Part shown: one piece after another, positions 1-64,000 of the stretch | How positions within the stretch are numbered: position 1 is the first letter of the stretch | How the letters are laid out: every line of letters begins with the position of its first letter | Origin: Oscillospiraceae bacterium | GTDB lineage: Bacteria > Bacillota > Clostridia > Oscillospirales > JAAYOS01 | Length of the DNA stretch: 64,000 bases | Direction: 5' to 3' | Assembly: GCA_031264245.1 (NCBI GenBank) | Contig: JAISEG010000005.1 | Coordinates: forward strand, 1-64,000 | Notes under the pieces: generated by a model | What the model saw: the letters and a program-made list of their open reading frames with translations, nothing else | What the model was told of the DNA's origin: nothing | Database searches by the model: none | Translations under genes and position numbers: made by a program

Positions 1-3000
1 AACCGCGGGGAGATCGCTATCAGAATTTTCAGGGCGTGCTTTGATTTAGGGCTGGGCACGGTGGCTATGTATTCAAACGAGGATACGTTCGGCCTGTTCC
101 GCACCGTTGCGGACGAGGCGTATATGATAGGCCGGAACCAGAGCCCTCTCGGCGCGTACCTTGACATACCGTCCATTATCGAATTGGCGCGCCATCATCA
201 CGTGGACGCCATACATCCCGGTTACGGCTTTTTGTCCGAAAACCCGGACTTCGCCCGCGCGTGTGAGGCGGCGCATATCAAATTCATCGGGCCGCCGTCG
301 GACGTTATGGCGAAGATGGGCGACAAGCTTTCGGCAAAGGCCATCGCCGTGCAATGCGGAGTGCCGGTCATTCCGGGAGACAAAACGCCGCTGGCGAGCG
401 CCGAGGACGCCGTCGCGAAGGCAAGGGAATACGGCTTCCCCGTGATTTTGAAAGCGGCGGCGGGCGGCGGTGGGCGCGGTATGCGCCGCTGCGACAGCGA
501 AGCTGACGTTACGCGTGAATTCGCGCTCGTCAAAAGCGAGGCGCAGAAGGCTTTTGGAAACGACGATATTTTCATAGAAAAATTTCTTGTAGAGCCAAAG
601 CACATAGAGATACAAATACTCGCCGACGAGCACGGAAACGTGCTCCACCTCGGAGAGCGCGACTGTTCGCTCCAGCGCAGGTATCAAAAGGTCGTCGAGT
701 TCGCCCCGGCATTCTCCGTGCCGAAGCGGACGCGGGAAAAGCTGTGCGCGGACGCCGTTAAGATCGCGAAATCGGTCGGTTACATAAACGCCGGAACGGT
801 TGAGTTTCTTGTCGATAAAGACGGCGGGTACTATTTCATAGAGATGAATCCGCGTATCCAGGTCGAGCATACCGTAACGGAACAGGTCGCGGGAATTGAC
901 CTTGTGCGGGCGCAGATACTGATAGCGGAGGGGCATCCGCTTTCGCATCCCGAGATCGGGCTTCGCTCGCAGGACGATTTGCATATGCGCGGCTTTGCCG
1001 TGCAGTGCCGCGTTACGACGGAGGACCCGGCGAACAATTTCGCGCCCGACACGGGCAAGATCACAAGCTATCGCTCCGGCGGCGGCTTCGGAGTGCGGCT
1101 TGACGGGGGAAACGCCGCGGCGGGCTCCACGATCTCGCCGTATTACGACTCGCTGCTCGTAAAAGTGACCGTTTGGGACAATACGTTCGAGGGCGTCGCC
1201 AAGCGCGCGGCGCGGGCGATAAACGAGCTGCACATACGCGGCGTCAAGACAAATATCCCGTTTGTCACGAACATTTTGCACCATCCCGTGTTTTTGTCCG
1301 GCGATTGCCACACAAAATTTATCGACGATACGCCTGAGCTTTTCGAGTTCACGGGTTCCCGCGACCGCGCGACGCGGCTTTTGAAGTACATCGCGAATAT
1401 TCAGGTCAAATCCCCCGACGCGCGCCGCGCGCAATATGACGAGCCGCGCTATCCCGCGCCGCCCGCCGCGCCCAAGGCGGGACTAAAGCAGCTTTTCGAC
1501 AAAGACGGGCCGGACGCCGTAAAGCAATGGGTCCTGGATCAGAAAAAGCTCTTGATTTCAGACACTACGATGCGCGACGCGCATCAATCCTTGTTCGGAA
1601 CGCGTATGCGCACGCGCGATATGCTCGATTGCGCGGAGGGCGCCGCGGATATTTTGGCCGACTGCTTTTCGCTTGAAATGTGGGGCGGCGCGACGTTTGA
1701 CGTGGCGTACAGGTTCCTGCACGAGTCGCCATGGGAGCGGTTGGACGCGCTGAGAAAAAAAATACCGAACATACTGTTTCAAATGCTGCTGCGCGGCTCG
1801 AACACCGTCGGGTATACGAACTATCCCGACAATCTTGTGCGCGCGTTCGTAAAAGAATCGGCGCGGAGCGGAATCGACGTGTTCCGAGTCTTCGACTCGC
1901 TGAACTGGATCCCCGGTATGGAGATAGCGATGGAAGAGGTGCTTAAACAAGGCAAGCTGCTTGAAGCCGCCGTCTGCTACACGGGCGATATTTTGGATGA
2001 AAAGCGGGACAAATACACGCTTAAATACTACGTCGATATGGCGAAAGAGCTTGAGCGCCGCGGCGCGCATACGCTTGCGATAAAGGATATGTCCGGGCTG
2101 CTGAAGCCTTACGCGGCAAAAAAACTTGTCCGGGCGCTGAAACAGGAGATCGGCATCCCGGTGCATCTGCACACGCACGACACCTCGGGGAACCAGATCG
2201 CGGCGTATCTGCTTGCCGCGGAAGCGGGCGTCGATATAGTTGACACGGCGATCCCGGCGCTTTCGTCTCTGACCTCGCAGCCGCCGATGAGCTCTCTCGT
2301 CGCGGCGCTCGGCGGAACGGAGCGCGATACGGGCTTTGATTTAGGCCGCTTGCAGGAGCTCGACAATTACTGGGCGGACGTCCGTTCCCGCTACGGCGCG
2401 TTCGATTCCGGGCTCAGCAATCCGATGACTGAGATTTACCGATTTGAAATACCCGGAGGCCAGTACACAAATTTACAGCCGCAGGTCGTCTCCCTCGGAC
2501 TCGGAGACAGGTTTGAGGAAGTAAAAGAAATGTACAAGACCGTAAACGATATGCTCGGGGACCTTGTCAAGGTCACGCCGTCGTCCAAAATGGTCGGGGA
2601 TCTGGCGATATTTATGGTGCAAAACAGCCTCACGCCGGATAATATCGCTGAGCGCGGCGAGGCGCTTACGTTCCCGGATTCTGTGGTGAGCTATTTCAAG
2701 GGGATGATGGGGCAGCCGGCGTGGGGCTTCCCGCCGGAGCTGCAGCGCGTCGTGCTGAAAGGCGAAGAGCCCATCACCTGCCGCCCCGGAGAGCTGCTGC
2801 CGCCCGTGGATTTCGGCGCGGCGCGCGAGGAAATGCGCGGCTTTCTGCCGGAGCCGACGGAGCGGGACGTCATTTCTTGGTGTATTTATCCTAAGGTCAT
2901 GCGGGAATACTGCGAGCATGTCAGCGAATACGGCTATATAGCAGGTCTCGCGAGCCACGTGTTTTTCGGCGGTCTGGATATAGGCGAGACGACGAAGCTT

Positions 3001-3387
3001 GACATCGAGGACGGAAAAACGCTTGTAATTAAATATATCGGACTCGGCGACACGGACGAAAACGGTATGCGCACCGTGAATTTTGAGCTCAACGGTATGC
3101 GCCGCGAAGTGTCGGCGCCGGACCCCGCCGCCGCGGACACCGTAAAGCACGTGCAGCTTGCCGACCCGGAGGACAAGAGCCATGTCGGGGCGTCGATCCC
3201 CGGAATGATAGCGAAGCTCGCCGTCGCGCCGGGGGACCGCGTGGAGGAAAATCAGGTGCTCGCCGTCGTGGAGGCGATGAAGATGGAAATAAATATCGCG
3301 GCGCGTATGGCCGGCGTTGTGGAAAAGGTCTTAGTCGGCTTGGGGCAGACTGTCAAGGCGGGAGAGCTTATCGCGGTCATAAAATAG
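1..3387 (+). CDS. pyc: Pyruvate carboxylase, 5' end cut by window edge
   Basis: Biotin-dependent, ATP-driven carboxylation of pyruvate to oxaloacetate in the cytosol (anaplerosis, gluconeogenic precursor supply). The frame is open from base 1 and reads NRGEIAIRIFRAC, the conserved start of a biotin carboxylase domain, so only a handful of N-terminal residues are missing; 1128 residues are visible. Order: biotin carboxylase/ATP-grasp (about 1-450; glycine-rich KAAAGGGGRGMRR near 151, EMNPRIQVEH near 281), carboxyltransferase (DTTMRDAHQS near 520; HTHDTSGN metal-site region), a linker, and a C-terminal biotinyl domain with VEAMKMEI, the biotinylated lysine being codon 3280-3282. This is the fused single-chain form, not the split oxaloacetate decarboxylase type. 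It converges with the histidine kinase downstream, with only 8 bp between stop codons. Confidence 0.97.
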   Translation, partial: NRGEIAIRIFRACFDLGLGTVAMYSNEDTFGLFRTVADEAYMIGRNQSPLGAYLDIPSIIELARHHHVDAIHPGYGFLSENPDFARACEAAHIKFIGPPSDVMAKMGDKLSAKAIAVQCGVPVIPGDKTPLASAEDAVAKAREYGFPVILKAAAGGGGRGMRRCDSEADVTREFALVKSEAQKAFGNDDIFIEKFLVEPKHIEIQILADEHGNVLHLGERDCSLQRRYQKVVEFAPAFSVPKRTREKLCADAVKIAKSVGYINAGTVEFLVDKDGGYYFIEMNPRIQVEHTVTEQVAGIDLVRAQILIAEGHPLSHPEIGLRSQDDLHMRGFAVQCRVTTEDPANNFAPDTGKITSYRSGGGFGVRLDGGNAAAGSTISPYYDSLLVKVTVWDNTFEGVAKRAARAINELHIRGVKTNIPFVTNILHHPVFLSGDCHTKFIDDTPELFEFTGSRDRATRLLKYIANIQVKSPDARRAQYDEPRYPAPPAAPKAGLKQLFDKDGPDAVKQWVLDQKKLLISDTTMRDAHQSLFGTRMRTRDMLDCAEGAADILADCFSLEMWGGATFDVAYRFLHESPWERLDALRKKIPNILFQMLLRGSNTVGYTNYPDNLVRAFVKESARSGIDVFRVFDSLNWIPGMEIAMEEVLKQGKLLEAAVCYTGDILDEKRDKYTLKYYVDMAKELERRGAHTLAIKDMSGLLKPYAAKKLVRALKQEIGIPVHLHTHDTSGNQIAAYLLAAEAGVDIVDTAIPALSSLTSQPPMSSLVAALGGTERDTGFDLGRLQELDNYWADVRSRYGAFDSGLSNPMTEIYRFEIPGGQYTNLQPQVVSLGLGDRFEEVKEMYKTVNDMLGDLVKVTPSSKMVGDLAIFMVQNSLTPDNIAERGEALTFPDSVVSYFKGMMGQPAWGFPPELQRVVLKGEEPITCRPGELLPPVDFGAAREEMRGFLPEPTERDVISWCIYPKVMREYCEHVSEYGYIAGLASHVFFGGLDIGETTKLDIEDGKTLVIKYIGLGDTDENGMRTVNFELNGMRREVSAPDPAAADTVKHVQLADPEDKSHVGASIPGMIAKLAVAPGDRVEENQVLAVVEAMKMEINIAARMAGVVEKVLVGLGQTVKAGELIAVIK

Positions 3388-3395
3388 AGACCGGC

Positions 3396-5510
3396 TCAGG
3401 ATAAATACGTTTTCAACGTCGCGAACAGTTCCGACATGTCGAGCGGCTTGCCGATATGTCCGTCCATACCGGCCTTCCGACACTTCTCTATATCCTCTTT
3501 GAATACGTTCGCGGTCATCGCGATGATGGGAATTTGTTTCGCCTGCGGGACGTCTAACGCGCGGATCCTGCGCGTCGCCTCGTAGCCGTCCATTTCGGGC
3601 ATCTGTACGTCCATGAAAATGATTTCGTAGCGTTCCGGCGTATCGCCGAACATGCGCACGGCTTCCGCGCCGTTTTCAGCGTAATCGATCACGAGCTGCG
3701 TCGGTTCGAGCAGGGCGGATACGATCTCGCGGTTGATCTCCACATCCTCCGCCAGCAGGATCCTGTGCCCCTGAAATGACTCGGTCTGTTCATACTCCGC
3801 GCCGCCGCGTCCGTCGCCGCTCTTTTGACCGATATGGTCGCTTATACATTCCGCCACATCTGAAACGAACAAAGGCTTGGACAGGAAGCCGTTCACTCCT
3901 GCCGCTTTGGCGTCCTGTTCGATTGGATTCCAGTCATACGCGGAAATGATGATGATTTCCGGCTTATCCTGTCTCGCGGATATGATGCGCGAAAGCGCAA
4001 TGCCGTCCATCACAGGCATCCGCAGATCTATAAAGCAGAGGTCGTAGGCGGCGTCGCTTTCCAACAGCCTGAGCGCTTCCTGACTGTCCGTGGCAGTGTC
4101 GCAGATCAGATTCAGCCGCGGCGCGAGAACCTCGAAAAACTCCAGCACATCCGGTTCGTCGTCCACGACAAGTATCCTGACGGTTTCCGCGAGCCGGGCG
4201 AAGACCGGCTGATTTTCCCCCTCCGACGCTTGTCCAAGCTCGACGGCAAAAGCAAAGGTAGCGCCCGCGCCCAGCTCAGATTCGATCCATATATCGCCGT
4301 TCATCAGCTCGATGATGTGCTTGGAAATCGCAAGCCCGAGTCCTGTTCCGCCGAATTTGCGGGTGGTATCATTTTCCGCCTGTTCAAAGGAAGTAAACAG
4401 CCGTTTTTGCTGTTCCGGGCTGATTCCGATACCTGTGTCCACCACCTCGACCCGTATTTTACAGGAATTGTTTTCTTCCCCGATAAACCGCGCGTGCAGC
4501 GAGATCAAGCCTGCCTCCGGCGTAAACTTGACCGCGTTGGAAAGCAGGTTTGTGATGACCTGAGCCAGCCGCTGGTCGTCGCCGATCAGCTTCCCCGGAA
4601 TATTCGGGTCGAGCTTGACCTTTAAGGTCTGCCCCTTTTCGTTGATGCGGAAGATGATGACGTTTACAACCTTCTTGATCATCTTTTCAAAATTGAATTC
4701 AACATTGGATAAGTCAAATTTATTGGCTTCTATTTTGGACATGTCAAGTACGTCGTTGATAATGCCGAGCAAATGAGCGGACGCGATCTCGATTTTTTCA
4801 AAGGCGTAATCCTTTTTCTCCATGCTGCCCGCGGATTTGCCGATCATCGTCATACCCATTATAGCATTGATGGGGGTTCTGATCTCATGACTCATATTGG
4901 AGAGGAACTGACTCTTGGCCTGGTTTGCGGCAAAGGCTTTTTCCAGCGCCACGGTAAGCTCCTTCATCATATCGTTGCGAAGCAGGGCGTTTGTGATAAG
5001 CAGGCTGGCAGACCGCAGGATGGTTTCCTCGTCCACACCAAACACCCGCTCCTGATGGCAGTCGTTAAAGCCCACAAAGCCCCAGAATTCGCCGTGCAGG
5101 AAAACCGGCACAATCATCATAGAAAGAATACCCTGAGAGGAAAAACGCATACGCTGGTTTACCGGCATTTCGCGTACAATACTTTTGATGCACTCGTTTT
5201 TTGTCAGCTTCTCCTCCCAGCCCGGCAGGTCCTCGTCGTAGGGAACCTTAATGGTAATGCTCGTACCCTGCATCGGTTCCGCGCCCTCCGACCACTCGTA
5301 AAGCTGTGTGCAATACAGCCTGCCGTCCACACGGTAGTTGCGCCATAAACGTACACGGTCAGCATCCACGGCGTTCGCCAACACGCCCATGCTGCGCCAA
5401 AGAGCGCTCTCAAATTGATCCACTTCAGCCTGAAGCAGATACGTTATCGCGGTATTGACCGCGTCAAATAATTGATTGCGCTGTTCTACATCTGTTGCTT
5501 TCGCTTTCAC
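3396..5510 (-). CDS. Cytosolic GAF hybrid sensor histidine kinase with two receiver domains
   Basis: Phosphorelay signalling protein, 704 residues. A GAF-like sensory domain occupies about 20-175, followed by a short helix and HisKA with [19 protein letters not shown] (phospho-His about 208), HATPase_c with N-box [10 protein letters not shown] (about 321-330) and G-box [13 protein letters not shown] (about 387-399), then two receiver domains with acceptor aspartates at about 495 ([11 protein letters not shown]) and 634 ([11 protein letters not shown]). No transmembrane segment or signal peptide is visible, so it is expected to sense an intracellular or diffusible signal. No HPt or DNA-binding domain is fused and no output regulator lies nearby, so the final partner is unknown. 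Start GTG is chosen for the AGAGGAAG upstream. It is probably co-transcribed with the small membrane protein 30 bp upstream. Confidence 0.93.
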
Positions 5511-5540
5511 GCTGTCATCTTCCTCTATGTTATATATTAT

Positions 5541-5834
5541 TTACGAACCTGATGCTTCTTTACGCCGCTTGTTTATAACCTTGTTTCTGTAGTAAAAAGC
5601 GATATCGATGCTGACCATGATAATATTGATAACGTAGAGCCAGAGCACAAAGTCAGGATTAGGCGAAAGCGCCTTATAAAAAATACCCAGCAGATATCCC
5701 AGCCATATCACGAGTAAAAACAGCAGGCTTTTCCCGGTGTTGTCACGGGCTTTGTATGATTTATAGATGTTGAACGGCCAGGCGAAGCCAAAGCAAAAAA
5801 GCATACCGGTTTCCAAAATTTTTAATAAGGGCAT
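5541..5834 (-). CDS. Small three-helix membrane protein, PQ-loop/SemiSWEET-like
   Basis: Product of 97 residues with three hydrophobic stretches (about 8-22, 35-53, 63-82) and a basic tail KRRKEASGS. The first helix carries FAWPFNIYKSYKARDNTGKS, which recalls the PQ-loop/SemiSWEET half-transporter pattern (proline in helix 1, then a basic loop), but I cannot confirm the family. It lies just upstream of the hybrid kinase in the same direction and shares its promoter, so a link with the sensor is possible but unproven. Start ATG has a GGAGAT ribosome site. Confidence 0.7.
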   Translation of the reverse strand: MPLLKILETGMLFCFGFAWPFNIYKSYKARDNTGKSLLFLLVIWLGYLLGIFYKALSPNPDFVLWLYVINIIMVSIDIAFYYRNKVINKRRKEASGS

Positions 5835-5916
5835 ATTTCATATCTCCATAGGTTGTCACAGTTTTTTTAATAAAACGATTTCCGGCGGGCTTGCCATTTT
5901 TACACTCATGCCTTAC

Positions 5917-5945
5917 ATTATAAGGTAATCCGCCATATTTGTAAA
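5917..5945 (-). promoter_or_regulatory. Sigma-A type promoter for membrane protein + hybrid kinase
   Basis: On the minus strand TTTACA (5940-5945), 17 bp, then TATAAT (5917-5922), followed by a leader of about 75 nt to the ATG at 5834. The -10 is perfect and the spacing ideal. There is no other good candidate in this 349-bp gap. Confidence 0.6.
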
Positions 5946-6000
5946 TAGTTAATCGTTACGGAGGGATCGGGCAAAGTATAAGCTGAATTTCCGTAGCATA

Positions 6001-6145
6001 AAAAAACCCGGAATATAAAATCGACATAACAGCAATTCGATAAATCAAACCGCTGCCAGGGAAGCGCGGCGCTATGTTCATAGCCATTCCGCTCAGTGGT
6101 ATCGCTGTTGCTTCCGCTCCTGACAATTTATTCTCCGGGTTTTTC
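6001..6145 (-). other. Long imperfect hairpin element downstream of rplL
   Basis: The ends AAAAAACCCGGA (6001-6012) and TCCGGGTTTTT (6134-6144) are complementary. Inside, several nested arms also pair: AACAGC with GCTGTT, GGAA with TTCC, and a terminal hairpin GCTATG/CATAGC. Read on the minus strand it lies about 40 nt after the rplL stop and finishes in CCGGGTTTTTTT, so it can act as the operon terminator. Its roughly 145-bp size and nested symmetry are much more elaborate than a terminator needs, so it may be a palindromic repeat or structured RNA. Confidence 0.5.
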
Positions 6146-6183
6146 TTTAAGCCTTATTTTTAAGATTGCTTTAGCTATCCTGA

Positions 6184-6564
6184 TTACTTCAGTTCGATTT
6201 TTGCTCCGGCCGCTTCAAACTTAGCCTTCATTTCTTCAGCTTCGTCCTTGCTTATGCCTTCCTTGACAGGATTCGGCGCGCCGTCAACAAGCGCCTTAGC
6301 TTCCTTGAGTCCAAGCGCGGTGATTTCGCGGACGATCTTGATAACTTCGATTTTCTTCGCTCCCGCGTCGGCAAGGATAACGTCAAACTCTGTTTTTTCC
6401 TCTGCCGCCGGAGCCGCCGCCGCGCCGCCGCCTGCCGCCGGAGCCGCCGCTGCCGCCGCTGAAACGCCGAAGGTTTCCTCGAGGGCATGAACGAGGTCTG
6501 AAAGATCCAAAACTGTAAGCGCCTTAATTTCTTCGATAAGAGCTGTTACTTTTTCACTGGCCAT
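6184..6564 (-). CDS. rplL: 50S ribosomal protein L7/L12
   Basis: Ribosomal stalk protein of 126 residues that recruits translational GTPases. The N-terminal dimerisation domain (about 1-30), an alanine/glycine-rich hinge (about 33-55, low complexity) and the C-terminal factor-binding domain ([42 protein letters not shown]) are all present at normal length. Good ribosome site AGGAGG. It follows rplJ by 58 bp and is the last gene of the operon. Confidence 0.99.
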
Positions 6565-6622
6565 AATGTAAATAACCTCCTGTATAAGTTATACTTTTGT
6601 TTATTTTTTGTTCTGAGCTTGA

Positions 6623-7273
6623 TTATTCTTCGGATGTTTCTTCTGCGGTTTCTTCCGCTTCCGGCGCGGCTTCGGTCTCGACCGGCGCCGCTTCCCCGGC
6701 TGCCGTCTCCTCCGCCGGAGCAGCTTCGACGGGGGCTGCGTCAGCTTCGGCAGTCTCCGAAGAAATTGCCTCTCCGCCATTTTTCTTTTCAAGGATCTGC
6801 CCCAGCACCACCGCAAGACTTGTGATAGGAGCAAGCATCGTTCCAAGCACCTGAGCCAGCAGGGCTTGCTTGGAAGGAATAGCCGCAAGCGCCGTCAGTT
6901 CTTCGACCGACATGATGCGCCCTTCGACAAATCCGCCCTTGATTTCAAACTTTCCGTTCAATTTCTTCGCATAGTTGTTAACTATACGGGCGGGAGCAAT
7001 GGAATCTGTCGCGCTGAGCGCAATTGATGTGGTTCCGTTGAGAAGCGGGTCGAATTCGCCGTAGCCGACGTCGTTCATGGCAAAACGAAGAAGGGTATTT
7101 TTTACAACCGCGTAATCAACGCCCGCTTCACGGAATTCTCTTCGAAGCGCCGTGTCTTCCGCGACGTTAATGCCCTTATAATCAACCAATACTCCGCTGG
7201 CCGCATTTTTCAGCTTCTCCGTGATCTCGGCGACCATTGCTTTCTTTTCAGAAAGGACCTGTGCGTTTGACAA
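6623..7273 (-). CDS. rplJ: 50S ribosomal protein L10 with acidic C-terminal extension
   Basis: L10 anchors the L7/L12 dimers to 23S rRNA and represses its own mRNA. Recognisable by LSEKKAMVAEITEKLKNA at the N-terminus, YKGINVAEDTALRREFREAG and VKNTLLRFA. At 216 residues it is longer than the usual 165-180: the last 40 or so residues are an Ala/Glu/Pro/Thr-rich acidic tail (from about 172). Start TTG is supported by GGAGGTG nine bases upstream. An L10 leader lies in its 5' untranslated region. Confidence 0.97.
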   Translation of the reverse strand: MSNAQVLSEKKAMVAEITEKLKNAASGVLVDYKGINVAEDTALRREFREAGVDYAVVKNTLLRFAMNDVGYGEFDPLLNGTTSIALSATDSIAPARIVNNYAKKLNGKFEIKGGFVEGRIMSVEELTALAAIPSKQALLAQVLGTMLAPITSLAVVLGQILEKKNGGEAISSETAEADAAPVEAAPAEETAAGEAAPVETEAAPEAEETAEETSEE

Positions 7274-7384
7274 ATTGTTTCACCTCCGTATGAGATTTTT
7301 TGGCTGTACCAGCCGTGACGGTTTCCCGCCGCAGCGCCGCAGACAAACTGTTCCCCAGGTCTGCCGCCCCGCAAATATAAAACG

Positions 7385-7508
7385 CCTCCGCGTCATAGAC
7401 ACGTGAGGCGCTGTACAAAACAAATAAAAGTTTCTGCACACTCCTCGGCGGGACGGTTCGTTTAAACCGATTAAAACCCTTCGGTTTCCTGCTGTCTATG
7501 GAACGTTA
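7385..7508 (-). promoter_or_regulatory. L10 leader (autoregulatory mRNA structure) with attenuator hairpin
   Basis: The minus-strand leader between the internal promoter and rplJ contains CATAGACAGCAGG and CCGCCGAGG, conserved pieces of the Firmicute ribosomal L10 leader, followed by a hairpin CGCCTC...GAGGCG (about 7380-7411) and TTTTATATTT that looks like an attenuator. The known mechanism is L10(L12)4 binding to the kink-turn region to control rplJ-rplL expression. Boundaries are approximate. Confidence 0.8.
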
Positions 7509-7514
7509 AAATGA

Positions 7515-7543
7515 AGTATATATCATAAAAACGGAAAAGTCAA
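7515..7543 (-). promoter_or_regulatory. Internal promoter for rplJ-rplL
   Basis: TTGACT (7538-7543) and TATACT (7515-7520) on the minus strand with 17-bp spacing, immediately after the rplA stop codon. The start point would be near 7508, exactly at the beginning of the L10 leader. Confidence 0.75.
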
Positions 7544-7550
7544 GCCTTTA

Positions 7551-8243
7551 TTACACCAATCTTGCCGTGCTGACCTTTACGCCGGGACCCATCGTCGACG
7601 CCACAACACAGGAGCGTATATACTGACCCTTTGCCGCCGCGGGCTTCGCCCTGACAATGGCGTTTATTATGGTTTCAAAGTTTTCCGCCAGCTTTTCCGA
7701 ACCAAACGAAACCTTGCCTATCGGGCAGTGAATGATGTTTGTCTTGTCAAGGCGGTATTCGATCTTACCGGCCTTCAGCTCCGCGACAGCCTTGCCGACG
7801 TCGGTTGTCACCGTACCCGCCTTCGGGTTCGGCATAAGTCCCTTGGGACCCAGAACACGGCCGAGACGTCCGACAAGCCCCATCATATCCGGCGTGGCGA
7901 CGATAACGTCATAGTCGAAGAAATTTTCCTTCTGGATTCTCTCCACCATATCCTCCGCGCCCACAAACTCAGCGCCTGCGGCTGTGGCCTCATCCGCCTT
8001 GTCCCCCTTCGCGAAAACGAGCACCCGCACCGTCTTGCCTGTTCCGTGCGGCAATACGATAGCGCCGCGAACCTGCTGGTCGGCGTGTCTGCCGTCAACT
8101 CCAAGCTTTACGTGGAGCTCGACCGTTTCATCGAACTTGGCCTTTGCGATCTTTGTAACCAAAGCGACAGCCTCCTGCGGGTCGTACTGTGTGGTACGGT
8201 CCAATTCTTTTGCGCTGTCAACATACTTTTTGCCTCTAAACAC
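7551..8243 (-). CDS. rplA: 50S ribosomal protein L1
   Basis: L1-stalk protein, 230 residues, normal length, which binds 23S rRNA and, in many bacteria, its own mRNA. Recognised from [41 protein letters not shown] and the C-terminal STMGPGVKV. Start is GTG with AGGAGG ten bases upstream. It lies 70 bp after rplK, and the gap carries a putative L1-binding element. Confidence 0.98.
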
Positions 8244-8263
8244 TGTTAATAATCCTCCTATTA

Positions 8264-8291
8264 GTGGTTAATTCGGAATAATTCCTCCCAC
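8264..8291 (-). promoter_or_regulatory. Putative L1 autoregulatory site upstream of rplA
   Basis: The minus strand reads GTGGGAGGAATTATTCCG...CCAC. GGAATTATTCC is self-complementary and GTGG pairs with CCAC. The same block occurs upstream of rplK (8766-8810). Duplication before the two genes of the L11/L1 pair suggests an L1 mRNA-binding structure; this is inferred. Confidence 0.45.
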
Positions 8292-8313
8292 TTTATTGAA
8301 TGCCGGTCCGTTA

Positions 8314-8739
8314 TTATTCTTCTACGGTTATGCCCATGCTGCGGGCGGTTCCGGCTATCATGCTCATCGCGCTTTCTATTGAAGCGGCGTTAAGATCCGG
8401 CATTTTTGTTTCCGCGATTTTGCGGACGTCCTCCTTGGAAATCTTCGCCACCTTGTCCTTGTTTGGCACCGCGGAGGCCCTTTCGATCTTACACGCTTTT
8501 TTTATAAGCACCGGCGCCGGAGGGGTTTTTGTGATAAACGAGAAGGAGCGGTCGGCGTATACGGTGATAACAACAGGGATAACAAGTCCCACATCATTCT
8601 TTGTACGCTCGTTGAAGTCCTTGGTAAAGGCGACGATGTTGACGCCGTGCTGTCCCAGCGCGGGACCCACCGGAGGGGCTGGGGTAGCCTTTCCCGCCGG
8701 AATTTGCAGTTTGATATATCCTATTACTTTCTGAGCCAT
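8314..8739 (-). CDS. rplK: 50S ribosomal protein L11
   Basis: GTPase-centre protein, 141 residues. [31 protein letters not shown] and [21 protein letters not shown] are typical, and the length is standard. I place the start at the ATG of MAQKV (8739), which has GGAGG eight bases upstream; the longer in-frame GTG at 8751 would overlap that ribosome site. It follows nusG by 87 bp. Confidence 0.98.
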
Positions 8740-8765
8740 CGTTAATGGCACCTCCTTGAAAAAAT

Positions 8766-8810
8766 GTGGTGGGTCGCATTCACTGCGCTTTTCGGAATAA
8801 TTCCTCCCAC
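8766..8810 (-). promoter_or_regulatory. Second copy of putative L1 site, upstream of rplK
   Basis: The minus strand starts with the same GTGGGAGGAATTATTCCG block as at 8264-8291 and ends in CCCACCAC, which can close on the initial GTGGG. It lies in the rplK leader, where L1 control of the L11-L1 unit would be expected from other bacteria. Confidence 0.45.
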
Positions 8811-8826
8811 TTAAAAGTAAACCCTT

Positions 8827-9357
8827 TTATGATATCGACTCGACCTGATCCAGCGACAGCTCGACAGGCGTCTCGCGTCCGAACATGGAGACGATGACCC
8901 TGACCTTGTTCTTTTCAGGGGCAAGCTCTTCCACCGTACCGATAAAGCCGTCAAGCGCGCCGTCGATTATGCGCACGCTGTCGCCTTCGCCGTATTCGAG
9001 CTTGATTTCACGTTTTTCAACGCCCAGAGCCGCCACCTCCGCGTCGGTAAGCGCTACCGGCTTTGACCCCGGACCGACAAAGCCCGTTGCCCCGCGAATG
9101 TTTCTGACGACATGCCAGCTTTCGTCGGTCATTATCATCTTCACAAGCACATAGCCCGGAAACAGCTTGTGTTCGACCTCTTTTGTCTGTGAATCCTTGA
9201 TTTCCGTCACCTTTTCGGTGGGTACGCTGACCTCGAAAATCAAATCGTGCAGCTTGCGGTTTTCAACGGTACTCAGTATCGTTGCCGCGACCTTACCTTC
9301 ATAGCCCGAGTAGGTATGCACTACGTACCATCTCGCCTCTTCAGACATACTCAGCAT
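8827..9357 (-). CDS. nusG: Transcription termination/antitermination protein NusG
   Basis: RNA polymerase elongation factor, 176 residues. The NGN domain (WYVVHTYSGYEGKVA, PGYVLVKM, VRNIRGATGFVG) is followed by a KOW domain (GDSVRIIDGALDGFIGTVEEL). Two in-frame ATGs (9357 and 9348) are both plausible and no strong ribosome site separates them. It sits between secE and rplK, the classical order. Confidence 0.98.
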   Translation of the reverse strand: MLSMSEEARWYVVHTYSGYEGKVAATILSTVENRKLHDLIFEVSVPTEKVTEIKDSQTKEVEHKLFPGYVLVKMIMTDESWHVVRNIRGATGFVGPGSKPVALTDAEVAALGVEKREIKLEYGEGDSVRIIDGALDGFIGTVEELAPEKNKVRVIVSMFGRETPVELSLDQVESIS

Positions 9358-9358
9358 T

Positions 9359-9589
9359 CTATCGCGCCAGACTGATTATCAGTGATACCAGCCGGGTCGC
9401 CGTCTCACTGAAAAGTGCGATAACTATACTCACCAGCAGTACCATCGCGACAACCACCAGCGTGTTGTTGGCAGTCTGCTTCGGAGTGGGCCAAACTACC
9501 TTCTTGAGCTCTGATCTCAGCTCGCGAAACCACTTCACGATTCTTTTGCCCAGGCGGATAAACGGGTTTTGCTTCTTTGTTTCAGACAT
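9359..9589 (-). CDS. secE: Preprotein translocase subunit SecE
   Basis: Single-span SecYEG subunit of 76 residues. The amphipathic segment WFRELRSELKKVVWPTPKQT is the conserved SecE cytosolic helix, followed by one transmembrane helix (about 44-70). Strong GGAGGAGG ribosome site. The stop is one base before the nusG start region, so the two are translationally close. Confidence 0.97.
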   Translation of the reverse strand: MSETKKQNPFIRLGKRIVKWFRELRSELKKVVWPTPKQTANNTLVVVAMVLLVSIVIALFSETATRLVSLIISLAR

Positions 9590-9601
9590 ACAAGCCTCCT
9601 C

Positions 9602-9751
9602 CTACTTCGTTTCCTTGTGAGCTGTATGCTTGCGGCAGAAGCGGCAATACTTGCTCATCTCAAGGCGGTCGGGATCGTTTTTCTTGTTTTTCATCGAGTT
9701 GTAATTTCTTTGCTTGCACTCTGAACATGCCAATGTGATTTTTACGCGCAT
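9602..9751 (-). CDS. rpmG: 50S ribosomal protein L33
   Basis: Short gene, 49 residues: [17 protein letters not shown], then [15 protein letters not shown]. The two Cys-X2-Cys pairs (CSEC, CRFC) mark the zinc-binding form of L33. The start ATG at 9751 has GGGAGGTG upstream. First gene of the rpmG-secE-nusG-rplK-rplA operon, 12 bp before secE. Confidence 0.97.
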
Positions 9752-9778
9752 TTTACGGCACCTCCCTAAATTGTTATT

Positions 9779-9844
9779 AGACCTCCGCCGAACGTCAAAG
9801 GCGCCCGGTCCCCAAAGCCCGCTATGCGGGTTTGGAGGAGGTCT
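9779..9844 (-). promoter_or_regulatory. Structured 5' leader of the rpmG operon
   Basis: An 8-bp perfect closing stem AGACCTCC/GGAGGTCT (9779-9786 with 9837-9844) encloses a second hairpin, CCAAA-CCCGC/GCGGG-TTTGG (9812-9835). It lies between the operon promoter and rpmG, 28 bp from the start codon. No known family recognised. Confidence 0.5.
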
Positions 9845-9939
9845 GTTGCCTCCCTTGTAACAAAAAGTTATTTTCCCGCATACAAATAAAATTGCATTTT
9901 TAAGCACAAAAAAATAAACCTTTGCGTAAAGGTAGCTAC

Positions 9940-9968
9940 AATATACCACATCCCCGGTCCGCGGTCAA
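9940..9968 (-). promoter_or_regulatory. Main promoter of the rpmG-secE-nusG-rplKA operon
   Basis: TTGACC (9963-9968), 17 bp, TATATT (9940-9945) on the minus strand. A small hairpin CCTTT/AAAGG followed by T-rich sequence (about 9911-9932) lies right at the expected start of the transcript and may be an early pause or attenuation point. Confidence 0.7.
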
Positions 9969-10039
9969 CTATTTTTTGCATTTTTCGGATTTTCGTGTTA
10001 AATTTATATCGTCCCCGTCCGGGGCGTGTCAGATAATAA

Positions 10040-10084
10040 TAGACTTTTCGCAAAACTCACTTTGCGATCCTTGCGGAAAGTCTA
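10040..10084. repeat. Family A palindrome, copy 1 (TAGACTT...AAGTCTA)
   Basis: Outer arms TAGACTTTTCGCAA and TTGCGGAAAGTCTA pair almost perfectly around a small inner hairpin. It sits 22 bp before the ruvX start. Related copies are at 25620, 33771, 50858 (degenerate) and 59991. Confidence 0.75.
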
Positions 10085-10106
10085 ATGAAAGGAACGGATA
10101 CAAGAC

Positions 10107-10514
10107 GTGTTGATTATGGCTATAGATTACGGCGAGAGGCACACCGGCGTGGCCTTTTCCGATATAAGCGGGAAAATCACCGGCCGCACCCTTGTTATAA
10201 CGGAATATACTCCCCGGCGTACCCTGGACCGGCTCAGGGAAATCATTGACGAAAGCAAGCCGGAAAAAATCGTGATCGGTTATCCCAAAAATATGAACGG
10301 CACCCTGGGACCGCGAGCGGAAAAAAGCGAGCTGCTGGCAAGCGATTTGAGGGATATCACATCGGCCGGGGTAATACTTTGGGATGAGCGCCTGACCACC
10401 GTGGACGCCCACAACATCCTTGCCCGGAGCGGAAAAAACGCGAAAAAACGCAAGGAAACAGTCGACGCCGTCGCCGCCTCACTGATTCTGGAGGGCTATC
10501 TCGCCTCGCTGTGA
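10107..10514 (+). CDS. ruvX: RuvX/YqgF family nuclease (pre-16S rRNA processing)
   Basis: RNase H-fold protein of 135 residues. MAIDYGERHTGVAFSD is the conserved first strand with the catalytic Asp, WDERLTTVDAH and DAVAASLILEGYL complete the family signature. In other bacteria it acts in 16S rRNA 5'-end maturation and is described as a putative Holliday junction resolvase. Start GTG at 10107 gives the usual length; an in-frame ATG follows at 10116. It converges with the DUF1292 gene, its normal operon neighbour in Firmicutes, so the alaS-ruvX-yrzB block is rearranged here. Confidence 0.93.
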   Translation: MLIMAIDYGERHTGVAFSDISGKITGRTLVITEYTPRRTLDRLREIIDESKPEKIVIGYPKNMNGTLGPRAEKSELLASDLRDITSAGVILWDERLTTVDAHNILARSGKNAKKRKETVDAVAASLILEGYLASL

Positions 10515-10555
10515 TGGCGTCGTCGGGGCTCGGGAAGACTCCGCCCGCCGCAATT

Positions 10556-10718
10556 TTTTATTGCTCTCCCGATTAAATTTGCGTTAAGACCTGCGAGGGT
10601 TTTTGTCGTCAAACAAGGCGGACGACGCAGACAGGCTGACGCCTGTCAAGGAGGAGGCGCGGTTTGGCGGCAAAAAGACCGCAGGGATAGCGCAAGGTTT
10701 AGTCGGGGGGCAATAAAA
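10556..10718. mobile_element. MITE-like element F1 with about 50-bp inverted ends
   Basis: The left arm, TTTTATTGCTCTCCCGATTA onwards (10556 to about 10610), and the right arm ending GTCGGGGGGCAATAAAA (about 10665-10718) are imperfect inverted repeats over some 50 bp, with a small central hairpin ACAGGC/GCCTGT. No coding capacity. Solo arms of the same sequence occur at 25531 and 19607. It lies 40 bp after ruvX. Confidence 0.65.
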
Positions 10719-10757
10719 TGCGCCCCGCCATTTAAGGCGGGGCGCACCCTTTTTAGT
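10712..10757. terminator. Bidirectional Rho-independent terminator
   Basis: TGCGCCCCGCC (10719-10729) and GGCGGGGCGCA (10736-10746) form a perfect 11-bp stem with a 6-nt loop. The minus strand continues TTTTATTG and the plus strand CCCTTTTTAG, so it can stop transcripts from both sides: the RNA candidate on the right and ruvX on the left. Confidence 0.85.
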
Positions 10758-11044
10758 TTTTATACTAATTCACATTAGTACTGTCCCCGCTTTGGCCGTG
10801 AGGCCGATTTAAAATCCTGCACATATAGCAGGTGGGTTTACTCTCCTCAACATTATTGCTTCCAACATCCGGTAAACGCCGCGGCGTTTGCCGGGAGGCC
10901 TGCAAACCGTATCGGAAGTCCGTAATCCCGTTTGAAACACTGTGGGTTTAAATAAGCACAAGCACGAACCAAGCAGGGTAAAACACAGCTTGATATAAGC
11001 TATATCAAACAGAACAGAGAGCGGAACTGGACCGCTCCGTCACC
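10715..11044 (-). ncRNA. Candidate structured non-coding RNA, possibly 6S RNA
   Basis: A 330-nt minus-strand unit bounded by a strong promoter (11051-11079) and the terminator at 10712-10757, with no plausible ORF. It contains successive perfect hairpins: GAGCGG/CCGCTC, TTGATATA/TATATCAA, AAACGCC/GGCGTTT extended by CCGG/CCGG, CCTGC/GCAGG, GGCC/GGCC and TACTAAT/ATTAGTA. An outer pairing CTTCC/GGAAG encloses the GC-rich central hairpin, which could fit the long-rod fold of 6S RNA. Position beside ruvX/DUF1292 is compatible with that, but I cannot verify the family. tmRNA, SRP RNA and RNase P signature sequences are absent. Confidence 0.5.
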
Positions 11045-11050
11045 AACGCC

Positions 11051-11079
11051 ATAATAACACATCCGAAAGGATTTTTCAA
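11051..11079 (-). promoter_or_regulatory. Promoter of the candidate ncRNA
   Basis: TTGAAA (11074-11079), 17 bp, TATTAT (11051-11056) on the minus strand. Both boxes are one base from consensus. Predicted start near 11044. Confidence 0.65.
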
Positions 11080-11137
11080 CATTATCCACAAATTTCATGG
11101 AGAGGAAATTTGATTTCAGCTTTTTGACGAATAGGGA

Positions 11138-11419
11138 TCAGTGCAAATTTTCCTCATCATCGAACCTGTCGACGAACATTTCATAGATGCGGTCAAGCTC
11201 GTCGTCGTCGTCCACCGTCACAAAGATTTCCTCGTTGTCCTCCACCGCGACCTTCAGGACAATTACTTCAATCTCCTCGTCGTCTTCCCCCGTGTTTGTC
11301 GGAGCGAACGCCATATATGTCTCTCCGTCCACCTCTAGTGTGTCCAAATGTTCAAGCTCAAATTCATTCCCCTCGTCATCGGTGAGGGTTATAAAGTCAG
11401 CGCCGTATTCTTCACTCAT
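11138..11419 (-). CDS. DUF1292 (YrzB-like) acidic protein
   Basis: Acidic protein of 93 residues: EEYGADFITLTDDEGNEFELEHLDTLEVDGETYMAF and VLKVAVEDNEEIFVTVDDDDELDRIYEMF follow the DUF1292 pattern (beta-strand rich, Asp/Glu-rich). Function unknown; in Firmicutes it is normally encoded beside ruvX and alaS. I prefer the ATG at 11419 over an upstream TTG at 11440. A convincing promoter lies at 11485-11513. Confidence 0.85.
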   Translation of the reverse strand: MSEEYGADFITLTDDEGNEFELEHLDTLEVDGETYMAFAPTNTGEDDEEIEVIVLKVAVEDNEEIFVTVDDDDELDRIYEMFVDRFDDEENLH

Positions 11420-11484
11420 CGCGTAAACCTGACCTTTCAAGAATAATTGTGTGATTGCCGGAATTTCTGTTTTCGCCTACAGTA

Positions 11485-11513
11485 ATAATATATTCTTTTT
11501 ATTCATAGGTCAA
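11485..11513 (-). promoter_or_regulatory. Promoter for the DUF1292 gene
   Basis: TTGACC (11508-11513), 17 bp, TATTAT (11485-11490) on the minus strand. The leader is about 60 nt. Confidence 0.65.
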
Positions 11514-11522
11514 GAAAATTAT

Positions 11523-11921
11523 TTATGAATTTAAATCCTCGATTATTTTTGCAAGCTCTTCAGCGCCGGCTACCTCTATTCCCGCGCGCAGGCTTTCCGC
11601 GTCGGTCCGCCTCAGCTTTGAAACGGTTATTTCGGTTATAATTCCCGGCTCGCCTTCTGCGCCGCCAAAATATATCGCGACCAGACCGTTATATTCCTTT
11701 AGAATATATACGATGTCCTCCGGGACTTCGGTCTCTTCCGCGTCGTTGTTAAGTACGTCGTCAGCGTTGTTTGACGCCGGGAGACCTGTTTCGGCGGTAT
11801 AGGTCAGGTTGGTTTCCCCGGGCGGGCTTATAATATGCGCGGACGCGACAAATATGGTCAATATAAAAAATATTACCATAAATGAGCCTGCCATTTTTAC
11901 TTGCTTAGCGATGATAAACAC
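11523..11921 (-). CDS. Membrane-anchored extracytoplasmic protein, BofC C-terminal-like
   Basis: Product of 132 residues. One N-terminal hydrophobic helix (about 11-31) is followed by a low-complexity linker, then a small domain beginning EDIVYILKEYNGLVAIYFGG and ending EELAKIIEDLNS, which resembles the C-terminal domain of BofC-type proteins in Clostridia. No BofC N-terminal domain is seen. Probably anchored outside the membrane. Start uncertain: GTG at 11921 or ATG at 11894, neither with a strong ribosome site. Diverges from the PBP gene. Confidence 0.65.
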   Translation of the reverse strand: MFIIAKQVKMAGSFMVIFFILTIFVASAHIISPPGETNLTYTAETGLPASNNADDVLNNDAEETEVPEDIVYILKEYNGLVAIYFGGAEGEPGIITEITVSKLRRTDAESLRAGIEVAGAEELAKIIEDLNS

Positions 11922-12088
11922 CCCATTAGTTCAATTTTTCACTTTCATTTTTGCCGGTTTTTACAGCAAGTATACATAATGGCAAATATTTTAAATATTT
12001 CAATTATCTGTTTAAATTTAAAAAAATTTGTGTTTTTATTTGTGTATCTCCCATAATTTATACTTTTTTTATTTTCTTTTCAGGAAAC

Positions 12089-12211
12089 AATGATATAATG
12101 TCCACAGGTGGACATTATATCATTTATTTAAGTCGTTTCGCTCCCGGCTAAAGCCGGAACCGCGAAACATGACACATTATACCATAAAATCCGTATATTT
12201 ATGGTATAATG
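12089..12211. repeat. Three consecutive perfect palindromes upstream of the PBP gene
   Basis: 12089-12124: a 36-bp palindrome with arms AATGATATAATGTCCAC. 12135-12168: GTTTCGC/GCGAAAC enclosing CCGGCT/AGCCGG-like arms. 12175-12211: CATTATACCATAAA/TTTATGGTATAATG. The first and third contain TATAAT or TATAATG in their arms and could double as -10 elements. They fill the 381-bp gap between divergent genes; the remainder (11922-12088) is AT-rich with no other signal. Confidence 0.65.
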
Positions 12212-12302
12212 ACTCTATAAAAATCATTATGTATTATTAAAATTCAGATATCGGATACGGCAATTATCCGCTGTATTTACAGTTTCCGAAGGAGGATTGA
12301 GC

Positions 12303-14924
12303 TTGGACAGGCAAACAAAAAACCCCGGCGGGTCCACGAACAGAAGAAGCGCCCCGCAAAGGCGGAAGCGCGACCCTGACAGCCGCTGGCTTTTGACGGC
12401 TCTCGGCTGGTTTGGGAAGATACTCGGCACAATACTGCTTGTCGGTATTACCACAGGCGCTATCGTCGGCTGCATCGCCGCCGTCTACGTCGACCGCTAC
12501 ATCAACACCGACCTGGACATAAATCTGGAGGATTTTCAGCTTGACCTCACCAGCTATGTCTACTACTACAACAAATCCACCGGGGAATATGAAATCCTTG
12601 AGGAGCTGTATTCCTCGGAAAACCGGGTTTGGGCGGACTATGACGAGATACCGGAGTACCTCCTGCACGCGCTTGTGGCTATCGAGGACAAGCGCTTCTA
12701 CTCGCACAACGGGGTGGACTGGTACCGCACGGCCGGCGCCTTCGCCAACATGTTTTTGGGTATAAAGAAGGGCTCGTTCGGCGGCTCCACAATAACCCAG
12801 CAGCTCATAAAAAATGTCACCGGCGAGAAGGAAGTTACCGTGCGCAGGAAGCTCACCGAAATATTCCGGGCCGTTGAATTTGAAAAGGGCTACTCGAACA
12901 AGGACGATATCCTTGTGCAGTACCTCAACCTTGTCTATTTCGGTCAGGGCTGCTACGGCGTCCAGTCCGCCGCAAAGACATATTTCGGCAAGGATGTAAG
13001 CGAGCTTACATTGGCGGAGTCCGCCGCAATTGTGGGCATCACAAACCTGCCCACATATTATGACCCGTATATCAACCGGGACAACAACAAAAAGCGTCAG
13101 GAATATATACTTAACGAGATGTTCGATCAGGGCTATATCTCCGCGAGCGAGCGCGACGCGGCAATCGACCAGAAGCTTGTTTTCAACCGTGACTCCTCAC
13201 AGCAGACAAGCTCCTCCACAAGCATACAGAGCTACTTTACCGACCAGGTCATCCGCGACGCCATAACCGACCTCAGCGCCGCCAAGGGCATCGACCGTTC
13301 AGTCGCCTCGCAGCTTATCTATCGGGGCGGATACCGGATATATACTACCCTTGACTCCGAAATTCAGGCTATCATTGACGAGGTGTACACAAATCCGGAT
13401 TACTGGCCCGCCCTAAAGGCTACCGCCGAAACGGCCGGAGAGGACCCCCAGTCCGCTATTGTCGTCATGGATCCCTACACCGGAAACATCGTCGGGATGT
13501 ACGGCGGTCTCGGAGAAAAAACCGCCAACCTTACCCACAACCGCGCAACCATGTCCACCAGACAGCCGGGCTCGTCGATAAAGCCTCTCGCTGTATACGC
13601 GCCCGCCATAGAATCCGGGCTTATCACCCCGTATTCGGTGTACACCGACATGCCCGTTCAGATAGAGGGCGGCAATCCCTGGCCCAAAAACTACGACTCC
13701 AGAACATACGGCTTCCGCGGGCAAATGACGGTGATGGAGGCGGTTCAGCGTTCCATTAACACCATCGCCGCAAAGATAGTGCTTGACATGAGTCCGCAGT
13801 ATTCATACGAATTCGCAAGATACAGCATGGGGCTTTCCACTCTGGTGGACGGCGTGACCATAAATGGAAAGGTCTATTCCGACGCCTCCGTTTCACCGAT
13901 GTCGCTGGGCGGTCTTACAAAGGGCGTAACCGTGCGGGATATGTGCGCCGCGTATTCGATTTTCACAAACGAGGGCGTGTACAACTCCTCCAAGACGTAT
14001 ACCCGCATCGAGGACTCGAACGGAAACCTGGTTTTGGACAATTCGCCCGACCCGCTTCCGGTCATAAAATCCGAGACCGCCTACTACATGAACCTTTTGC
14101 TCCAAAATGTCGTAACCAACGGCACCGGCGTCAACGCAAGGCTCAGCGGTATGCCCTCCGCCGGTAAAACAGGCACCACAAACGACGACTATGACCGGTG
14201 GTATGTCGGATACACGCCATATTACACCTGCGCGGTGTGGTACGGCTTTGACGTCAACAGGACAATTGTCACCGCGGACGGGACCAGTCCCGCCGTGCCG
14301 CTCTATAAGGCTGTGATGTCAAAGATTCACGAAAACCTCGAGTCAAAGGATTTCTTCACCCCAAACAACAAGCCGGTCAAGGCAAGCTATTGCATCGATT
14401 CCGGCGGCGCGCCCACCGAGGCGTGCAGAAACGATATCAGGGGAAGCCGGGTCGCGACGGGAACCTTCTTCGAAAAGGACATTCCCTCCGCTCCGTGTAC
14501 GCTGCACCAGTATGTCGACGTCGATTCCGAAAGCGGTCTTTTGGCGACTCCGTACTGTCCTCCGGAAAATATTGTCAGGGTATCCATGCTGCGGCTTGAC
14601 AGGTATTTCCCGAAAAGTATTATCCCGTTGAACGACGAGCAGTACACCATCCGGCTCTTTGACATAGACTACACGGCGGAAACAGAAATCGGCTACCGCG
14701 TCTCCGCCCCGGCAAACAAGGACGGCTCCCCGCCGAAAAATTCGTTTTGTCCGCTTCATTCGGACCCGGACTGGAATATAGGTCTTCCCACCGAGCCGAT
14801 CGAGCCTACAGACCCGTTCCCGCCGGCCTCGCCTCTGCCCGGAGACCCGGACAATCCCGCGCTGCCGCCGGAGGATATAACCTCGCCGATCCCGGAGGTT
14901 ACTCCCGAAAATCCTGCCGAATAA
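12303..14924 (+). CDS. Class A penicillin-binding protein (glycosyltransferase/transpeptidase)
   Basis: Bifunctional peptidoglycan synthase of 873 residues, membrane-anchored. A basic cytosolic N-terminus and one transmembrane helix (about 30-65) precede the GT51 domain (IEDKRFYSHNGVDW, GGSTITQQLIKN, RRKLTEIFRA, YLNLVYFGQGCYGV) and the transpeptidase domain with SxxK in QPGSSIKPL, SxN in SINT and KTGT in AGKTGTTND. A Pro-rich tail closes the protein (last 50 residues). The start is the TTG at 12303, seven bases after GGAGG; the TTG at 12297 is too close. Possible paralogue assignments (PonA, PbpF, PbpG types) cannot be separated by eye. Confidence 0.95.
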   Translation: MDRQTKNPGGSTNRRSAPQRRKRDPDSRWLLTALGWFGKILGTILLVGITTGAIVGCIAAVYVDRYINTDLDINLEDFQLDLTSYVYYYNKSTGEYEILEELYSSENRVWADYDEIPEYLLHALVAIEDKRFYSHNGVDWYRTAGAFANMFLGIKKGSFGGSTITQQLIKNVTGEKEVTVRRKLTEIFRAVEFEKGYSNKDDILVQYLNLVYFGQGCYGVQSAAKTYFGKDVSELTLAESAAIVGITNLPTYYDPYINRDNNKKRQEYILNEMFDQGYISASERDAAIDQKLVFNRDSSQQTSSSTSIQSYFTDQVIRDAITDLSAAKGIDRSVASQLIYRGGYRIYTTLDSEIQAIIDEVYTNPDYWPALKATAETAGEDPQSAIVVMDPYTGNIVGMYGGLGEKTANLTHNRATMSTRQPGSSIKPLAVYAPAIESGLITPYSVYTDMPVQIEGGNPWPKNYDSRTYGFRGQMTVMEAVQRSINTIAAKIVLDMSPQYSYEFARYSMGLSTLVDGVTINGKVYSDASVSPMSLGGLTKGVTVRDMCAAYSIFTNEGVYNSSKTYTRIEDSNGNLVLDNSPDPLPVIKSETAYYMNLLLQNVVTNGTGVNARLSGMPSAGKTGTTNDDYDRWYVGYTPYYTCAVWYGFDVNRTIVTADGTSPAVPLYKAVMSKIHENLESKDFFTPNNKPVKASYCIDSGGAPTEACRNDIRGSRVATGTFFEKDIPSAPCTLHQYVDVDSESGLLATPYCPPENIVRVSMLRLDRYFPKSIIPLNDEQYTIRLFDIDYTAETEIGYRVSAPANKDGSPPKNSFCPLHSDPDWNIGLPTEPIEPTDPFPPASPLPGDPDNPALPPEDITSPIPEVTPENPAE

Positions 14925-14951
14925 CCCGGATTTAACACCGCGCCGAATAAG

Positions 14952-14996
14952 AAATACGCTGTACCACCCGGCGGGCGATACAGCGTATTTTTTTAT
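14952..14996 (+). terminator. Terminator after the PBP gene
   Basis: AAATACGCTGTA (14952-14963) pairs with TACAGCGTATTT (14979-14990), followed by a T run. The mirror-image A run means it can also serve the convergent DUF4097 gene. Confidence 0.85.
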
Positions 14997-15001
14997 GCGG
15001 G

Positions 15002-15985
15002 TTAACCCAGTTTTCTTATATTGAGCCCGCCGGAGACGGTGTCGATGTTAAAATCCGCGCTTCCGTTCCCATATATTTTCCTGCCGCCGCTTTCGGTGGT
15101 CGGAAAATCGTTGGACAGGCTGCCCGATACCTTGTCATAGCTCAGTGTAAAGCCGTCGTTGTCCGGTATTGCTATGGTGACCGAGCCTGAGACGGTGCTT
15201 GCGGAAATATATCCGGGGCACACAGACGAGGATATCTCGACAGAACCGGAGGTCGTGTCGCACCTTGCCTCGTTTACGCTTCCCTCCAGCTTTACCGCTC
15301 CCGACACACTGCTGTAATTCAGCTTTTTCATGGTTCCATAGAAAGCCGCGCTGCCCGACACACTGTCGCTTTTTAAATTCCCGATTTCTATGCCCTCGGC
15401 CGTTATTTCCCCTGACACCGTGTCAAATCTGGCCTCCTCGGAAATTATATTGTATACAGTTATCCCGCCCGAAACACCGTCTATATTTATTCTGCCCAGG
15501 GTGACGCCGGAAACGGAGGCGGACGCGCTCACAACGCTCACATCCAGCGCGCTTAGGTAGATGTTTGCGGGTATCCACATGGTCAGATCGGTTGAATTTT
15601 TATTGCCGAAGCTGATAAAGCCATATTTTCTTTGACCGTCCCCGTCACGCACTCTTAGCTTGCCCGCTTCAACCTTGTAAACCATGCGGTCCTTGTCCTC
15701 AATGCTCCGGTTCGAGGTCTGCGTAAATTTGATCTCACTTCCGTCATATGCGGATATCCCGACCTTTCCCGCTGTCCAGTCTATCTCGATATTGCTGATA
15801 TCCGCCGCGTTTACGCTTTCGCTTCCCGTCGTACTGACAGTGCCCTCAAAGCCGGGATTGCCGATGCTTATAAACGGAAGGTCGAAATAAGAAAAGCCTC
15901 CGTTCACCCCCATGAAAACAATTCCCGCCAATACCACTATAACTATAGACCAGCACACGATCCTGATTATTGCCGCTGTTCTCAT
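15002..15985 (-). CDS. Membrane-anchored DUF4097-type beta-helix protein
   Basis: Product of 327 residues. An N-terminal membrane helix (about 6-28) is followed by an extracytoplasmic domain made of repeated short strands with Ser-Gly turns (SVSGGITVYN, TVSGEITAEG, SVSGSAAFYG, SVSGAVKLEG, TTSGSVEISS, TVSGSVTIAI), the pattern of the DUF4097 putative adhesin fold. Start ATG at 15985 (MRTAAIIRIV); the upstream in-frame extension would be encoded by repeat D1. Together with the HAAS-domain gene and PadR it forms a typical envelope-stress operon. Confidence 0.85.
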   Translation of the reverse strand: MRTAAIIRIVCWSIVIVVLAGIVFMGVNGGFSYFDLPFISIGNPGFEGTVSTTGSESVNAADISNIEIDWTAGKVGISAYDGSEIKFTQTSNRSIEDKDRMVYKVEAGKLRVRDGDGQRKYGFISFGNKNSTDLTMWIPANIYLSALDVSVVSASASVSGVTLGRINIDGVSGGITVYNIISEEARFDTVSGEITAEGIEIGNLKSDSVSGSAAFYGTMKKLNYSSVSGAVKLEGSVNEARCDTTSGSVEISSSVCPGYISASTVSGSVTIAIPDNDGFTLSYDKVSGSLSNDFPTTESGGRKIYGNGSADFNIDTVSGGLNIRKLG

Positions 15986-15988
15986 ATT

Positions 15989-16070
15989 AAACCGCCATTT
16001 CTCAGGCGACCGGGTAGTTACTAATTGCTCCCCGCCCATCATCCGTCGCCTGAGGAATGATAAGCGGTTT
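15989..16070 (-). repeat. Family D hairpin, copy 1 (before DUF4097 start codon)
   Basis: AAACCGCCATTTCTCAGG at the left pairs with CCTGAGGAATGATAAGCGG at the right across the whole element (about 21 bp with a 4-nt bulge TTAT). The core AACCGC/GCGGTT ends 4 nt before the ATG at 15985. No Shine-Dalgarno sequence other than the stem itself is present. Copies at 25379, 31981 and 63364. Confidence 0.85.
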
Positions 16071-16096
16071 ATTTTTTTAAGTTTTTCGCCCTAAAC

Positions 16097-16738
16097 CTAT
16101 TGCCTCAAATCGAAAAACGCCTTGATTATCTGGGTTACCGCCACCGCAATAATAAATATAACCCACGTCACATACCACGCCATGGTGGCAAAGCTTATGA
16201 TGAAGTACAGCGCAAGGGTTACGCTCCAAATTGCCGCGTCTATTGATTTCAGCACCGCTCTTCTGTCCCCTGTTTTATACTGCCACTCCCGGAAATCCTC
16301 GACGACGGTGTCCTCCGCGCGGAAATACTTCGGCTTTGTCATGTTGTTGAATATCAGCAGCCCCGTCGCCGCCGCGATAAGCATAAACATTATTACCACA
16401 CCCGCGAGCTCACCGCCGACATAGCTCGTTATTATAACCGGGACTACGCTTAAAATGTACATCATTACCGCCGCCGCGGTCAGCACGGCGGAACGGATTT
16501 TGCCCTTTTCGTCCATTTGGTACACCTCCTGCTCGGATTCCTTTATCAAAAGCCCTATGTCCCCAATGCTGATTATCGCCGCGTTGAACGCGTCCTCCTC
16601 ACTCTTCCCCCGCTCCACCAGATCCCTGTACCTGTCCAGCAGATTTTGTGTCACTTCATCCTTGAGCTCCAGGGAACGTCGTGTACTTTTTGAGTCCGCA
16701 AACAGCGTCTCGATATATTCGTGAATCTTACTTTCCAT
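16097..16738 (-). CDS. HAAS/DUF1700-type membrane protein
   Basis: Product of 213 residues. The N-terminal cytosolic helical domain (HEYIETLFADSKSTRRSLEL, then GKSEEDAFNAAIISIGDIG) is the HAAS (DUF1700-like) domain, followed by about four transmembrane helices (two near 87-140, two near 165-210). HAAS domains are thought to interact with PadR regulators encoded next door. Start ATG at 16738 overlaps the end of padR by 11 bp and has GGAGG inside padR, implying translational coupling. Confidence 0.88.
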   Translation of the reverse strand: MESKIHEYIETLFADSKSTRRSLELKDEVTQNLLDRYRDLVERGKSEEDAFNAAIISIGDIGLLIKESEQEVYQMDEKGKIRSAVLTAAAVMMYILSVVPVIITSYVGGELAGVVIMFMLIAAATGLLIFNNMTKPKYFRAEDTVVEDFREWQYKTGDRRAVLKSIDAAIWSVTLALYFIISFATMAWYVTWVIFIIAVAVTQIIKAFFDLRQ

Positions 16739-17075
16739 CAATTTTTTCCTCCAAAGCAATTAATTTGTCAATTAAGGTCTTAGCGGTTTCCCATTCGCGC
16801 AGGTATCTTTTGTACGCCGTTTTTCCCGATTCGGTTATCGAGTAGTATCTTCGCCTTGCCCCGGTCGCTTCATCTCCCCAGTAGGACAGTATAAATCCGT
16901 TTTGCTCAAGCCTGCGAAACGCGGTATACAGCGTCGCTTCCTTCAGCTCATATTCCCCGGCGGTCTTGTTCGAAATCGTCTTATTGATGTCGTACCCGTA
17001 GCTGTCCCTGACCATTAGGCTCGCCAATATGATCGTGTCTGTGTTTCCCCGTACTAAATCTGATGTTATCGACAA
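16728..17075 (-). CDS. PadR family transcriptional regulator
   Basis: Winged-helix repressor of 115 residues: IILASLMVRDSYGYDINKTI, EATLYTAFRRLEQNGFI, and YYSITESGKTAYKRYLREW match the PadR N-terminal domain and C-terminal dimerisation helix. TTG start with AAGGAGG seven bases upstream. It heads the PadR-HAAS-DUF4097 operon and has a clear inverted repeat across its own promoter, so autorepression is likely. Confidence 0.93.
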   Translation of the reverse strand: MSITSDLVRGNTDTIILASLMVRDSYGYDINKTISNKTAGEYELKEATLYTAFRRLEQNGFILSYWGDEATGARRRYYSITESGKTAYKRYLREWETAKTLIDKLIALEEKIDGK

Positions 17076-17137
17076 TACGTTTCCTCCTTGTCTGTGTATT
17101 CAGTGGCTCCGTTTCCATATTCTTCGTATCCGGGTAT

Positions 17138-17176
17138 ATAATACAACAATATACCTCACCTGTCAAGGTATATTGT
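17138..17176 (-). promoter_or_regulatory. padR promoter with overlapping operator palindrome
   Basis: Minus strand TTGACA (17161-17166), 17 bp, TATTAT (17138-17143). The inverted repeat ACAATATACCT (17146-17156) / AGGTATATTGT (17166-17176), separated by 9 bp, spans the -35 box and spacer, an ideal repressor position. Confidence 0.8.
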
Positions 17177-17280
17177 AAAATTTTTATTTTTAAATATTAT
17201 ATACAATCATTTCTATGTTACTTTGAGAGCAATTATACCTAATTCTGATCATGCTGCCCTGCTTTCTTGCTATAACGAAG

Positions 17281-17348
17281 AACCTCTCCGGGGCTTGCCC
17301 CGGAGAGGTTCTCAGCGTGTCAAAAAAACCGGAAAATCGCGGACGACC
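17281..17348. repeat. GC hairpin and repeat G copy 1
   Basis: AACCTCTCCGGGGC/GCCCCGGAGAGGTT (17281-17310) is a perfect hairpin. Next to it, CAAAAAAACCGGAAAATCGC plus GGACGACC (17321-17348) recurs at 52786-52812 after ylmH. The rest of the 395-bp gap (17177-17470) has only short GC-rich stretches and no gene. The copies suggest a decayed intergenic repeat. Confidence 0.5.
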
Positions 17349-17470
17349 TTCGGGGAAAACACCCGCCGGTTGCGACCCCCACCCTCTTTTTTCGAAAGAG
17401 GGTGGCATCGCAATGCCGGGTGTTTTACCCCGTCCCCGCAAAGCGGACACGTCCCCAATTATTAATTATA

Positions 17471-19303
<1,833 letters not shown>

Positions 19304-19347
19304 AAGATGATACTCCTCTCGCAAAACGCGTTTTTTCAAACAAAATT

Positions 19348-19460
19348 TATTATACTAAATACTGTTAGAAAGAGTTTGAAAATCGGGTGCAAAAATGCCA
19401 GGTATATGCGGTTTTGTACCCGATTTTTATTACGGTTTCTTATCAATGTTTAGTATTATA
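19348..19460. mobile_element. Family C palindromic element, copy 1
   Basis: The ends TATTATACTAAA and TTTAGTATTATA are inverted (about 19348-19360 and 19449-19460). An inner pair ATCGGGTGCAAAA/TTTTGTACCCGAT encloses GGTATATGCGG. It lies upstream of typA and fills much of the 349-bp gap between divergent typA and the repair gene pair. Confidence 0.6.
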
Positions 19461-19606
19461 ACTGTATGTGGCGCAATATGCAAACGTGAAAATAATCAAA
19501 ATATCCCGGACGCCTGACAGCCATACTGCATTATATACACAAATTGTTGCCTGATTCACTTGATTTAAATTTGTTTTCAATATAAAATGGTTTATATAAA
19601 TATTGA

Positions 19607-19637
19607 GCTATTGCTCCCCCGGTTAAACCTTGCGGAA
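19607..19637. repeat. Solo arm of family F
   Basis: CTATTGCTCCCCCGGTTAAA continuing to CTTGCGG matches the arms of F1 (10556-10718) and F2 (25531). It ends 15 bp before the YhaO start. Confidence 0.55.
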
Positions 19638-19652
19638 AGGACATGGACACAG

Positions 19653-20732
19653 ATGGGTATAACAATCATTCATACGGCCGACCTGCATCTCGGGAAAAAG
19701 CACGACACCCTGCCGAAGGACACGGCAAAGCATGTTGCCGAAAAGCAGTTTGACACCCTGAGAAGGATAATAGAGCTCGCGGATAAAAATAACGCCGCCG
19801 CCATACTGATAAGCGGCGACCTCTTCGACTCCCCCGCAGTGCAGGAGGGCGTATCCTCCCGTGCCGCCGCCATACTCGGCGGGACGGACATTCCGGTGTT
19901 TATCTCCCCGGGAAACCACGATTTCTACAGTCCGCCCTCGCCGTACAACCGCATCTCCTGGCCGGGCAACGTCTATATATTTAACACCCGGGAAATAGAA
20001 AAATACGACCTCGGGGATTTTGTGGTCTACGGAGCGGCCTTCCGTTCCCAGACCGTCACCGATTCCCTGTTAAAGGGCTTCCGTAACGACGACCCCCGCC
20101 CCTCCTTTATGGCGCTGCACTCGGAGCTAAACGCGTCCTCCCCCAGATTTTCCCCGATAACCACCGGGGAAATCGCTGAAAGCGGGCTTACTTATCTGGC
20201 TCTCGGGCACACACACCAGCGAAGCGAAATAAAGACCGCGGGCAGCGCCGCATATGCCTTCAGCGGCTGTCCCCAGGGCTCCGGCTTTGATGAAACGGGG
20301 GAAAAGGGCGTTTACCTCATCACATACGACGATAAGCTGAGCGCCGAATTTATCCCCATACCCGCGCCGCAGTTCCGCCTGCTGGAGGTGGAGCTCAGCG
20401 CTTCGGAGGATCCGGCGGAGACTATCCTTGACCGCCTGCCCCCCGACAGCCGGGAGCATCTGTACAAAATAAGCCTTACCGGCGAATTGGCCATGTCACA
20501 CGAGGTATATGATAAAATAAACGGTCTGCTGTCCGGTCATGTCCTGTTCTCAAAGCTCACCGACAACACCCGTCTGCCAAAGGTCATATGGGAATCGGCG
20601 GAGGAGGACTCGCTAAAGGGGCTGTTTATCAGTATGTTAAAGCAGCGCGCCGAAAGCGGGGCTTACCCCGAGGAGCTCATCGAGCGCGCGGCGAGATTCG
20701 GGATAGCCGCCCTCGACGGCGAAGAAATATAA
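19653..20732 (+). CDS. DNA repair metallophosphoesterase, YhaO/SbcD-like
   Basis: Calcineurin-like phosphoesterase of 359 residues. Metal-binding motifs in order: HTADLHLGKKHD (about 7-18), ISGDLFDSP, SPGNHDFYSP and LALGHTHQR, as in Mre11/SbcD nucleases. The partner downstream is an SbcC-like ATPase with membrane segments, which fits the Bacillus YhaO-YhaN pair better than SbcCD proper. The start ATG at 19653 gives the conserved N-terminus; the longer frame to 19587 reads through repeat F3 sequence. Confidence 0.9.
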   Translation: MGITIIHTADLHLGKKHDTLPKDTAKHVAEKQFDTLRRIIELADKNNAAAILISGDLFDSPAVQEGVSSRAAAILGGTDIPVFISPGNHDFYSPPSPYNRISWPGNVYIFNTREIEKYDLGDFVVYGAAFRSQTVTDSLLKGFRNDDPRPSFMALHSELNASSPRFSPITTGEIAESGLTYLALGHTHQRSEIKTAGSAAYAFSGCPQGSGFDETGEKGVYLITYDDKLSAEFIPIPAPQFRLLEVELSASEDPAETILDRLPPDSREHLYKISLTGELAMSHEVYDKINGLLSGHVLFSKLTDNTRLPKVIWESAEEDSLKGLFISMLKQRAESGAYPEELIERAARFGIAALDGEEI

Positions 20733-20753
20733 GGAAAGGCGCGGTAAAATTGT

Positions 20754-22931
20754 ATGAGGATAAAGAAGCTGTCGGCAAATTTCGGAACACTGAACGAACG
20801 CGCCCTGGAGCTTAAGGACGGGCTTAATATAATCGAAGGCGCCAACGAATCGGGAAAATCGACCTGGTGCGCCTTTATCCGGGCAATGCTTTTCGGTGTG
20901 GACTCCTCACAGCGGGACACCAAGAGCTCTCTCGCGGAAAAGAACCGTTTCCGCCCGTGGGGCGGCGCTCCCATGAGCGGAAGGCTGACCCTCGAAACCG
21001 GCGGGGAGGAAATAACCCTGGAACGGCGCTCGCAGGCAAACATGCCGATGCGGGAGCTCCAGGCGTTTAACCGCTCCGGCGAAGAGCTCGGCTTTAACGA
21101 ACGGCAGGTGGGGGAATATCTTCTCGGCGTCGGAAGGGAAACCTTTGAAAAAAGCGCGTTTATTGAGCGTCCCGAGCTTCCCTCCTCCGGCGTCGAGCTT
21201 GAAAAAAAGATACTTTCCCTCGTCTCCACCGGAAGCGACAGCTACTCCTTCACCGACGCGGAGGAGCGGCTAAAGGACAAGCGCAACAGCCTGCGCTACA
21301 ACAGGCGCGGCATCATCCCCGACCTGGAGGCGAGAAAAACGGCGCTCACCGACGAAATCGCGTTAAAGGAGGAGAGCGAAAAGGAGCTTGTTAAAATTCA
21401 GGAGGAAATAGTATCCCTAGAAAAAGACTCCTTGATTTATAAATCAGACATTGAGTTTCACGAGTACGAGCGAAGAGCGGAGGAACAGATCAAGCTCGGC
21501 GACGCTGTTAAAAGCCTGACCGACATAGACAGCGAAATCGAAGCGATGAGCAAAGCCCTGCCCGACGCCGACGAATTCGAGCTTCGCAATTTGGCGGCGG
21601 AGCTTTCCCTTCCCGAGGAGGAGAATTCTATCGAGGAAGAAAAAAAGGAGCTTGAACGAAATCTGCTCAGGCTTTCCGAGCTGTCCCCGTTTTATGGCTG
21701 CCCCGCGGAAAACGCCTCCGGTCTTGCCGCAAATGATATACAATACCTCAGGGCGCTGCAAAGAAAACTCGCCTCGAAGAGAAATATCGCCATATACATA
21801 CTCTCTGTGACAGCGTCGCTGATATTCCTCTTTGTCTCGCTGAGCGCGTTTCCCGCCGCCGTCACCCGGGGCATAAGCGCGGAGGTCATATTGCTGGTGA
21901 CCTTTATCCTGTGCAGGCTGTTCTTCGTACAGCGCAAGCGGCAAGCCATCTTTAACAAGTATGACGCCGAATCCATCCCCGACATAACCATTTCCCTTGA
22001 GTCCTATAAAAGCCTGTACAGGGAGGCGGAGGTATCCAGATATGCCATATCCGACTACGAATCCGGCGAGAGGCAAAAAAAACTTCGCCGGGACGCCGCG
22101 TTTGCCAGAGCAAAGGAGCTTTTCCCCGACGTGACGTCCGCGGATAAGCTGCTTTCAGAGACCGACAAAGCCCTCCTGAAAATAAGGAGGTACGAGGAGA
22201 CCGTAAACGAAGCAAAGGCGGTCGCCGCCGTTGTGGATACCCTCAAAAGCAGGGTCATGGAGACGCCGGACGCCGCCGTCTCCGCCCCGCGGCGTATAAC
22301 CTCGCTCCCGCACGAGGATGTACATCGGCGGTACAACGAGGTGATCGAGACCCTTGCGGTCAAAAATAAGCAGGCAAGCTATCTCGAGGGCATTTTATCC
22401 GGTGAATCCGGCGGAAACGCCCCCTACGAATTAAAGCGGGTAAACGAGCTTCTTGAGGCTATGAGCTTTGATTATCAGGCGGCGGAGCTGGCTCTCGACG
22501 CCCTTTCGGCGGCGAACGCGGCGCTTCGCGGGCGACTTTCCCCCGCGCTGAATGAAAAAGCGGCGGAGATATTCTCCGCCTTCACCGCAGGCAAATATGA
22601 CCGGGTGCAAATCGACCGGGAGTTTTCCGTCATGGCGGGGGACAGCGAAAACGCCGGGCTGCACAAAAGCTTTGAGTTGAGCCGCGGCGCCTCCGACCAG
22701 CTTTGGCTCGCGATAAGGCTTGCGATATGCGAAGTTGTGCTCCCCCCTGACAAAAATATACCCGTCATACTTGACGACGCGCTTGTGACGTTTGACTCTG
22801 AGCGTCTGGGATATGTGCTGGACCGGCTCTGCAAGGAGGCGCAGACCCGCCAGATACTCCTCTTCACCTGCCAGGACAGGGAGAGAAGGTATCTTGAGGG
22901 AAGAGATGTGAACATAATAGACGTAGGTTGA
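20754..22931 (+). CDS. SMC/Rad50-like AAA ATPase, YhaN-type
   Basis: Product of 725 residues, smaller than SbcC. Walker A GANESGKST (about 30-38) and the C-terminal RGASDQLWLAIRLA signature plus Walker B VILDDALVTFD (about 670-680) frame two Glu/Arg-rich coiled-coil stretches. A hydrophobic pair near 340-385 (IAIYILSVTASLIFLF, VILLVTFILCRLFF) interrupts the coil, as in membrane-associated YhaN proteins. It forms an operon with the phosphoesterase (21-bp gap). Likely a complex acting on DNA ends near the membrane; role inferred from the family. Confidence 0.9.
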   Translation: MRIKKLSANFGTLNERALELKDGLNIIEGANESGKSTWCAFIRAMLFGVDSSQRDTKSSLAEKNRFRPWGGAPMSGRLTLETGGEEITLERRSQANMPMRELQAFNRSGEELGFNERQVGEYLLGVGRETFEKSAFIERPELPSSGVELEKKILSLVSTGSDSYSFTDAEERLKDKRNSLRYNRRGIIPDLEARKTALTDEIALKEESEKELVKIQEEIVSLEKDSLIYKSDIEFHEYERRAEEQIKLGDAVKSLTDIDSEIEAMSKALPDADEFELRNLAAELSLPEEENSIEEEKKELERNLLRLSELSPFYGCPAENASGLAANDIQYLRALQRKLASKRNIAIYILSVTASLIFLFVSLSAFPAAVTRGISAEVILLVTFILCRLFFVQRKRQAIFNKYDAESIPDITISLESYKSLYREAEVSRYAISDYESGERQKKLRRDAAFARAKELFPDVTSADKLLSETDKALLKIRRYEETVNEAKAVAAVVDTLKSRVMETPDAAVSAPRRITSLPHEDVHRRYNEVIETLAVKNKQASYLEGILSGESGGNAPYELKRVNELLEAMSFDYQAAELALDALSAANAALRGRLSPALNEKAAEIFSAFTAGKYDRVQIDREFSVMAGDSENAGLHKSFELSRGASDQLWLAIRLAICEVVLPPDKNIPVILDDALVTFDSERLGYVLDRLCKEAQTRQILLFTCQDRERRYLEGRDVNIIDVG

Positions 22932-22952
22932 AATACAGTTGAAAATATAAAT

Positions 22953-23216
22953 TTATATTTTGTCGCATATGTGCTTGTGAAACCTTCGTATGACCTCCAT
23001 GGTCATTTCTTCTTTATCGGTGTAACCCCTCTGGACGAATAGCTTATATAATCTGTTTTTTGGACCCAGCATCTTCAGCCGGATCATGGTTCCCAGTCCC
23101 CAGTTGTATTCACCAAGGTTTTTCGGCAAGGTCTTCGCGAATTTTAATAACGCTTCCTTGGTAAAGAACTTCTCTATCTTTGGGAAGTTCTTTACCATTT
23201 CCATTCGTAATTCCAT
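22953..23216 (-). CDS. Small basic protein of unknown function under XRE-type operator
   Basis: Product of 87 residues: MELRMEMVKNFPKIEKFFTK, then GLGTMIRLKMLGPKNRLYKL and a C-terminal helix HKHICDKI. Basic and helical, no family recognised. Start ATG 23216 follows GAGGTG by six bases. Its promoter (TTGACT...TAAAAT) is occupied by a double palindrome shared with the divergent XRE regulator, so it is likely the regulator's main target. A toxin or stress-effector role is possible but unsupported. Confidence 0.7.
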   Translation of the reverse strand: MELRMEMVKNFPKIEKFFTKEALLKFAKTLPKNLGEYNWGLGTMIRLKMLGPKNRLYKLFVQRGYTDKEEMTMEVIRRFHKHICDKI

Positions 23217-23234
23217 GATATCCACCTCAAAGCA

Positions 23235-23289
23235 ATTTTAGCGAATTATCCGCTAAAAGTCAATAGCGGATAATTCGCTAAGTTATAAT
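23235..23289. promoter_or_regulatory. Divergent promoter region with double operator
   Basis: TTAGCGAATTATCCGCTAA (23238-23256) and its inverted copy TAGCGGATAATTCGCTAA (23264-23281) are each nearly palindromic. The minus-strand promoter TTGACT (23258-23263), 17 bp, TAAAAT (23235-23240) has the first operator filling its spacer. A TATAAT (23284-23289) serves the XRE gene on the plus strand, with the second operator in place of its -35 region. Confidence 0.8.
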
Positions 23290-23307
23290 CACCTTGAGGT
23301 AGTTATT

Positions 23308-23535
23308 ATGTATGAAAGAATTCGGAGCTTACGTGAGGATAAGGATTTAACGCAAAAGCAAGTCGCAAACCACCTTAATTGCAGCCAAAGAATTTATAGC
23401 AATTATGAACGCGGCGAAGTTGATGTTCCTACCAATATTTTAATAAATTTGGCGGATTTCCATAACACCAGCATCGACTATATCCTAAACCGCACAAATA
23501 TAAAGGAAGCCTATCCAAAAGAGCACTTAAAATAA
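23308..23535 (+). CDS. Small XRE-family HTH regulator
   Basis: DNA-binding protein of 75 residues consisting of one HTH_3 domain: IRSLREDKDLTQKQVANHLN, then CSQRIYSNYERGEVDVP and LADFHNTSIDYILNRT. Cytosolic, no effector domain. ATG at 23308 with GAGGT upstream. It diverges from the 87-residue gene across a double operator, the layout of a self-regulating cassette. Confidence 0.92.
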   Translation: MYERIRSLREDKDLTQKQVANHLNCSQRIYSNYERGEVDVPTNILINLADFHNTSIDYILNRTNIKEAYPKEHLK

Positions 23536-23546
23536 GCTTCCCCCAT

Positions 23547-23591
23547 GCTATAATGGATGAGTCCGGCTCCGCCGGACTCATCCATTATAGC
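23547..23591. terminator. Perfect 21-bp hairpin after the XRE gene
   Basis: GCTATAATGGATGAGTCCGG (23547 onwards) pairs fully with 23571-23591 around a TCC loop. There is no T run, so it is an atypical terminator or a palindromic repeat. It sits between the XRE stop codon and MITE B1. Confidence 0.55.
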
Positions 23592-23594
23592 TGT

Positions 23595-23699
23595 TATATC
23601 AATTTGACATAACATAGACTATATAAATTACTAAAATAACCGCATATATTCAACGTTTCTTTCAGCAATTTAAAGTCTATGATAATGCAAATTGCTATA
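23595..23699. mobile_element. MITE family B, copy 1 (105 bp)
   Basis: Inverted relative to the copies at 37431 and 56098. About 26-bp terminal inverted repeats starting TATAGCAATTTG, and an internal ATATATGCGGTTATTTTAG. It abuts the stop codon of the UPF0210 gene exactly (stop at 23700-23702) without altering the protein C-terminus. Ends in TA, suggesting TA target duplication. Confidence 0.85.
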
Positions 23700-25058
23700 T
23701 CAGTTTCTCTGGCTGTGTATCGGCGCGGGTATCCGCCCGCCCCTTGCGATAAAGCCCTCGCTTGTCTCCCTGTGCAGCGGCATTATCGGCGCTTCTCCGA
23801 GCAGCCCGCCGTAATTCACGCTTTCACCGACCTCCTTGCCGTATACGGGTATGACCCTGACCGCGGTGGTTTTGTTGTTTATCGTGCCGATAGCTATTTC
23901 ATCCGCAATCAGCGCGGAAATCGTCGACGCCGTCGTGTCCCCCGGAACGGCTATCATATCAAGCCCGACGGAGCACACCGAGGTCATCGCCTCAAGCTTG
24001 TCGATAGTCAGCGTTCCCCTCTTCGCCGCCGCTATCATCCCCGCGTCCTCCGACACCGGAATGAACGCGCCGGACAAGCCGCCCACATGTGACGACGCCA
24101 TGACCCCGCCCTTCTTTACCGCGTCGTTCAGCAGGGCAAGCGCCGCCGTCGTACCGTGCGTCCCGGCGGAGCCGAGCCCCATAGCCTCCAGCACATACGC
24201 CACGGAATCCCCCAGCTCCGGCGTAGGGGCGAGGGAGAGGTCAACGATACCAAACTCAGCTCCGAGCCGCCGGGAAGCCTCCTCCGCCGCGAGCTGTCCC
24301 ATCCTTGTTATCTTAAACGCGGTCTTTTTGATGATTTCAGCAAGCTCGGAAAAGCTGCAATGCCCCGCGCGCTTCACCGCCGCCAGCACCACCCCCGGAC
24401 CGGAGACCCCGACGTTTACCGCGCACTCAGCCTCCCCAACGCCGTGAAACGCGCCCGCCATAAAGGGGTTGTCCTCCGGAGCGTTGGCGAAGACCACCAG
24501 CTTTGCGCAGCCGATGGAGTCCTCGTTTCTTGTCAGGTATGCCGTATGCTTGATTATGTCCCCCATCTGCTTCACGGCGTCCATGTTTATCCCCGCGCGG
24601 GTGGTCGCGACATTTACCGAGGAGCAGACGCATTTCGTGCCCGCAAGCGCTTCCGGGATGGAATTTATAAGCCTCCTGTCCCCCTTTGAGTACCCCTTAT
24701 GTACAAGGGCGGAGTATCCCCCTATGAAGTTGATTCCCACCGTTTCCGCCGCCCTCTGCAAAGCCGCCGCAAACGGGAGCATGTCCTCGCTGTCCGGGCT
24801 GTCGCATAAAAACGAGACCGGCGTCACCGACACCCGCTTGTTTATAATGGGGATGCCGTATTCGCCCGCTATATCGTCAGCCACCCTGACAAGCTTTTCC
24901 GCTCTCAGGCAGATTTTGTCATATACCTTCCCCGCGGACTTCTTCACATCCTCTCCCGCGCAGTCGCGTATGGAGACGCCCATCGTGACGGTGCGTATGT
25001 CGAGATGCTCCTCCTCGATCATCTTTATTGTTTCGAGGATATCAAAGGTGTTTAGCAT
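23700..25058 (-). CDS. UPF0210 (PFL/DUF711) family protein
   Basis: Protein of 452 residues, full length. Family hallmarks: [15 protein letters not shown] near the N-terminus, [49 protein letters not shown] and the C-terminal [11 protein letters not shown]. Distantly related to pyruvate formate-lyase-like folds; no activity is established. The next gene upstream is the ACT protein, the pair being a conserved two-gene unit in Firmicutes and Actinobacteria, which hints at amino-acid-sensing partnership. Confidence 0.92.
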
Positions 25059-25108
25059 CAGTATTTCGTTACCTTTCAGAAAATTACAAATAAAAACCTG
25101 CAGAGCCG

Positions 25109-25378
25109 CTATATCCTGTGCATGGAGGTGAAGATGTCCTCATGCATAACATGTACCTTCACACCCATTTCTTTTCCGTTTTCGCTGAGCAGCTCGGCTA
25201 ACCTTGAGAAAGGGAGCTTCGACCCGGATATGTCGACAAGCATCACCATCGCAAACAGATCCTGCAATATGCTTTGGGAGATATCCATGATATTTACGTT
25301 GTTTTCCGAAAGCTGCCTTGTTATTGAGGATATGATACCCACTGTGTCCCGTCCGACGACTGTCACCACTGCGCGCAT
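25109..25378 (-). CDS. ACT domain protein (UPF0237)
   Basis: Single ACT-type domain protein of 89 residues: [40 protein letters not shown]. Likely binds a small ligand, as GcvR-like proteins do, and partners the UPF0210 protein encoded 50 bp downstream. Start ATG at 25378; an in-frame ATG four codons earlier lies inside hairpin D2. No Shine-Dalgarno sequence other than the D2 stem. Confidence 0.92.
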
Positions 25379-25465
25379 AAAAACCGCCATTTCTCAGGCG
25401 ACGGTGTGGATATTGGATTGCCCGCACTTATCACCCGTCGCCTGGGAAATGATAAGCGGTTTTTT
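25379..25465 (-). repeat. Family D hairpin, copy 2 (before ACT protein start codon)
   Basis: AAAAACCGCCATTTCTCAGG pairs with CCTGGGAAATGATAAGCGG and TTTTT. The core GCGGTT ends three bases before the ATG at 25378. The loop differs from D3 and D4 but keeps GATAAGTGCG-like sequence on the minus strand. Confidence 0.85.
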
Positions 25466-25492
25466 AATTATATAAGCATGTATTTAGTATAA

Positions 25493-25520
25493 ATTATACT
25501 CCATTTTGAAGCAATGACAA
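25493..25520 (-). promoter_or_regulatory. Probable promoter of the ACT-UPF0210 pair
   Basis: TTGTCA (25515-25520), 16 bp, TATAAT (25493-25498) on the minus strand. Transcription from here would include the whole D2 hairpin in the leader. Confidence 0.5.
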
Positions 25521-25530
25521 TACTGCATGA

Positions 25531-25581
25531 AATTATTGCTCCCCCGACTAAACTTTGCGCTATCTTGACGGTCTTTTTGGA
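25531..25581. repeat. Solo arm of family F, copy 2
   Basis: TTATTGCTCCCCCGACTAAA continues to GCGCTATC and GACGGTCTTTTTG, matching about 50 bp of the right arm of F1 (10665-10718, inverted). No opposite arm is visible. Confidence 0.6.
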
Positions 25582-25619
25582 GGAACATAATTATTTGCGC
25601 CGCTACATAAGTTATGTAA

Positions 25620-25659
25620 TAGACTTCTCCGCAAAACCGAAGGTTTTGCAAAAAGTCTA
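25620..25659. repeat. Family A palindrome, copy 2
   Basis: TAGACTTCTCCGCAAAACC and GGTTTTGCAAAAAGTCTA pair around GAA. It lies in the 448-bp gap before the amidase fusion gene; the rest of that gap holds repeat D2, a promoter and F2. Confidence 0.75.
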
Positions 25660-25826
25660 AATATGTTTGTAACTAAGCTGTAAGATTTTTCTTATTGTGG
25701 CATGTCAAATTTTATGTTATTATGTAAATTAGTGAAATATTATCTTAAGGTGTACCGGCACTCGGCTTAACCGGAATACATATTAACGACAGCTTAATGA
25801 CAGCAAGGAAAGGCATGGTCATAGGA

Positions 25827-28800
25827 ATGAAAAAAGTACAGCGTATATTGACGTTATTGTTGACGGTCTTTATGATTTTCCCCATAATACCTGCGTCCGC
25901 GTCCTCTCCCCCGACCTCCATCGGCGCTGTTCCCGGCGTATCCTCCTTCCCCGCCGTCGGAGTGCACGATATGCCGGTAATCGCCGTTTACAATCCCCAG
26001 ACCACTCCCCAGGCTGCCGAAAAACCTGAGAGAACCGAGGAGTTTCGCGGCGTTTGGGTTTCCACCGTCATAAATCTGGACTACCCTTCCTCCACAGGTC
26101 TCAGCGCCGCAAAGCTGAAGGAGGAAGCGATAAGCATACTGGACAACTGCAAGGCTATGGGGTTTAACGCCGTAATCTTTCAGGTGCGTCCATGCGGCGA
26201 CGCCTTCTATAAATCCTCGATATTCCCATGGTCGGAGTTCATCACCGGCACACAGGGAAAGGCCCCATCCGACGGCTTTGACCCGCTCGAGTTCTGGGTA
26301 ACCGAAGCGCACAAGCGCGGCATTGAGCTTCACGCGTGGATAAACCCTTACCGCATAGCGCGAAACAGCCATGATTTAAACGCTCTCGCGGCTTCAAATC
26401 CCGCCAGAAAAAATCCCGACTGGGTCATCAAGCACTCCGACGGGCATATGTACTACAATCCGGGCATCCCCGAGGTGAGGCAGCTTGTCATCGACGGGGT
26501 CAAGGAAATTGTTCAAAACTACGACGTTGACGGAATACACCTTGACGATTACTTCTACCCCGACAACACCGTCGCGGACAGCGCCGCATACAAAAAATAC
26601 GGCGGCGGCTTTTCCAAGCTGGACGACTGGCGGCGGGACAACGTCGACCAGGTTATAAAGGAAATAAGCGCCGCCGTGAAGCTTTCGGGCAAATCCGTCG
26701 CCTTTGGCGTTTCCCCGTTTGGCATTTGGGCGAACAAAAGCTCAAACAGCCTTGGCAGCAACACAAACGGCAACCAGTCCTATTCAAACCACTTCGCCGA
26801 CACCCGTAAATGGGTGAAATCCGGCTGGGTCGACTACATCTGCCCCCAGCTTTACTGGAACATCGGCTTTGCCGCCGCGGACTATGAAATACTTCTCAAA
26901 TGGTGGAGCGACGTCTGCAAGGGCACCTCTGTTGACCTGTATATCGGGCACGCCGCGTACAGGTCCGGAAACGAGGATAAAAACAGCCCGTGGTACGGCA
27001 CCGACGAGCTTAAACGCCAGCTTGACATGAACAGTAAAACGCCGGAGGTCAAAGGTTCGGTTCACTTCAGATACTCCTTCTTTTTGACCTATCCTCAGCT
27101 TGGTACGTTTATCAGGAGCTATTACACCGCGGCGCCGTCCCCAAGTCCCATGACCGCACTTCCCGCCGACTACCCTAAGGCGCAGGCTATATCCAACACC
27201 TCGGTTTCCGTAGGGCGTCCGGATTCGGATATTTCAACCACCTTCAGCGAGTATTATATACTTGGCTCCTGCAATCCCGCGTACCCGCTCTATATGAACG
27301 GAAACCCTGTCGAGGTCACAAAAAACGGATACTTCGGGGTGATGGTCAGCCTGAATAACGGCGTGAACACCTTTACCTTCACTCAAAACGGACAGACCTT
27401 CGTGAGGAAAATCACCCGCAGCAGCTCCTCCTCCGGCTCGACCCCCACCCCGCTTTCCAAGGCTGAGATAGTTTCCGGTTCAACCTATCCCGACGTGTAC
27501 GACGTCTATATAATGCCCGGCGAAAAGATAACCTTCAGATGCACCGCCCCCATCGGCGCCGCCGTAACCGTTACCCTCGCGGGCAAGACATATAATCTGA
27601 CCCCCGCCACAACAAAGGCTCCCGCGGGAAGCGGAATCTACGCCACCCAGTTTTCCTACACCTACACCATGCCGGAGGGCTACGCGAAGGGCAAAATACA
27701 CAATGTCGGCACCCCTGTGTACAAGATGACCTACAAGGGCGTCTCCTCGTCAAAGACCGCCACAGGCGACCTGAAATGCATAACCGAGGGCGCGCCCTAC
27801 TATGCCACCGTCACCGCGAACAGCGCCTTTATCTATTCGTCGTCAAGCACCACCGGCGGACCAATCGGCGAGCTTAGCCGCGGCATGACCGACTATATCA
27901 CCGCCGTCACAACGGGCGGCACATGGGTCAGGCTCGCGTCCGGATATTGGGTGCAGCGTGTGGATGTGGACCGGGTGCACGGCGCCTCGGCGCTCGTGAG
28001 CAATATTTCCGCCCCTGTCTACACAGTCTCGGATAAGGCTGACGCCATCAAATTCCCGCTGTCCGCCATGTCGTCGGCGCACGTCACCTACAGCGACGGC
28101 GCAGTGGAGTTTAGAATAAGCAACGCCGCGAACACACCGTCCTTCACCCTGCCGGCAGGCTCGATGATAAGCTCGCTCAGCGTCACGAAGGATGGCAGCT
28201 CCGCCGTATACCGTTTGACCCTTGCCTCTCCGAACAGGCTTGACGGATACTGGACCGAGGTTCAAAACGGCTCCATCGTGCTGACGCTGAAACGCAGACC
28301 GGTCGCGTCTCCGGGATCGAGTCCCCTGAAAGGGCTTACCATAATGCTTGACGCCGGTCACGGGGGAAGCGATACCGGGGCAATAGGTCCTCTCGGCGGA
28401 AAAATGGCGGAGAAGGACATCGCTCTCAATATCACAAAAAAGGTAAAGTACGAGCTTGAGGCGCTTGGCGCGACCGTGCTTATGACCAGAACCGACGACA
28501 GGCTGGTGACCCTTGCCGACCGGCTTGAGCTGTCCCGCGCGGCGCGTCCCGACCTCTTCCTGTCGATACATTGCAACGCCGTTGAGGTCAACAAGAACGC
28601 CCAGTCCATATACGGCGTAAGCACCTGGTACCGGCAGAACATATCGGCGAATCTGTCCTCCCAGATGGTAAACCAGATCGTGTCCGACATCGGAAGGTAC
28701 AACCGCAGGTCGAATTATTCAAACCTGTATGTGTGCAGGGGCAGATGGTCGCCGTCGCTCATCGTCGAAACGGGCTTTATCTGCAATCCCTCCGAGTTTG

Positions 28801-28877
28801 AGTGGCTTGTGGACGACATGGGTCAGGGCGAGCTGGCAAGGTCGGTGTCTAACAGTATCGTCAATTACTTCAAGTAG
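25827..28877 (+). CDS. Secreted GHL10-type glycoside hydrolase fused to N-acetylmuramoyl-L-alanine amidase
   Basis: Cell-wall protein of 1016 residues. A signal peptide (MKKVQRILTLLLTVF..., cut after about PASASS) precedes a GHL10/DUF187-like barrel (EFRGVWVSTVINLDYP, FQVRPCGDAFYKSS, ELHAWINPYR, DGIHLDDYFYP, about 60-400), a beta-rich middle region with an SH3-like segment (about 650-690), and a C-terminal zinc Amidase_3 domain (about 835-1016; DAGHGG, SIHCNA, VETGFI). The amidase cleaves peptide stems from glycan; the N-terminal domain probably handles peptidoglycan glycan. Start taken as MKK; an ATG 12 bases earlier is possible. Confidence 0.92.
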   Translation: MKKVQRILTLLLTVFMIFPIIPASASSPPTSIGAVPGVSSFPAVGVHDMPVIAVYNPQTTPQAAEKPERTEEFRGVWVSTVINLDYPSSTGLSAAKLKEEAISILDNCKAMGFNAVIFQVRPCGDAFYKSSIFPWSEFITGTQGKAPSDGFDPLEFWVTEAHKRGIELHAWINPYRIARNSHDLNALAASNPARKNPDWVIKHSDGHMYYNPGIPEVRQLVIDGVKEIVQNYDVDGIHLDDYFYPDNTVADSAAYKKYGGGFSKLDDWRRDNVDQVIKEISAAVKLSGKSVAFGVSPFGIWANKSSNSLGSNTNGNQSYSNHFADTRKWVKSGWVDYICPQLYWNIGFAAADYEILLKWWSDVCKGTSVDLYIGHAAYRSGNEDKNSPWYGTDELKRQLDMNSKTPEVKGSVHFRYSFFLTYPQLGTFIRSYYTAAPSPSPMTALPADYPKAQAISNTSVSVGRPDSDISTTFSEYYILGSCNPAYPLYMNGNPVEVTKNGYFGVMVSLNNGVNTFTFTQNGQTFVRKITRSSSSSGSTPTPLSKAEIVSGSTYPDVYDVYIMPGEKITFRCTAPIGAAVTVTLAGKTYNLTPATTKAPAGSGIYATQFSYTYTMPEGYAKGKIHNVGTPVYKMTYKGVSSSKTATGDLKCITEGAPYYATVTANSAFIYSSSSTTGGPIGELSRGMTDYITAVTTGGTWVRLASGYWVQRVDVDRVHGASALVSNISAPVYTVSDKADAIKFPLSAMSSAHVTYSDGAVEFRISNAANTPSFTLPAGSMISSLSVTKDGSSAVYRLTLASPNRLDGYWTEVQNGSIVLTLKRRPVASPGSSPLKGLTIMLDAGHGGSDTGAIGPLGGKMAEKDIALNITKKVKYELEALGATVLMTRTDDRLVTLADRLELSRAARPDLFLSIHCNAVEVNKNAQSIYGVSTWYRQNISANLSSQMVNQIVSDIGRYNRRSNYSNLYVCRGRWSPSLIVETGFICNPSEFEWLVDDMGQGELARSVSNSIVNYFK

Positions 28878-28925
28878 GGAAGTATTTACACTGGTGGGTT
28901 CTGTTTGAAATAAAGGAGGGGGACA

Positions 28926-29438
28926 ATGTCTGCACAAAGCATCGAAAACCACATATGCGAAGCCCTCACCGGAGATGCCCAAAGGCTGGTTTTAGATTTT
29001 GCCTCCCATCTGAAAAACCAGAACATGCAATTTGAGCGCGGCACAGGCTATTGGGAGGATAAACGGTATTGGCATATTAAGTACAAGGACAAATATGTAT
29101 GCTTCCTTTTGATCAATGGATTTGGCTCTGCCAGACACAAGGACGAGCCGGAGGGCTGGATTGTTTGGTCTGACGACAGCGGTGAGGATTGGTTCAGGGA
29201 TTATCCGTTGGAAGAACGCTTCAAAGAGATTTCTTGGAGCAATGTTGATATTTGCGGAAAATGCGGAGGTTGCAGTATCGAGGGAACTCCTAAAACGGTA
29301 TTCGGAAAAAATTTTGATGATGTGTGCCGGACAACATTCCGGTTTGACAATCCGGATACTGACGCAGTAGAATGTTTGAAAAAGCTGGTGAAGATAAGGA
29401 AAAACGATATTGATGAACGGTTTAAAGATGAGGAATAG
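28926..29438 (+). CDS. Conserved hypothetical protein with CGKCGGC motif
   Basis: Product of 170 residues with no signal peptide. A C-terminal cysteine cluster (CGKCGGC, plus a later Cys in FDDVCRTTF) follows the Trp-rich region YWEDKRYWHIKYKDKYVCFLL. The pattern recalls a family of short Clostridial proteins of unknown role; the cysteines may bind metal. Ribosome site GGAGGGGG. Its codon use is AT-richer than the flanking genes. Coupled with the following gene (4-bp gap). Confidence 0.8.
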   Translation: MSAQSIENHICEALTGDAQRLVLDFASHLKNQNMQFERGTGYWEDKRYWHIKYKDKYVCFLLINGFGSARHKDEPEGWIVWSDDSGEDWFRDYPLEERFKEISWSNVDICGKCGGCSIEGTPKTVFGKNFDDVCRTTFRFDNPDTDAVECLKKLVKIRKNDIDERFKDEE

Positions 29439-29442
29439 CGAC

Positions 29443-30567
29443 ATGGATATTTCAAAATCAATCGGCTTCCTTCTCGAAAACGCCGGTGCTGTCATTCAAT
29501 ATCGGCTCAGAAAAGAGATTCTGGGTAATCTGTCAAAAACAGAGGAAGCGAACCTCTTAGAACAGATATATCAAACGCCGCGTTTCAAGCTCGTGCAGGG
29601 CTACGTCAAGCCAAACGGCTATATAGGCAGCGGGATGCACAGTTGGAGTAATTGGCGCGGCGAGGTATTGCACGAAACGCCTTTGCAAGACGGCGAAGCG
29701 GCTGCAAGGTTATTGGCATATTTCGCAATTCCGAAAACTCATCCGATTGTGGTAAACTACGTTTCCGCAATGCGCGACGAAGATATTCTCAAGCAGGAGT
29801 TCTCATCCATCCCCCCTGAGATTCCGAGATACGACAACCGCTTTGTCGGCTTGAACAACGGAAACTGCTTGATGGCGTTGCTCTTCACCATGCAAGCTCT
29901 TTTAAGCTGCGGTGATGATACTGATGAGCTGCGGAATTTCCAACAAATCTGTTTGAAAGGTTTTGAGCGAGTGTTGGAGATGCCCGACATAAGCGACATC
30001 ACAAAGACGCGTAAAAGCAAAGCAAAATATGCCTATCCATATATTGAATCGGACGAATACTTCCCATGCTCATACACACTCACGATGTTGGCTCACACAC
30101 AGAGCTGGCGTACACCTGAAACCATAAAAATGATGACTGATGCCCTTAATCATATAAACAAAATAATGAGACCGGACAACAACATACACGTCCGAATTGG
30201 CGATAATTATTATGGACCATTCTTTGCGCTATCAAGACCACTGAGGTCGTTTAATGCGGAAATTGTGGACACAATCCTATATCGCCGACCGCTTACAGAA
30301 ATCGCCATGCTTGGTGTTGGTGATACTGTTGGAATTATAGAGGAATCCATTTCTAATCTTAAAGAAGCTATATCTGCTGACGGAATCCTGCATATAGCCT
30401 TTGAATCGGCATATCAAAAACGCACATTTTTTGAATCGGCTAAATGGTCGGGCGCATATACGGATGTATTTCTTGAGGATGATTATAAAAGAAAAAACGC
30501 CCTTGAATGTGACTTGACATTTTGGGCGGTGCAGTTTTTAAATAACCTGGGGTCTCTGTTCATCTGA
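29443..30567 (+). CDS. Hypothetical protein, helical-repeat-like
   Basis: Product of 374 residues without signal peptide or membrane segment. ATG at 29443 follows GAGGAA by eight bases and the previous stop by four. Visible pieces: ILGNLSKTEEANLLEQIYQT, GYIGSGMHSWSNWRGEV, RYDNRFVGLNNGNCLMALLF. The alternation of helices with SWSNW/SWRTPE turns vaguely suggests an alpha/alpha toroid (prenyltransferase-like) fold, but I do not recognise a family. AT-richer than its surroundings; its last codons lie inside the terminator hairpin. Confidence 0.75.
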   Translation: MDISKSIGFLLENAGAVIQYRLRKEILGNLSKTEEANLLEQIYQTPRFKLVQGYVKPNGYIGSGMHSWSNWRGEVLHETPLQDGEAAARLLAYFAIPKTHPIVVNYVSAMRDEDILKQEFSSIPPEIPRYDNRFVGLNNGNCLMALLFTMQALLSCGDDTDELRNFQQICLKGFERVLEMPDISDITKTRKSKAKYAYPYIESDEYFPCSYTLTMLAHTQSWRTPETIKMMTDALNHINKIMRPDNNIHVRIGDNYYGPFFALSRPLRSFNAEIVDTILYRRPLTEIAMLGVGDTVGIIEESISNLKEAISADGILHIAFESAYQKRTFFESAKWSGAYTDVFLEDDYKRKNALECDLTFWAVQFLNNLGSLFI

Positions 30568-30577
30568 ACAGAGACCC
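30550..30577. terminator. Terminator shared by convergent genes
   Basis: GGGTCTCTGTTC (30550-30561) pairs perfectly with GAACAGAGACCC (30566-30577), followed by AATTTTAT on the plus strand. The stop codon at 30565-30567 is within the hairpin. Confidence 0.8.
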
Positions 30578-30603
30578 AATTTTATCTATGATAGCGAAAC
30601 CCG

Positions 30604-31398
30604 CTACAGCATATCTATCACAGAAGCGATAGCCCCCGCGTCGCAGTGCGCCGCCATTCTGTACCCCATTTGAAGCAGCTCCGCTTCGGCGCTCTGAGGC
30701 ACAAAGGCAATGTCAGCCTCCTCCAGCATAGCAAGGTCGTTTGCAGCGTCGCCCGCACATACCAGGGTTTTCTTCCCCAGCCTGTTTGCAAGCGAGCGCG
30801 CGGCGCGTCCCTTCGAAACGTCCGCCCTCTGTATGTCGAGCAGGTAGGGAAGTGAAAGCATCGCCGTCAGCTTGCTCCCGTAGACACTGTTTATATAATC
30901 CTTCACCGGCAGAAGCTCCTCCGTTTCCGCGGCAAAGACGACCTTCAGCCACGGCCGCTTCGCTTCCTCCGCTTTAGCAATTATTTTCGGGGTAAGCTTC
31001 ACATTTGTCATATGCCTGATTACGGCGCTGTTCGGCTTGGTTACAAATACCTCGTCGTCTGCCTGGTACATTTCCATGCCCACATTCGGAAACTTTTTAA
31101 ACACCGAAACAATGATTTCGATAGCCTCGTCGGTCAATTCGTGCATTTCGATCGCGCGGCCCTCCCCGTGGTCGTACGTAAGACCGCCGTTTGAATAGAT
31201 GCACGGCGCGTTCACCGGCACTGTCTCCAGCATGTATTCGAACGCCTTGCGCGCCCTGCCGGTCGCTATTGTAAAGCTGCCGCCTTCGGACATAAACCTG
31301 TTTACGGCGTCAATATTTTCCTTTGGCACCTCGTGCGCCGTATTTGTAAGCGTCATGTCAAAGTCGGACACGAGCAGTATTTCCGAATATTTCCCCAT
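30604..31398 (-). CDS. HAD-superfamily (Cof-type) phosphatase
   Basis: Cytosolic sugar-phosphate-type phosphatase of 264 residues. Motif I VSDFDMTLTN (Asp nucleophile), motif II FTIATGRARKAF, and the late GDAANDLAMLEEADIAFVP are clear, with a C2-type cap (about 85-190). Substrate unknown. It lies 9 bp after thiT in the same direction and may be co-transcribed under the TPP riboswitch, so a role in thiamine phosphate handling is possible but speculative. Confidence 0.9.
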   Translation of the reverse strand: MGKYSEILLVSDFDMTLTNTAHEVPKENIDAVNRFMSEGGSFTIATGRARKAFEYMLETVPVNAPCIYSNGGLTYDHGEGRAIEMHELTDEAIEIIVSVFKKFPNVGMEMYQADDEVFVTKPNSAVIRHMTNVKLTPKIIAKAEEAKRPWLKVVFAAETEELLPVKDYINSVYGSKLTAMLSLPYLLDIQRADVSKGRAARSLANRLGKKTLVCAGDAANDLAMLEEADIAFVPQSAEAELLQMGYRMAAHCDAGAIASVIDML

Positions 31399-31407
31399 AT
31401 TAATATT

Positions 31408-31980
31408 TTATCCTTTTGCTTTAATGATATCGTCCCCCACCATGTATTTTCTAAGCGGCTTATATATCAGGGCGGCAAGAACGGTGATTAGCGCCATATC
31501 GGGCAGCATGTACGCCCCGTTGTAAAGCATCGAGTAGAACCACGGGCTTGTCATCGTCATTCCGAAAAACTCAGGCGGCATCCATTTTCCCCAGACCACC
31601 GCGCCAACAATCAGATGGACGATAAAGCGCCCCGCGCTTCCCGCGATACAGCCGGCGAATATGCTCCAGCTTTTCCCCTTAAACAGACCCGCGCAGCCTC
31701 CCATAACGGCGTACGCCAGCATGTAGTCGGCTATTATTGTCGTCCAGTCGATCGCAATGCCGTTTCCAAAGACGTATTGCATAATTCCATAAATGAACCC
31801 CGTTCCAAGCCCCCACCCAAACCCGTGACGAACCGCGAAGAAAATCATGGGAAGCATGGCAATGTCGACAGAACCGCCGTTGTGAAACTCGAAGAGCCTT
31901 ATGTAGCTCAGTACCTGAGACAGCGCCAGCATTATTGCCGCCTCACAGATCGTGCGGATATAGCTGCTTTTCTTTGTCAT
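31408..31980 (-). CDS. thiT: Energy-coupled thiamine transporter ThiT (ECF S component)
   Basis: Substrate-binding S component of 190 residues with about six transmembrane helices. GGSVDIAMLPMIFFAVRHG and the region GSAGRFIVHLIVGAVVWGKW match the ThiT thiamine-binding signature. It would work with the shared EcfAA'T module, which is not in this window. A TPP riboswitch and terminator lie upstream and the D3 hairpin directly precedes the ATG at 31980; the longer frame starting at 32031 is only translated repeat. Confidence 0.93.
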   Translation of the reverse strand: MTKKSSYIRTICEAAIMLALSQVLSYIRLFEFHNGGSVDIAMLPMIFFAVRHGFGWGLGTGFIYGIMQYVFGNGIAIDWTTIIADYMLAYAVMGGCAGLFKGKSWSIFAGCIAGSAGRFIVHLIVGAVVWGKWMPPEFFGMTMTSPWFYSMLYNGAYMLPDMALITVLAALIYKPLRKYMVGDDIIKAKG

Positions 31981-32069
31981 AATAAACCGCCATCTTTCAG
32001 GCGACACAAAATAGTTATGAATTATGCGCACTTGTCATCCGTCGCCTGAGAGATGATAAGCGGTTTATT
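31981..32069 (-). repeat. Family D hairpin, copy 3 (before thiT start codon)
   Basis: AATAAACCGCCATCTTTCAG pairs with CTGAGAGATGATAAGCGG and TTTATT. The core GCGGTT ends four bases before the ATG. The loop is almost identical to that of D4 (TAGTTATGAATTATGCGCAC versus TAGTTGTGAATTATGCGCAC). Confidence 0.85.
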
Positions 32070-32081
32070 TATTTAATCCTG

Positions 32082-32107
32082 TTTAGCGTGAATTTATTCA
32101 CGCTAAA
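32082..32107. repeat. Palindrome E, copy 1
   Basis: TTTAGCGTGAA and TTCACGCTAAA around TTTA. It starts 16 bp from the D3 core, the same distance as its twin near D4 (63461-63486). Confidence 0.8.
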
Positions 32108-32143
32108 AACTCCTTCTTCTCGCCGGACACGGCAAGCAGAAGG
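32105..32143 (-). terminator. Riboswitch terminator upstream of thiT
   Basis: On the minus strand CCTTCTGCTTGCCG pairs with CGGCGAGAAGAAGG, followed by AGTTTTT. It lies about 50 nt after the TPP aptamer, so it is the natural expression platform. Confidence 0.75.
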
Positions 32144-32191
32144 AAAAATCATGTCACAAAGCAAGTGGCATTTATTATAGCAATTGCTACT

Positions 32192-32280
32192 TTTCCCTAC
32201 GCCGGCATTATCCGGATCAGGTTTGAGGGTCGAGACCGCGTCAGGTCTCCTCTCAGCCAGCTTGCGCCAGCACCCCTATA
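32192..32280 (-). promoter_or_regulatory. TPP riboswitch (THI element)
   Basis: The minus strand carries GGGGTGCTGGCGCAAGCTGG, GCTGAGAGG, ACCCTCAAACCTGATCCGG and ATGCCGGCGTAGGGA, the conserved aptamer blocks in order. It should switch thiT off by termination when thiamine pyrophosphate is bound. Confidence 0.96.
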
Positions 32281-32303
32281 TATGTTAAAGCCTTATTCGA
32301 ATT

Positions 32304-33212
32304 TTACACTCCGCTTTCCAGTCTTGTCAAGATGTTTTTAAAGTAATCCGGCAATTCGCTCTCAAAAACCATTTTTTCTCCGCTCCTGGGATGAACAAGC
32401 TCAAGCTTCTTCGCGTGAAGGCACTGGCTGTCCAGTGAAAAGTCGGCTTTGCTGCCGCCATACACGCTGTCCCCCGCGACAGGATGCCCTATATACGCGA
32501 GATGTACCCGTATCTGGTGTGTGCGGCCGGTCTCAAGTGTGAGCCTCAGGTGGGTGTACCCCTGATATCTGGAGATCACCTCCCAGCTTGTAGCCGCCTG
32601 CCTTGAGTTATAAGCAGTCACCGCCATTCTTTTCCGGTCGGTCCTGTGCCGTCCTATCGGCGCGTCAATACGCCCGCTGTCCTCCCCAAAGCCTCCCCTG
32701 GCTATCGCTTCATACACTCTGCCGCAGGAATGCTCCTTTATCTGCTCCGCCAGCGACAGATGCGCCTCGTCATTCTTCGCCGCGACGATCAGACCGGAGG
32801 TGTCCTTGTCTATCCTGTGAACAATTCCGGGGCGCAGCTCGCCGTTTATCCCGGAAAGGCTGCCCCCGCAGTGATACAAAAGCGCGTTGCAAAGGGTCAT
32901 GTCCTCATGTCCGGCGGACGGGTGAACCACCATCCCCTTGGGCTTGTTTACAACTATTATGTCCCTGTCCTCAAATACGATATCAAGCGGGATGTTGTTT
33001 GGCAGCAGCGCGGCGGGCTTTAGCTCCGGCGTTTCAACACTGACAATGTCGCCCGGCTCCAGCCTGCGGTTTTTCTTGACCGCTTTCCCGTTTACCGCGA
33101 TATTCCCGCTTTCTATCAGCCTTTGCACGGCGTTTCTTGTAAGACCCGTGTTGTCGCTTACATACCGGTCTATCCTCGTCTCCGCCGTATCCCCGGTATA
33201 GTTGAGTATCAT
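32304..33212 (-). CDS. RluA-family 23S rRNA pseudouridine synthase
   Basis: Protein of 302 residues with an N-terminal S4 domain (RIDRYVSDNTGLTRNAVQRL, about 12-60) and a RluD-like catalytic domain with HRIDKDTSGLIVAAKN (catalytic Asp) and TGRTHQIRVHLAYIGHPVAGD. Modifies uridines in rRNA; RluD-type is likely. Its start overlaps the lspA stop (ATGA), giving translational coupling, as in most Firmicutes. Confidence 0.94.
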   Translation of the reverse strand: MILNYTGDTAETRIDRYVSDNTGLTRNAVQRLIESGNIAVNGKAVKKNRRLEPGDIVSVETPELKPAALLPNNIPLDIVFEDRDIIVVNKPKGMVVHPSAGHEDMTLCNALLYHCGGSLSGINGELRPGIVHRIDKDTSGLIVAAKNDEAHLSLAEQIKEHSCGRVYEAIARGGFGEDSGRIDAPIGRHRTDRKRMAVTAYNSRQAATSWEVISRYQGYTHLRLTLETGRTHQIRVHLAYIGHPVAGDSVYGGSKADFSLDSQCLHAKKLELVHPRSGEKMVFESELPDYFKNILTRLESGV

Positions 33213-33733
33213 ACCGTTCCCCCCGCGTCCTTCGCGGGCTCCTTCTTCTGCTTCTCCCGCTTTGCTTCGGCTGTTATATACGCGGCGCAGAACAGCGCCC
33301 CGCCCACCGTCACAAATATATCCGCCACATTGAATATAGGGAATTTAAAAAACAAAAACTCGAACATGTCTATCACGTATCCGTGTGCCGCGCGGTCTAT
33401 CAGGTTTCCCACCGCGCCGCCCAAAACGCAGGCAAGGGTGATAAGCTCCAGCCTTGAGCCGAATTTTCTAATTAAAATCAAAACGGCGGCGGCGGCGGAA
33501 AAAACCGCGGGCAAAGCCACCAGAATAAAGCGCATGTTCTTCATTATGCTGAACGCGGCCCCCGTGTTCTCCGCGTACCTGAACCCGACAAGCCCCGGTA
33601 TAAATTCCGCTGTGCCTGCGGCCGCCAGATTTTCCGCCGCCCATCTCTTTACCAACTGATCTATTACGACTATCACAAGCGGTATAATCAAATACGGCAG
33701 CTGTCTTGCCGCCTGCTTAAAACGAATTTGCAA
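33209..33733 (-). CDS. lspA: Lipoprotein signal peptidase (signal peptidase II)
   Basis: Membrane aspartyl protease of 174 residues that removes signal peptides from prolipoproteins. Four transmembrane helices. Signature NTGAAFSI, catalytic Asp in GGAVGNLIDRAAHGYVIDM and the second Asp in FNVADIFVTVG. TTG start, AGAGGAG about 12 bases upstream. In the ileS-lspA-rlu order typical of Gram-positives. Confidence 0.95.
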   Translation of the reverse strand: MQIRFKQAARQLPYLIIPLVIVVIDQLVKRWAAENLAAAGTAEFIPGLVGFRYAENTGAAFSIMKNMRFILVALPAVFSAAAAVLILIRKFGSRLELITLACVLGGAVGNLIDRAAHGYVIDMFEFLFFKFPIFNVADIFVTVGGALFCAAYITAEAKREKQKKEPAKDAGGTV

Positions 33734-33770
33734 CTTAACGCACAGCTCCTCTCAAAGAAAATTCAGCAAA

Positions 33771-33815
33771 TAGTAGACTTCCTGCAAACCCCAAGGTTTT
33801 GCAAGAAGTCTACTA
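33771..33815. repeat. Family A palindrome, copy 3
   Basis: TAGTAGACTTCCTGCAAACC and GGTTTTGCAAGAAGTCTACTA pair around CCAA. It lies between ileS and lspA on the minus strand. Without a following T run on that strand, it is a repeat and not a clear terminator. Confidence 0.75.
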
Positions 33816-33824
33816 TAGTCAAGC

Positions 33825-36584
33825 CTAGCAGACCTCACTGACCACCGAAGCGCATCGCTCACAAAGCTCGGGATGCTCCTTGCTGCTTCCCACGCTCTGG
33901 CTGAATGCCCAGCAGCGCACGCACTTTTCGCCTTCCGCCTTTTGTATTTCGATGCCGTCCTCCCCGTCCTTTATCTCAACGCCCGATACGATGAACAGCG
34001 CCGGTAAAATATCGGACACCGAGGTTAAAAACGAGTATTTATCGCCCTTCGCGCTGATTGCGGCCTTTGCCTCCAGCGGTTTCCCGATAAGCTTCTCCGC
34101 CCTGGCGGCTTCAAGCGCCTTGTTCATATCCGTCCGGACAGCAAGCAGCTTATCCCATTTCTCCTCAAACCCGGTGCTCATATCATGCAGCGGATTCGGC
34201 TTCTGCAAATCGTTGTAGAATACGCTTTCGCCGTTTTCCCCTTTGCCGTGCGGCATCGCCTGCCATATCTCCTCCGCCGTAAACGTGAGTATCGGGGCGA
34301 GCATCCGCACCATTGCGCTGAGTATCGTATATATCGCGGTTTGGGCGCTCCTTCTCGGCGTACTGTCCTTATTTTCACAGTACAGCTTATCCTTGATGAC
34401 GTCGAGGTAGAAGTTCGACATATCCACAACGCAGAAGTTGTGGATCGCGTGTGAGATGCGGTGGAACTCGAAGTCCGAGTATCCCTCCCCGACCTTTCTT
34501 ATGAGCTGGTTCAGCCTGCCAAGCGCCCACCGGTCCAGCTCGTCCATAGCCTCAAACGGCACCGGCTCGTCCGGGTCGTAGCCGTCCAGGTTGCCCAGTA
34601 TATATCTCGAGGTGTTTCTTATCTTCAAATATTGGTCGGAGAGCTGCTTAAATATATCCTCCGACACCCGTACGTCCACCTGATAGTCCGCCGACGCCAC
34701 CCACAAACGCATAAGGTCCGCGCCGTATTTGGACACCACCTCCATCGGATCGAGCGTATTTCCCAGGGACTTCGACATCTTCTTGCCTTCCCCGTCAACG
34801 ACCCAGCCGTGGGACACAACCTGCTTGTACGGCGCGTCCCCCTTTGTGGCGATCGAGGTGAGCAGCGAGGACTGGAACCATCCCCTGTACTGGTCTCCCC
34901 CCTCCAGATAGAGATCCGCCGGTCTTCTCAGGTTGTCCCTCGCCTCCAAAACCCCCATATGGGTGGTGCCGGAGTCGAACCAGACGTCCATTATGTCCGT
35001 CTCCTTTGTAAAGTGCCTGCCTCCGCACACCGGGCATACCATTCCCTCGTCGGCAAGCTCCCCGGCGGGCAGGGAGAACCATGCGTTGGAGCCCTGCACC
35101 GCGAATATTCCGGCAATCTTTTCAACGCTTTTTTCATCGAGGGTGGGCTCGCCGCACTTCTCGCAGTAAAACATGGGGATCGGAACCCCCCAGTTGCGCT
35201 GGCGGGATATGCACCAGTTGGCGCGCTCACGCACCATTCCGACCATGCGCTCCTCGCCCCAGGCGGGGGTCCATTTTATCCTCCTGACAGCCTCCACCGT
35301 CTTGTCCTTTATGTCGTCCACCGATACAAACCACTGCTCGGTAGCGCGGTATATTATCGGCTTTCTGCATCTCCAGCAGTGTGGGTACGAGTGAACGAGC
35401 TTCTCGCTTGCCAGGAGAAGACCGTCCTCCTCAAGCTGTTTTTCAATTACGGCGTTTGAATCCGCGTAGTACAGCCCCTCGAACTGGAGCGCCTCCTTTG
35501 TCATATAGCCCTTGGGACCCACAGGCACCGTCACCCCCAGCTGAGGATACTTTTTCCCCACCTCGAAGTCCTCAACGCCAAAGCCCGGCGCGGTATGGAC
35601 GCAGCCCGTACCCGCCTCCAGCGTCACATGGCCGCCGACTATGACAAGCGACTCACGGTCGTACAGCGGGTGCTTTGCCTTCATCAGCTCAAGCTCGGAG
35701 CCCTTGTACCTCCCGACGACCTCGTACTCTTCGCAGCCCGCCTTTTTCATCACAGCCCCGGCAAGCTCGCTTGCCAGAATGTAGACCTCGCCGCCCGCCG
35801 TCCTGCAAAGGGAATATTCGAAGTCGGGGTTTAAGCAGACGGCAAGGTTTCCCGGCAGCGTCCAGGTCGTAGTGGTCCAAATCACAAAATACGCGCTGTC
35901 CTTATATTCCCCCAGCCGTCCAAGGTCGTCCTCAACCTTGAATTTGACATATATCGAGTTGCACTCGTCGTCGCTGTATTCGATTTCAGCCTCGGCAAGC
36001 GCCGTCTCGTCGGTCGGGCACCAGTAGACCGGGCGCAGTCCCTTGTAGACCAGCCCGTTTTTGTACATCTCCCCAAAGACCCGTATCTGCTCCGCCTCAA
36101 ACTCCGGCGCTATGGTGAGGTACGGGTTTTCCCATTCGCCCAGGCAGCCCAGACGTTTGAACTGCTCGCGGTGGATGTTGACGAAGTTCATCGCGAAATC
36201 CCGGCATTTGTCGCGGAACTCGGGAACCGACAGCTTGCTGCGGTCGATATTTTTATCCTTGGCAATGGCGGTCTCGGTGGGCAGACCGTGCATGTCCCAG
36301 CCCGGCACATACGGCGCGTTAAAGCCGGACATATTCTTATACTTGACAATGAAATCCTTCAATATTTTGTTCATCGCCGTACCCATGTGTATGTTCCCGT
36401 TCGCGTACGGCGGACCGTCATGCAGGATATAGAGCGGCTTGTCCCCGTTCCTCTTTATCATGTTTTCGTATACTTGCTTTTCATATATGCTTTTAAGCAT
36501 CTCCGGCTCCCTCGTCGGAAGTCCGGCACGCATCGGAAAATCTGTTTTCGGCAGGTTCAGCGTCTTGTTATAATCGACAGGCAT
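33825..36584 (-). CDS. ileS: Isoleucine-tRNA ligase
   Basis: Class I aminoacyl-tRNA synthetase, 919 residues. HIGH motif PPYANGNIHMGTAMNK (about 58-73), editing domain, KMSKS region GEGKKMSKSLGNTLDP, and a C-terminal zinc finger CVRCW...CERC. Normal bacterial length. Ribosome site AAGGAGAAGG. No T-box leader is found in the 53-bp gap to divIVA, unlike many Firmicute ileS genes. Confidence 0.98.
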   Translation of the reverse strand: MPVDYNKTLNLPKTDFPMRAGLPTREPEMLKSIYEKQVYENMIKRNGDKPLYILHDGPPYANGNIHMGTAMNKILKDFIVKYKNMSGFNAPYVPGWDMHGLPTETAIAKDKNIDRSKLSVPEFRDKCRDFAMNFVNIHREQFKRLGCLGEWENPYLTIAPEFEAEQIRVFGEMYKNGLVYKGLRPVYWCPTDETALAEAEIEYSDDECNSIYVKFKVEDDLGRLGEYKDSAYFVIWTTTTWTLPGNLAVCLNPDFEYSLCRTAGGEVYILASELAGAVMKKAGCEEYEVVGRYKGSELELMKAKHPLYDRESLVIVGGHVTLEAGTGCVHTAPGFGVEDFEVGKKYPQLGVTVPVGPKGYMTKEALQFEGLYYADSNAVIEKQLEEDGLLLASEKLVHSYPHCWRCRKPIIYRATEQWFVSVDDIKDKTVEAVRRIKWTPAWGEERMVGMVRERANWCISRQRNWGVPIPMFYCEKCGEPTLDEKSVEKIAGIFAVQGSNAWFSLPAGELADEGMVCPVCGGRHFTKETDIMDVWFDSGTTHMGVLEARDNLRRPADLYLEGGDQYRGWFQSSLLTSIATKGDAPYKQVVSHGWVVDGEGKKMSKSLGNTLDPMEVVSKYGADLMRLWVASADYQVDVRVSEDIFKQLSDQYLKIRNTSRYILGNLDGYDPDEPVPFEAMDELDRWALGRLNQLIRKVGEGYSDFEFHRISHAIHNFCVVDMSNFYLDVIKDKLYCENKDSTPRRSAQTAIYTILSAMVRMLAPILTFTAEEIWQAMPHGKGENGESVFYNDLQKPNPLHDMSTGFEEKWDKLLAVRTDMNKALEAARAEKLIGKPLEAKAAISAKGDKYSFLTSVSDILPALFIVSGVEIKDGEDGIEIQKAEGEKCVRCWAFSQSVGSSKEHPELCERCASVVSEVC

Positions 36585-36637
36585 GTTTCCTTCTCCTTAA
36601 AGTAGATTGCTTGAAGCGGGGAAAACTAATCTTATCT

Positions 36638-37405
36638 TTATTCCCCGAAAATATCGGCTATGCTTTTTTCGCCGTCGCTGTTTTTCAGATAGTCCTCCGT
36701 CACGGTGATGCTCATGCCACCCACATTGATCTCCCTGCTGTTTTTCTCGGTGGGAACCTTGAAGCTCAGCTCCTTTGTGTCCTTATCGTCAAACAGGACG
36801 ACGACCGGTCTGTCCCCGGCGTCCTCCGGCAAACCGCTGTCCGCCGTCAACTCCTCCGAGGTGACCCTAATTTCCGCCCTGTCGGCTTTTATTGAGCTCT
36901 CTATATCCTTTACGGCGGAGGCGACGTCGTCGGTCCGCTCCTTTTCGACAGCAATATTCACGGCTTCAAGGCTACTCAGGCTTTTGACAAAGCCGCCGTA
37001 CGTCCTGGTGACCTCCTCGACATACGCGGAGGTTTTGACCCTGGCAAGCTCCAGACGCCCTTGCTCCCGCTTAATTTCTTCCCTGAGCGATTTGATTTCA
37101 TTTTCCGCCTTTGTGCGGGACAGCAAGGTCAGCTCCTTGCTATTTTTCTCAGCGTCGGACAGCATCGTTTCCGCCGATTTTTTCGCCTCAAAGAGGGTCT
37201 TTCTCATTTCGTCGTCGACGCTTCTGTACTCCTCCACCTTCTCGGCAAGCACCTTGAGCTTACCCTTCAGTACGGCGGTATCCTTGTAAAGCTGTTCATA
37301 GTCGGCAATGACGGCGTCCAAAAAGTCGTCGACCTCCCGCATATCGTATCCACCGAACACAGCCTTTGCGAATTTTTTATTTTGCAGTTCTTGTGGTGTA
37401 AACAT
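36638..37405 (-). CDS. divIVA: DivIVA-family cell division/polarity protein
   Basis: Peripheral membrane coiled-coil protein of 255 residues. The N-terminal lipid-binding domain MFTPQELQNKKFAKAVFGGY, then DMREVDDFLDAV is followed by long coiled coils (about 35-160) and a C-terminal region with DRPVVVLFDDKD. ATG at 37405 has GGAGGCG upstream; the longer frame is unsupported. Located between ileS and sepF, as in the Firmicute division cluster. Confidence 0.94.
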   Translation of the reverse strand: MFTPQELQNKKFAKAVFGGYDMREVDDFLDAVIADYEQLYKDTAVLKGKLKVLAEKVEEYRSVDDEMRKTLFEAKKSAETMLSDAEKNSKELTLLSRTKAENEIKSLREEIKREQGRLELARVKTSAYVEEVTRTYGGFVKSLSSLEAVNIAVEKERTDDVASAVKDIESSIKADRAEIRVTSEELTADSGLPEDAGDRPVVVLFDDKDTKELSFKVPTEKNSREINVGGMSITVTEDYLKNSDGEKSIADIFGE

Positions 37406-37430
37406 AATCGCCTCCATAAAATATATACAA

Positions 37431-37535
37431 TATAACAAATTACATTATCATAGACTTTAAATTGCTGAAAGGAACGTTGAATATATGCGGTTATTTTAGC
37501 AACTTATTTAGTCCATGTTATGTCAAATTGCTATT
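37431..37535. mobile_element. MITE family B, copy 2 (105 bp)
   Basis: TATAACAAATTACATTATCA to CATGTTATGTCAAATTGCTA: same orientation as the copy at 56098, with a few substitutions in the arms. It lies 26 bp upstream of the divIVA start, inside its probable promoter region. Confidence 0.82.
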
Positions 37536-37575
37536 TTGCCGTACCGCCAAATTTACTGCTTCCCCAATATTCCCA

Positions 37576-37606
37576 AAAAAGGCCGGAGCGTAAGCCCGAC
37601 CTTTTG
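37576..37606 (-). terminator. Terminator after sepF
   Basis: On the minus strand AAAGGTCGGGC pairs with GCTCCGGCCTTT (one mismatch), followed by TTTTGGG. It separates the sepF transcript from divIVA. Confidence 0.75.
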
Positions 37607-37681
37607 CCTTATAATACTCAAGTGGCAAGCCCACCCGCAAGCAAGTATCTCTAAGCAAACGATAGCGTTGTGAGCAGCAGC

Positions 37682-38140
37682 CTAGAAATAAAGACCGTTG
37701 TTCTCAAGCTCGTCAATAAGGTCGCCTAAAATTTCAACATTGAACGGGGTAATAATGTATGTTGAGTTGGCAACCTTTTTAATCTTTCCTTCGTTTGCGT
37801 ACGCAACGCCGCTGAGGAAATCTATCAGCCTGCGGGCGACGTCCTTGTTTGTGGACTCAAGGTTCAGCACCACCGTCCTCTTTTCCCGGAGATGGTCAGC
37901 TATCTCCGCCGCGTTGTCAAATCTCTCCGGCTTGACAAGCACAACCGAAAGCTGTGTGGTGGCGTGTATGTTCACGACCTTATTTCTGCGCGCGTCCCCC
38001 GGAAAATCTATAGTGGCTTCGCTTCTCTCCCTGGTTTTTTCCCTGCCCGCCGCGGGTATAAAATCCTGCTCCTGCTCTTCCTCGAATTCATCCTCCGCGT
38101 ACGGACGCGCAAGGCGTTTTATCTCATCTATAAATCCCAT
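37682..38140 (-). CDS. sepF: Cell division protein SepF
   Basis: FtsZ-tethering protein of 152 residues. Short amphipathic N-terminus MGFIDEIKRLARPYAED, an acidic linker, and the conserved C-terminal core VVLVKPERFDNAAEIADHLR, VVLNLESTNKDVARRLIDFL and VANSTYIITP. Ribosome site AGGAG. It has its own good promoter upstream. Confidence 0.95.
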   Translation of the reverse strand: MGFIDEIKRLARPYAEDEFEEEQEQDFIPAAGREKTRERSEATIDFPGDARRNKVVNIHATTQLSVVLVKPERFDNAAEIADHLREKRTVVLNLESTNKDVARRLIDFLSGVAYANEGKIKKVANSTYIITPFNVEILGDLIDELENNGLYF

Positions 38141-38302
38141 TACAACGACTCCTAACCAATCAGCAAATTATGCCGCCCGCTTTTACGGTAAGCGTTCAAC
38201 CAAAAATAGTTCCCCGGTCTATGCAGTATTGCGGTCCCCGCCCATGCTTGTCCGCAAAACGGCGCTTGTTTCAAAATGAAACCGTCAGTTCATAATAATT
38301 AC

Positions 38303-38332
38303 ATTTTATCTCAACTACAGCAGTTATGTCAA
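38303..38332 (-). promoter_or_regulatory. sepF promoter
   Basis: TTGACA (38327-38332), 18 bp, TAAAAT (38303-38308) on the minus strand, leaving a leader of about 155 nt without recognised structure. Confidence 0.65.
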
Positions 38333-38394
38333 CAATGTTATTATTTTTTTTAACGTTTTTTCAGTCACATTTATTAATTTATCTAGATAAGCGA

Positions 38395-39624
38395 CTATTC
38401 TTTTATGATTTTGCCGTCATAAAGGTTTTTTGAGCTCACAATTATTTCATCACCGGGACGCAGTATATCCTTCTGACTTACGTCGTACTTAACAATATAA
38501 TGCGTTTCGGTCTCGTAAATTTGCTCGACCCTTATAAACTTTGCCTGCATAGCTATCAGGCAATAAACTCCGATATTCCCGTCCTCGCCGACACGCAGCG
38601 CCTCCTTCGGAACCCTGATACCCTCATAGGCGCCAAGCAGTATTTCGGCGCTTTGCCTGCGCTGGTTTATCAAATCAGACATCAACGTAGTGCAGGAAAA
38701 GGCGACGACGCGCTTCCCGCCTTCATCCTCTCCGATCCTCTGCACCGTGACGCGGATGTCCCCTATGTAGTCCTCCGTAAACCTCAGCGTCACGCGGGAG
38801 CCCTGCTCAAGACCCGCCGCAACCTCCGACGGTACGACGGCTGCGTATCTCCATTCGTAGGACGTCACCAGCTTTCCGCAGTAGGCCGACCTATCCGCGG
38901 TCTGCCTCAGCTTGGATATGTTCTCAAGCGCGGCGACATTTATGTCGTCGGCGTCGCTTCTTTCCAGCACCTGTTCATATCCGTCGAGATATGAGGAGAA
39001 GTAGCCGGACGCCGGCGCCGCCACCGACGCGACGCCTCCGCTCACCTGAGAACGCAGCGCGGAAAGCTCCGTTCTTAAAGCCTCCACCGCCCCGGCAGCC
39101 TCCGCTTTTCCTTCGGCGCTGTACGCAAAGTCCCGCGCAAGAACATAAGCCTTCAGCTTTTCCCCCGAGCTGTACACACCGGTAAACTCACCCTTTTCGG
39201 CGCTGTATACAAGCTTGTATATCTCCTCGGAGAGGCTGGCGTCCAGCTTCGACATGCCCACCGATTCGCCCCCGGCCGCGGAGGACAGCTGCTCGATGCG
39301 GTATTCGGCGTCCAGTATCTCTTTTCTTTTTTCCATGGTCGCGGCGTCCGAGTAGGTCACTACAAGGTTTTGCCCCCTCGCCACACGCGCCCCGTCCTTC
39401 ACCTGCGCCTCCGCCACCCCGGCAGAGGAGGAGCTTGGTATAAGCAGCTCGTCCCTGAAAAAATAACCGTCAAGCGCGGCGGTTTCTTCAACAGTATATA
39501 TTATCGCCTCAACCGTTTTAAACGGGCTTGTCACCGCGTTTACAACGTAGACCGTCATATAGGACGCGAAGGCGAGAAAAATAATCGCTGTAATAACCGC
39601 GTAAATAACCCTTCCCTGCTTCAT
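38395..39624 (-). CDS. HlyD-like membrane fusion/adaptor protein
   Basis: Product of 409 residues. One N-terminal transmembrane helix (about 7-30), then a lipoyl/biotinyl-like fold (VKDGARVARGQNLVVTYSDA), a helical hairpin (about 95-190) and a C-terminal beta-barrel (ending SSKNLYDGKIIKE). This is the HlyD-type adaptor seen next to sepF in many Clostridia. No ABC or MFS partner lies nearby, so its function in this position is unclear. Start only 6 bp after the hfq stop; ribosome site weak. Confidence 0.8.
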   Translation of the reverse strand: MKQGRVIYAVITAIIFLAFASYMTVYVVNAVTSPFKTVEAIIYTVEETAALDGYFFRDELLIPSSSSAGVAEAQVKDGARVARGQNLVVTYSDAATMEKRKEILDAEYRIEQLSSAAGGESVGMSKLDASLSEEIYKLVYSAEKGEFTGVYSSGEKLKAYVLARDFAYSAEGKAEAAGAVEALRTELSALRSQVSGGVASVAAPASGYFSSYLDGYEQVLERSDADDINVAALENISKLRQTADRSAYCGKLVTSYEWRYAAVVPSEVAAGLEQGSRVTLRFTEDYIGDIRVTVQRIGEDEGGKRVVAFSCTTLMSDLINQRRQSAEILLGAYEGIRVPKEALRVGEDGNIGVYCLIAMQAKFIRVEQIYETETHYIVKYDVSQKDILRPGDEIIVSSKNLYDGKIIKE

Positions 39625-39630
39625 TGTGTG

Positions 39631-39879
39631 TTATTCGTCTGTCTCGTCGTCTTTTGACAGTGACGCCAAATCTATCGCGCTTGCCGGTATCACGGTGGAT
39701 ATTGCGTGCTTGTATATCATCTGCTGCTTTCCCAGGCTGTCAAACATAACGACAAAATTGTCAAACCCGCGAACCAGACCCTTCATCTGAACGCCGTTCA
39801 TAAGGAATATGGTCAGCTGTATCTTGTCCTTTCTTGCCTGATTTAGAAACTGGTCCTGTAAATTCTGTGCTTTCTGCAT
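39631..39879 (-). CDS. hfq: RNA chaperone Hfq
   Basis: Hexameric Sm-like protein of 82 residues that mediates small RNA-mRNA pairing. Sm1 [20 protein letters not shown] and Sm2 [15 protein letters not shown] are intact, with the usual proximal-face YKHA. The ATG at 39879 has GAGG seven bases upstream. Placed after miaA, as in proteobacteria and Clostridia. Confidence 0.97.
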
Positions 39880-39966
39880 AATCAAACCTCATATCTTTCT
39901 TTATTTCGAGGAAGTCCTTCAATTTCCTTGGGTAATCCCGCCGGTCAGGGCATGTCCTATCCGGCA

Positions 39967-40902
39967 TTATCTATTATAAAGGAATGACCGGGCGCATTCG
40001 GTCGAAATACGTATTATTTCCTCTTCGCCCGCTTCATCCGGATATAACCACTTTATAGCTTCATTTCTTCTCAGCCAGGTCAGCTGCCTTTTGGCGTACC
40101 GCCGCGTGGACTGCTTGAGCTTTTCGGCGGCGGTTTTAAGCTTTTCAGGCTCGTCCAAACAGTCGAAAAGCTCCTTGTAGCCTATAGCCTGGAGCGCCGT
40201 CAGACTCCGGTCGTACCTGCCCGCAAGCTCCCTCGCCTCCGAAAGAAGCCCGCCAGCCAGCATCAGCTCGACCCGCCTGTCTATGCGCTCATATAGCTTT
40301 GCCCTGTCACGGAAATCTATTCCGAGGTACAGCGCGTCGTACCGCGCCGGTATCTCGCGGGTCACGGCGTTGTGCCGCGATATGCCCGGCGACAAAAAGC
40401 TGACCTCCAGCGCCCGCAGCACCCGCCTTTTGTCGTTTGGGTGAATCCGGTCGGCGGCGTCGGCGTCCCTTTTCGCAAGCAGCTTATGCATCCGCTCTGC
40501 GCCGTACCGCAAATACATCAAGTCAAGCCGCTTTCTAATTATATCATCTTCCCCTCTCTGTGAAAAGTACAAACCTTTCACAAGAGAATCCATGTAAAGA
40601 CCCGTCCCTCCGGTAATAATGACGTTTTTTCCCTTTTCGTGTATCCCGTCCACACATTTTGACGCGTCCTGCACGTACCGTGAAACGGAGTACGCCTCGT
40701 CAGGCTCCACATAATCTATCAGGTGATGAGGTATCCCCTCCATCTCCGCCGCGGTCGGCTTCGCGGTCCCGACGTCCATGCGCCTGTATATTTGCATCGA
40801 GTCGCAGGACACTATTTCCGCGTCCAGCGCTTTCGCGAGCTTTACCGAGAGGGCGCTTTTCCCCGAGGCTGTGGGGCCCGCGACACAAATGACCTTCTTC
40901 AC
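39967..40902 (-). CDS. miaA: tRNA dimethylallyltransferase
   Basis: Adds dimethylallyl to A37 of tRNAs reading UNN codons; MiaB, encoded upstream, then thiolates it. 311 residues: P-loop GPTASGKSALSVKLAK, SCDSMQIYRRMDVGTAKPT, GGTGLYMDSLVKGL and the catalytic TRRYAKRQLTWLRR. GTG start overlapping the mutL stop by 4 bp, coupling the two. Confidence 0.97.
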   Translation of the reverse strand: MKKVICVAGPTASGKSALSVKLAKALDAEIVSCDSMQIYRRMDVGTAKPTAAEMEGIPHHLIDYVEPDEAYSVSRYVQDASKCVDGIHEKGKNVIITGGTGLYMDSLVKGLYFSQRGEDDIIRKRLDLMYLRYGAERMHKLLAKRDADAADRIHPNDKRRVLRALEVSFLSPGISRHNAVTREIPARYDALYLGIDFRDRAKLYERIDRRVELMLAGGLLSEARELAGRYDRSLTALQAIGYKELFDCLDEPEKLKTAAEKLKQSTRRYAKRQLTWLRRNEAIKWLYPDEAGEEEIIRISTECARSFLYNR

Positions 40903-42740
40903 TGTATCCTCCCAAATTTCCTCTCAAGCTCGCTTTTCTTCATCACGGACAGGACGGGTCTCCCGTGCGGGCAATACTTAATATCCCCGATCCGCAGCAC
41001 ACGCTCCACCAGCGCGCGCTGCTCCGCGTATGATATAATGCTTCCCGCCTTCATCGCGGCCTTGCACGCCACAAGGCTGAGCGTACCGTCCCGCTTGTCC
41101 TGCACCGACATCCGCCTGTTTTCGGTCAGCAGCCGCGCTATCTCCTGCAACGACGCCTCAGCGTCCGCGCCGTCAAGGTCTCCCGGCAGCGCCCTGACTA
41201 TAATGCTCCCGCCGCCAAACTCCTCCGCGTCAAAGCCCATGTCGCAAAGAAGCTCCATATCGTTTAAAAGAGCCGTCAGCTCGCCGCGCTCCGGAGTAAA
41301 TATCACCGGCTTTATCAAAACCTGCGACACCGGCTTTGCCGCCTCCTCCTTCAGCCTTTCAAAGATGATCCTTTCGTGAGCCGCGTGCTTGTCTATGAAG
41401 CAGAGGTCGTCCCCGTCCTCAACGATGATATACGTTGAAAACGCCTCGCCCAGTATTCTCCACTCCTCGACCAACGGGATATCCCCGGTTTTGTACCCCC
41501 CGAAGCTCACCTGATTCAGCGCCGGGGAAAAAGCGGAGTCGCCGACCACCCCAGGCAAAGCGCCGTCACTTCTGAATTCAGGCGCGCTCATCTCCTTGTA
41601 AAAGCCGCCGTTGCCGCTCCCCCCGCCCGATTTTCGGTCAGCTGTACCTCCGGCTGAATTTCCCGCCGGAGCTCTCACAAGCCTTGCCTGCTCATAGCTC
41701 TCCTGAAAGTCGGACTTCGGCGAAGGGGAAAACGTGAGCTCCGCCGCCGAATCCCCGCCCGAGACCGCGCTCTTTGCCGCGAGATACACCGCGTCGAAGG
41801 CGCTCCTGTCGTACGCGAACTTTATCTCGGTTTTCGCGGGGTGTACGTTTACGTCCACAACCGCGGGGCTTATCTCAACGTGGAGCACGCAGGCGGGAAA
41901 GCGGTTTTGCATGATCGAGTTTTTATACGCCTCCTCCAGCGCCGCGCCCAAAAGCGGGGATTTGACCGGTCTGCCGTTGACGAAAAATTCCTGCTTTGTC
42001 CGGTTTCCCTGACCGTAAAGCGGCTTTGAAACAAAGCCGTAGACCCTTATCCCCTCGTGCTCCGCCCTGGTCTCCTCAAGCCCCGAGGTAAAGGTACCGC
42101 CGCAGACACTGTAAACCGCGGATTTCAGCAGACCGTCCCCCGGCGTATGCAGCACGGTCTCCCCGTCCTTTATCAGCTTGAAGGATATCCCCGGGTTTGC
42201 AAGCGCCAGCCGCCGCACAACAGACGCCGCCTGCCCCGCCTCGGTGACGTCCCGCTTTATAAATTTCATCCTTGCCGGGGTGTTGTAAAAAAGCTCCCGC
42301 ACAATGACGGTAGTCCCGACAGGGCAGCCCGCGGGGCTTCGGGATACCTCCTCCCCGCCGTGAAGCTCATAGCTTACTCCCTCGGTTCTGCCCGCCTGCC
42401 TTGTAAACATTTCTATTTTTGACACGGCGGCAATGGAGGCAAGCGCCTCCCCCCTAAAGCCCATCGAGCGTATCTCCTCAAGGTCGCGCTCGCTGCGTAT
42501 CTTTGAGGTCGCGTGGCGAAGAAACGCGGCGGGCACATCCTCCGGCGATATTCCCCCGCCGTTGTCTGTGACCCGTATCATCTCAAGCCCGCCGCGCTTT
42601 ATCTCCACCGTTATCCCCGTCGCGCCCGCGTCTACGGAATTTTCCGCAAGCTCCTTCACCGCGGACGCCGGTCTTTCCACCACCTCGCCCGCGGCTATCA
42701 GATCCGCGACATGCTTGTCAAGCTGTATAATTCTGCCCAA
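40899..42740 (-). CDS. mutL: DNA mismatch repair protein MutL
   Basis: Mismatch repair ATPase of 613 residues with an endonuclease domain. GHKL motifs ELAENSVDAGATGITVEI, DNGGGISPED and GFRGEALASIAAV are intact. The C-terminal endonuclease-type metal motif reads DKHAAHERIIFE, i.e. DQHA(X2)E(X4)E with Gln replaced by Lys, followed by KAAMKAG and CPHGRP. TTG start. Lies 20 bp after mutS. Confidence 0.96.
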   Translation of the reverse strand: MGRIIQLDKHVADLIAAGEVVERPASAVKELAENSVDAGATGITVEIKRGGLEMIRVTDNGGGISPEDVPAAFLRHATSKIRSERDLEEIRSMGFRGEALASIAAVSKIEMFTRQAGRTEGVSYELHGGEEVSRSPAGCPVGTTVIVRELFYNTPARMKFIKRDVTEAGQAASVVRRLALANPGISFKLIKDGETVLHTPGDGLLKSAVYSVCGGTFTSGLEETRAEHEGIRVYGFVSKPLYGQGNRTKQEFFVNGRPVKSPLLGAALEEAYKNSIMQNRFPACVLHVEISPAVVDVNVHPAKTEIKFAYDRSAFDAVYLAAKSAVSGGDSAAELTFSPSPKSDFQESYEQARLVRAPAGNSAGGTADRKSGGGSGNGGFYKEMSAPEFRSDGALPGVVGDSAFSPALNQVSFGGYKTGDIPLVEEWRILGEAFSTYIIVEDGDDLCFIDKHAAHERIIFERLKEEAAKPVSQVLIKPVIFTPERGELTALLNDMELLCDMGFDAEEFGGGSIIVRALPGDLDGADAEASLQEIARLLTENRRMSVQDKRDGTLSLVACKAAMKAGSIISYAEQRALVERVLRIGDIKYCPHGRPVLSVMKKSELERKFGRIQ

Positions 42741-42760
42741 TCGTATACCGTGCCTTTCAG

Positions 42761-45382
42761 TTACAGTCTGTCCGCCTTTTTCTTAAGCTCATACAGGATA
42801 TTCATGGCCTCTATCGGAGTAAGGATATTTAAGTCTATTTCCAAAAGCCGCGCCCTTATTTCGCTGTCCCCCACGTCAAAGACGGATACCTGCTCCCTGT
42901 CCTTTACGATCTCGCCGCTCACCTTGTTTTTTCCTCTCAGCTTCCAGGACTCCCCGGCTTCAAGCTGCTCCAGTATGTTGTCCGCCCTTGAGATCACCCC
43001 TTCGGGTATGCCCGCAAGCCGCGCGACCTCTATGCCGTAGCTGTCGTCCGCGGCGCCCCCTACGATTTTCCTCAGGAATATTATTTCCTTGTTTCTCTTC
43101 TTAACCGCGATGTTATAGTTTTTCACTCCGGGGAACTGTCCCTCAAGCTCGGTAAGCTCATGGTAGTGGGTGGCAAACAGGGTCTTTGCCCCCAGCCGCT
43201 TCTTGTCCGATACCCATTCCAGCACCGCCCTTGCTATCGACATCCCGTCATAGGTCGAGGTTCCCCTGCCTATCTCATCGAGTATCAGCAGGCTCTTGCC
43301 GGTCGCGCAGCGTAAAATCTCCGCCACCTCGCTCATCTCGACCATAAAGGTCGACTGTCCCGACGCCAGATCGTCCGACGCTCCGATCCTTGTAAATATC
43401 CTGTCGCAGACTCCTATTGTCGCGGACCTCGCGGGTACAAAGCTGCCCACCTGCGCCATCAGCGTAATCAGCGCCACCTGCCGCATGTAGGTCGATTTGC
43501 CCGCCATATTCGGTCCCGTGATTATCGCGGTAAGGTTTTCCGAGTTGTCCATTATCGTATCGTTTGGCACGAACATGCCGCTCGACAGCATTTTTTCAAC
43601 GACGCAGTGCCGCCCGTCAATAATTTCTATCCTGTCCGAGTAGTCCACCTCGGGGCAGCAGTAGTTCTCATCCCTTGCGGCCTGCGCCAGCGAACGCAGC
43701 ACGTCAAGCTGCGCGATAGCCTGCGCGGTACGCTGTATGCGGTGTATCTCCAAATAAATTTTTTGGCGTATCTCGTTAAACAGCTCATACTCAAGCGCCG
43801 CCAGCCGTTCGTTTGCGGTGAGTATGCTGTACTCCATATCCTTTAGCTCCTGAGTTATGTACCGCTCCCTGTCCGACAGGGTCTGCTTTCTTATGTACTC
43901 CTCCGGTATCATGTCAACGCCGGACTTGCGAACCTCTATGTAGTAGCCGAACACGCGGTTATACCCCACCTTCAGGGTCTTGATGCCTGTCCGCTTCTTC
44001 TCCCGCGCTTCAATTCCCGCAACGCCGCCCCGGCTTCCGGACAGTATGCCGTGCAGCTCATCCACATCCCTGTTGAAGCCCTCCTTTATAAAGCCCCCCT
44101 CCTTCACGGAAAACGGCGGATCCTCGACTATCGCGCCCTCGATAAGTCCCGTTATGTCCTCAAGCTCGTCGATTATAGAGTAAAGCTCCTTTAAAAGCGG
44201 CGTCTTTGACTCAGTGAGCATTTTCTTTATTTTAGGCAGATGCCCCGTGGCGTCCGACATGTGGCGAAGGTCCCGGCAGTTTGCAGAGCCGTAGACGACC
44301 CTGGCAATGATCCTTTCAATGTCCGAGATGTTGTTCAGCTCCGCCTTCAGCTCGTCTGTCAGCTGGGGGTTTCGTTTGATTTCATCCACCGCCTGGAGCC
44401 GTCTTTTTATCATTGCGGGGTTTAATAGCGGCTTTTCGATCCAGGATCGGATCAGCCTCCCGCCCATCGGGGTGCCCGTCTTGTCCAGAACCCACAGAAG
44501 GCTTCCCTTCTTCTCCCCGGAGCGCATTGTCTCGCACAGCTCCAGGTTTCTCCGCGCCGTCGTGTCCAGCTCCATGAACTTCGCGTTGTCGTAGTATTCA
44601 AGCGTCCTTATATAACCCAGGTCGGTCTTTTGGGTATTATAGAGATATTGAAGAAGTCCCGCGCAGGAGAGCACCGCCGCGGTGCTCCCGCCGAAGCCCA
44701 GCTCCGATATTTGCCTGCGGAATTGGTTTGTGACAATTTTCTCAGCCCTCTCGGCGAGCTTGTCCTCCTCGCCGACCTTGCTTATGGCGCAGCCCAGCCG
44801 GTCGGATATGAAGAATACAAGCTTCTCGTCCTTCATCGCCTCCGCGTTCAAAATGACCTCCGCCGGTACAAACCGCCCCAGCTCATTGAGAACCGACTGG
44901 GCAAGCTCCTTACCGCTATGCTCAGTTGAGAAGGTCTCCCCGGTGGACAGGTCGCAGAAGCTCACCCCCGCCCGGTCCCCCTCCATAAAAACGGAGGAGA
45001 TAAAGTTGTTTTTCGACTCGTCAAGCATCGAGCTTTCGATCGCGGTTCCGGGGGTGATTATTCTGACTATGTCCCTTTTCACTATCCCCTGCGCCTGGCT
45101 GGGGTCCTCGGTCTGCTCACATATAGCGACGTTATAGCCCTTGTCCACCAGCCGCTTTATATATGCCTCCGCCGAGTGGTAGGGCACGCCGCACATTGGG
45201 GTGCGCTCATCCTCCGGCGCGCCCCTGTCCCTGGAGGTCAAAACGAGGTCAAGCTCCTTGGACGCAAGCCGCGCGTCCTCCCCGAACATCTCATAAAAAT
45301 CCCCAAGCCTGAAAAACAATATGCAATTTTCCGCCTGGCTCTTGATCTCGTTGTACTGCTTCATCATCGGCGTTATAGCCAT
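42761..45382 (-). CDS. mutS: DNA mismatch repair protein MutS
   Basis: Mismatch recognition ATPase of 873 residues. Mismatch-binding Phe-X-Glu at FFRLGDFYEMFGEDA (about 23-37), connector, lever and clamp domains, Walker A ITGPNMAGKSTYMRQ, Walker B LLILDEIGRGTSTYDG and FATHYHELTELE. Length is typical of MutS1. Ribosome site GAGGATAAGCGGGAT before ATG. Heads the mutS-mutL-miaA-hfq run after miaB. Confidence 0.98.
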   Translation of the reverse strand: MAITPMMKQYNEIKSQAENCILFFRLGDFYEMFGEDARLASKELDLVLTSRDRGAPEDERTPMCGVPYHSAEAYIKRLVDKGYNVAICEQTEDPSQAQGIVKRDIVRIITPGTAIESSMLDESKNNFISSVFMEGDRAGVSFCDLSTGETFSTEHSGKELAQSVLNELGRFVPAEVILNAEAMKDEKLVFFISDRLGCAISKVGEEDKLAERAEKIVTNQFRRQISELGFGGSTAAVLSCAGLLQYLYNTQKTDLGYIRTLEYYDNAKFMELDTTARRNLELCETMRSGEKKGSLLWVLDKTGTPMGGRLIRSWIEKPLLNPAMIKRRLQAVDEIKRNPQLTDELKAELNNISDIERIIARVVYGSANCRDLRHMSDATGHLPKIKKMLTESKTPLLKELYSIIDELEDITGLIEGAIVEDPPFSVKEGGFIKEGFNRDVDELHGILSGSRGGVAGIEAREKKRTGIKTLKVGYNRVFGYYIEVRKSGVDMIPEEYIRKQTLSDRERYITQELKDMEYSILTANERLAALEYELFNEIRQKIYLEIHRIQRTAQAIAQLDVLRSLAQAARDENYCCPEVDYSDRIEIIDGRHCVVEKMLSSGMFVPNDTIMDNSENLTAIITGPNMAGKSTYMRQVALITLMAQVGSFVPARSATIGVCDRIFTRIGASDDLASGQSTFMVEMSEVAEILRCATGKSLLILDEIGRGTSTYDGMSIARAVLEWVSDKKRLGAKTLFATHYHELTELEGQFPGVKNYNIAVKKRNKEIIFLRKIVGGAADDSYGIEVARLAGIPEGVISRADNILEQLEAGESWKLRGKNKVSGEIVKDREQVSVFDVGDSEIRARLLEIDLNILTPIEAMNILYELKKKADRL

Positions 45383-45409
45383 ATCCCGCTTATCCTCTTT
45401 CTATGTGTT

Positions 45410-46816
45410 TTAGTTCCCGGAGCTGATTTTGCCGCTGAGTGACCACACCCCCGCCGCCGTGATTTCTATATCCGCGTATTTCCCTATATTCCCGCTGCCC
45501 CCCGCGAGGTTTATCAGCCTGCCCCCGCTTGTCCGCGCCGTCAGATTCAGCTCTCCCCCGCGGCTTTCGCCGTCTATGAGCGCGCGGTACGTCTTGCCCA
45601 CATAGCCGCGGTGCCTTCGCAGTGAAATTTCATTCTGCGTCTCGGTCAGGCGGTCAAACCTCCTGCCCTTTTCCTCCCTCGATACCGGGTCGTCCAGCTC
45701 CGCGGCGGGAGTCCCCACCCTCGGTGAAAAGATAAAGGTAAACAGACCTTCGTATTCGATTCTCTTCACAAGCCCGAGAGTCCCTTCGAAGTCCTCCTCC
45801 GTCTCGCCCGGAAACCCGACGATTATGTCGCTTGTCAGCACTATGCCCGGCATTTTCTCCCGCGCGTAATCGCAAAGCTCAGTGTACCTTTCGACCGTGT
45901 ACCCCCGGTTCATCAGCTTTAGTATCCGGTTGGAGCCGGACTGAACCGGCAGGTGGATATGCCGCTCGATCTTATCGCTCGACGCCATTACGTCAATAAG
46001 CTCCTCCGTGCAGTCCTTCGGATGGCTTGTCATAAACCTAATGAGATATTCGCCGGGAAGCTTCACTATCTCGCGGAGCAGACCCGCGAAATTCAGCTCT
46101 TCCCCATCGCCGCCGCCATATGAGTTTACGTTCTGCCCCAGCAGCATTATCTCCTTGCAGCCGTCGGAAATAAGCTCCCTTACCTCCTCTATGATATCGG
46201 CGCTCCTCCTGCTGCGCTCCCTGCCCCTGACGTAAGGGACTATGCAGTATGAACAGTAGTTGTTGCACCCGTACATTATCGAAACAAGCGCCTTGTGGTC
46301 GCTCGCCCGCAGCACCGGCAGCCCCTCGGCTATCCTGCTGTCCGCCTCCACCTCGGTCTCGATATACCTGAGCCTGTTTTCCCTGACTCCCAGCAGGACC
46401 TCCGGCAGCCGCCAAAACGCGGTGGTGTCCAGCATCGCGTCCACCTGCCTGTAGCTCCTTTTTATCTTCTCCCTGACATGCCGCTCGCCCGCCATACAGC
46501 CGGTCACAATAATTATCTGGTCGGGGTTGTCCCGCTTGGTGTGCGACAAATAGCCGATGTTCCCCAGCACCCGCTGCTCTGCGTGCTCCCTTATGGCGCA
46601 GGTGTTTATGACTATCACGTCCGCCCTGTCGCTGTCGGTGACGGTGTACCCCATCTCGCGGAGCATACCCCTGATACGCTCCGAGTCGGCCTCGTTCTGC
46701 TGGCATCCGTATGTATCAACAAAGGCTGTCCCGCCGTTGTTCGCCGCCTTTACCCGGCGGACGCACTCCATTTGCCGTTCCCGTTCTTCCTTCGTTACAA
46801 ATTTGCTGTCGATCAA
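45410..46816 (-). CDS. miaB: tRNA-2-methylthio-N6-isopentenyladenosine synthase
   Basis: Radical SAM methylthiotransferase of 468 residues acting after MiaA on A37. The N-terminal UPF0004 cluster starts YGCQQNEADSERI, the radical SAM Cys-X3-Cys-X2-Cys is in CNNYCSYCIVPYVRGRERSR, and a TRAM domain (YVGKTYRALIDGES) closes the protein. TTG start, GGAGG 11 bases upstream inside the end of cinA. The gap to mutS is 27 bp. Confidence 0.97.
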   Translation of the reverse strand: MIDSKFVTKEERERQMECVRRVKAANNGGTAFVDTYGCQQNEADSERIRGMLREMGYTVTDSDRADVIVINTCAIREHAEQRVLGNIGYLSHTKRDNPDQIIIVTGCMAGERHVREKIKRSYRQVDAMLDTTAFWRLPEVLLGVRENRLRYIETEVEADSRIAEGLPVLRASDHKALVSIMYGCNNYCSYCIVPYVRGRERSRRSADIIEEVRELISDGCKEIMLLGQNVNSYGGGDGEELNFAGLLREIVKLPGEYLIRFMTSHPKDCTEELIDVMASSDKIERHIHLPVQSGSNRILKLMNRGYTVERYTELCDYAREKMPGIVLTSDIIVGFPGETEEDFEGTLGLVKRIEYEGLFTFIFSPRVGTPAAELDDPVSREEKGRRFDRLTETQNEISLRRHRGYVGKTYRALIDGESRGGELNLTARTSGGRLINLAGGSGNIGKYADIEITAAGVWSLSGKISSGN

Positions 46817-46818
46817 AA

Positions 46819-48069
46819 TCAGCGCTGCCTCCAGTTCAACAAATGTCTTCTCACCATGTCCATCGCCCGAAGCACCGAAAGGCTCCGCACCCGTTCCCTT
46901 CCCGACCCCAGCTTAAGCTCCGCCACCTCACTGCCGTACTCCCCGGAGGATACTGCGACAAACACCGTGCCCGCGGGTTTGTTCTCGCTTTCACCGGGAC
47001 CGGCGACTCCCGTGACGCCGACGCCGACGTCGCTTTTCATCAGCCTTCTTACATTCTCCGCCATCAAAACCGCAACCTCCGCGCTGACCGCTCCGTGCTT
47101 TTCGACGACCTCCCGGTCAATATTCAAAAGCCCGGTCTTGACGTCGTTGGAGTAGGCGCATATCCCGCCCAGAAACACCGCCGACGACCCGGGTACCGAG
47201 GTGATCCTGCCGGACAGCAGCCCGCCCGTGCAGCTCTCCGCGGTGGCAAGGGTGCAGTTGTTCTCCCTCAGCAAGCTAACCACCGTCTCCTCCAGCGACT
47301 CCACATCTATGCCGTAAACCACGTCGCCCAGCCTGTCGGTCAGCTGCTTTATAACCGGCTCGGTCAGCGCGTACGCCTCTTCCCTTGTCGCGGCCTTCGC
47401 CGTCACCCTCAGCCTGCACTCGCCGGTCAGGGCGTACGGGGCGACGGTCGGGTTTTCCATGCTCACGATCAGGTCGCGCACCGCGTTTTCCATCGCGCTT
47501 TCGCCCATGCCGTATACCCGGATATTTCTCGACACCATGACCGCGTCGGCAAACCTCTCCAGATACGGAACGGCGCAAAATTTGAGCATCGGCACACATT
47601 CGCTCGGGGGGCCGGGAAGCATGATGACCGTGCTTCCCCCCGCTTCAAACGCGCAGCCCGGCGCCGTGCCCCAGTCGTTGCGAAATACGGTGCAGCCCTC
47701 GGGAAGCATCGCCTGGCTTTCGTTGTTCGCGGTGTATTTTGCCCCTCGCTCCTTAAAGAAACTGTGCAGCCGCTCGACCGTCTCCTCATGCCTTACAAGC
47801 TTTAAGCCGAAGCATCCGGCGACGGTTTCCTTTGTTATGTCGTCATAGGTGGGACCAAGCCCCCCGGTCGTGATGATGATATCCGCCCTTTTTTTCGCAA
47901 GCTCCAGTGCCTGGATTATCCTCTGCGGGTTATCCCCGACCACCGTGTGGAAATAGACGTTTATCCCTATCTCCGACAAAGCCTGCGATATGACCTGCGC
48001 GTCGGTATTCGCTATATTTCCAAGCAGAAGCTCGGTGCCTATCGCGACAATTTCCGCTGTTTTACTCAT
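46819..48069 (-). CDS. cinA: CinA family protein (nicotinamide-nucleotide amidohydrolase type)
   Basis: Protein of 416 residues. The N-terminal MoCF-like domain (TELLLGNIANTDAQVISQAL, TTGGLGPTYDDITKETVAG) and C-terminal amidase domain (ATAESCTGGLLSGRITSVPG, GVTGVAGPGES) correspond to full-length CinA, linked to NMN deamidation/pyridine nucleotide salvage and, in some bacteria, competence. ATG preceded by GGGGAGG. Stop nearly touches miaB. Confidence 0.95.
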   Translation of the reverse strand: MSKTAEIVAIGTELLLGNIANTDAQVISQALSEIGINVYFHTVVGDNPQRIIQALELAKKRADIIITTGGLGPTYDDITKETVAGCFGLKLVRHEETVERLHSFFKERGAKYTANNESQAMLPEGCTVFRNDWGTAPGCAFEAGGSTVIMLPGPPSECVPMLKFCAVPYLERFADAVMVSRNIRVYGMGESAMENAVRDLIVSMENPTVAPYALTGECRLRVTAKAATREEAYALTEPVIKQLTDRLGDVVYGIDVESLEETVVSLLRENNCTLATAESCTGGLLSGRITSVPGSSAVFLGGICAYSNDVKTGLLNIDREVVEKHGAVSAEVAVLMAENVRRLMKSDVGVGVTGVAGPGESENKPAGTVFVAVSSGEYGSEVAELKLGSGRERVRSLSVLRAMDMVRRHLLNWRQR

Positions 48070-48116
48070 GTTTGTCCTCCCCGGTCACACCTATTACAAT
48101 ATGTAATATATTAATA

Positions 48117-49304
48117 TTATTCCCCGATTTCGGTTCTCATAAGTATCTGTATCCGCTCCACCTTATCCACCGCTTCCTTTTCAAGCTCGTCGAGAGGCGC
48201 CTTCTCCTCCAGCTCCAATATGGCGGAAAGCCGCGGCTTGGTCTTTGGATGCTTCGGGGTGAACACTGTGCAGCAGTCCTCATAGGGCAGAATCGAGGTC
48301 TCGAAGGTGTCTATCCTTCTCGCTATTTTTACTATTTCCTCCTTGTCCATCCCCACCACGGGGCGGAACACCGGCATGGCCGTCACCGCCTCGGTGACCG
48401 CCATGGCCTCCACCGTCTGGCTTGCCACCTGCCCCAGGCTTTCCCCGGTGATCAGGGCGGTGCACTCATTGAGCCTTGCTACGGCTTCGCTTATCCGCAT
48501 CATCGACCTTCTCATGATGAGGGTGAAGTATTCCTCGGGATAATCCCGCTGTATCCGCTCCTGTATCCTTGTAAACGGCACCACATGCACCGTCATGTAC
48601 CCGCAGTATTCCACCAGCTTTTTCGCGAGCTTCAGTACCTTCTGCTTTGCCCGCTCAGACGTGTACGGGTAGCTGAAGAAGTGTACCGCCTCAAGCTCAA
48701 GCCCGCGCTTTGCCATCATATACGCCGCCACGGGGCTGTCAATCCCCCCGGACAGCAGCAGCGCCGCCCTTCCCGCCGTTCCTCCCGGCAGACCTCCCGC
48801 GCCCGCGACCGGGTCGGTATGGACAAACGCCGCGTAGTCCCGGATTTCCACAAACACCGTGACCTCCGGGTTTTTCAGATCGACCGCAATGCCGTCAAAC
48901 GCGTCATGCAGCGCCCCGCCGACCTCCGCCGATATCTCGGGCGATTTCATATAAAACGACTTGTCGGAGCGCTTTGCTTCCACCTTGAAGGTCTTTGCCC
49001 TTTTAAGGTCTGCCGCAAGCTCCCTTTTGACCGTTTCGATTATGTCCGTTATGTCCTTTTCGCACCGGTACGCCCTGGACACAAGCACAAGCCCAAATAC
49101 CTTTTGCATAGCGGCAAACGCGGCGTCCATATCCGCGTCCCCGCTCTCAGGCTCCGCGTACACGGCGGACTGCACGGCATAGACCTTGAACCGCCCTATC
49201 CTGTTCAGCCTGTACCTTATATTTTTAAGCATCCTGTTTTCAAACTGGCGGCGGTTCAGCCCCTTGAGAACCACCTCTCCCATTTTACCCAGCAATATTT
49301 CCAT
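48117..49304 (-). CDS. thiI: tRNA 4-thiouridine synthetase ThiI (no rhodanese domain)
   Basis: Sulfur-transfer enzyme of 395 residues that makes s4U8 in tRNA. NFLD and THUMP domains (about 1-165), then PP-loop LLSGGIDSPVAAYMMAKRG and the conserved LITGESLGQVASQT. The C-terminal rhodanese domain of the enterobacterial form is absent, as in many Gram-positive proteins, so sulfur must come more directly from a cysteine desulfurase; none is adjacent. AAAGGATG ribosome site. Confidence 0.95.
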   Translation of the reverse strand: MEILLGKMGEVVLKGLNRRQFENRMLKNIRYRLNRIGRFKVYAVQSAVYAEPESGDADMDAAFAAMQKVFGLVLVSRAYRCEKDITDIIETVKRELAADLKRAKTFKVEAKRSDKSFYMKSPEISAEVGGALHDAFDGIAVDLKNPEVTVFVEIRDYAAFVHTDPVAGAGGLPGGTAGRAALLLSGGIDSPVAAYMMAKRGLELEAVHFFSYPYTSERAKQKVLKLAKKLVEYCGYMTVHVVPFTRIQERIQRDYPEEYFTLIMRRSMMRISEAVARLNECTALITGESLGQVASQTVEAMAVTEAVTAMPVFRPVVGMDKEEIVKIARRIDTFETSILPYEDCCTVFTPKHPKTKPRLSAILELEEKAPLDELEKEAVDKVERIQILMRTEIGE

Positions 49305-49333
49305 TGTTAAAAATCATCCTTTGGCGTTTAGTA

Positions 49334-50548
49334 TTACCGTACATCCTTATAAAAATTGTTTGGCATTTCACTCTGGGTTATAGTTCGGACAATATATCCG
49401 TTTTTCTGAATATAGGCAAGGATTTGCGGCAGCGCTCCGGCGGTGTTCGCAGTGTCGTGCATGAGCACCACCGCCGTGCTTCCCGATTTTGCAAGCCCGT
49501 CTATGACATTTTTCGCGACGCTTCTCACAGACGATTCGGTCGGGGAATGATCCAACGCGTCGATGGTCCAGTCCCAATATCTGTAGCCCTCTTGAGTCAC
49601 TCTGTCCCTTAGCGCCTGATTTACATACCTTGACCCCCACGGAAACCTGAAAAGCCGGGTCTTCATCCCCGTGATACTGTCAAGAGCCTCGTTTGCCCTC
49701 TCTATCTCAGAGGCAAGGCTGTCCGGCGATCCGTACAGCTCCTCCTCGTTGTGGTTGTATCCGTGCAGCCCAATCCCGTGCTCCGAGCCTACAATCCTTC
49801 TCAGCGTATCCGGGCTTTCCTCCATGTGGTCGCCCAGCATGAAAAAGGTCGCCTTCATCCCATATTCGTCGAGTACGTCGAGAATTTTACCCGTGTTGCC
49901 GTTGGGACCGTCGTCAAACGTCAGATAGACCACCTTTATCTCGGGCAGCGCCGAAGGCGAAGGGGCGGGGGACGGAGTCCTTGTAGGGGCCGTCCCCCCG
50001 CCGCCGGAGGGAGTCGGCGAATAATATCCGGTGTACTCCCTGTAAAACCTCAGCATGTCCACCCCGACCCACTCGCGGAAATCAATGCCGTCGAGGGAGC
50101 TGGACGAAACAATGCGGAGTATCGTGACCGGAGCCGCGTTTATGTGGTCAAACCCCAGATTAAACTGCTTGCAGAGAAATTCGATGGGTACGTATATGGT
50201 GTTGTTTTTTCCTATTACCCTCTCGCTGTACTGCTTTGTGCTGTCAAAGGTGACGTTGTTGAGATAATCGAAGGTCAAAACATTGCTTTTATTCCAGAAG
50301 GTGACCCGAAAAAAGTCCTTGTCATGGGTGACATAAATCCCAAGCTCGGCGTTTTCTTCAAATATCGTGTACGGAACGTAGAATTTATCGTTCCATAAAA
50401 AGGGCATTGTCGCGTCCTTCAACGGCAGAAGCTTGTCATTTACGCCGGTAAAGTACGGCTCCGCTTCCGCCGACGCGGACAGCCCGCCAATCACCATAGC
50501 CAGAAGCAGAGTGGCAAATAACGTCTTAATAATACTGTGCTTTTTCAT
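49334..50548 (-). CDS. Secreted polysaccharide deacetylase with copper-amine-oxidase-like N-domain
   Basis: Product of 404 residues. A signal peptide (MKKHSIIKTLFATLLLAMVI, cut near SASAEA) is followed by a domain resembling the copper amine oxidase N-terminal module (YVPYTIFEENAELGIYVT, YVPIEFLCKQFNLGFD), a Pro/Ser/Gly linker (about 175-205) and a NodB domain with TFDDGPNGN (catalytic Asp and metal Asp), the zinc pair in LHGYNHNEEE, RFPWGSRY and VLMHDT. Likely N-deacetylates peptidoglycan or a capsule glycan outside the cell. Confidence 0.93.
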   Translation of the reverse strand: MKKHSIIKTLFATLLLAMVIGGLSASAEAEPYFTGVNDKLLPLKDATMPFLWNDKFYVPYTIFEENAELGIYVTHDKDFFRVTFWNKSNVLTFDYLNNVTFDSTKQYSERVIGKNNTIYVPIEFLCKQFNLGFDHINAAPVTILRIVSSSSLDGIDFREWVGVDMLRFYREYTGYYSPTPSGGGGTAPTRTPSPAPSPSALPEIKVVYLTFDDGPNGNTGKILDVLDEYGMKATFFMLGDHMEESPDTLRRIVGSEHGIGLHGYNHNEEELYGSPDSLASEIERANEALDSITGMKTRLFRFPWGSRYVNQALRDRVTQEGYRYWDWTIDALDHSPTESSVRSVAKNVIDGLAKSGSTAVVLMHDTANTAGALPQILAYIQKNGYIVRTITQSEMPNNFYKDVR

Positions 50549-50857
50549 ATTTTCCGCGTCGTCCGGCGGACAACGCCATACATCCTTTCCCAGACACGCT
50601 GTGTCAAACGATTTATCCTAAAGCTATTTATGCCGTGGAACAGATTTAAATATACCGCTTTATACTTATTTGTCATCAGTATATCACACCCGCCTTCATC
50701 CTTCAACGCTAAGATGGGGTTAAAATCGTTAATTAAACAATATTTTGTGCACTTTTTTCTAATATCCCTCAAAAGTAAATCAATAAAAATATTATTTTGT
50801 AAAAATCACACTTTTATTACAAATGATAAAATGCTATAATAACCCAAACGCAGACAT

Positions 50858-50895
50858 TAGACTTCCCCGCAAGCCTCCGGCTTTGCCCGGCGGGG
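50858..50895. repeat. Degenerate family A palindrome upstream of ilvE
   Basis: TAGACTTCCCCGCAAGCC with GGCTTTGCCCGGCGGGG: the inner pairs GCAAGCC/GGCTTTGC and CCCCGC/GCGGGG remain but the right-hand AAGTCTA end has been lost. The rest of the 373-bp gap (50549-50921) is AT-rich, with a TATAAT at 50835-50840 and no gene. Confidence 0.5.
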
Positions 50896-50921
50896 CATCA
50901 AGGAAAGGAATGGTTATACTC

Positions 50922-51989
50922 ATGCAGACAATTTCAGTAACCAAAACAAAAAGCCCGAAGGTCAAGCCCGATTACACCAAGCTCGGCTTTGGCAATTACT
51001 TTACCGACCACATGTTTCTTATGAATTATGAGGACGGCAAGGGCTGGTTCGACCCCCGTATCGTGCCGTACGCTCCGCTGGAAATCGACCCCGCCAGCAT
51101 GGTGCTGCACTACGCCCAGGAAATTTTTGAGGGCTTAAAGGCATATTGCGGCGATGACGGAAAGGTGCGGCTTTTCCGCCCGTGGGACAATTTCAAACGG
51201 CTCAACGCCTCCGCCGACAGAATGTGCATACCGCAGATGGACGCCGAATTTGCGGTGGAAGCCGTAAAGCAGCTGGTTGTGGCCGACGCCGACTGGATTC
51301 CGACCGCGCCGGACACCTCCCTTTACATCCGTCCGTTCATCTTCGCAACCGATGTCCATATCGGGGTGCACGCCTCGCACCGCTATCTTTTCGCCATCAT
51401 CCTCAGCCCTGTCGGCGCGTACTACGCGGAGGGTCTCGCCCCGGTAAAAATATTGATCGAGGACGAGGACGTGCGGGCGGTCAGAGGCGGAATCGGCTTT
51501 ACCAAGGCGGGCGGAAACTACGCCGCGTCCCTGCGTGCGGGCGAGCGCGCTTCGAAAAGCGGTTTTTCCCAGGTGCTGTGGCTCGACGGCGTTGACAGAA
51601 AGTATATAGAAGAAGTCGGCGCGATGAACGTGTTCTTCAAAATAAAGGGTGAAATCGTAACCCCCGAGCTTTCCGGCAGCATACTCCCGGGAATCACCCG
51701 CGATTCCTGCATACAGCTGCTCAGCTCGTGGGGCTTAAAGGTCACCCAGCGCCGTATCACCGTCGATGAGCTTATCTCCGCCGCGGTCAGCGGAGACCTG
51801 GAGGAGGCGTTCGGCTCCGGCACCGCCGCGGTCATCTCTCCGATAGGCGACATAAGCTACAAGGGCACGGGCTATAAAATCGGCGGCGGCGATATTGGGC
51901 AGACGACCCAAAAGCTGTACAACAGCCTCACCGGCATCCAGTGGGGCAAAGCCGAGGACGCCTTCGGCTGGACGACAGTTATTAAGTAA
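50922..51989 (+). CDS. ilvE: Branched-chain amino acid aminotransferase (type II fold IV)
   Basis: PLP enzyme of 355 residues making Leu, Ile and Val from their keto acids. LHYAQEIFEGLKAYCGDDGK, LFRPWDNFKRLNASADRM, KAGGNYAASLRAGERASKSG (lysine/phosphate-site region) and EVGAMNVFFKI place it in the IlvE type II group. ATG at 50922 gives the normal length; an ATG at 50910 immediately follows AAGGAAAGGA. It precedes ylmH by 16 bp. No T-box is visible. Confidence 0.95.
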   Translation: MQTISVTKTKSPKVKPDYTKLGFGNYFTDHMFLMNYEDGKGWFDPRIVPYAPLEIDPASMVLHYAQEIFEGLKAYCGDDGKVRLFRPWDNFKRLNASADRMCIPQMDAEFAVEAVKQLVVADADWIPTAPDTSLYIRPFIFATDVHIGVHASHRYLFAIILSPVGAYYAEGLAPVKILIEDEDVRAVRGGIGFTKAGGNYAASLRAGERASKSGFSQVLWLDGVDRKYIEEVGAMNVFFKIKGEIVTPELSGSILPGITRDSCIQLLSSWGLKVTQRRITVDELISAAVSGDLEEAFGSGTAAVISPIGDISYKGTGYKIGGGDIGQTTQKLYNSLTGIQWGKAEDAFGWTTVIK

Positions 51990-52005
51990 TATAAAGGAGT
52001 CCTCC

Positions 52006-52782
52006 ATGACCGATACGCAAGCTCTGCTGTCCCGCGCCGAAAATGACGGGGAAAGGCTGCTGCTGCGGCACGTGCGCGACCTTGCCCTGCGGGTCGAGGA
52101 CGGCTCCGCCGTCTGTACGACAGCCTTCCTGACCCCTTCGGAGCAGGCGCTGCTGCGCTCCTGCGAAAGGCACATCGGCTGCGGTATGACCTTCTTCGGC
52201 GGATATGACGGCGCGGACAGGAGTATACTCGCCCTGCACCCTCCGGCGGCTCCTCCGGACGGCGCTGCGCTTCCTGTATCGGCGGTGCGCCTCTCCCACA
52301 AAGCTCCGCTGACCCACCGGGATATTCTGGGGTCAATGCTTGCCCTGGGTATAAAGCGGGAGACCTTGGGCGATATACTCGTGAGTGAAGGGCGGAGCAT
52401 TGTCATCCTTCTAAGCGGTATACTTCCCTTCATCCTTGACAGCTGCAAAAAAGCGGGGCGCACCCCGGTGGAGACCGCGGAAGTTCCGCTGAGCGAGATA
52501 TCCCCGCCCGAGCAAAAATTTGAGATTATCCGGGCTACCCTCCAGTCCTTAAGGCTCGACGCGGTAATTTCGTCCGGGTTTGGCATCTCCCGCGAGTCCG
52601 CCAAGGAGGCCATAGCCTCCGGACTTGTCCGGCTAAACTATAGGGAGACCGACTCCCCTTCAAAGCAACTCGGGGAGGGCTGCGTGCTCTCACTCAGGGG
52701 GAAGGGGAAAATCGTCGTCGGCGAAATCGGCGGCAGAAGCAAAAAGGATCGGATATGGGTGACCCTCAAGCGCTATTTGTGA
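52006..52782 (+). CDS. ylmH: YlmH-like S4-domain RNA-binding protein
   Basis: Protein of 258 residues. The N-terminal half (LSRAENDGERLLLRHVRDLA, AFLTPSEQALLRSC, FFGGYDGADRSIL) and the C-terminal S4 domain (ISSGFGISRESAKEAIASGL) match YlmH, a ribosome-associated quality-control factor normally encoded between sepF and divIVA. Here that slot is empty and the gene follows ilvE. ATG with AAAGGAG six bases upstream; upstream in-frame extension overlaps ilvE and is rejected. Confidence 0.92.
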   Translation: MTDTQALLSRAENDGERLLLRHVRDLALRVEDGSAVCTTAFLTPSEQALLRSCERHIGCGMTFFGGYDGADRSILALHPPAAPPDGAALPVSAVRLSHKAPLTHRDILGSMLALGIKRETLGDILVSEGRSIVILLSGILPFILDSCKKAGRTPVETAEVPLSEISPPEQKFEIIRATLQSLRLDAVISSGFGISRESAKEAIASGLVRLNYRETDSPSKQLGEGCVLSLRGKGKIVVGEIGGRSKKDRIWVTLKRYL

Positions 52783-52785
52783 GGT

Positions 52786-52812
52786 TCAAAAAACGGAAAA
52801 TTGCGGACGACC
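52786..52812. repeat. Repeat G copy 2
   Basis: TTCAAAAAACGGAAAATTGC plus GGACGACC matches 17321-17348 with few differences. It lies right after the ylmH stop. Confidence 0.5.
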
Positions 52813-52911
52813 AGTGGTCGCCCCTACAAAAAACACTGTGTTTCCGGGGGTTCGTGCAGGGGCGCGCGCTGCGCGTCCGCAAAAAAAATGGTTCTTTTTC
52901 GACATACTGAA

Positions 52912-52951
52912 AATCCGGCTGTTACTCGGCAAAATGAGTAACAGCCGGATT
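52912..52951. terminator. Bidirectional terminator between ylmH and dnaJ
   Basis: AATCCGGCTGTTACTC (52912-52927) pairs perfectly with GAGTAACAGCCGGATT (52936-52951). The plus strand continues TCTTACATTT and the minus strand TTCAGTATG; U runs are weak but the stem is strong, ending both convergent units. Confidence 0.7.
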
Positions 52952-52958
52952 CTTACAT

Positions 52959-54125
52959 TTACTTTGAAAGCGAATCCTTTATTTTATCAAAGAAGCCCTT
53001 TCTCTTTTCGTAATTTTTGTCCCCTACCTGCTCCCCGAATTCACGGAGTATGTCCTTTTGCTTCGAGTTTAAGTTCTTTGGCACCTCAACCACAACCTTC
53101 ACATACTGATCCCCCCGACCGGAGCCGTTTATTTTGGGTATCCCCATGCTTTTCAGCCTGAAGGTGGTACCTGTCTGGGTGCCCTCCGGCATGTTGTATT
53201 TGACCTTGCCGTCAAGCGTAGGCACCTCTATCTCCGCTCCCAGCGCCGCCTGTACAAAGGTTATCGGCATCTCGCAGTGTACCGACGTGCCGTCCCGGAC
53301 AAACAGCGGATGCGGTCGCACCTGCACGGTCACATACAGATCCCCGGTCCCTCCTCCGTTCTGCCCGGCGTTTCCCTCGCCCCGTATGGAGACCGTCTGC
53401 CCGTCGTCGATACCCGCAGGAATATTCACCTTTATGCTTTTGCTCTTCCTGACCCGGCCAAGCCCGGAGCATACGCCGCACGGATTCTTGATGATCTTTC
53501 CCTTGCCGCCGCAGGTCTGGCAGACCTCGGTGGTGGACACCACCCCCATCGGGGTTCTGCGCGAAGCCCTCACCTGTCCGGTTCCTCCGCAGGTCTGACA
53601 GCTCGAAATATCGGCGGCGTCCTCCGCCCCCAAGCCGTTGCATTTGGCACAGGACTCCGTTCTGGATATCCCGATCGTCTTTTCACACCCGAAAGCCGCC
53701 TCCTCAAAGGTCAGCACCGAGGACGCCCTTACGTTCTCTCCCCTTACCGGGCCGTTTCTTCTCGCGGCTCTGGCTCCTCCGCCGTTTCCGCCAAAGAACG
53801 CGTCGAATACGGAACCCAGGTCGAAATCGTCAAAGCCGAAGCCTCCGCCGCCCCCGAAGCCGCCAAAGCCTCCGCCGCCGGCGTTGAAGTTCGGATCGAC
53901 TCCCGCGTGACCGTAGCTGTCATACAGCTGCCGCTTTTGCTGGTCGGAAAGCACCTCGTACGCCTCGCCGACTTCCTTGAACTTCTCCTCGGCAGCCTTG
54001 TCGTTCGGGTTTATATCAGGGTGATGCTTCTTTGCGAGCTTTCTGTACGCCTGCTTTATCTCATCCTCAGACGCGCCCTTAGCAATACCCAAAACTTCAT
54101 AGTAATCTCTTTTTTGGTCAGCCAT
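52959..54125 (-). CDS. dnaJ: Chaperone DnaJ
   Basis: Hsp40 co-chaperone of 388 residues. J domain with HPD in [12 protein letters not shown] (about 27-38), glycine/phenylalanine-rich stretch (about 80-115), four zinc repeats [32 protein letters not shown], then the C-terminal substrate-binding domains. Full type I form. Last gene of the hrcA-grpE-dnaK-dnaJ operon. Confidence 0.98.
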
Positions 54126-54160
54126 CCGTCAACACCATTCCAATAGATTTATATAGACAG

Positions 54161-54193
54161 AGTATTATGGGCGGTTTTCCCGCCCATAATACT
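54161..54193. repeat. Palindrome between dnaK and dnaJ
   Basis: AGTATTATGGGCGG (54161-54174) pairs perfectly with CCGCCCATAATACT (54180-54193). No T run follows on the minus strand, so partial termination or mRNA stabilisation between dnaK and dnaJ is possible. Confidence 0.6.
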
Positions 54194-54225
54194 AATCCTA
54201 AGCTGTACGCTTTAACCTTTGCCGC

Positions 54226-56064
54226 CTAATTGCTGTCATCGTCGTCGACAACCTTGTAGTCGGCGTCATATACGGTTTCGTCAGGTCCCTGATCCGCCGC
54301 GCCTTCCTGCCCGCCGCCCTGCGCCTGATGCTCCGCCGCGTTATACAGCTTTTCGCTCATGGCGTAGAACTCCTTGGTCAGCTCCTCGTTTTTCGAGGCG
54401 ATAAGCGCGTAATCCTCGCCCTTCAGCGCTTCCTTCAAGCTCTCTATCAGGGCGCTCAGTTTGTCCTTTTCCTCGCCCGATATCTTATCCCCGACCTCGC
54501 CCAGCGTCTTTTCGCTCTGATAAACCATCTGATCGGCGCTGTTTCTTGTGTCCACCTCCTCGCGGCGCTTCTTGTCCTCCGCCGCGAACTGCTCCGATTC
54601 CTTGACCGCCTTCTCAATATCGTCCTTCGACATGTTGGAGGAGGAGGTGATGGTTATGCGCTGCTCCTTGCCTGTTCCGAGGTCCTTTGCCGATACGTTG
54701 ACTATTCCGTTCGCGTCGAGGTCAAAGGATACCTCGATCTGCGGAACGCCGCGCGGAGCCATCGCTATTCCGTCCAGATGGAAACGCCCGAGCGTCTTGT
54801 TGTACTGCGCCATTTCACGCTCGCCCTGCAAAACATGCACCTCGACCGAGGTCTGTCCGTCGGCGGCGGTTGAGAATATCTGGCTCTTCTTGGTAGGTAT
54901 GGTCGTGTTGCGGTCGATAAGACGTGTGAATACCCCGCCCATTGTTTCAATTCCGAGGCTGAGCGGCGTGACGTCGAGGAGAACAAGCCCCTTTACGTCG
55001 CCGCCGAGAACTCCGCCCTGTATAGCGGCGCCCACCGCGACGCATTCATCGGGATTTATGCCCTTAAACGGCTCTCTTCCCGTGAACTTCTGAACGGCCT
55101 CCTGTACCGCGGGTATACGGGTCGATCCGCCGACAAGCAGCACCTTCGAGAGGTCGGAGGGCTTCAGCCCCGAGTCGCTCATCGCCTGCTTGAGCGGTCC
55201 CATGGTCCTTTCCACCAGATCCGCTGTCAGCTCATTAAACTTTGCCCTTGTAAGGGTTATGTCAAGATGCTTCGGTCCGGTTGCGTCGGCTGTGATATAC
55301 GGCAGATTTATCGTCGTCGAGGTCACGCCGGAAAGCTCATTTTTCGCTTTTTCCGCCGCCTCCCGCAAACGCTGCATCGCGATCTTATCCCCCGAAAGGT
55401 CTACCCCCTCCGCGCGTTTAAATTCCGCGACAAGCCAGTTCATGACCTTCTCGTCAAAGTCGTCGCCGCCCAGGCGGTTGTTTCCCGCCGTGGCCAGAAC
55501 CTCCAGAACCCCGTCGCCTATCTCAAGGATTGATACGTCAAAGGTTCCTCCGCCCAGGTCATAGACCATGATCTTCTGGTCAATTTCCTTGTCCATCCCA
55601 TATGCGAGCGCCGCCGCCGTAGGCTCATTTATTATACGCAGCACCTCAAGTCCCGCGATACGCCCCGCGTCCTTTGTCGCCTGGCGCTGGGAGTCGGAAA
55701 AGTATGCGGGAACGGTGATGACAGCCTGGGTCACAGTGGTTCCCAGATAGCTCTCGGCGTCGGTTTTCAGCTTTGTTAAGACCATGGCCGAGATTTCCTG
55801 CGGCGTATATTTTTTGTCGTCAACCGTGACCTTATAGTCCGAACCCATCTCACGCTTGATCGACGAGATAGTCCTGTCGGGGTTTGTTATCGCCTGACGC
55901 TTTGCGACCTGCCCGACCATGCGCTCCCCGTCCTTTGAAAACGCCACAACCGACGGTGTTGTGCGGGCGCCCTCCGCGTTTGCTATAACAAGAGGCTCGC
56001 CGCCCTCGATGACCGCCACACATGAGTTTGTTGTACCAAGATCTATTCCTATTATTTTACCCAT
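54226..56064 (-). CDS. dnaK: Molecular chaperone DnaK (Hsp70)
   Basis: ATP-driven chaperone of 612 residues. [58 protein letters not shown] and [14 protein letters not shown] mark the nucleotide domain; the substrate domain ([19 protein letters not shown]) and an acidic C-terminus follow. The insert typical of Gram-negative DnaK is absent near residue 80, as expected for a Firmicute. GGAGG ribosome site. Confidence 0.99.
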
Positions 56065-56097
56065 TATTTTTTACCTCCAAGCTTAATATAATTATTG

Positions 56098-56202
56098 TAT
56101 AGCAATTTGCATTATCATAGACTTTAAATTGCTGAAAGAAACGTTGAATATATGCGGTTATTTTAGCAATTTATATAGTCTATGTTATGTCAAATTGCTA
56201 TA
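56098..56202. mobile_element. MITE family B, copy 3 (105 bp), between grpE and dnaK
   Basis: TATAGCAATTTGCATTATCA to TGTTATGTCAAATTGCTATA. Its ends are four bases from the grpE stop and 33 bp from the dnaK start. The transcript would contain a stem of more than 40 nt per arm inside the heat-shock operon. Same core ATATATGCGGTTATTTTAG as B1 and B2. Confidence 0.85.
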
Positions 56203-56206
56203 TTAG

Positions 56207-56755
56207 TCAGTTTGCAACCCTGACCACCGCGTGACGGATTACCTTCCCGTCCGCCTCAAAGCCCTTTTGAAATACCTCCGCAACCGTGTTTGCCGAATAT
56301 GCGTCGTCCTCAGTATGCGCCACAGCGTTGTGCTTTTCCGGATCGAACTCTTTTCCCTGAGCGTCGATTTCGGTGACTCCCAGCTTCTCAAACACCGCCG
56401 TCAATTGCTGCATTATCAGCTCTATGCCTTTTTTGTACGCGTCGTCGGTCGTCGGATTCAGGACAGCGCGCTCGATGTTGTCAAATACCGGAAGAAGCTG
56501 CTCCACAACCGACGCCTTTGCCGCCGAGTAGACGCCCTCCCTCTCCTTTGCCGTGCGCTTTCTGAAATTATCGTATTCCGCCATAAGGCGGAGGTATCTG
56601 TCCTTCATCTCTTCCAGCTCTTCGTTTTCTTTGCTTAAAACCTCATTTTCTTCCGCGGGAGCTTCGGTCTCCTCCGCCGCCGTCTGCTCTGCGGCAGTGT
56701 CCTTCACGGTCTCGTCCGCAGCGAGGTTTTCGCCGTCATTCTTTTTCTTCGTCAC
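56207..56755 (-). CDS. grpE: Nucleotide exchange factor GrpE
   Basis: DnaK co-chaperone of 182 residues. Acidic, coiled-coil N-terminus (about 1-55), YDNFRKRTAKEREGVYSAAK, LLPVFDNIERAV, and the C-terminal beta domain ending VAEVFQKGFEADGKVIRHAVVRVAN. GTG start with AAGGGATG upstream. Second gene of the operon, 31 bp after hrcA. Confidence 0.97.
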   Translation of the reverse strand: MTKKKNDGENLAADETVKDTAAEQTAAEETEAPAEENEVLSKENEELEEMKDRYLRLMAEYDNFRKRTAKEREGVYSAAKASVVEQLLPVFDNIERAVLNPTTDDAYKKGIELIMQQLTAVFEKLGVTEIDAQGKEFDPEKHNAVAHTEDDAYSANTVAEVFQKGFEADGKVIRHAVVRVAN

Positions 56756-56786
56756 TTCTTTATCATCCCTTCCTGAATATTAATCA

Positions 56787-57845
56787 TCATATATTTTCAT
56801 TTTCGCCGCCGTCCTCTTTATAAGGTTCGCCGGTCAGCAGCTTTGTAAGGCTTCCTGTCAGATAGCCCAGCCGGGACGCGACCTTTGAGAAATCCATCCT
56901 CATCGGACCGACAACCCCGATAAAGCCGTGCATACCGCCGCCTATTTCATAGCTCGCAACCGCAACCGACGAATCGCGCAGAGCCTCGCTCACATTTTCC
57001 GGACCTATCAATATTTTCACCTTGCCCGACTGCTCCGGCTCGGGAAGCATTGCCGCCGTCGTATCGTTTGTAAGGTGCTCCATCAGCTTCTGCGCCTTAA
57101 GCACATCCTTATATTCCGGCTGCGCCAGTATGTGCGCCGTGCCGTCGATAAAGATTTTGCGTTTGTCTATCTCCCTTGCGGCTTCCGCCACAAAGTCAAC
57201 AACAGCTCCTATAAATCCGGCGGGCGCCTTGCTGTCCTCCGAAATTTTCAGCGCTGTGGAAACGGTTATCTGCTCGCACGACTTGTTGACCAGCACGGCG
57301 GTTATTATTTCAGAGATGCGTATAAGCCTGTTTTTGTCCGCCTCGGGACTTTTAATTATGGAGTTTTTCACGCTTGACTCGGAAAATACGGCGACCACAA
57401 TACAGCTGTCCGGATCGAGCGGCACAAGCTCCACCTTTCTGACCGTTACCCTCGCTCCAAACGGAGACGCCGCGTATACGGCGTAGTTTGTAAGCTCCGA
57501 GGTGAGCCTCCCCGCCTCGGTTATCACACGGTCTATTTCCCTCAGCCTTGTCTGAAGCGACTTGTTTATCGCCTCCATCTCGGACAGGGTAAGCCGCTGA
57601 ATGTTCATCAGCTCATCCACATACAGGCGGTATCCCATGTGCGACGGGACTCTGCCCGACGAGGTGTGCGGCTGTTCAAGATATCCCATATATTCAAGCT
57701 CGGACATCTCGTTTCTAAGGGTTGCCGGCGACAATTTCAAATGTATCCTCGAGGCAAGCGCCTTTGAACCCACAGGCTCGACCGTCTGTATATAGTCGTT
57801 GACGACAGCTCTCAATATTATTTTTTTTCTTTCATCCAGCGCCAT
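56787..57845 (-). CDS. hrcA: Heat-inducible transcription repressor HrcA
   Basis: CIRCE-binding repressor of 352 residues. Winged-helix N-terminus MALDERKKIILRAVVNDYIQ, LSPATLRNEMSELEYMGYLE, PSHMGYRLYVDELM; C-terminal GAF-like domain with IGPENVSEALRDSSVAVASY, GVVGPMRMDFSKV. ATG at 57845 after GAAGGTG; a longer frame to 57914 is not conserved. Represses its own operon in a GroE-dependent way in known species. Confidence 0.97.
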   Translation of the reverse strand: MALDERKKIILRAVVNDYIQTVEPVGSKALASRIHLKLSPATLRNEMSELEYMGYLEQPHTSSGRVPSHMGYRLYVDELMNIQRLTLSEMEAINKSLQTRLREIDRVITEAGRLTSELTNYAVYAASPFGARVTVRKVELVPLDPDSCIVVAVFSESSVKNSIIKSPEADKNRLIRISEIITAVLVNKSCEQITVSTALKISEDSKAPAGFIGAVVDFVAEAAREIDKRKIFIDGTAHILAQPEYKDVLKAQKLMEHLTNDTTAAMLPEPEQSGKVKILIGPENVSEALRDSSVAVASYEIGGGMHGFIGVVGPMRMDFSKVASRLGYLTGSLTKLLTGEPYKEDGGENENI

Positions 57846-57935
57846 GTCTTCACCTTCAAAATAACGGGGATATATGTTGCATACTCGTGTGCGGCATACC
57901 GGTGTGCCGCACATTTGAAAAGCCTGTTTTTGCGA

Positions 57936-57962
57936 TTAGCACTCTCCCTACCTGAGTGCTAG
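57936..57962 (-). promoter_or_regulatory. CIRCE operator
   Basis: TTAGCACTC (57936-57944), 9 bp, GAGTGCTAG (57954-57962): one base from the consensus 27-bp inverted repeat. Lies just downstream of the -10 box of the hrcA promoter, in the 5' leader. Confidence 0.97.
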
Positions 57963-57966
57963 AATA

Positions 57967-57995
57967 AATTTACCACCTATAGCCGTTTATGTCAA
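57967..57995 (-). promoter_or_regulatory. hrcA operon promoter
   Basis: TTGACA (57990-57995), 17 bp, TAAATT (57967-57972) on the minus strand, directly preceding CIRCE. A further hairpin GTGCGGCA/TGCCGCAC (57889-57912) follows in the leader. Confidence 0.8.
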
Positions 57996-58068
57996 GAGTT
58001 TTTCGGCTCAAAGGCGGTAAATAATCTGTGAACAAATTGTATCGCAATTTGTGCTGCTTTCGCGGAAA

Positions 58069-59436
58069 TTATTTCTTTCTTTTTTCAAGGCTGTATATCG
58101 CTAAAAACATCGTCAGGTTTATCAAAAATCCCGCGACAGACGGGGTCATCCCGAACGGGGAAATACCGGCGGCGCCGAAAAAGACCGCGGTGCCGGCGCC
58201 CGCCCCGCCGCACAGCAAAAAGCCCTTTATGCTTATCCTTTTACCCATCAGCAGCGCCAGGAGCGGCGCCAGCATCACGGGCGCCCACGCCGCGTATGCC
58301 AGCAGAAGCAGTCCGAAGACGTCGCCCGAATATATCGCGAAGCCCATACCTATAACACCCAGTAAAACAGTGACCGCCCTTATAAGCCTGAGCTGCCGGC
58401 CCTCCGAAGGTTTTTTCTTTGACAGCGGAGCCAGTACGTCGTTTACAAGCCCGATGGCGGCGGAGGAGAGCAGCCCGTCGGCGGAGGACATCACAATTGC
58501 CAGCATCGCCGCCATCACCAGCCCCTTGAGCCCCACCGGCATCGCGTGTATAACCATGTACGGCATCGCAAGCGACTCCTGCATATTCGGGTTTGCCACA
58601 AACGCGCACATACCGACAAAGCCGGTTATGATAAATACCGGAGCCGACACAACTCCGCTCAATATTGTCGCCTTGCTGATGCTCCTCTTGTCCTTGGCCA
58701 TGAGTATCCTCTGTATGTAGGTGGGTGTGAGCGCCTCGCCTATCATCATCGTTATAAACAGCGATATCAGACTTCCCGCCTCCATACTCTTAAACGGATT
58801 CAGCCTCTCCGGCGGCAGCCCTCCCATAAGCGCGTTCACCCCGCCCACATATCTCACCGAACAAATAAGGAGTATCGGCAGCCCTATGCTTAGCAGCAGA
58901 AATTCCACTATCTCGGCTGTTATTATCGCGCTCATTCCTCCCGCCGTCGAGTAGACCAGCACAACGGCAAAGCCGATCACAACTCCCGCCGCGTACGGTA
59001 CGTTTAGAAGGACGTTGAATATCCATCCGATCGCGGCGATCTGCGCTCCGAGCAACCCCACACACAGCAGCGTAGCGCTCACACCCGATACTATCCGCCC
59101 GTATTTCCCGTACCCGCCCTGCATTATCATTCCAGGCGACGAAGCGTTTTGCGGAAGCCTTACCCTTTTCAGCATAAAAAAGCCGATTATTATCTGCCCC
59201 AGGGAAAAACCGCAAAGCCCCAGAATATTCCCCGTGCCGTTTTTAAAGACCTCGGTCGCGTTTCCCGAGGAAAATCCGCCGCCGATAAATGCCGCCGACA
59301 GCGCCGCGAACACCACAAAAAGCCCGTGACGCTTTCCGGACAGCGAAAACTCCTTTACGTTTTTTACCCTGTAGCCCTGATAAATGCCGTAAAAAAGCAA
59401 AAATCCCAAATAGCCTATAACAATCAATATATCCAT
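58069..59436 (-). CDS. Sodium:solute symporter family transporter
   Basis: Membrane protein of 455 residues with about 12-13 transmembrane helices, SSS family: KEFSLSGKRHGLFVVFAALS, FIGGGFSSGNATEVFKNG, YSTAGGMSAIITAEIVEF. Substrate unknown. It diverges from the second symporter (60052), with which it shares little beyond the family fold. ATG with AAAGGCTG upstream. A family C element lies in its upstream region. Confidence 0.9.
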   Translation of the reverse strand: MDILIVIGYLGFLLFYGIYQGYRVKNVKEFSLSGKRHGLFVVFAALSAAFIGGGFSSGNATEVFKNGTGNILGLCGFSLGQIIIGFFMLKRVRLPQNASSPGMIMQGGYGKYGRIVSGVSATLLCVGLLGAQIAAIGWIFNVLLNVPYAAGVVIGFAVVLVYSTAGGMSAIITAEIVEFLLLSIGLPILLICSVRYVGGVNALMGGLPPERLNPFKSMEAGSLISLFITMMIGEALTPTYIQRILMAKDKRSISKATILSGVVSAPVFIITGFVGMCAFVANPNMQESLAMPYMVIHAMPVGLKGLVMAAMLAIVMSSADGLLSSAAIGLVNDVLAPLSKKKPSEGRQLRLIRAVTVLLGVIGMGFAIYSGDVFGLLLLAYAAWAPVMLAPLLALLMGKRISIKGFLLCGGAGAGTAVFFGAAGISPFGMTPSVAGFLINLTMFLAIYSLEKRKK

Positions 59437-59502
59437 TTTTTCAGCCTTTCACTTCGTAATAATAAACACTTGTCCTTAATCTATATGACACGGAAACACA
59501 GG

Positions 59503-59626
59503 TTATACTAATCACTAAAGGCGCGCACGCCATTTAGAAGTATTCTATAAAATGGAGCGAAAAGCTTTGATATATGCGGTTTTCGTGATGATTTTTAGCA
59601 TACTTCTTATTTGGGATTAGTATTAT
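59503..59626. mobile_element. Family C palindromic element, copy 2
   Basis: TTATACTAATC (59503 onwards) and GATTAGTATTAT (59615-59626) are inverted ends; an inner pair AGAAGTAT/ATACTTCT follows. The loop contains GATATATGCGGTTTTCG. It lies in the 615-bp gap between the divergent symporters. Confidence 0.6.
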
Positions 59627-59646
59627 CCTCTTTTGAAAAATTTTTA

Positions 59647-59675
59647 TTGACAAAATAAATCCCGCGTGATAACAT
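59647..59675 (+). promoter_or_regulatory. Promoter of the T-box-controlled symporter
   Basis: TTGACA (59647-59652), 17 bp, TAACAT (59670-59675), plus strand, about 55 nt before the T-box stem I. Confidence 0.65.
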
Positions 59676-59730
59676 TCAAACAATAGCATAAAAGCTGTGA
59701 CCGAAAAAAAGTAGGAATATCAAACACTTA

Positions 59731-59985
59731 AAGAGAGCTGCCGGCTGGTGAGAGGCGCAAGGATCAGATATCCCGAATACATTTCGAGAGCTGCACGCCG
59801 AAAAAGTATGCCGGAGTAGGTTGCTGCCGGGTTGAGCGCACGTTACCGCGCCCGGGTATCGCATTTATGTGTCGTATTATTGCCGTACCCGATGAGGTCA
59901 CCGCCGCGAGGCTGTGATAAATCGAGGTGGTATCACGGGTCGAACAAATCCCGTCCTCTTTACAGGGGACGGGATTTTAATATTT
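59731..59985 (+). promoter_or_regulatory. T-box leader, probable lysine specifier
   Basis: AGAGAGCTGCCGGCTGGTGA opens stem I, whose closing strand is GCCGGAGTAGG. In the specifier loop GAAAAAGTAT, the codon is AAA or AAG depending on register; both are lysine. The antiterminator element AATCGAGGTGGTATCACG with TGGT (discriminator A) is followed by the terminator AAATCCCGTCC/GGACGGGATTTT (59946-59978). Uncharged tRNA should allow readthrough to the symporter. Confidence 0.88.
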
Positions 59986-59990
59986 TAAAA

Positions 59991-60029
59991 TAGACTTCTG
60001 ACAAAACCGATGGTTTTGTCAGAAGTCTA
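59991..60029. repeat. Family A palindrome, copy 4 (perfect)
   Basis: TAGACTTCTGACAAAACC and GGTTTTGTCAGAAGTCTA pair without mismatch around GAT. It sits between the T-box terminator and the symporter start (60052). Confidence 0.85.
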
Positions 60030-60051
60030 ATATAGAAGGGATGTATAAAAA

Positions 60052-61551
60052 ATGTTGCAGAAATTGTTGATTATCCTCATATTCACACTTGTCACTGTCG
60101 CTATCGCCGTTATCTACAGAAACCGTGCAAAAAGCGTCGGAGACTTTGTGCTCGGAGGACGCACTGTAGGACCCTGGTTATCCGCTTTCGCGTACGGCAC
60201 CTCATACTTTTCCTCGGTTGTGTTTGTCGGCTATGCGGGTCAGTTTGGCTACAACTTCGGCGTATCCGCCACATGGATAGGTATCGGCAACGCCCTGATA
60301 GGCAGCCTCCTGGCATGGGTGATACTCGGACGCCGCACAAGAATAATGACAAAGCACTATGAGTCCTCCACCATGCCGGATTTTTTCGCAAAACGTTTTT
60401 CCTGCAAGCCGCTTAAAACCGTCGCGTCGGTCATAATTTTTATCTTTCTCGTGCCCTACTCCGCGTCGGTGTACAAGGGACTGTCCGGGCTGTTTTCCCT
60501 GGCGTTTAACGTCGACTTTGTCTACTGTGTGATCGGGATCGCCGTTCTGACCGGCGTTTACGTAATAGCGGGCGGTTACATGGCGACGGCCGTCAACGAC
60601 TTTGTTCAGGGCATTATCATGCTTGGCGGAATCGTTATGGTTGTATTCGCCGTGCTGAACGGACGGGGCGGCTTCACTTCCGCCATCACACAGCTCTCAC
60701 AAGCTCCGTCGGCGGCGGTCCCCGGGCTTCAGGGGGCGTACACCTCATTCTTCGGACCCGATCCGATGGGGCTTCTCGGCGTCGTAGTCCTGACAAGCCT
60801 GGGCACATGGGGACTTCCTCAGATGCTTCACAAATTCTACTCGATAAAGGATGAAAAGGCCATAAAAACCGGAACGATAATCTCCACCGTTTTTGCTCTG
60901 GTGATAGCGTGCGGCAGCTACTTTATGGGAGCCTTCGGACGCCTGTACTACAGCGAAAGCCCCGTCGTCTTTGACGAGATCGTGCCGAAGATGCTCGCCT
61001 CAGCGCTGCCGGACATATTGATAGGCGCTGTACTTATACTTGTGCTTTCCGCGTCTATGTCCACCCTGTCCGCGCTTGTCATAACCTCCAGCTCAACGTT
61101 TACGCTTGACTTTTTAAACGTGCTGCAAAAAAAGGCGATGAAGCCCAAGACGGAAATGCATGTCATCCGAATCCTGTGCGGGTGCTTCATCCTTCTTTCT
61201 GTCGTGCTCGCCCTTATACCGAACAGCCTCATCACCACCCTCATGTCGCTGTCATGGGGCGCGTTGTCCGGCGCGTTTCTCGGTCCCTTCCTCTACTCGC
61301 TCTTCTGGAAGAAAACGACGACCGCCGCGGTATGGGCAAGCTTCGTGAGCGGCATTGGTATAACAGGCTTCAATTTCTTCTTCCCGTTTACCTCCGCCCC
61401 TATGGCCGGGGCAATCGCAATTGTGGCGTCGCTTGTGGTCGTGCCGCTTGTGAGCCTGGTCACACCAAAGCTCAAAAAGGAGGACTCCGATTACGCCTTC
61501 TCCTGCTATGACGAGACCGTTTCGGTTCCTCAAAAGCTTTCATTGAAGTAG
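60052..61551 (+). CDS. Sodium:solute symporter, candidate lysine transporter
   Basis: SSS-family membrane protein of 499 residues with about 13 transmembrane helices. VGDFVLGGRTVGPWLSAFAY, GTSYFSSVVFVGYAGQFGY, VYVIAGGYMATAVNDFVQG and LSASMSTLSALVITSSSTF are characteristic. Substrate cannot be read from the protein; lysine (or a precursor) is inferred only from the T-box specifier. GAAGGGATG ribosome site nine bases from the ATG. Confidence 0.9.
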   Translation: MLQKLLIILIFTLVTVAIAVIYRNRAKSVGDFVLGGRTVGPWLSAFAYGTSYFSSVVFVGYAGQFGYNFGVSATWIGIGNALIGSLLAWVILGRRTRIMTKHYESSTMPDFFAKRFSCKPLKTVASVIIFIFLVPYSASVYKGLSGLFSLAFNVDFVYCVIGIAVLTGVYVIAGGYMATAVNDFVQGIIMLGGIVMVVFAVLNGRGGFTSAITQLSQAPSAAVPGLQGAYTSFFGPDPMGLLGVVVLTSLGTWGLPQMLHKFYSIKDEKAIKTGTIISTVFALVIACGSYFMGAFGRLYYSESPVVFDEIVPKMLASALPDILIGAVLILVLSASMSTLSALVITSSSTFTLDFLNVLQKKAMKPKTEMHVIRILCGCFILLSVVLALIPNSLITTLMSLSWGALSGAFLGPFLYSLFWKKTTTAAVWASFVSGIGITGFNFFFPFTSAPMAGAIAIVASLVVVPLVSLVTPKLKKEDSDYAFSCYDETVSVPQKLSLK

Positions 61552-61569
61552 CGTAAACTATCAAAACAC

Positions 61570-61600
61570 GGGCGGGCATTTCAGCTTGAAATGCCCGCCC
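61570..61600. terminator. Terminator between symporter and phosphohexomutase
   Basis: GGGCGGGCATTTCA (61570-61583) pairs perfectly with TGAAATGCCCGCCC (61587-61600). The T-rich tail is delayed (TTTATTGTAATTTTTT), but this is the only signal between the convergent genes. Confidence 0.75.
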
Positions 61601-61629
61601 TCTATCGCTTTATTGTAATTTTTTACCCG

Positions 61630-63360
61630 TCAGCCCTCTCGCTGTTCCTTCTCTATCCGCTTTACAAGTCCGGTCATCGTCTCCTTGCGCCTTGCCGCCT
61701 CCTCCATATCCTTGCCCTTCGCAAATATATAGAACTTGATCTTCGGCTCTGTTCCGGACGGGCGAACCATAAGCTTTCTGTCCCCGTCAAACTCAAAGCT
61801 CAACACGTTGGAGCCCTTCAGCCTGAGCTTTCTCGTCACTCCTCCGTCGCTTATAACCTCCCCCGTCTCGAAATCCGTCATTGACCTGATTTTGAAGCCG
61901 CCGGGAAATTTGAAGCCGCCGTTTCTAAACGACTCCATCAGGTCATCCATCCTCTTTGAGCCGTTTATGCCCGGCATCATAACGCTGATCGTCTCGTCGG
62001 TATACGCTCCGTATTTCTCATACATCTCATTCATCGCGTCACGCAGGTTTTTCCCCTTTTCGGCGTAGCTTGCCGCCATTTCGCATATCAGCATCGACGC
62101 CGTAACCGCGTCCTTGTCCCGGCAATAATCCCCCACAAGATACCCGAAGGACTCCTCGTAGGAGAAGATATAATGCCTGCCCTCAGGCTCAAGCTCCCCG
62201 ATCCTCTCCGCGATGAACTTAAAGCCGGTGAAGGTTTCCTCCACCTCAAGCCCGTAATTTTCGCATATCGCGTCTATCATGTCGGAGGAAACAATGGTGC
62301 GTATGGCGTAGGACTTTTCCGGGATAGCGCCCATGCGCTTCCTTGCCGACGCGATATATTCAAGCAGCAGCGCCCCGGTCTGGTTGCCGCTGAGCAGCGT
62401 ATATTCGCCGTCCCTTTCACGGAACATCAGCCCCACCCTGTCCGAGTCCGGGTCTGTCCCTATAATGATATCCCCGCCGTGCCTTTTCGCGTATTCCAGC
62501 GCGAGAGTGTAGCCCACAGCGTACTCGGGATTTGGATTTGCCACCGTCGGAAAGTTTCCGTCCGGTATCATCTGTTCCGCCACCGGGATTATATTCTTAA
62601 CCCCGATCCGCCTGAGTATCTCAGGCACAAGCCTGTAGCCCGCTCCGTGAAACGGAGTGTAAACCACCTTAAACTCATCAGCTATCCTCCCCACAGTCCC
62701 CCTGTCGATTGACTGCCCGAGCGCGCACGCCAAAAATTCCTCGTCGGTCTCTCCCCCCAGCATGGTGATGAGCCCGCCGCTCACAGCGCGGTCAAAGCCG
62801 GTGAGCCTTGCCCCGGTGAATATATCGGTGTCCCTTATCTCCGCTTCAACAATCCGCGCATGCTCCGGCGGCAGCTGCGCCCCGTCCTCCCAGTAGGCCT
62901 TATATCCGTTGTATTCCTTCGGATTGTGCGACGCCGTAACATTGATTCCGGCAATGCACCCGTACCTTTTTATGGCAAAGCTAAGCTCGGGGGTGGGGCG
63001 CAGCCCGTCAAACAAAAATACCTTTATCCCGTTTGCCGCCAGCACGCAGGCAGCTTCACGCGCGAAGCGCTCGGAGTTTATCCGGCAGTCATACGCTATC
63101 GCCGCCCCGCGCTCCTCCCCGCCGTTCGCTTTTATAAGCTTCGCGAGGGCCTGGGTGGTCTGACGGATGACATAGATGTTCATCCGGTTAAGCCCCATCG
63201 CCATTACCCCTCTGAGTCCCGCGGTGCCGAACCCCAGCGGCGCGTAAAACCTGCTCTCCAGCTCCTTTTCGTTTCCCTCGAGCTGCAAAAGCTCGTTTCT
63301 TTCTTCCTCTGTCAATACGGGCGTTTCCAGCCACCTCCGGTACTCGTCATTGTAGCTCAT
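61630..63360 (-). CDS. Phosphoglucomutase/phosphomannomutase (PgcA-like)
   Basis: Alpha-D-phosphohexomutase of 576 residues interconverting hexose 1- and 6-phosphates for polysaccharide and cell-wall precursors. FGTAGLRGVMAMGLNRMN, active serine in GINVTASHNPKEYNGYK, metal loop GTDPDSDRVG, sugar-binding SYEESFGY and phosphate-binding RPSGTEPKIKFY are present. The length matches the long PgcA/Pgm type. Start ATG at 63360; a 4-codon longer frame begins inside hairpin D4. Confidence 0.95.
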   Translation of the reverse strand: MSYNDEYRRWLETPVLTEEERNELLQLEGNEKELESRFYAPLGFGTAGLRGVMAMGLNRMNIYVIRQTTQALAKLIKANGGEERGAAIAYDCRINSERFAREAACVLAANGIKVFLFDGLRPTPELSFAIKRYGCIAGINVTASHNPKEYNGYKAYWEDGAQLPPEHARIVEAEIRDTDIFTGARLTGFDRAVSGGLITMLGGETDEEFLACALGQSIDRGTVGRIADEFKVVYTPFHGAGYRLVPEILRRIGVKNIIPVAEQMIPDGNFPTVANPNPEYAVGYTLALEYAKRHGGDIIIGTDPDSDRVGLMFRERDGEYTLLSGNQTGALLLEYIASARKRMGAIPEKSYAIRTIVSSDMIDAICENYGLEVEETFTGFKFIAERIGELEPEGRHYIFSYEESFGYLVGDYCRDKDAVTASMLICEMAASYAEKGKNLRDAMNEMYEKYGAYTDETISVMMPGINGSKRMDDLMESFRNGGFKFPGGFKIRSMTDFETGEVISDGGVTRKLRLKGSNVLSFEFDGDRKLMVRPSGTEPKIKFYIFAKGKDMEEAARRKETMTGLVKRIEKEQREG

Positions 63361-63363
63361 ATC

Positions 63364-63444
63364 AACCGCCATTTCTCAGGCGACACAAAATAGTTGTGAA
63401 TTATGCGCACTCGTCATCCATCGCCTGAGAGATGATAAGCGGTT
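63364..63444 (-). repeat. Family D hairpin, copy 4 (before phosphohexomutase start codon)
   Basis: AACCGCCATTTCTCAGGCGA pairs with TCGCCTGAGAGATGATAAGC and GGTT. The core GCGGTT ends three bases before the ATG at 63360. Loop nearly identical to D3. Confidence 0.85.
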
Positions 63445-63460
63445 TATTTTTTTAATATTT

Positions 63461-63486
63461 GATAGCGTGAATTTATTCACGCTATC
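63461..63486. repeat. Palindrome E, copy 2
   Basis: GATAGCGTGAA and TTCACGCTATC around TTTA, perfect 26-bp palindrome, 16 bp from the D4 core. Same as 32082-32107. Confidence 0.8.
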
Positions 63487-63544
63487 AGTCCTTTTCCGCT
63501 TTGTTATAAGTTAGGGCACACCCCAATTATATACCGCCCGTTTG

Positions 63545-64000
63545 TCAATTGTCGTAGCTTTTTCGCGACACCCTCACAACGCCGTTTATTCTTGCCAGTC
63601 TCGTCAGCGCAAGGCGCAGCTGTTCAATATCCTTGACGTCAAACGCCATGTTGACGACATTGTAGCCATCGCTGAAGCGCCTGGCGTTCAACAGGTTTAC
63701 CGATATGTGCATCGCGGACAGCGCCGTCATGATGTCAACCACCAGGTCCGGACGGTCCTTTGCCGAAAGCTCGATGCTTGTTTCGTATTTATCCCCCGTC
63801 TCCTCCGCCCAGTAGACCTTAAGCCACCGCCCCTCATCGTGGGCGCGCTCCAGCGCCGACACGTTCTGGCAGTCCTTGCAGTGTATCGAAACGCCGTACC
63901 CCCTGGTGACAAAGCCGATGATATCGTCCCCCGGAACAGGGGTGCAGCATCTGGAAAACTTCACAAGACAGTTGTCTATCCCCTCGACTATTACCCCCGA
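63545..64000 (-). CDS. RelA/SpoT (p)ppGpp synthetase/hydrolase, C-terminal part
   Basis: The frame runs off the right window edge; 151 C-terminal residues are visible. IVEGIDNCLVKFSRCCTPVP, DDIIGFVTRGYGVSIHCKDC is the conserved zinc-finger/RIS region, followed by an ACT domain (SIELSAKDRPDLVVDIMTAL, HISVNLLNAR). These regulatory domains read ribosome-bound uncharged tRNA or amino acids; the catalytic domains lie outside. Stringent-response role follows from the family. Confidence 0.95.
   Translation of the reverse strand, partial: SGVIVEGIDNCLVKFSRCCTPVPGDDIIGFVTRGYGVSIHCKDCQNVSALERAHDEGRWLKVYWAEETGDKYETSIELSAKDRPDLVVDIMTALSAMHISVNLLNARRFSDGYNVVNMAFDVKDIEQLRLALTRLARINGVVRVSRKSYDN

Follow-up and report, generated by a model that had tools for sequence, protein, structure and literature searches.

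A pseudoknot element repeated ahead of clostridial start codons: cis-acting RNAs of an apparently undescribed family, with a likely role in translational control

Copies in the window and in its genome

The window analysed here is the whole of a 64,000-nucleotide stretch (positions 1 to 64,000 of contig JAISEG010000005.1, assembly GCA_031264245.1) from an Oscillospiraceae bacterium. Four copies of a hairpin-forming repeat lie on its minus strand, each in the mRNA sense and at the start codon of a gene; the E-values listed are those of three covariance models, R1, R2 and R3, which are described further on.

15983..16081, minus strand: copy 1, ahead of a gene assigned to DUF4097 by Pfam; start codon 15983-15985; E 4.3e-20 (R1), 4.6e-21 (R2), 1.2e-8 (R3)
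25376..25473, minus strand: copy 2, ahead of a gene with an ACT domain by Pfam; start codon 25376-25378; E 1.4e-20 (R1), 6.0e-5 (R3)
31978..32077, minus strand: copy 3, ahead of thiT; start codon 31978-31980; E 2.9e-24 (R1), 1.1e-3 (R3)
63358..63456, minus strand: copy 4, ahead of a phosphohexomutase gene; start codon 63358-63360; E 8.2e-22 (R1), 4.3e-9 (R3)

The copies lie where the original prediction had placed them, and they are no chance repeat. The near-perfect stem with a TTAT bulge that it had described was recovered by RNAalifold from the copies of this genome as 24 pairs including the bulge, the GCGGTT at the end of the repeat is separated from the ATG by 3-4 nt in all four window copies, and the four strands have predicted folding energies between -31 and -42 kcal/mol, with z-scores of -3.9 to -5.9 relative to shuffled sequences. 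The claim that no ordinary Shine-Dalgarno sequence is present stands in so far as there is no standard GGAGG, but a GGCGG, which differs from GGAGG by a single mismatch, is found 5-6 nt 5′ of the AUG. Ordinary GGAGG-type sites occur at many other genes of the window.

Other elements were also observed in this DNA. Rfam identifies a ribosomal protein L10 leader (7368-7519) and a 6S RNA (10780-10982), both on the minus strand. Another dispersed intergenic repeat of ~105-121 nt, with copies that are 88-98% alike and some of them inverted, occurs at 23595-23699, 37417-37537 and 56084-56204, and a short hairpin repeat, GCAAAACCGAAGGTTTTGCAAAAAGTCTA, at 25631-25659, 33784-33812 and 60001-60029. Elsewhere in the genome, a nested and tandem palindrome cluster (TATACCA..GGTATA, GTGGACATTATAC) was seen at L039/L040 (C4:208630-208746).

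When the window's own genome, a 1.2 Mb assembly that is 47% complete, was searched with one copy, 12 places were found, and R1, the covariance model of these 12 copies, added a diverged 13th ahead of alaS (locus L034). In the mRNA sense each of the 13 ends at a gene's ATG, and 5-6 nt before it stands GGCGG or, in its stead in other copies, GGUGG or AGAGG. A minimal 14th copy (C3:31638) precedes a short gene that resembles the gene downstream of L075. With the R1 search of this genome opened to E 10, the remainder consisted of opposite-strand echoes of the palindrome and of two matches at E >2, which are noise. Matches far from start codons or in random orientation, the outcome that would have told against the original prediction, were absent from this genome; the model matches lie before start codons, are co-oriented with the gene and carry compensatory changes, which supports the new cis-regulatory RNA that the prediction had put forward.

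The wider family and its conserved structure

A search of 58 relatives with R1 gave no match. A second covariance model, R2, to which the alaS copy had been added, had two matches, one ahead of deoD and one ahead of fusA, in another family within the order, and further copies were then found in that family, again 5′ of start codons; only the model that included the alaS copy reached another family. The core common to these outside copies is CCGGCGA ... UCGCCGGAGAAAYGG. A stem-only pattern, which excludes the start codon of the gene, was scanned through 84,980 genomes and yielded 51 matches, and all 31 clostridial ones were found in the sense orientation a few nucleotides 5′ of a start codon. 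The remaining ~20, mostly from high-G+C genomes of other phyla and mostly with no start codon at the usual distance, were set aside as chance. A third covariance model, R3, was built solely from outside sequences and contained no copy from the window's genome; it recovers those copies nevertheless, on the right strand and in the right register, at E 5e-10 to 1e-3, and since it had never seen them the window repeats belong to a wider family.

Within the order, 91 of 394 genomes have a match at E 0.01, and single genomes hold 31 (G367, ~29 of them sense), 19 (G234) and 12 (G118). Named clostridial hosts are Sporobacter termitidis and Papillibacter cinnamivorans, both Oscillospiraceae, and Acetanaerobacterium elongatum. 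In the class at large there are few strong matches, and those at E near 1e-3 were taken as mostly noise, except in G406, G565 and perhaps a few others. A DNA pattern made from the sequences of the window's genome had no match in genome and viral collections. No Rfam 15 family was matched at or above its gathering threshold, and a relaxed E-value brought either nothing or unrelated and microRNA-family matches, the latter arising by chance from the near-perfect palindrome. We found no description of the element in the open-access literature, and it is possible that one exists elsewhere.

Judged by the covariation of its pairs, the conserved structure is an H-type pseudoknot of two helices, P1 and P2, followed by an AGAAAYGG tail. 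P1 is a hairpin whose stem sequence varies almost freely yet stays paired, and its loop, CCGGCG, pairs as P2 with the CGCCGG of a near-invariant 3′ part, UCGCCGG-AGAAAYGG-N8-9-AUG. The covariation controls ignore relatedness, although many genera are represented and the excess over the controls is large. Across 34 sequences that exclude the window's genome, 78.5% of P1 cells are paired and 73 are compensatory, as against 23.4 ± 5.0 after shuffling; none of 500 shuffles reached the observed 73, and slid versions of the helix gave ≤27. For P2, 98.7% of cells are paired in 102 sequences, with 23 compensatory cells against 2.1 ± 1.3 when shuffled (0 of 500 shuffles; slides ≤3) and with 11 against 0.9 when the sequences of the window's genome are left out. 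Compensatory changes fall at five of the six P2 pairs, and the sixth pair also changes in L235, L243 and L249. Among the variants are CAGGCG/CGCCUG, which is that of the window's genome, CCGACG/CGUCGG, CCGGCA/UGCCGG, CCGGUG/CACCGG and CCAGCG/CGUUGG.

The tail, AGAAA(Y/A)GG, is near-invariant, its variable position being U in 52, C in 35, A in 14 and G in one of the 102 sequences. It is separated from the start codon by 8-9 nt in 72 of 84 sequences, the CGCCGG of P2 ends ~16-17 nt 5′ of the AUG, and the whole RNA is 70-100 nt long; minimal copies with no P1 also occur (L140, L221). A CsrA-type ANGGA site was excluded because GG is often followed by a base other than A, which in the clear copies of the window's genome is C or U.

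In the window copies, P2 pairs, the tail AGAAAYGG is followed 8-9 nt on by the start codon, and a P1 hairpin surrounds the loop. Throughout their genome CAGGCG pairs with CGCCTG, which compensates for CCGGCG/CGCCGG, and the tail of the clear copies is AGAAATGG, the exceptions being copy 3, which has AAAGATGG, and L009, in which the tail is altered. The P1 helix of these copies is 94% paired, as against ≤55% for slid versions, with covariation not above that of shuffles, and agreement among copies e01-e05 counts little because they are recent duplicates. The parts of copy 3, together with the corresponding upstream hairpin of copy 4, are as follows.

32086..32103, minus strand: copy 3, upstream hairpin hp1, GCGTGAATAAATTCACGC, the 5′ part of the long form; immediately 5′ of it is AAGGAG, a relic of the native Shine-Dalgarno sequence
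32053..32062, minus strand: copy 3, P1 5′ strand, CGCTTATCAT, from an alignment and pairing counts; partly pairs with the Shine-Dalgarno-like arm in the alternative fold
32041..32048, minus strand: copy 3, P2 5′ strand, CAGGCGAC, within the P1 loop; from P2 covariation
32029..32038, minus strand: copy 3, P1 3′ strand, ATGACAAGTG, from pairing counts in the genome's copies and the family P1
31998..32005, minus strand: copy 3, P2 3′ strand, GTCGCCTG, from P2 covariation
31990..31997, minus strand: copy 3, conserved tail, AAAGATGG (family consensus AGAAAYGG), from tail composition in 102 sequences
31987..31991, minus strand: copy 3, Shine-Dalgarno-like GGCGG, 6 nt 5′ of the AUG, paired within the long hairpin
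63465..63482, minus strand: copy 4, upstream hairpin hp1; immediately 5′ of it is AAAAGGA, a relic of the native Shine-Dalgarno sequence

An AUG within the stem had also been pointed out, in frame for copies 2 and 4, whereas in copies 1 and 3 it is out of frame or quickly stopped. The frames are as described, but this AUG is simply the tail AGAAAYGG in those cases where Y is U and, the base being variable, it is not a conserved feature of the element; as U, C, A and G all occur there across the family, functional initiation at this position was excluded. From the alignment, then, this AUG is incidental, and a coding function of the leader was likewise excluded, since the frames differ among copies.

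The long hairpin with the TTAT bulge is an alternative fold, strong in the window's genome. There the 5′ strand of P1 can pair either with the 3′ strand of P1 or, extending P2, with the tail, which gives two competing folds, and the long hairpin of these copies buries the Shine-Dalgarno-like GGCGG. By crude energies, the long hairpin comes out as the stabler of the two in all 13 copies of this genome, while elsewhere both folds are about equal. Shuffling the letters of the P1 5′ strand lowers its complementarity to the tail (0 of 150 shuffles reach the observed value); outside the window's genome the pairing is modest, at -3.5 versus -2.3 kcal/mol for letter shuffles, again by crude energies, and is reached in 6 of 150 partner shuffles, a control that discriminates little because the tail is invariant. 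With the tail-hiding fold modest outside the window's genome and the energies crude, an on/off switch may not hold family-wide, and we regard a two-fold switch as plausible at least in the window's genome. A thermosensor, in which melting exposes the start region, was among the functions originally put forward, and the hiding of a Shine-Dalgarno-like sequence in the long hairpin would suit it. However, stems of -31 to -42 kcal/mol, as found in this genome, are too stable to melt at growth temperatures, which leaves an RNA thermometer barely credible, and in the pseudoknot of the wider family the tail is free.

Genes preceded, conservation and spread

The element precedes ~100 unrelated gene families, with no confinement to one ribosomal-protein operon and with up to ~29 copies per genome. 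Most are housekeeping genes, among them rpmJ, topA, fusA, rpoB, gyrB, lon, purA and nusB. In all, 131 downstream proteins fell into 103 clusters, some named loci and G handles standing for one and the same genome. Products named through NCBIfam include ribosomal proteins L36 and S4, EF-G, RNA polymerase beta, topoisomerase I, gyrase B, NusB, ribosome recycling factor, ClpX and a KH-domain protein, and those beyond NCBIfam were named by eye from their N-termini. When 74 further matches were fetched, ~68 were found to end at a gene start, and a census of G367 placed nearly all sense matches before a start codon; a few matches, such as the upstream member of a tandem pair at L182, have no start codon at the usual place.

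The element has been kept, with an unrelated P1, at topA in three species of one genus, at tkt in three, at nusB, purA, murI and an L7Ae-like gene in two each, and at rpmJ in several families. That the same positions are kept between species despite a wholly diverged P1 indicates selection. The rpmJ copies sit inside an operon, between infA and rpmJ, and this placement speaks for control at the level of translation.

Five copies in the window's genome are long forms that carry the extra hairpin hp1, and four of them are near-identical even in their loops; no exact copy of hp1 was found beyond these five. At unrelated genes the long form, made up of hp1 and the pseudoknot, is found again with up to 97% identity, a Shine-Dalgarno 5-mer lies within 12 nt of the left edge in all five (background 3-5%), and in copy 4 the unit is flanked on both sides by TGATA, a possible target-site duplication. 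The relic Shine-Dalgarno sequences at the left edges and the TGATA flanks make it probable that the unit was inserted into the gap separating a pre-existing Shine-Dalgarno site from the AUG. Orthologues of alaS in related genera, and one of queG, have ordinary Shine-Dalgarno sites and no element, and no near-identical empty site was found.

The thiT leader stacks two control elements, a TPP riboswitch (32176-32287, minus strand) and the inserted unit. At 32100-32150 of the same strand it has a strong hairpin, UCCUUCUGC...GAAGAAGGA, then GUUUUU; this hairpin, downstream of the riboswitch, holds the native AAGGAG, and the inserted unit adjoins it on the 3′ side. In G367, at loci L122, L181, L182, L183 and L185, the element forms the 3′ end of a multi-hairpin repeat (GGTTTAC..GTAAACC, AATGCAG..CTGCATT, GGTGTCCGCAGACACC) that is present in several copies at start codons. 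The tandem pair at L182 (C6:21666-21910), of which the upstream copy has no start codon at the usual distance, gives the impression that a second copy was inserted downstream of the first, ahead of the AUG.

The near-identical long forms, their left edges, the TGATA flanks, the element-free orthologues and the repeat and tandem pair of G367 are points in favour of a mobile palindrome, similar to a MITE or REPIN, that targets the gap between Shine-Dalgarno site and start codon and would bring an initiation site of its own, with regulation secondary or absent. REPIN, BOX and MITE palindromes are not known to be fixed in register to start codons or to be kept at orthologues by compensatory change. 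The element is like them in its near-identical palindromic copies within a genome, but differs in being fixed in the start-codon register, which random insertion cannot yield in every copy, and in being kept at orthologues, as the positions at topA, tkt, nusB, purA and rpmJ attest. Furthermore, the covariation of P1 and P2 means that selection maintains the structure, no longer, split or transposase-bearing copy was found in the 1.2 Mb assembly, and there were no phage, plasmid or viral-contig matches. We therefore consider a mobile palindrome unlikely as the whole explanation. The original prediction had offered a new cis-regulatory RNA or a mobile palindrome, and each holds to a degree: the sequences indicate a conserved cis-acting RNA that has also spread inside some genomes.

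Proposed working and relation to known systems

Our preferred reading, and a likely one, is that the element represents a family of RNAs, apparently undescribed, that act in cis to control translation and probably set the protein output of the genes behind them. The RNA before the start codon would fold into P1 and P2, leaving the tail, 8-9 nt and the AUG in succession. The pseudoknot would be the on state, with the tail free and the 30S subunit able to load, while refolding into one long hairpin, which the sequence allows in the window's genome and, as a tendency, elsewhere, would bury the tail with its Shine-Dalgarno-like GG and block 30S loading, giving the off state. Because P1 is transcribed first, a new mRNA may begin in the on fold and then switch, so that folding order can set the state. 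Conservation confined to P2 and the tail would make a small metabolite a less likely partner than a protein, an RNA or the ribosome. Recent copies that separate an intact Shine-Dalgarno sequence from its AUG would, from their anatomy, become the new initiation region. A constitutive translation enhancer or standby structure, with neither switching nor partner, could also account for the predominance of housekeeping genes, the fixed distance to the AUG and a tail that is free in the pseudoknot. We think it rather unlikely, given that the invariant AGAAA is not required for pairing with the 16S 3′ end and that the copies of the window's genome fold so as to hide the tail.

The element would work like other pseudoknot regulators at start codons and is a member of no family tested. 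In the repZ leader of IncB/IncI plasmids, a loop GGCG pairs with CGCC just upstream of the start region, which a competing stem can hide; repZ is a plasmid replication gene controlled with an antisense RNA and a leader peptide. The pairing of a loop with a strand just ahead of the start region and the competing stem are shared with our element, whereas the latter is chromosomal and found at many genes. The alpha operon (S4) and rpsO (S15) carry ribosomal-protein pseudoknots at the initiation region, autogenous and limited to one operon each. The element resembles them in the position of its pseudoknot and its copies include rpmJ and rpsD, but it precedes ~100 gene families.

The riboswitches preQ1-I and SAM-V are small H-type pseudoknots next to the Shine-Dalgarno site (PMC11625349, PMC6061858), an arrangement that the element shares, along with what would be translational control, and that could suggest a small-molecule riboswitch. 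Such a riboswitch is nonetheless very improbable, for the element has no conserved unpaired binding core (P1 and the linkers vary freely, and P2 and the tail alone are fixed), its genes are unrelated and share no pathway, it occurs in tens of copies per genome, and it matches no Rfam family. The odc1, carA and pnuC motifs (PMC8632094) are structured RNAs, some of them pseudoknotted, that abut the ribosome-binding site and start codon, and each is tied to one gene type, odc1 being reported from alpha-proteobacteria. Our element is likewise a structured RNA at the ribosome-binding site, but it is not bound to a gene type, and it was matched by sequence to none of these motifs.

More speculatively, one trans-acting partner might read P2 and AGAAAYGG and so set the translation of a clostridial growth regulon of tens of genes per genome, to which the element would recruit genes by copying itself into the gap between Shine-Dalgarno site and AUG; we put this forward tentatively. 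Pseudoknot regulators at start codons have so far been known for one gene or pathway each, and here one family precedes ~100 gene families, with core genes for transcription, translation, replication and proteolysis among them, in a group of bacteria for which little is known of translational regulons. The cultured hosts Sporobacter termitidis, Papillibacter cinnamivorans and Acetanaerobacterium elongatum make the element directly testable. How a regulon can grow by the copying of a regulatory RNA would be seen in the copies that separate an intact Shine-Dalgarno sequence from the AUG.
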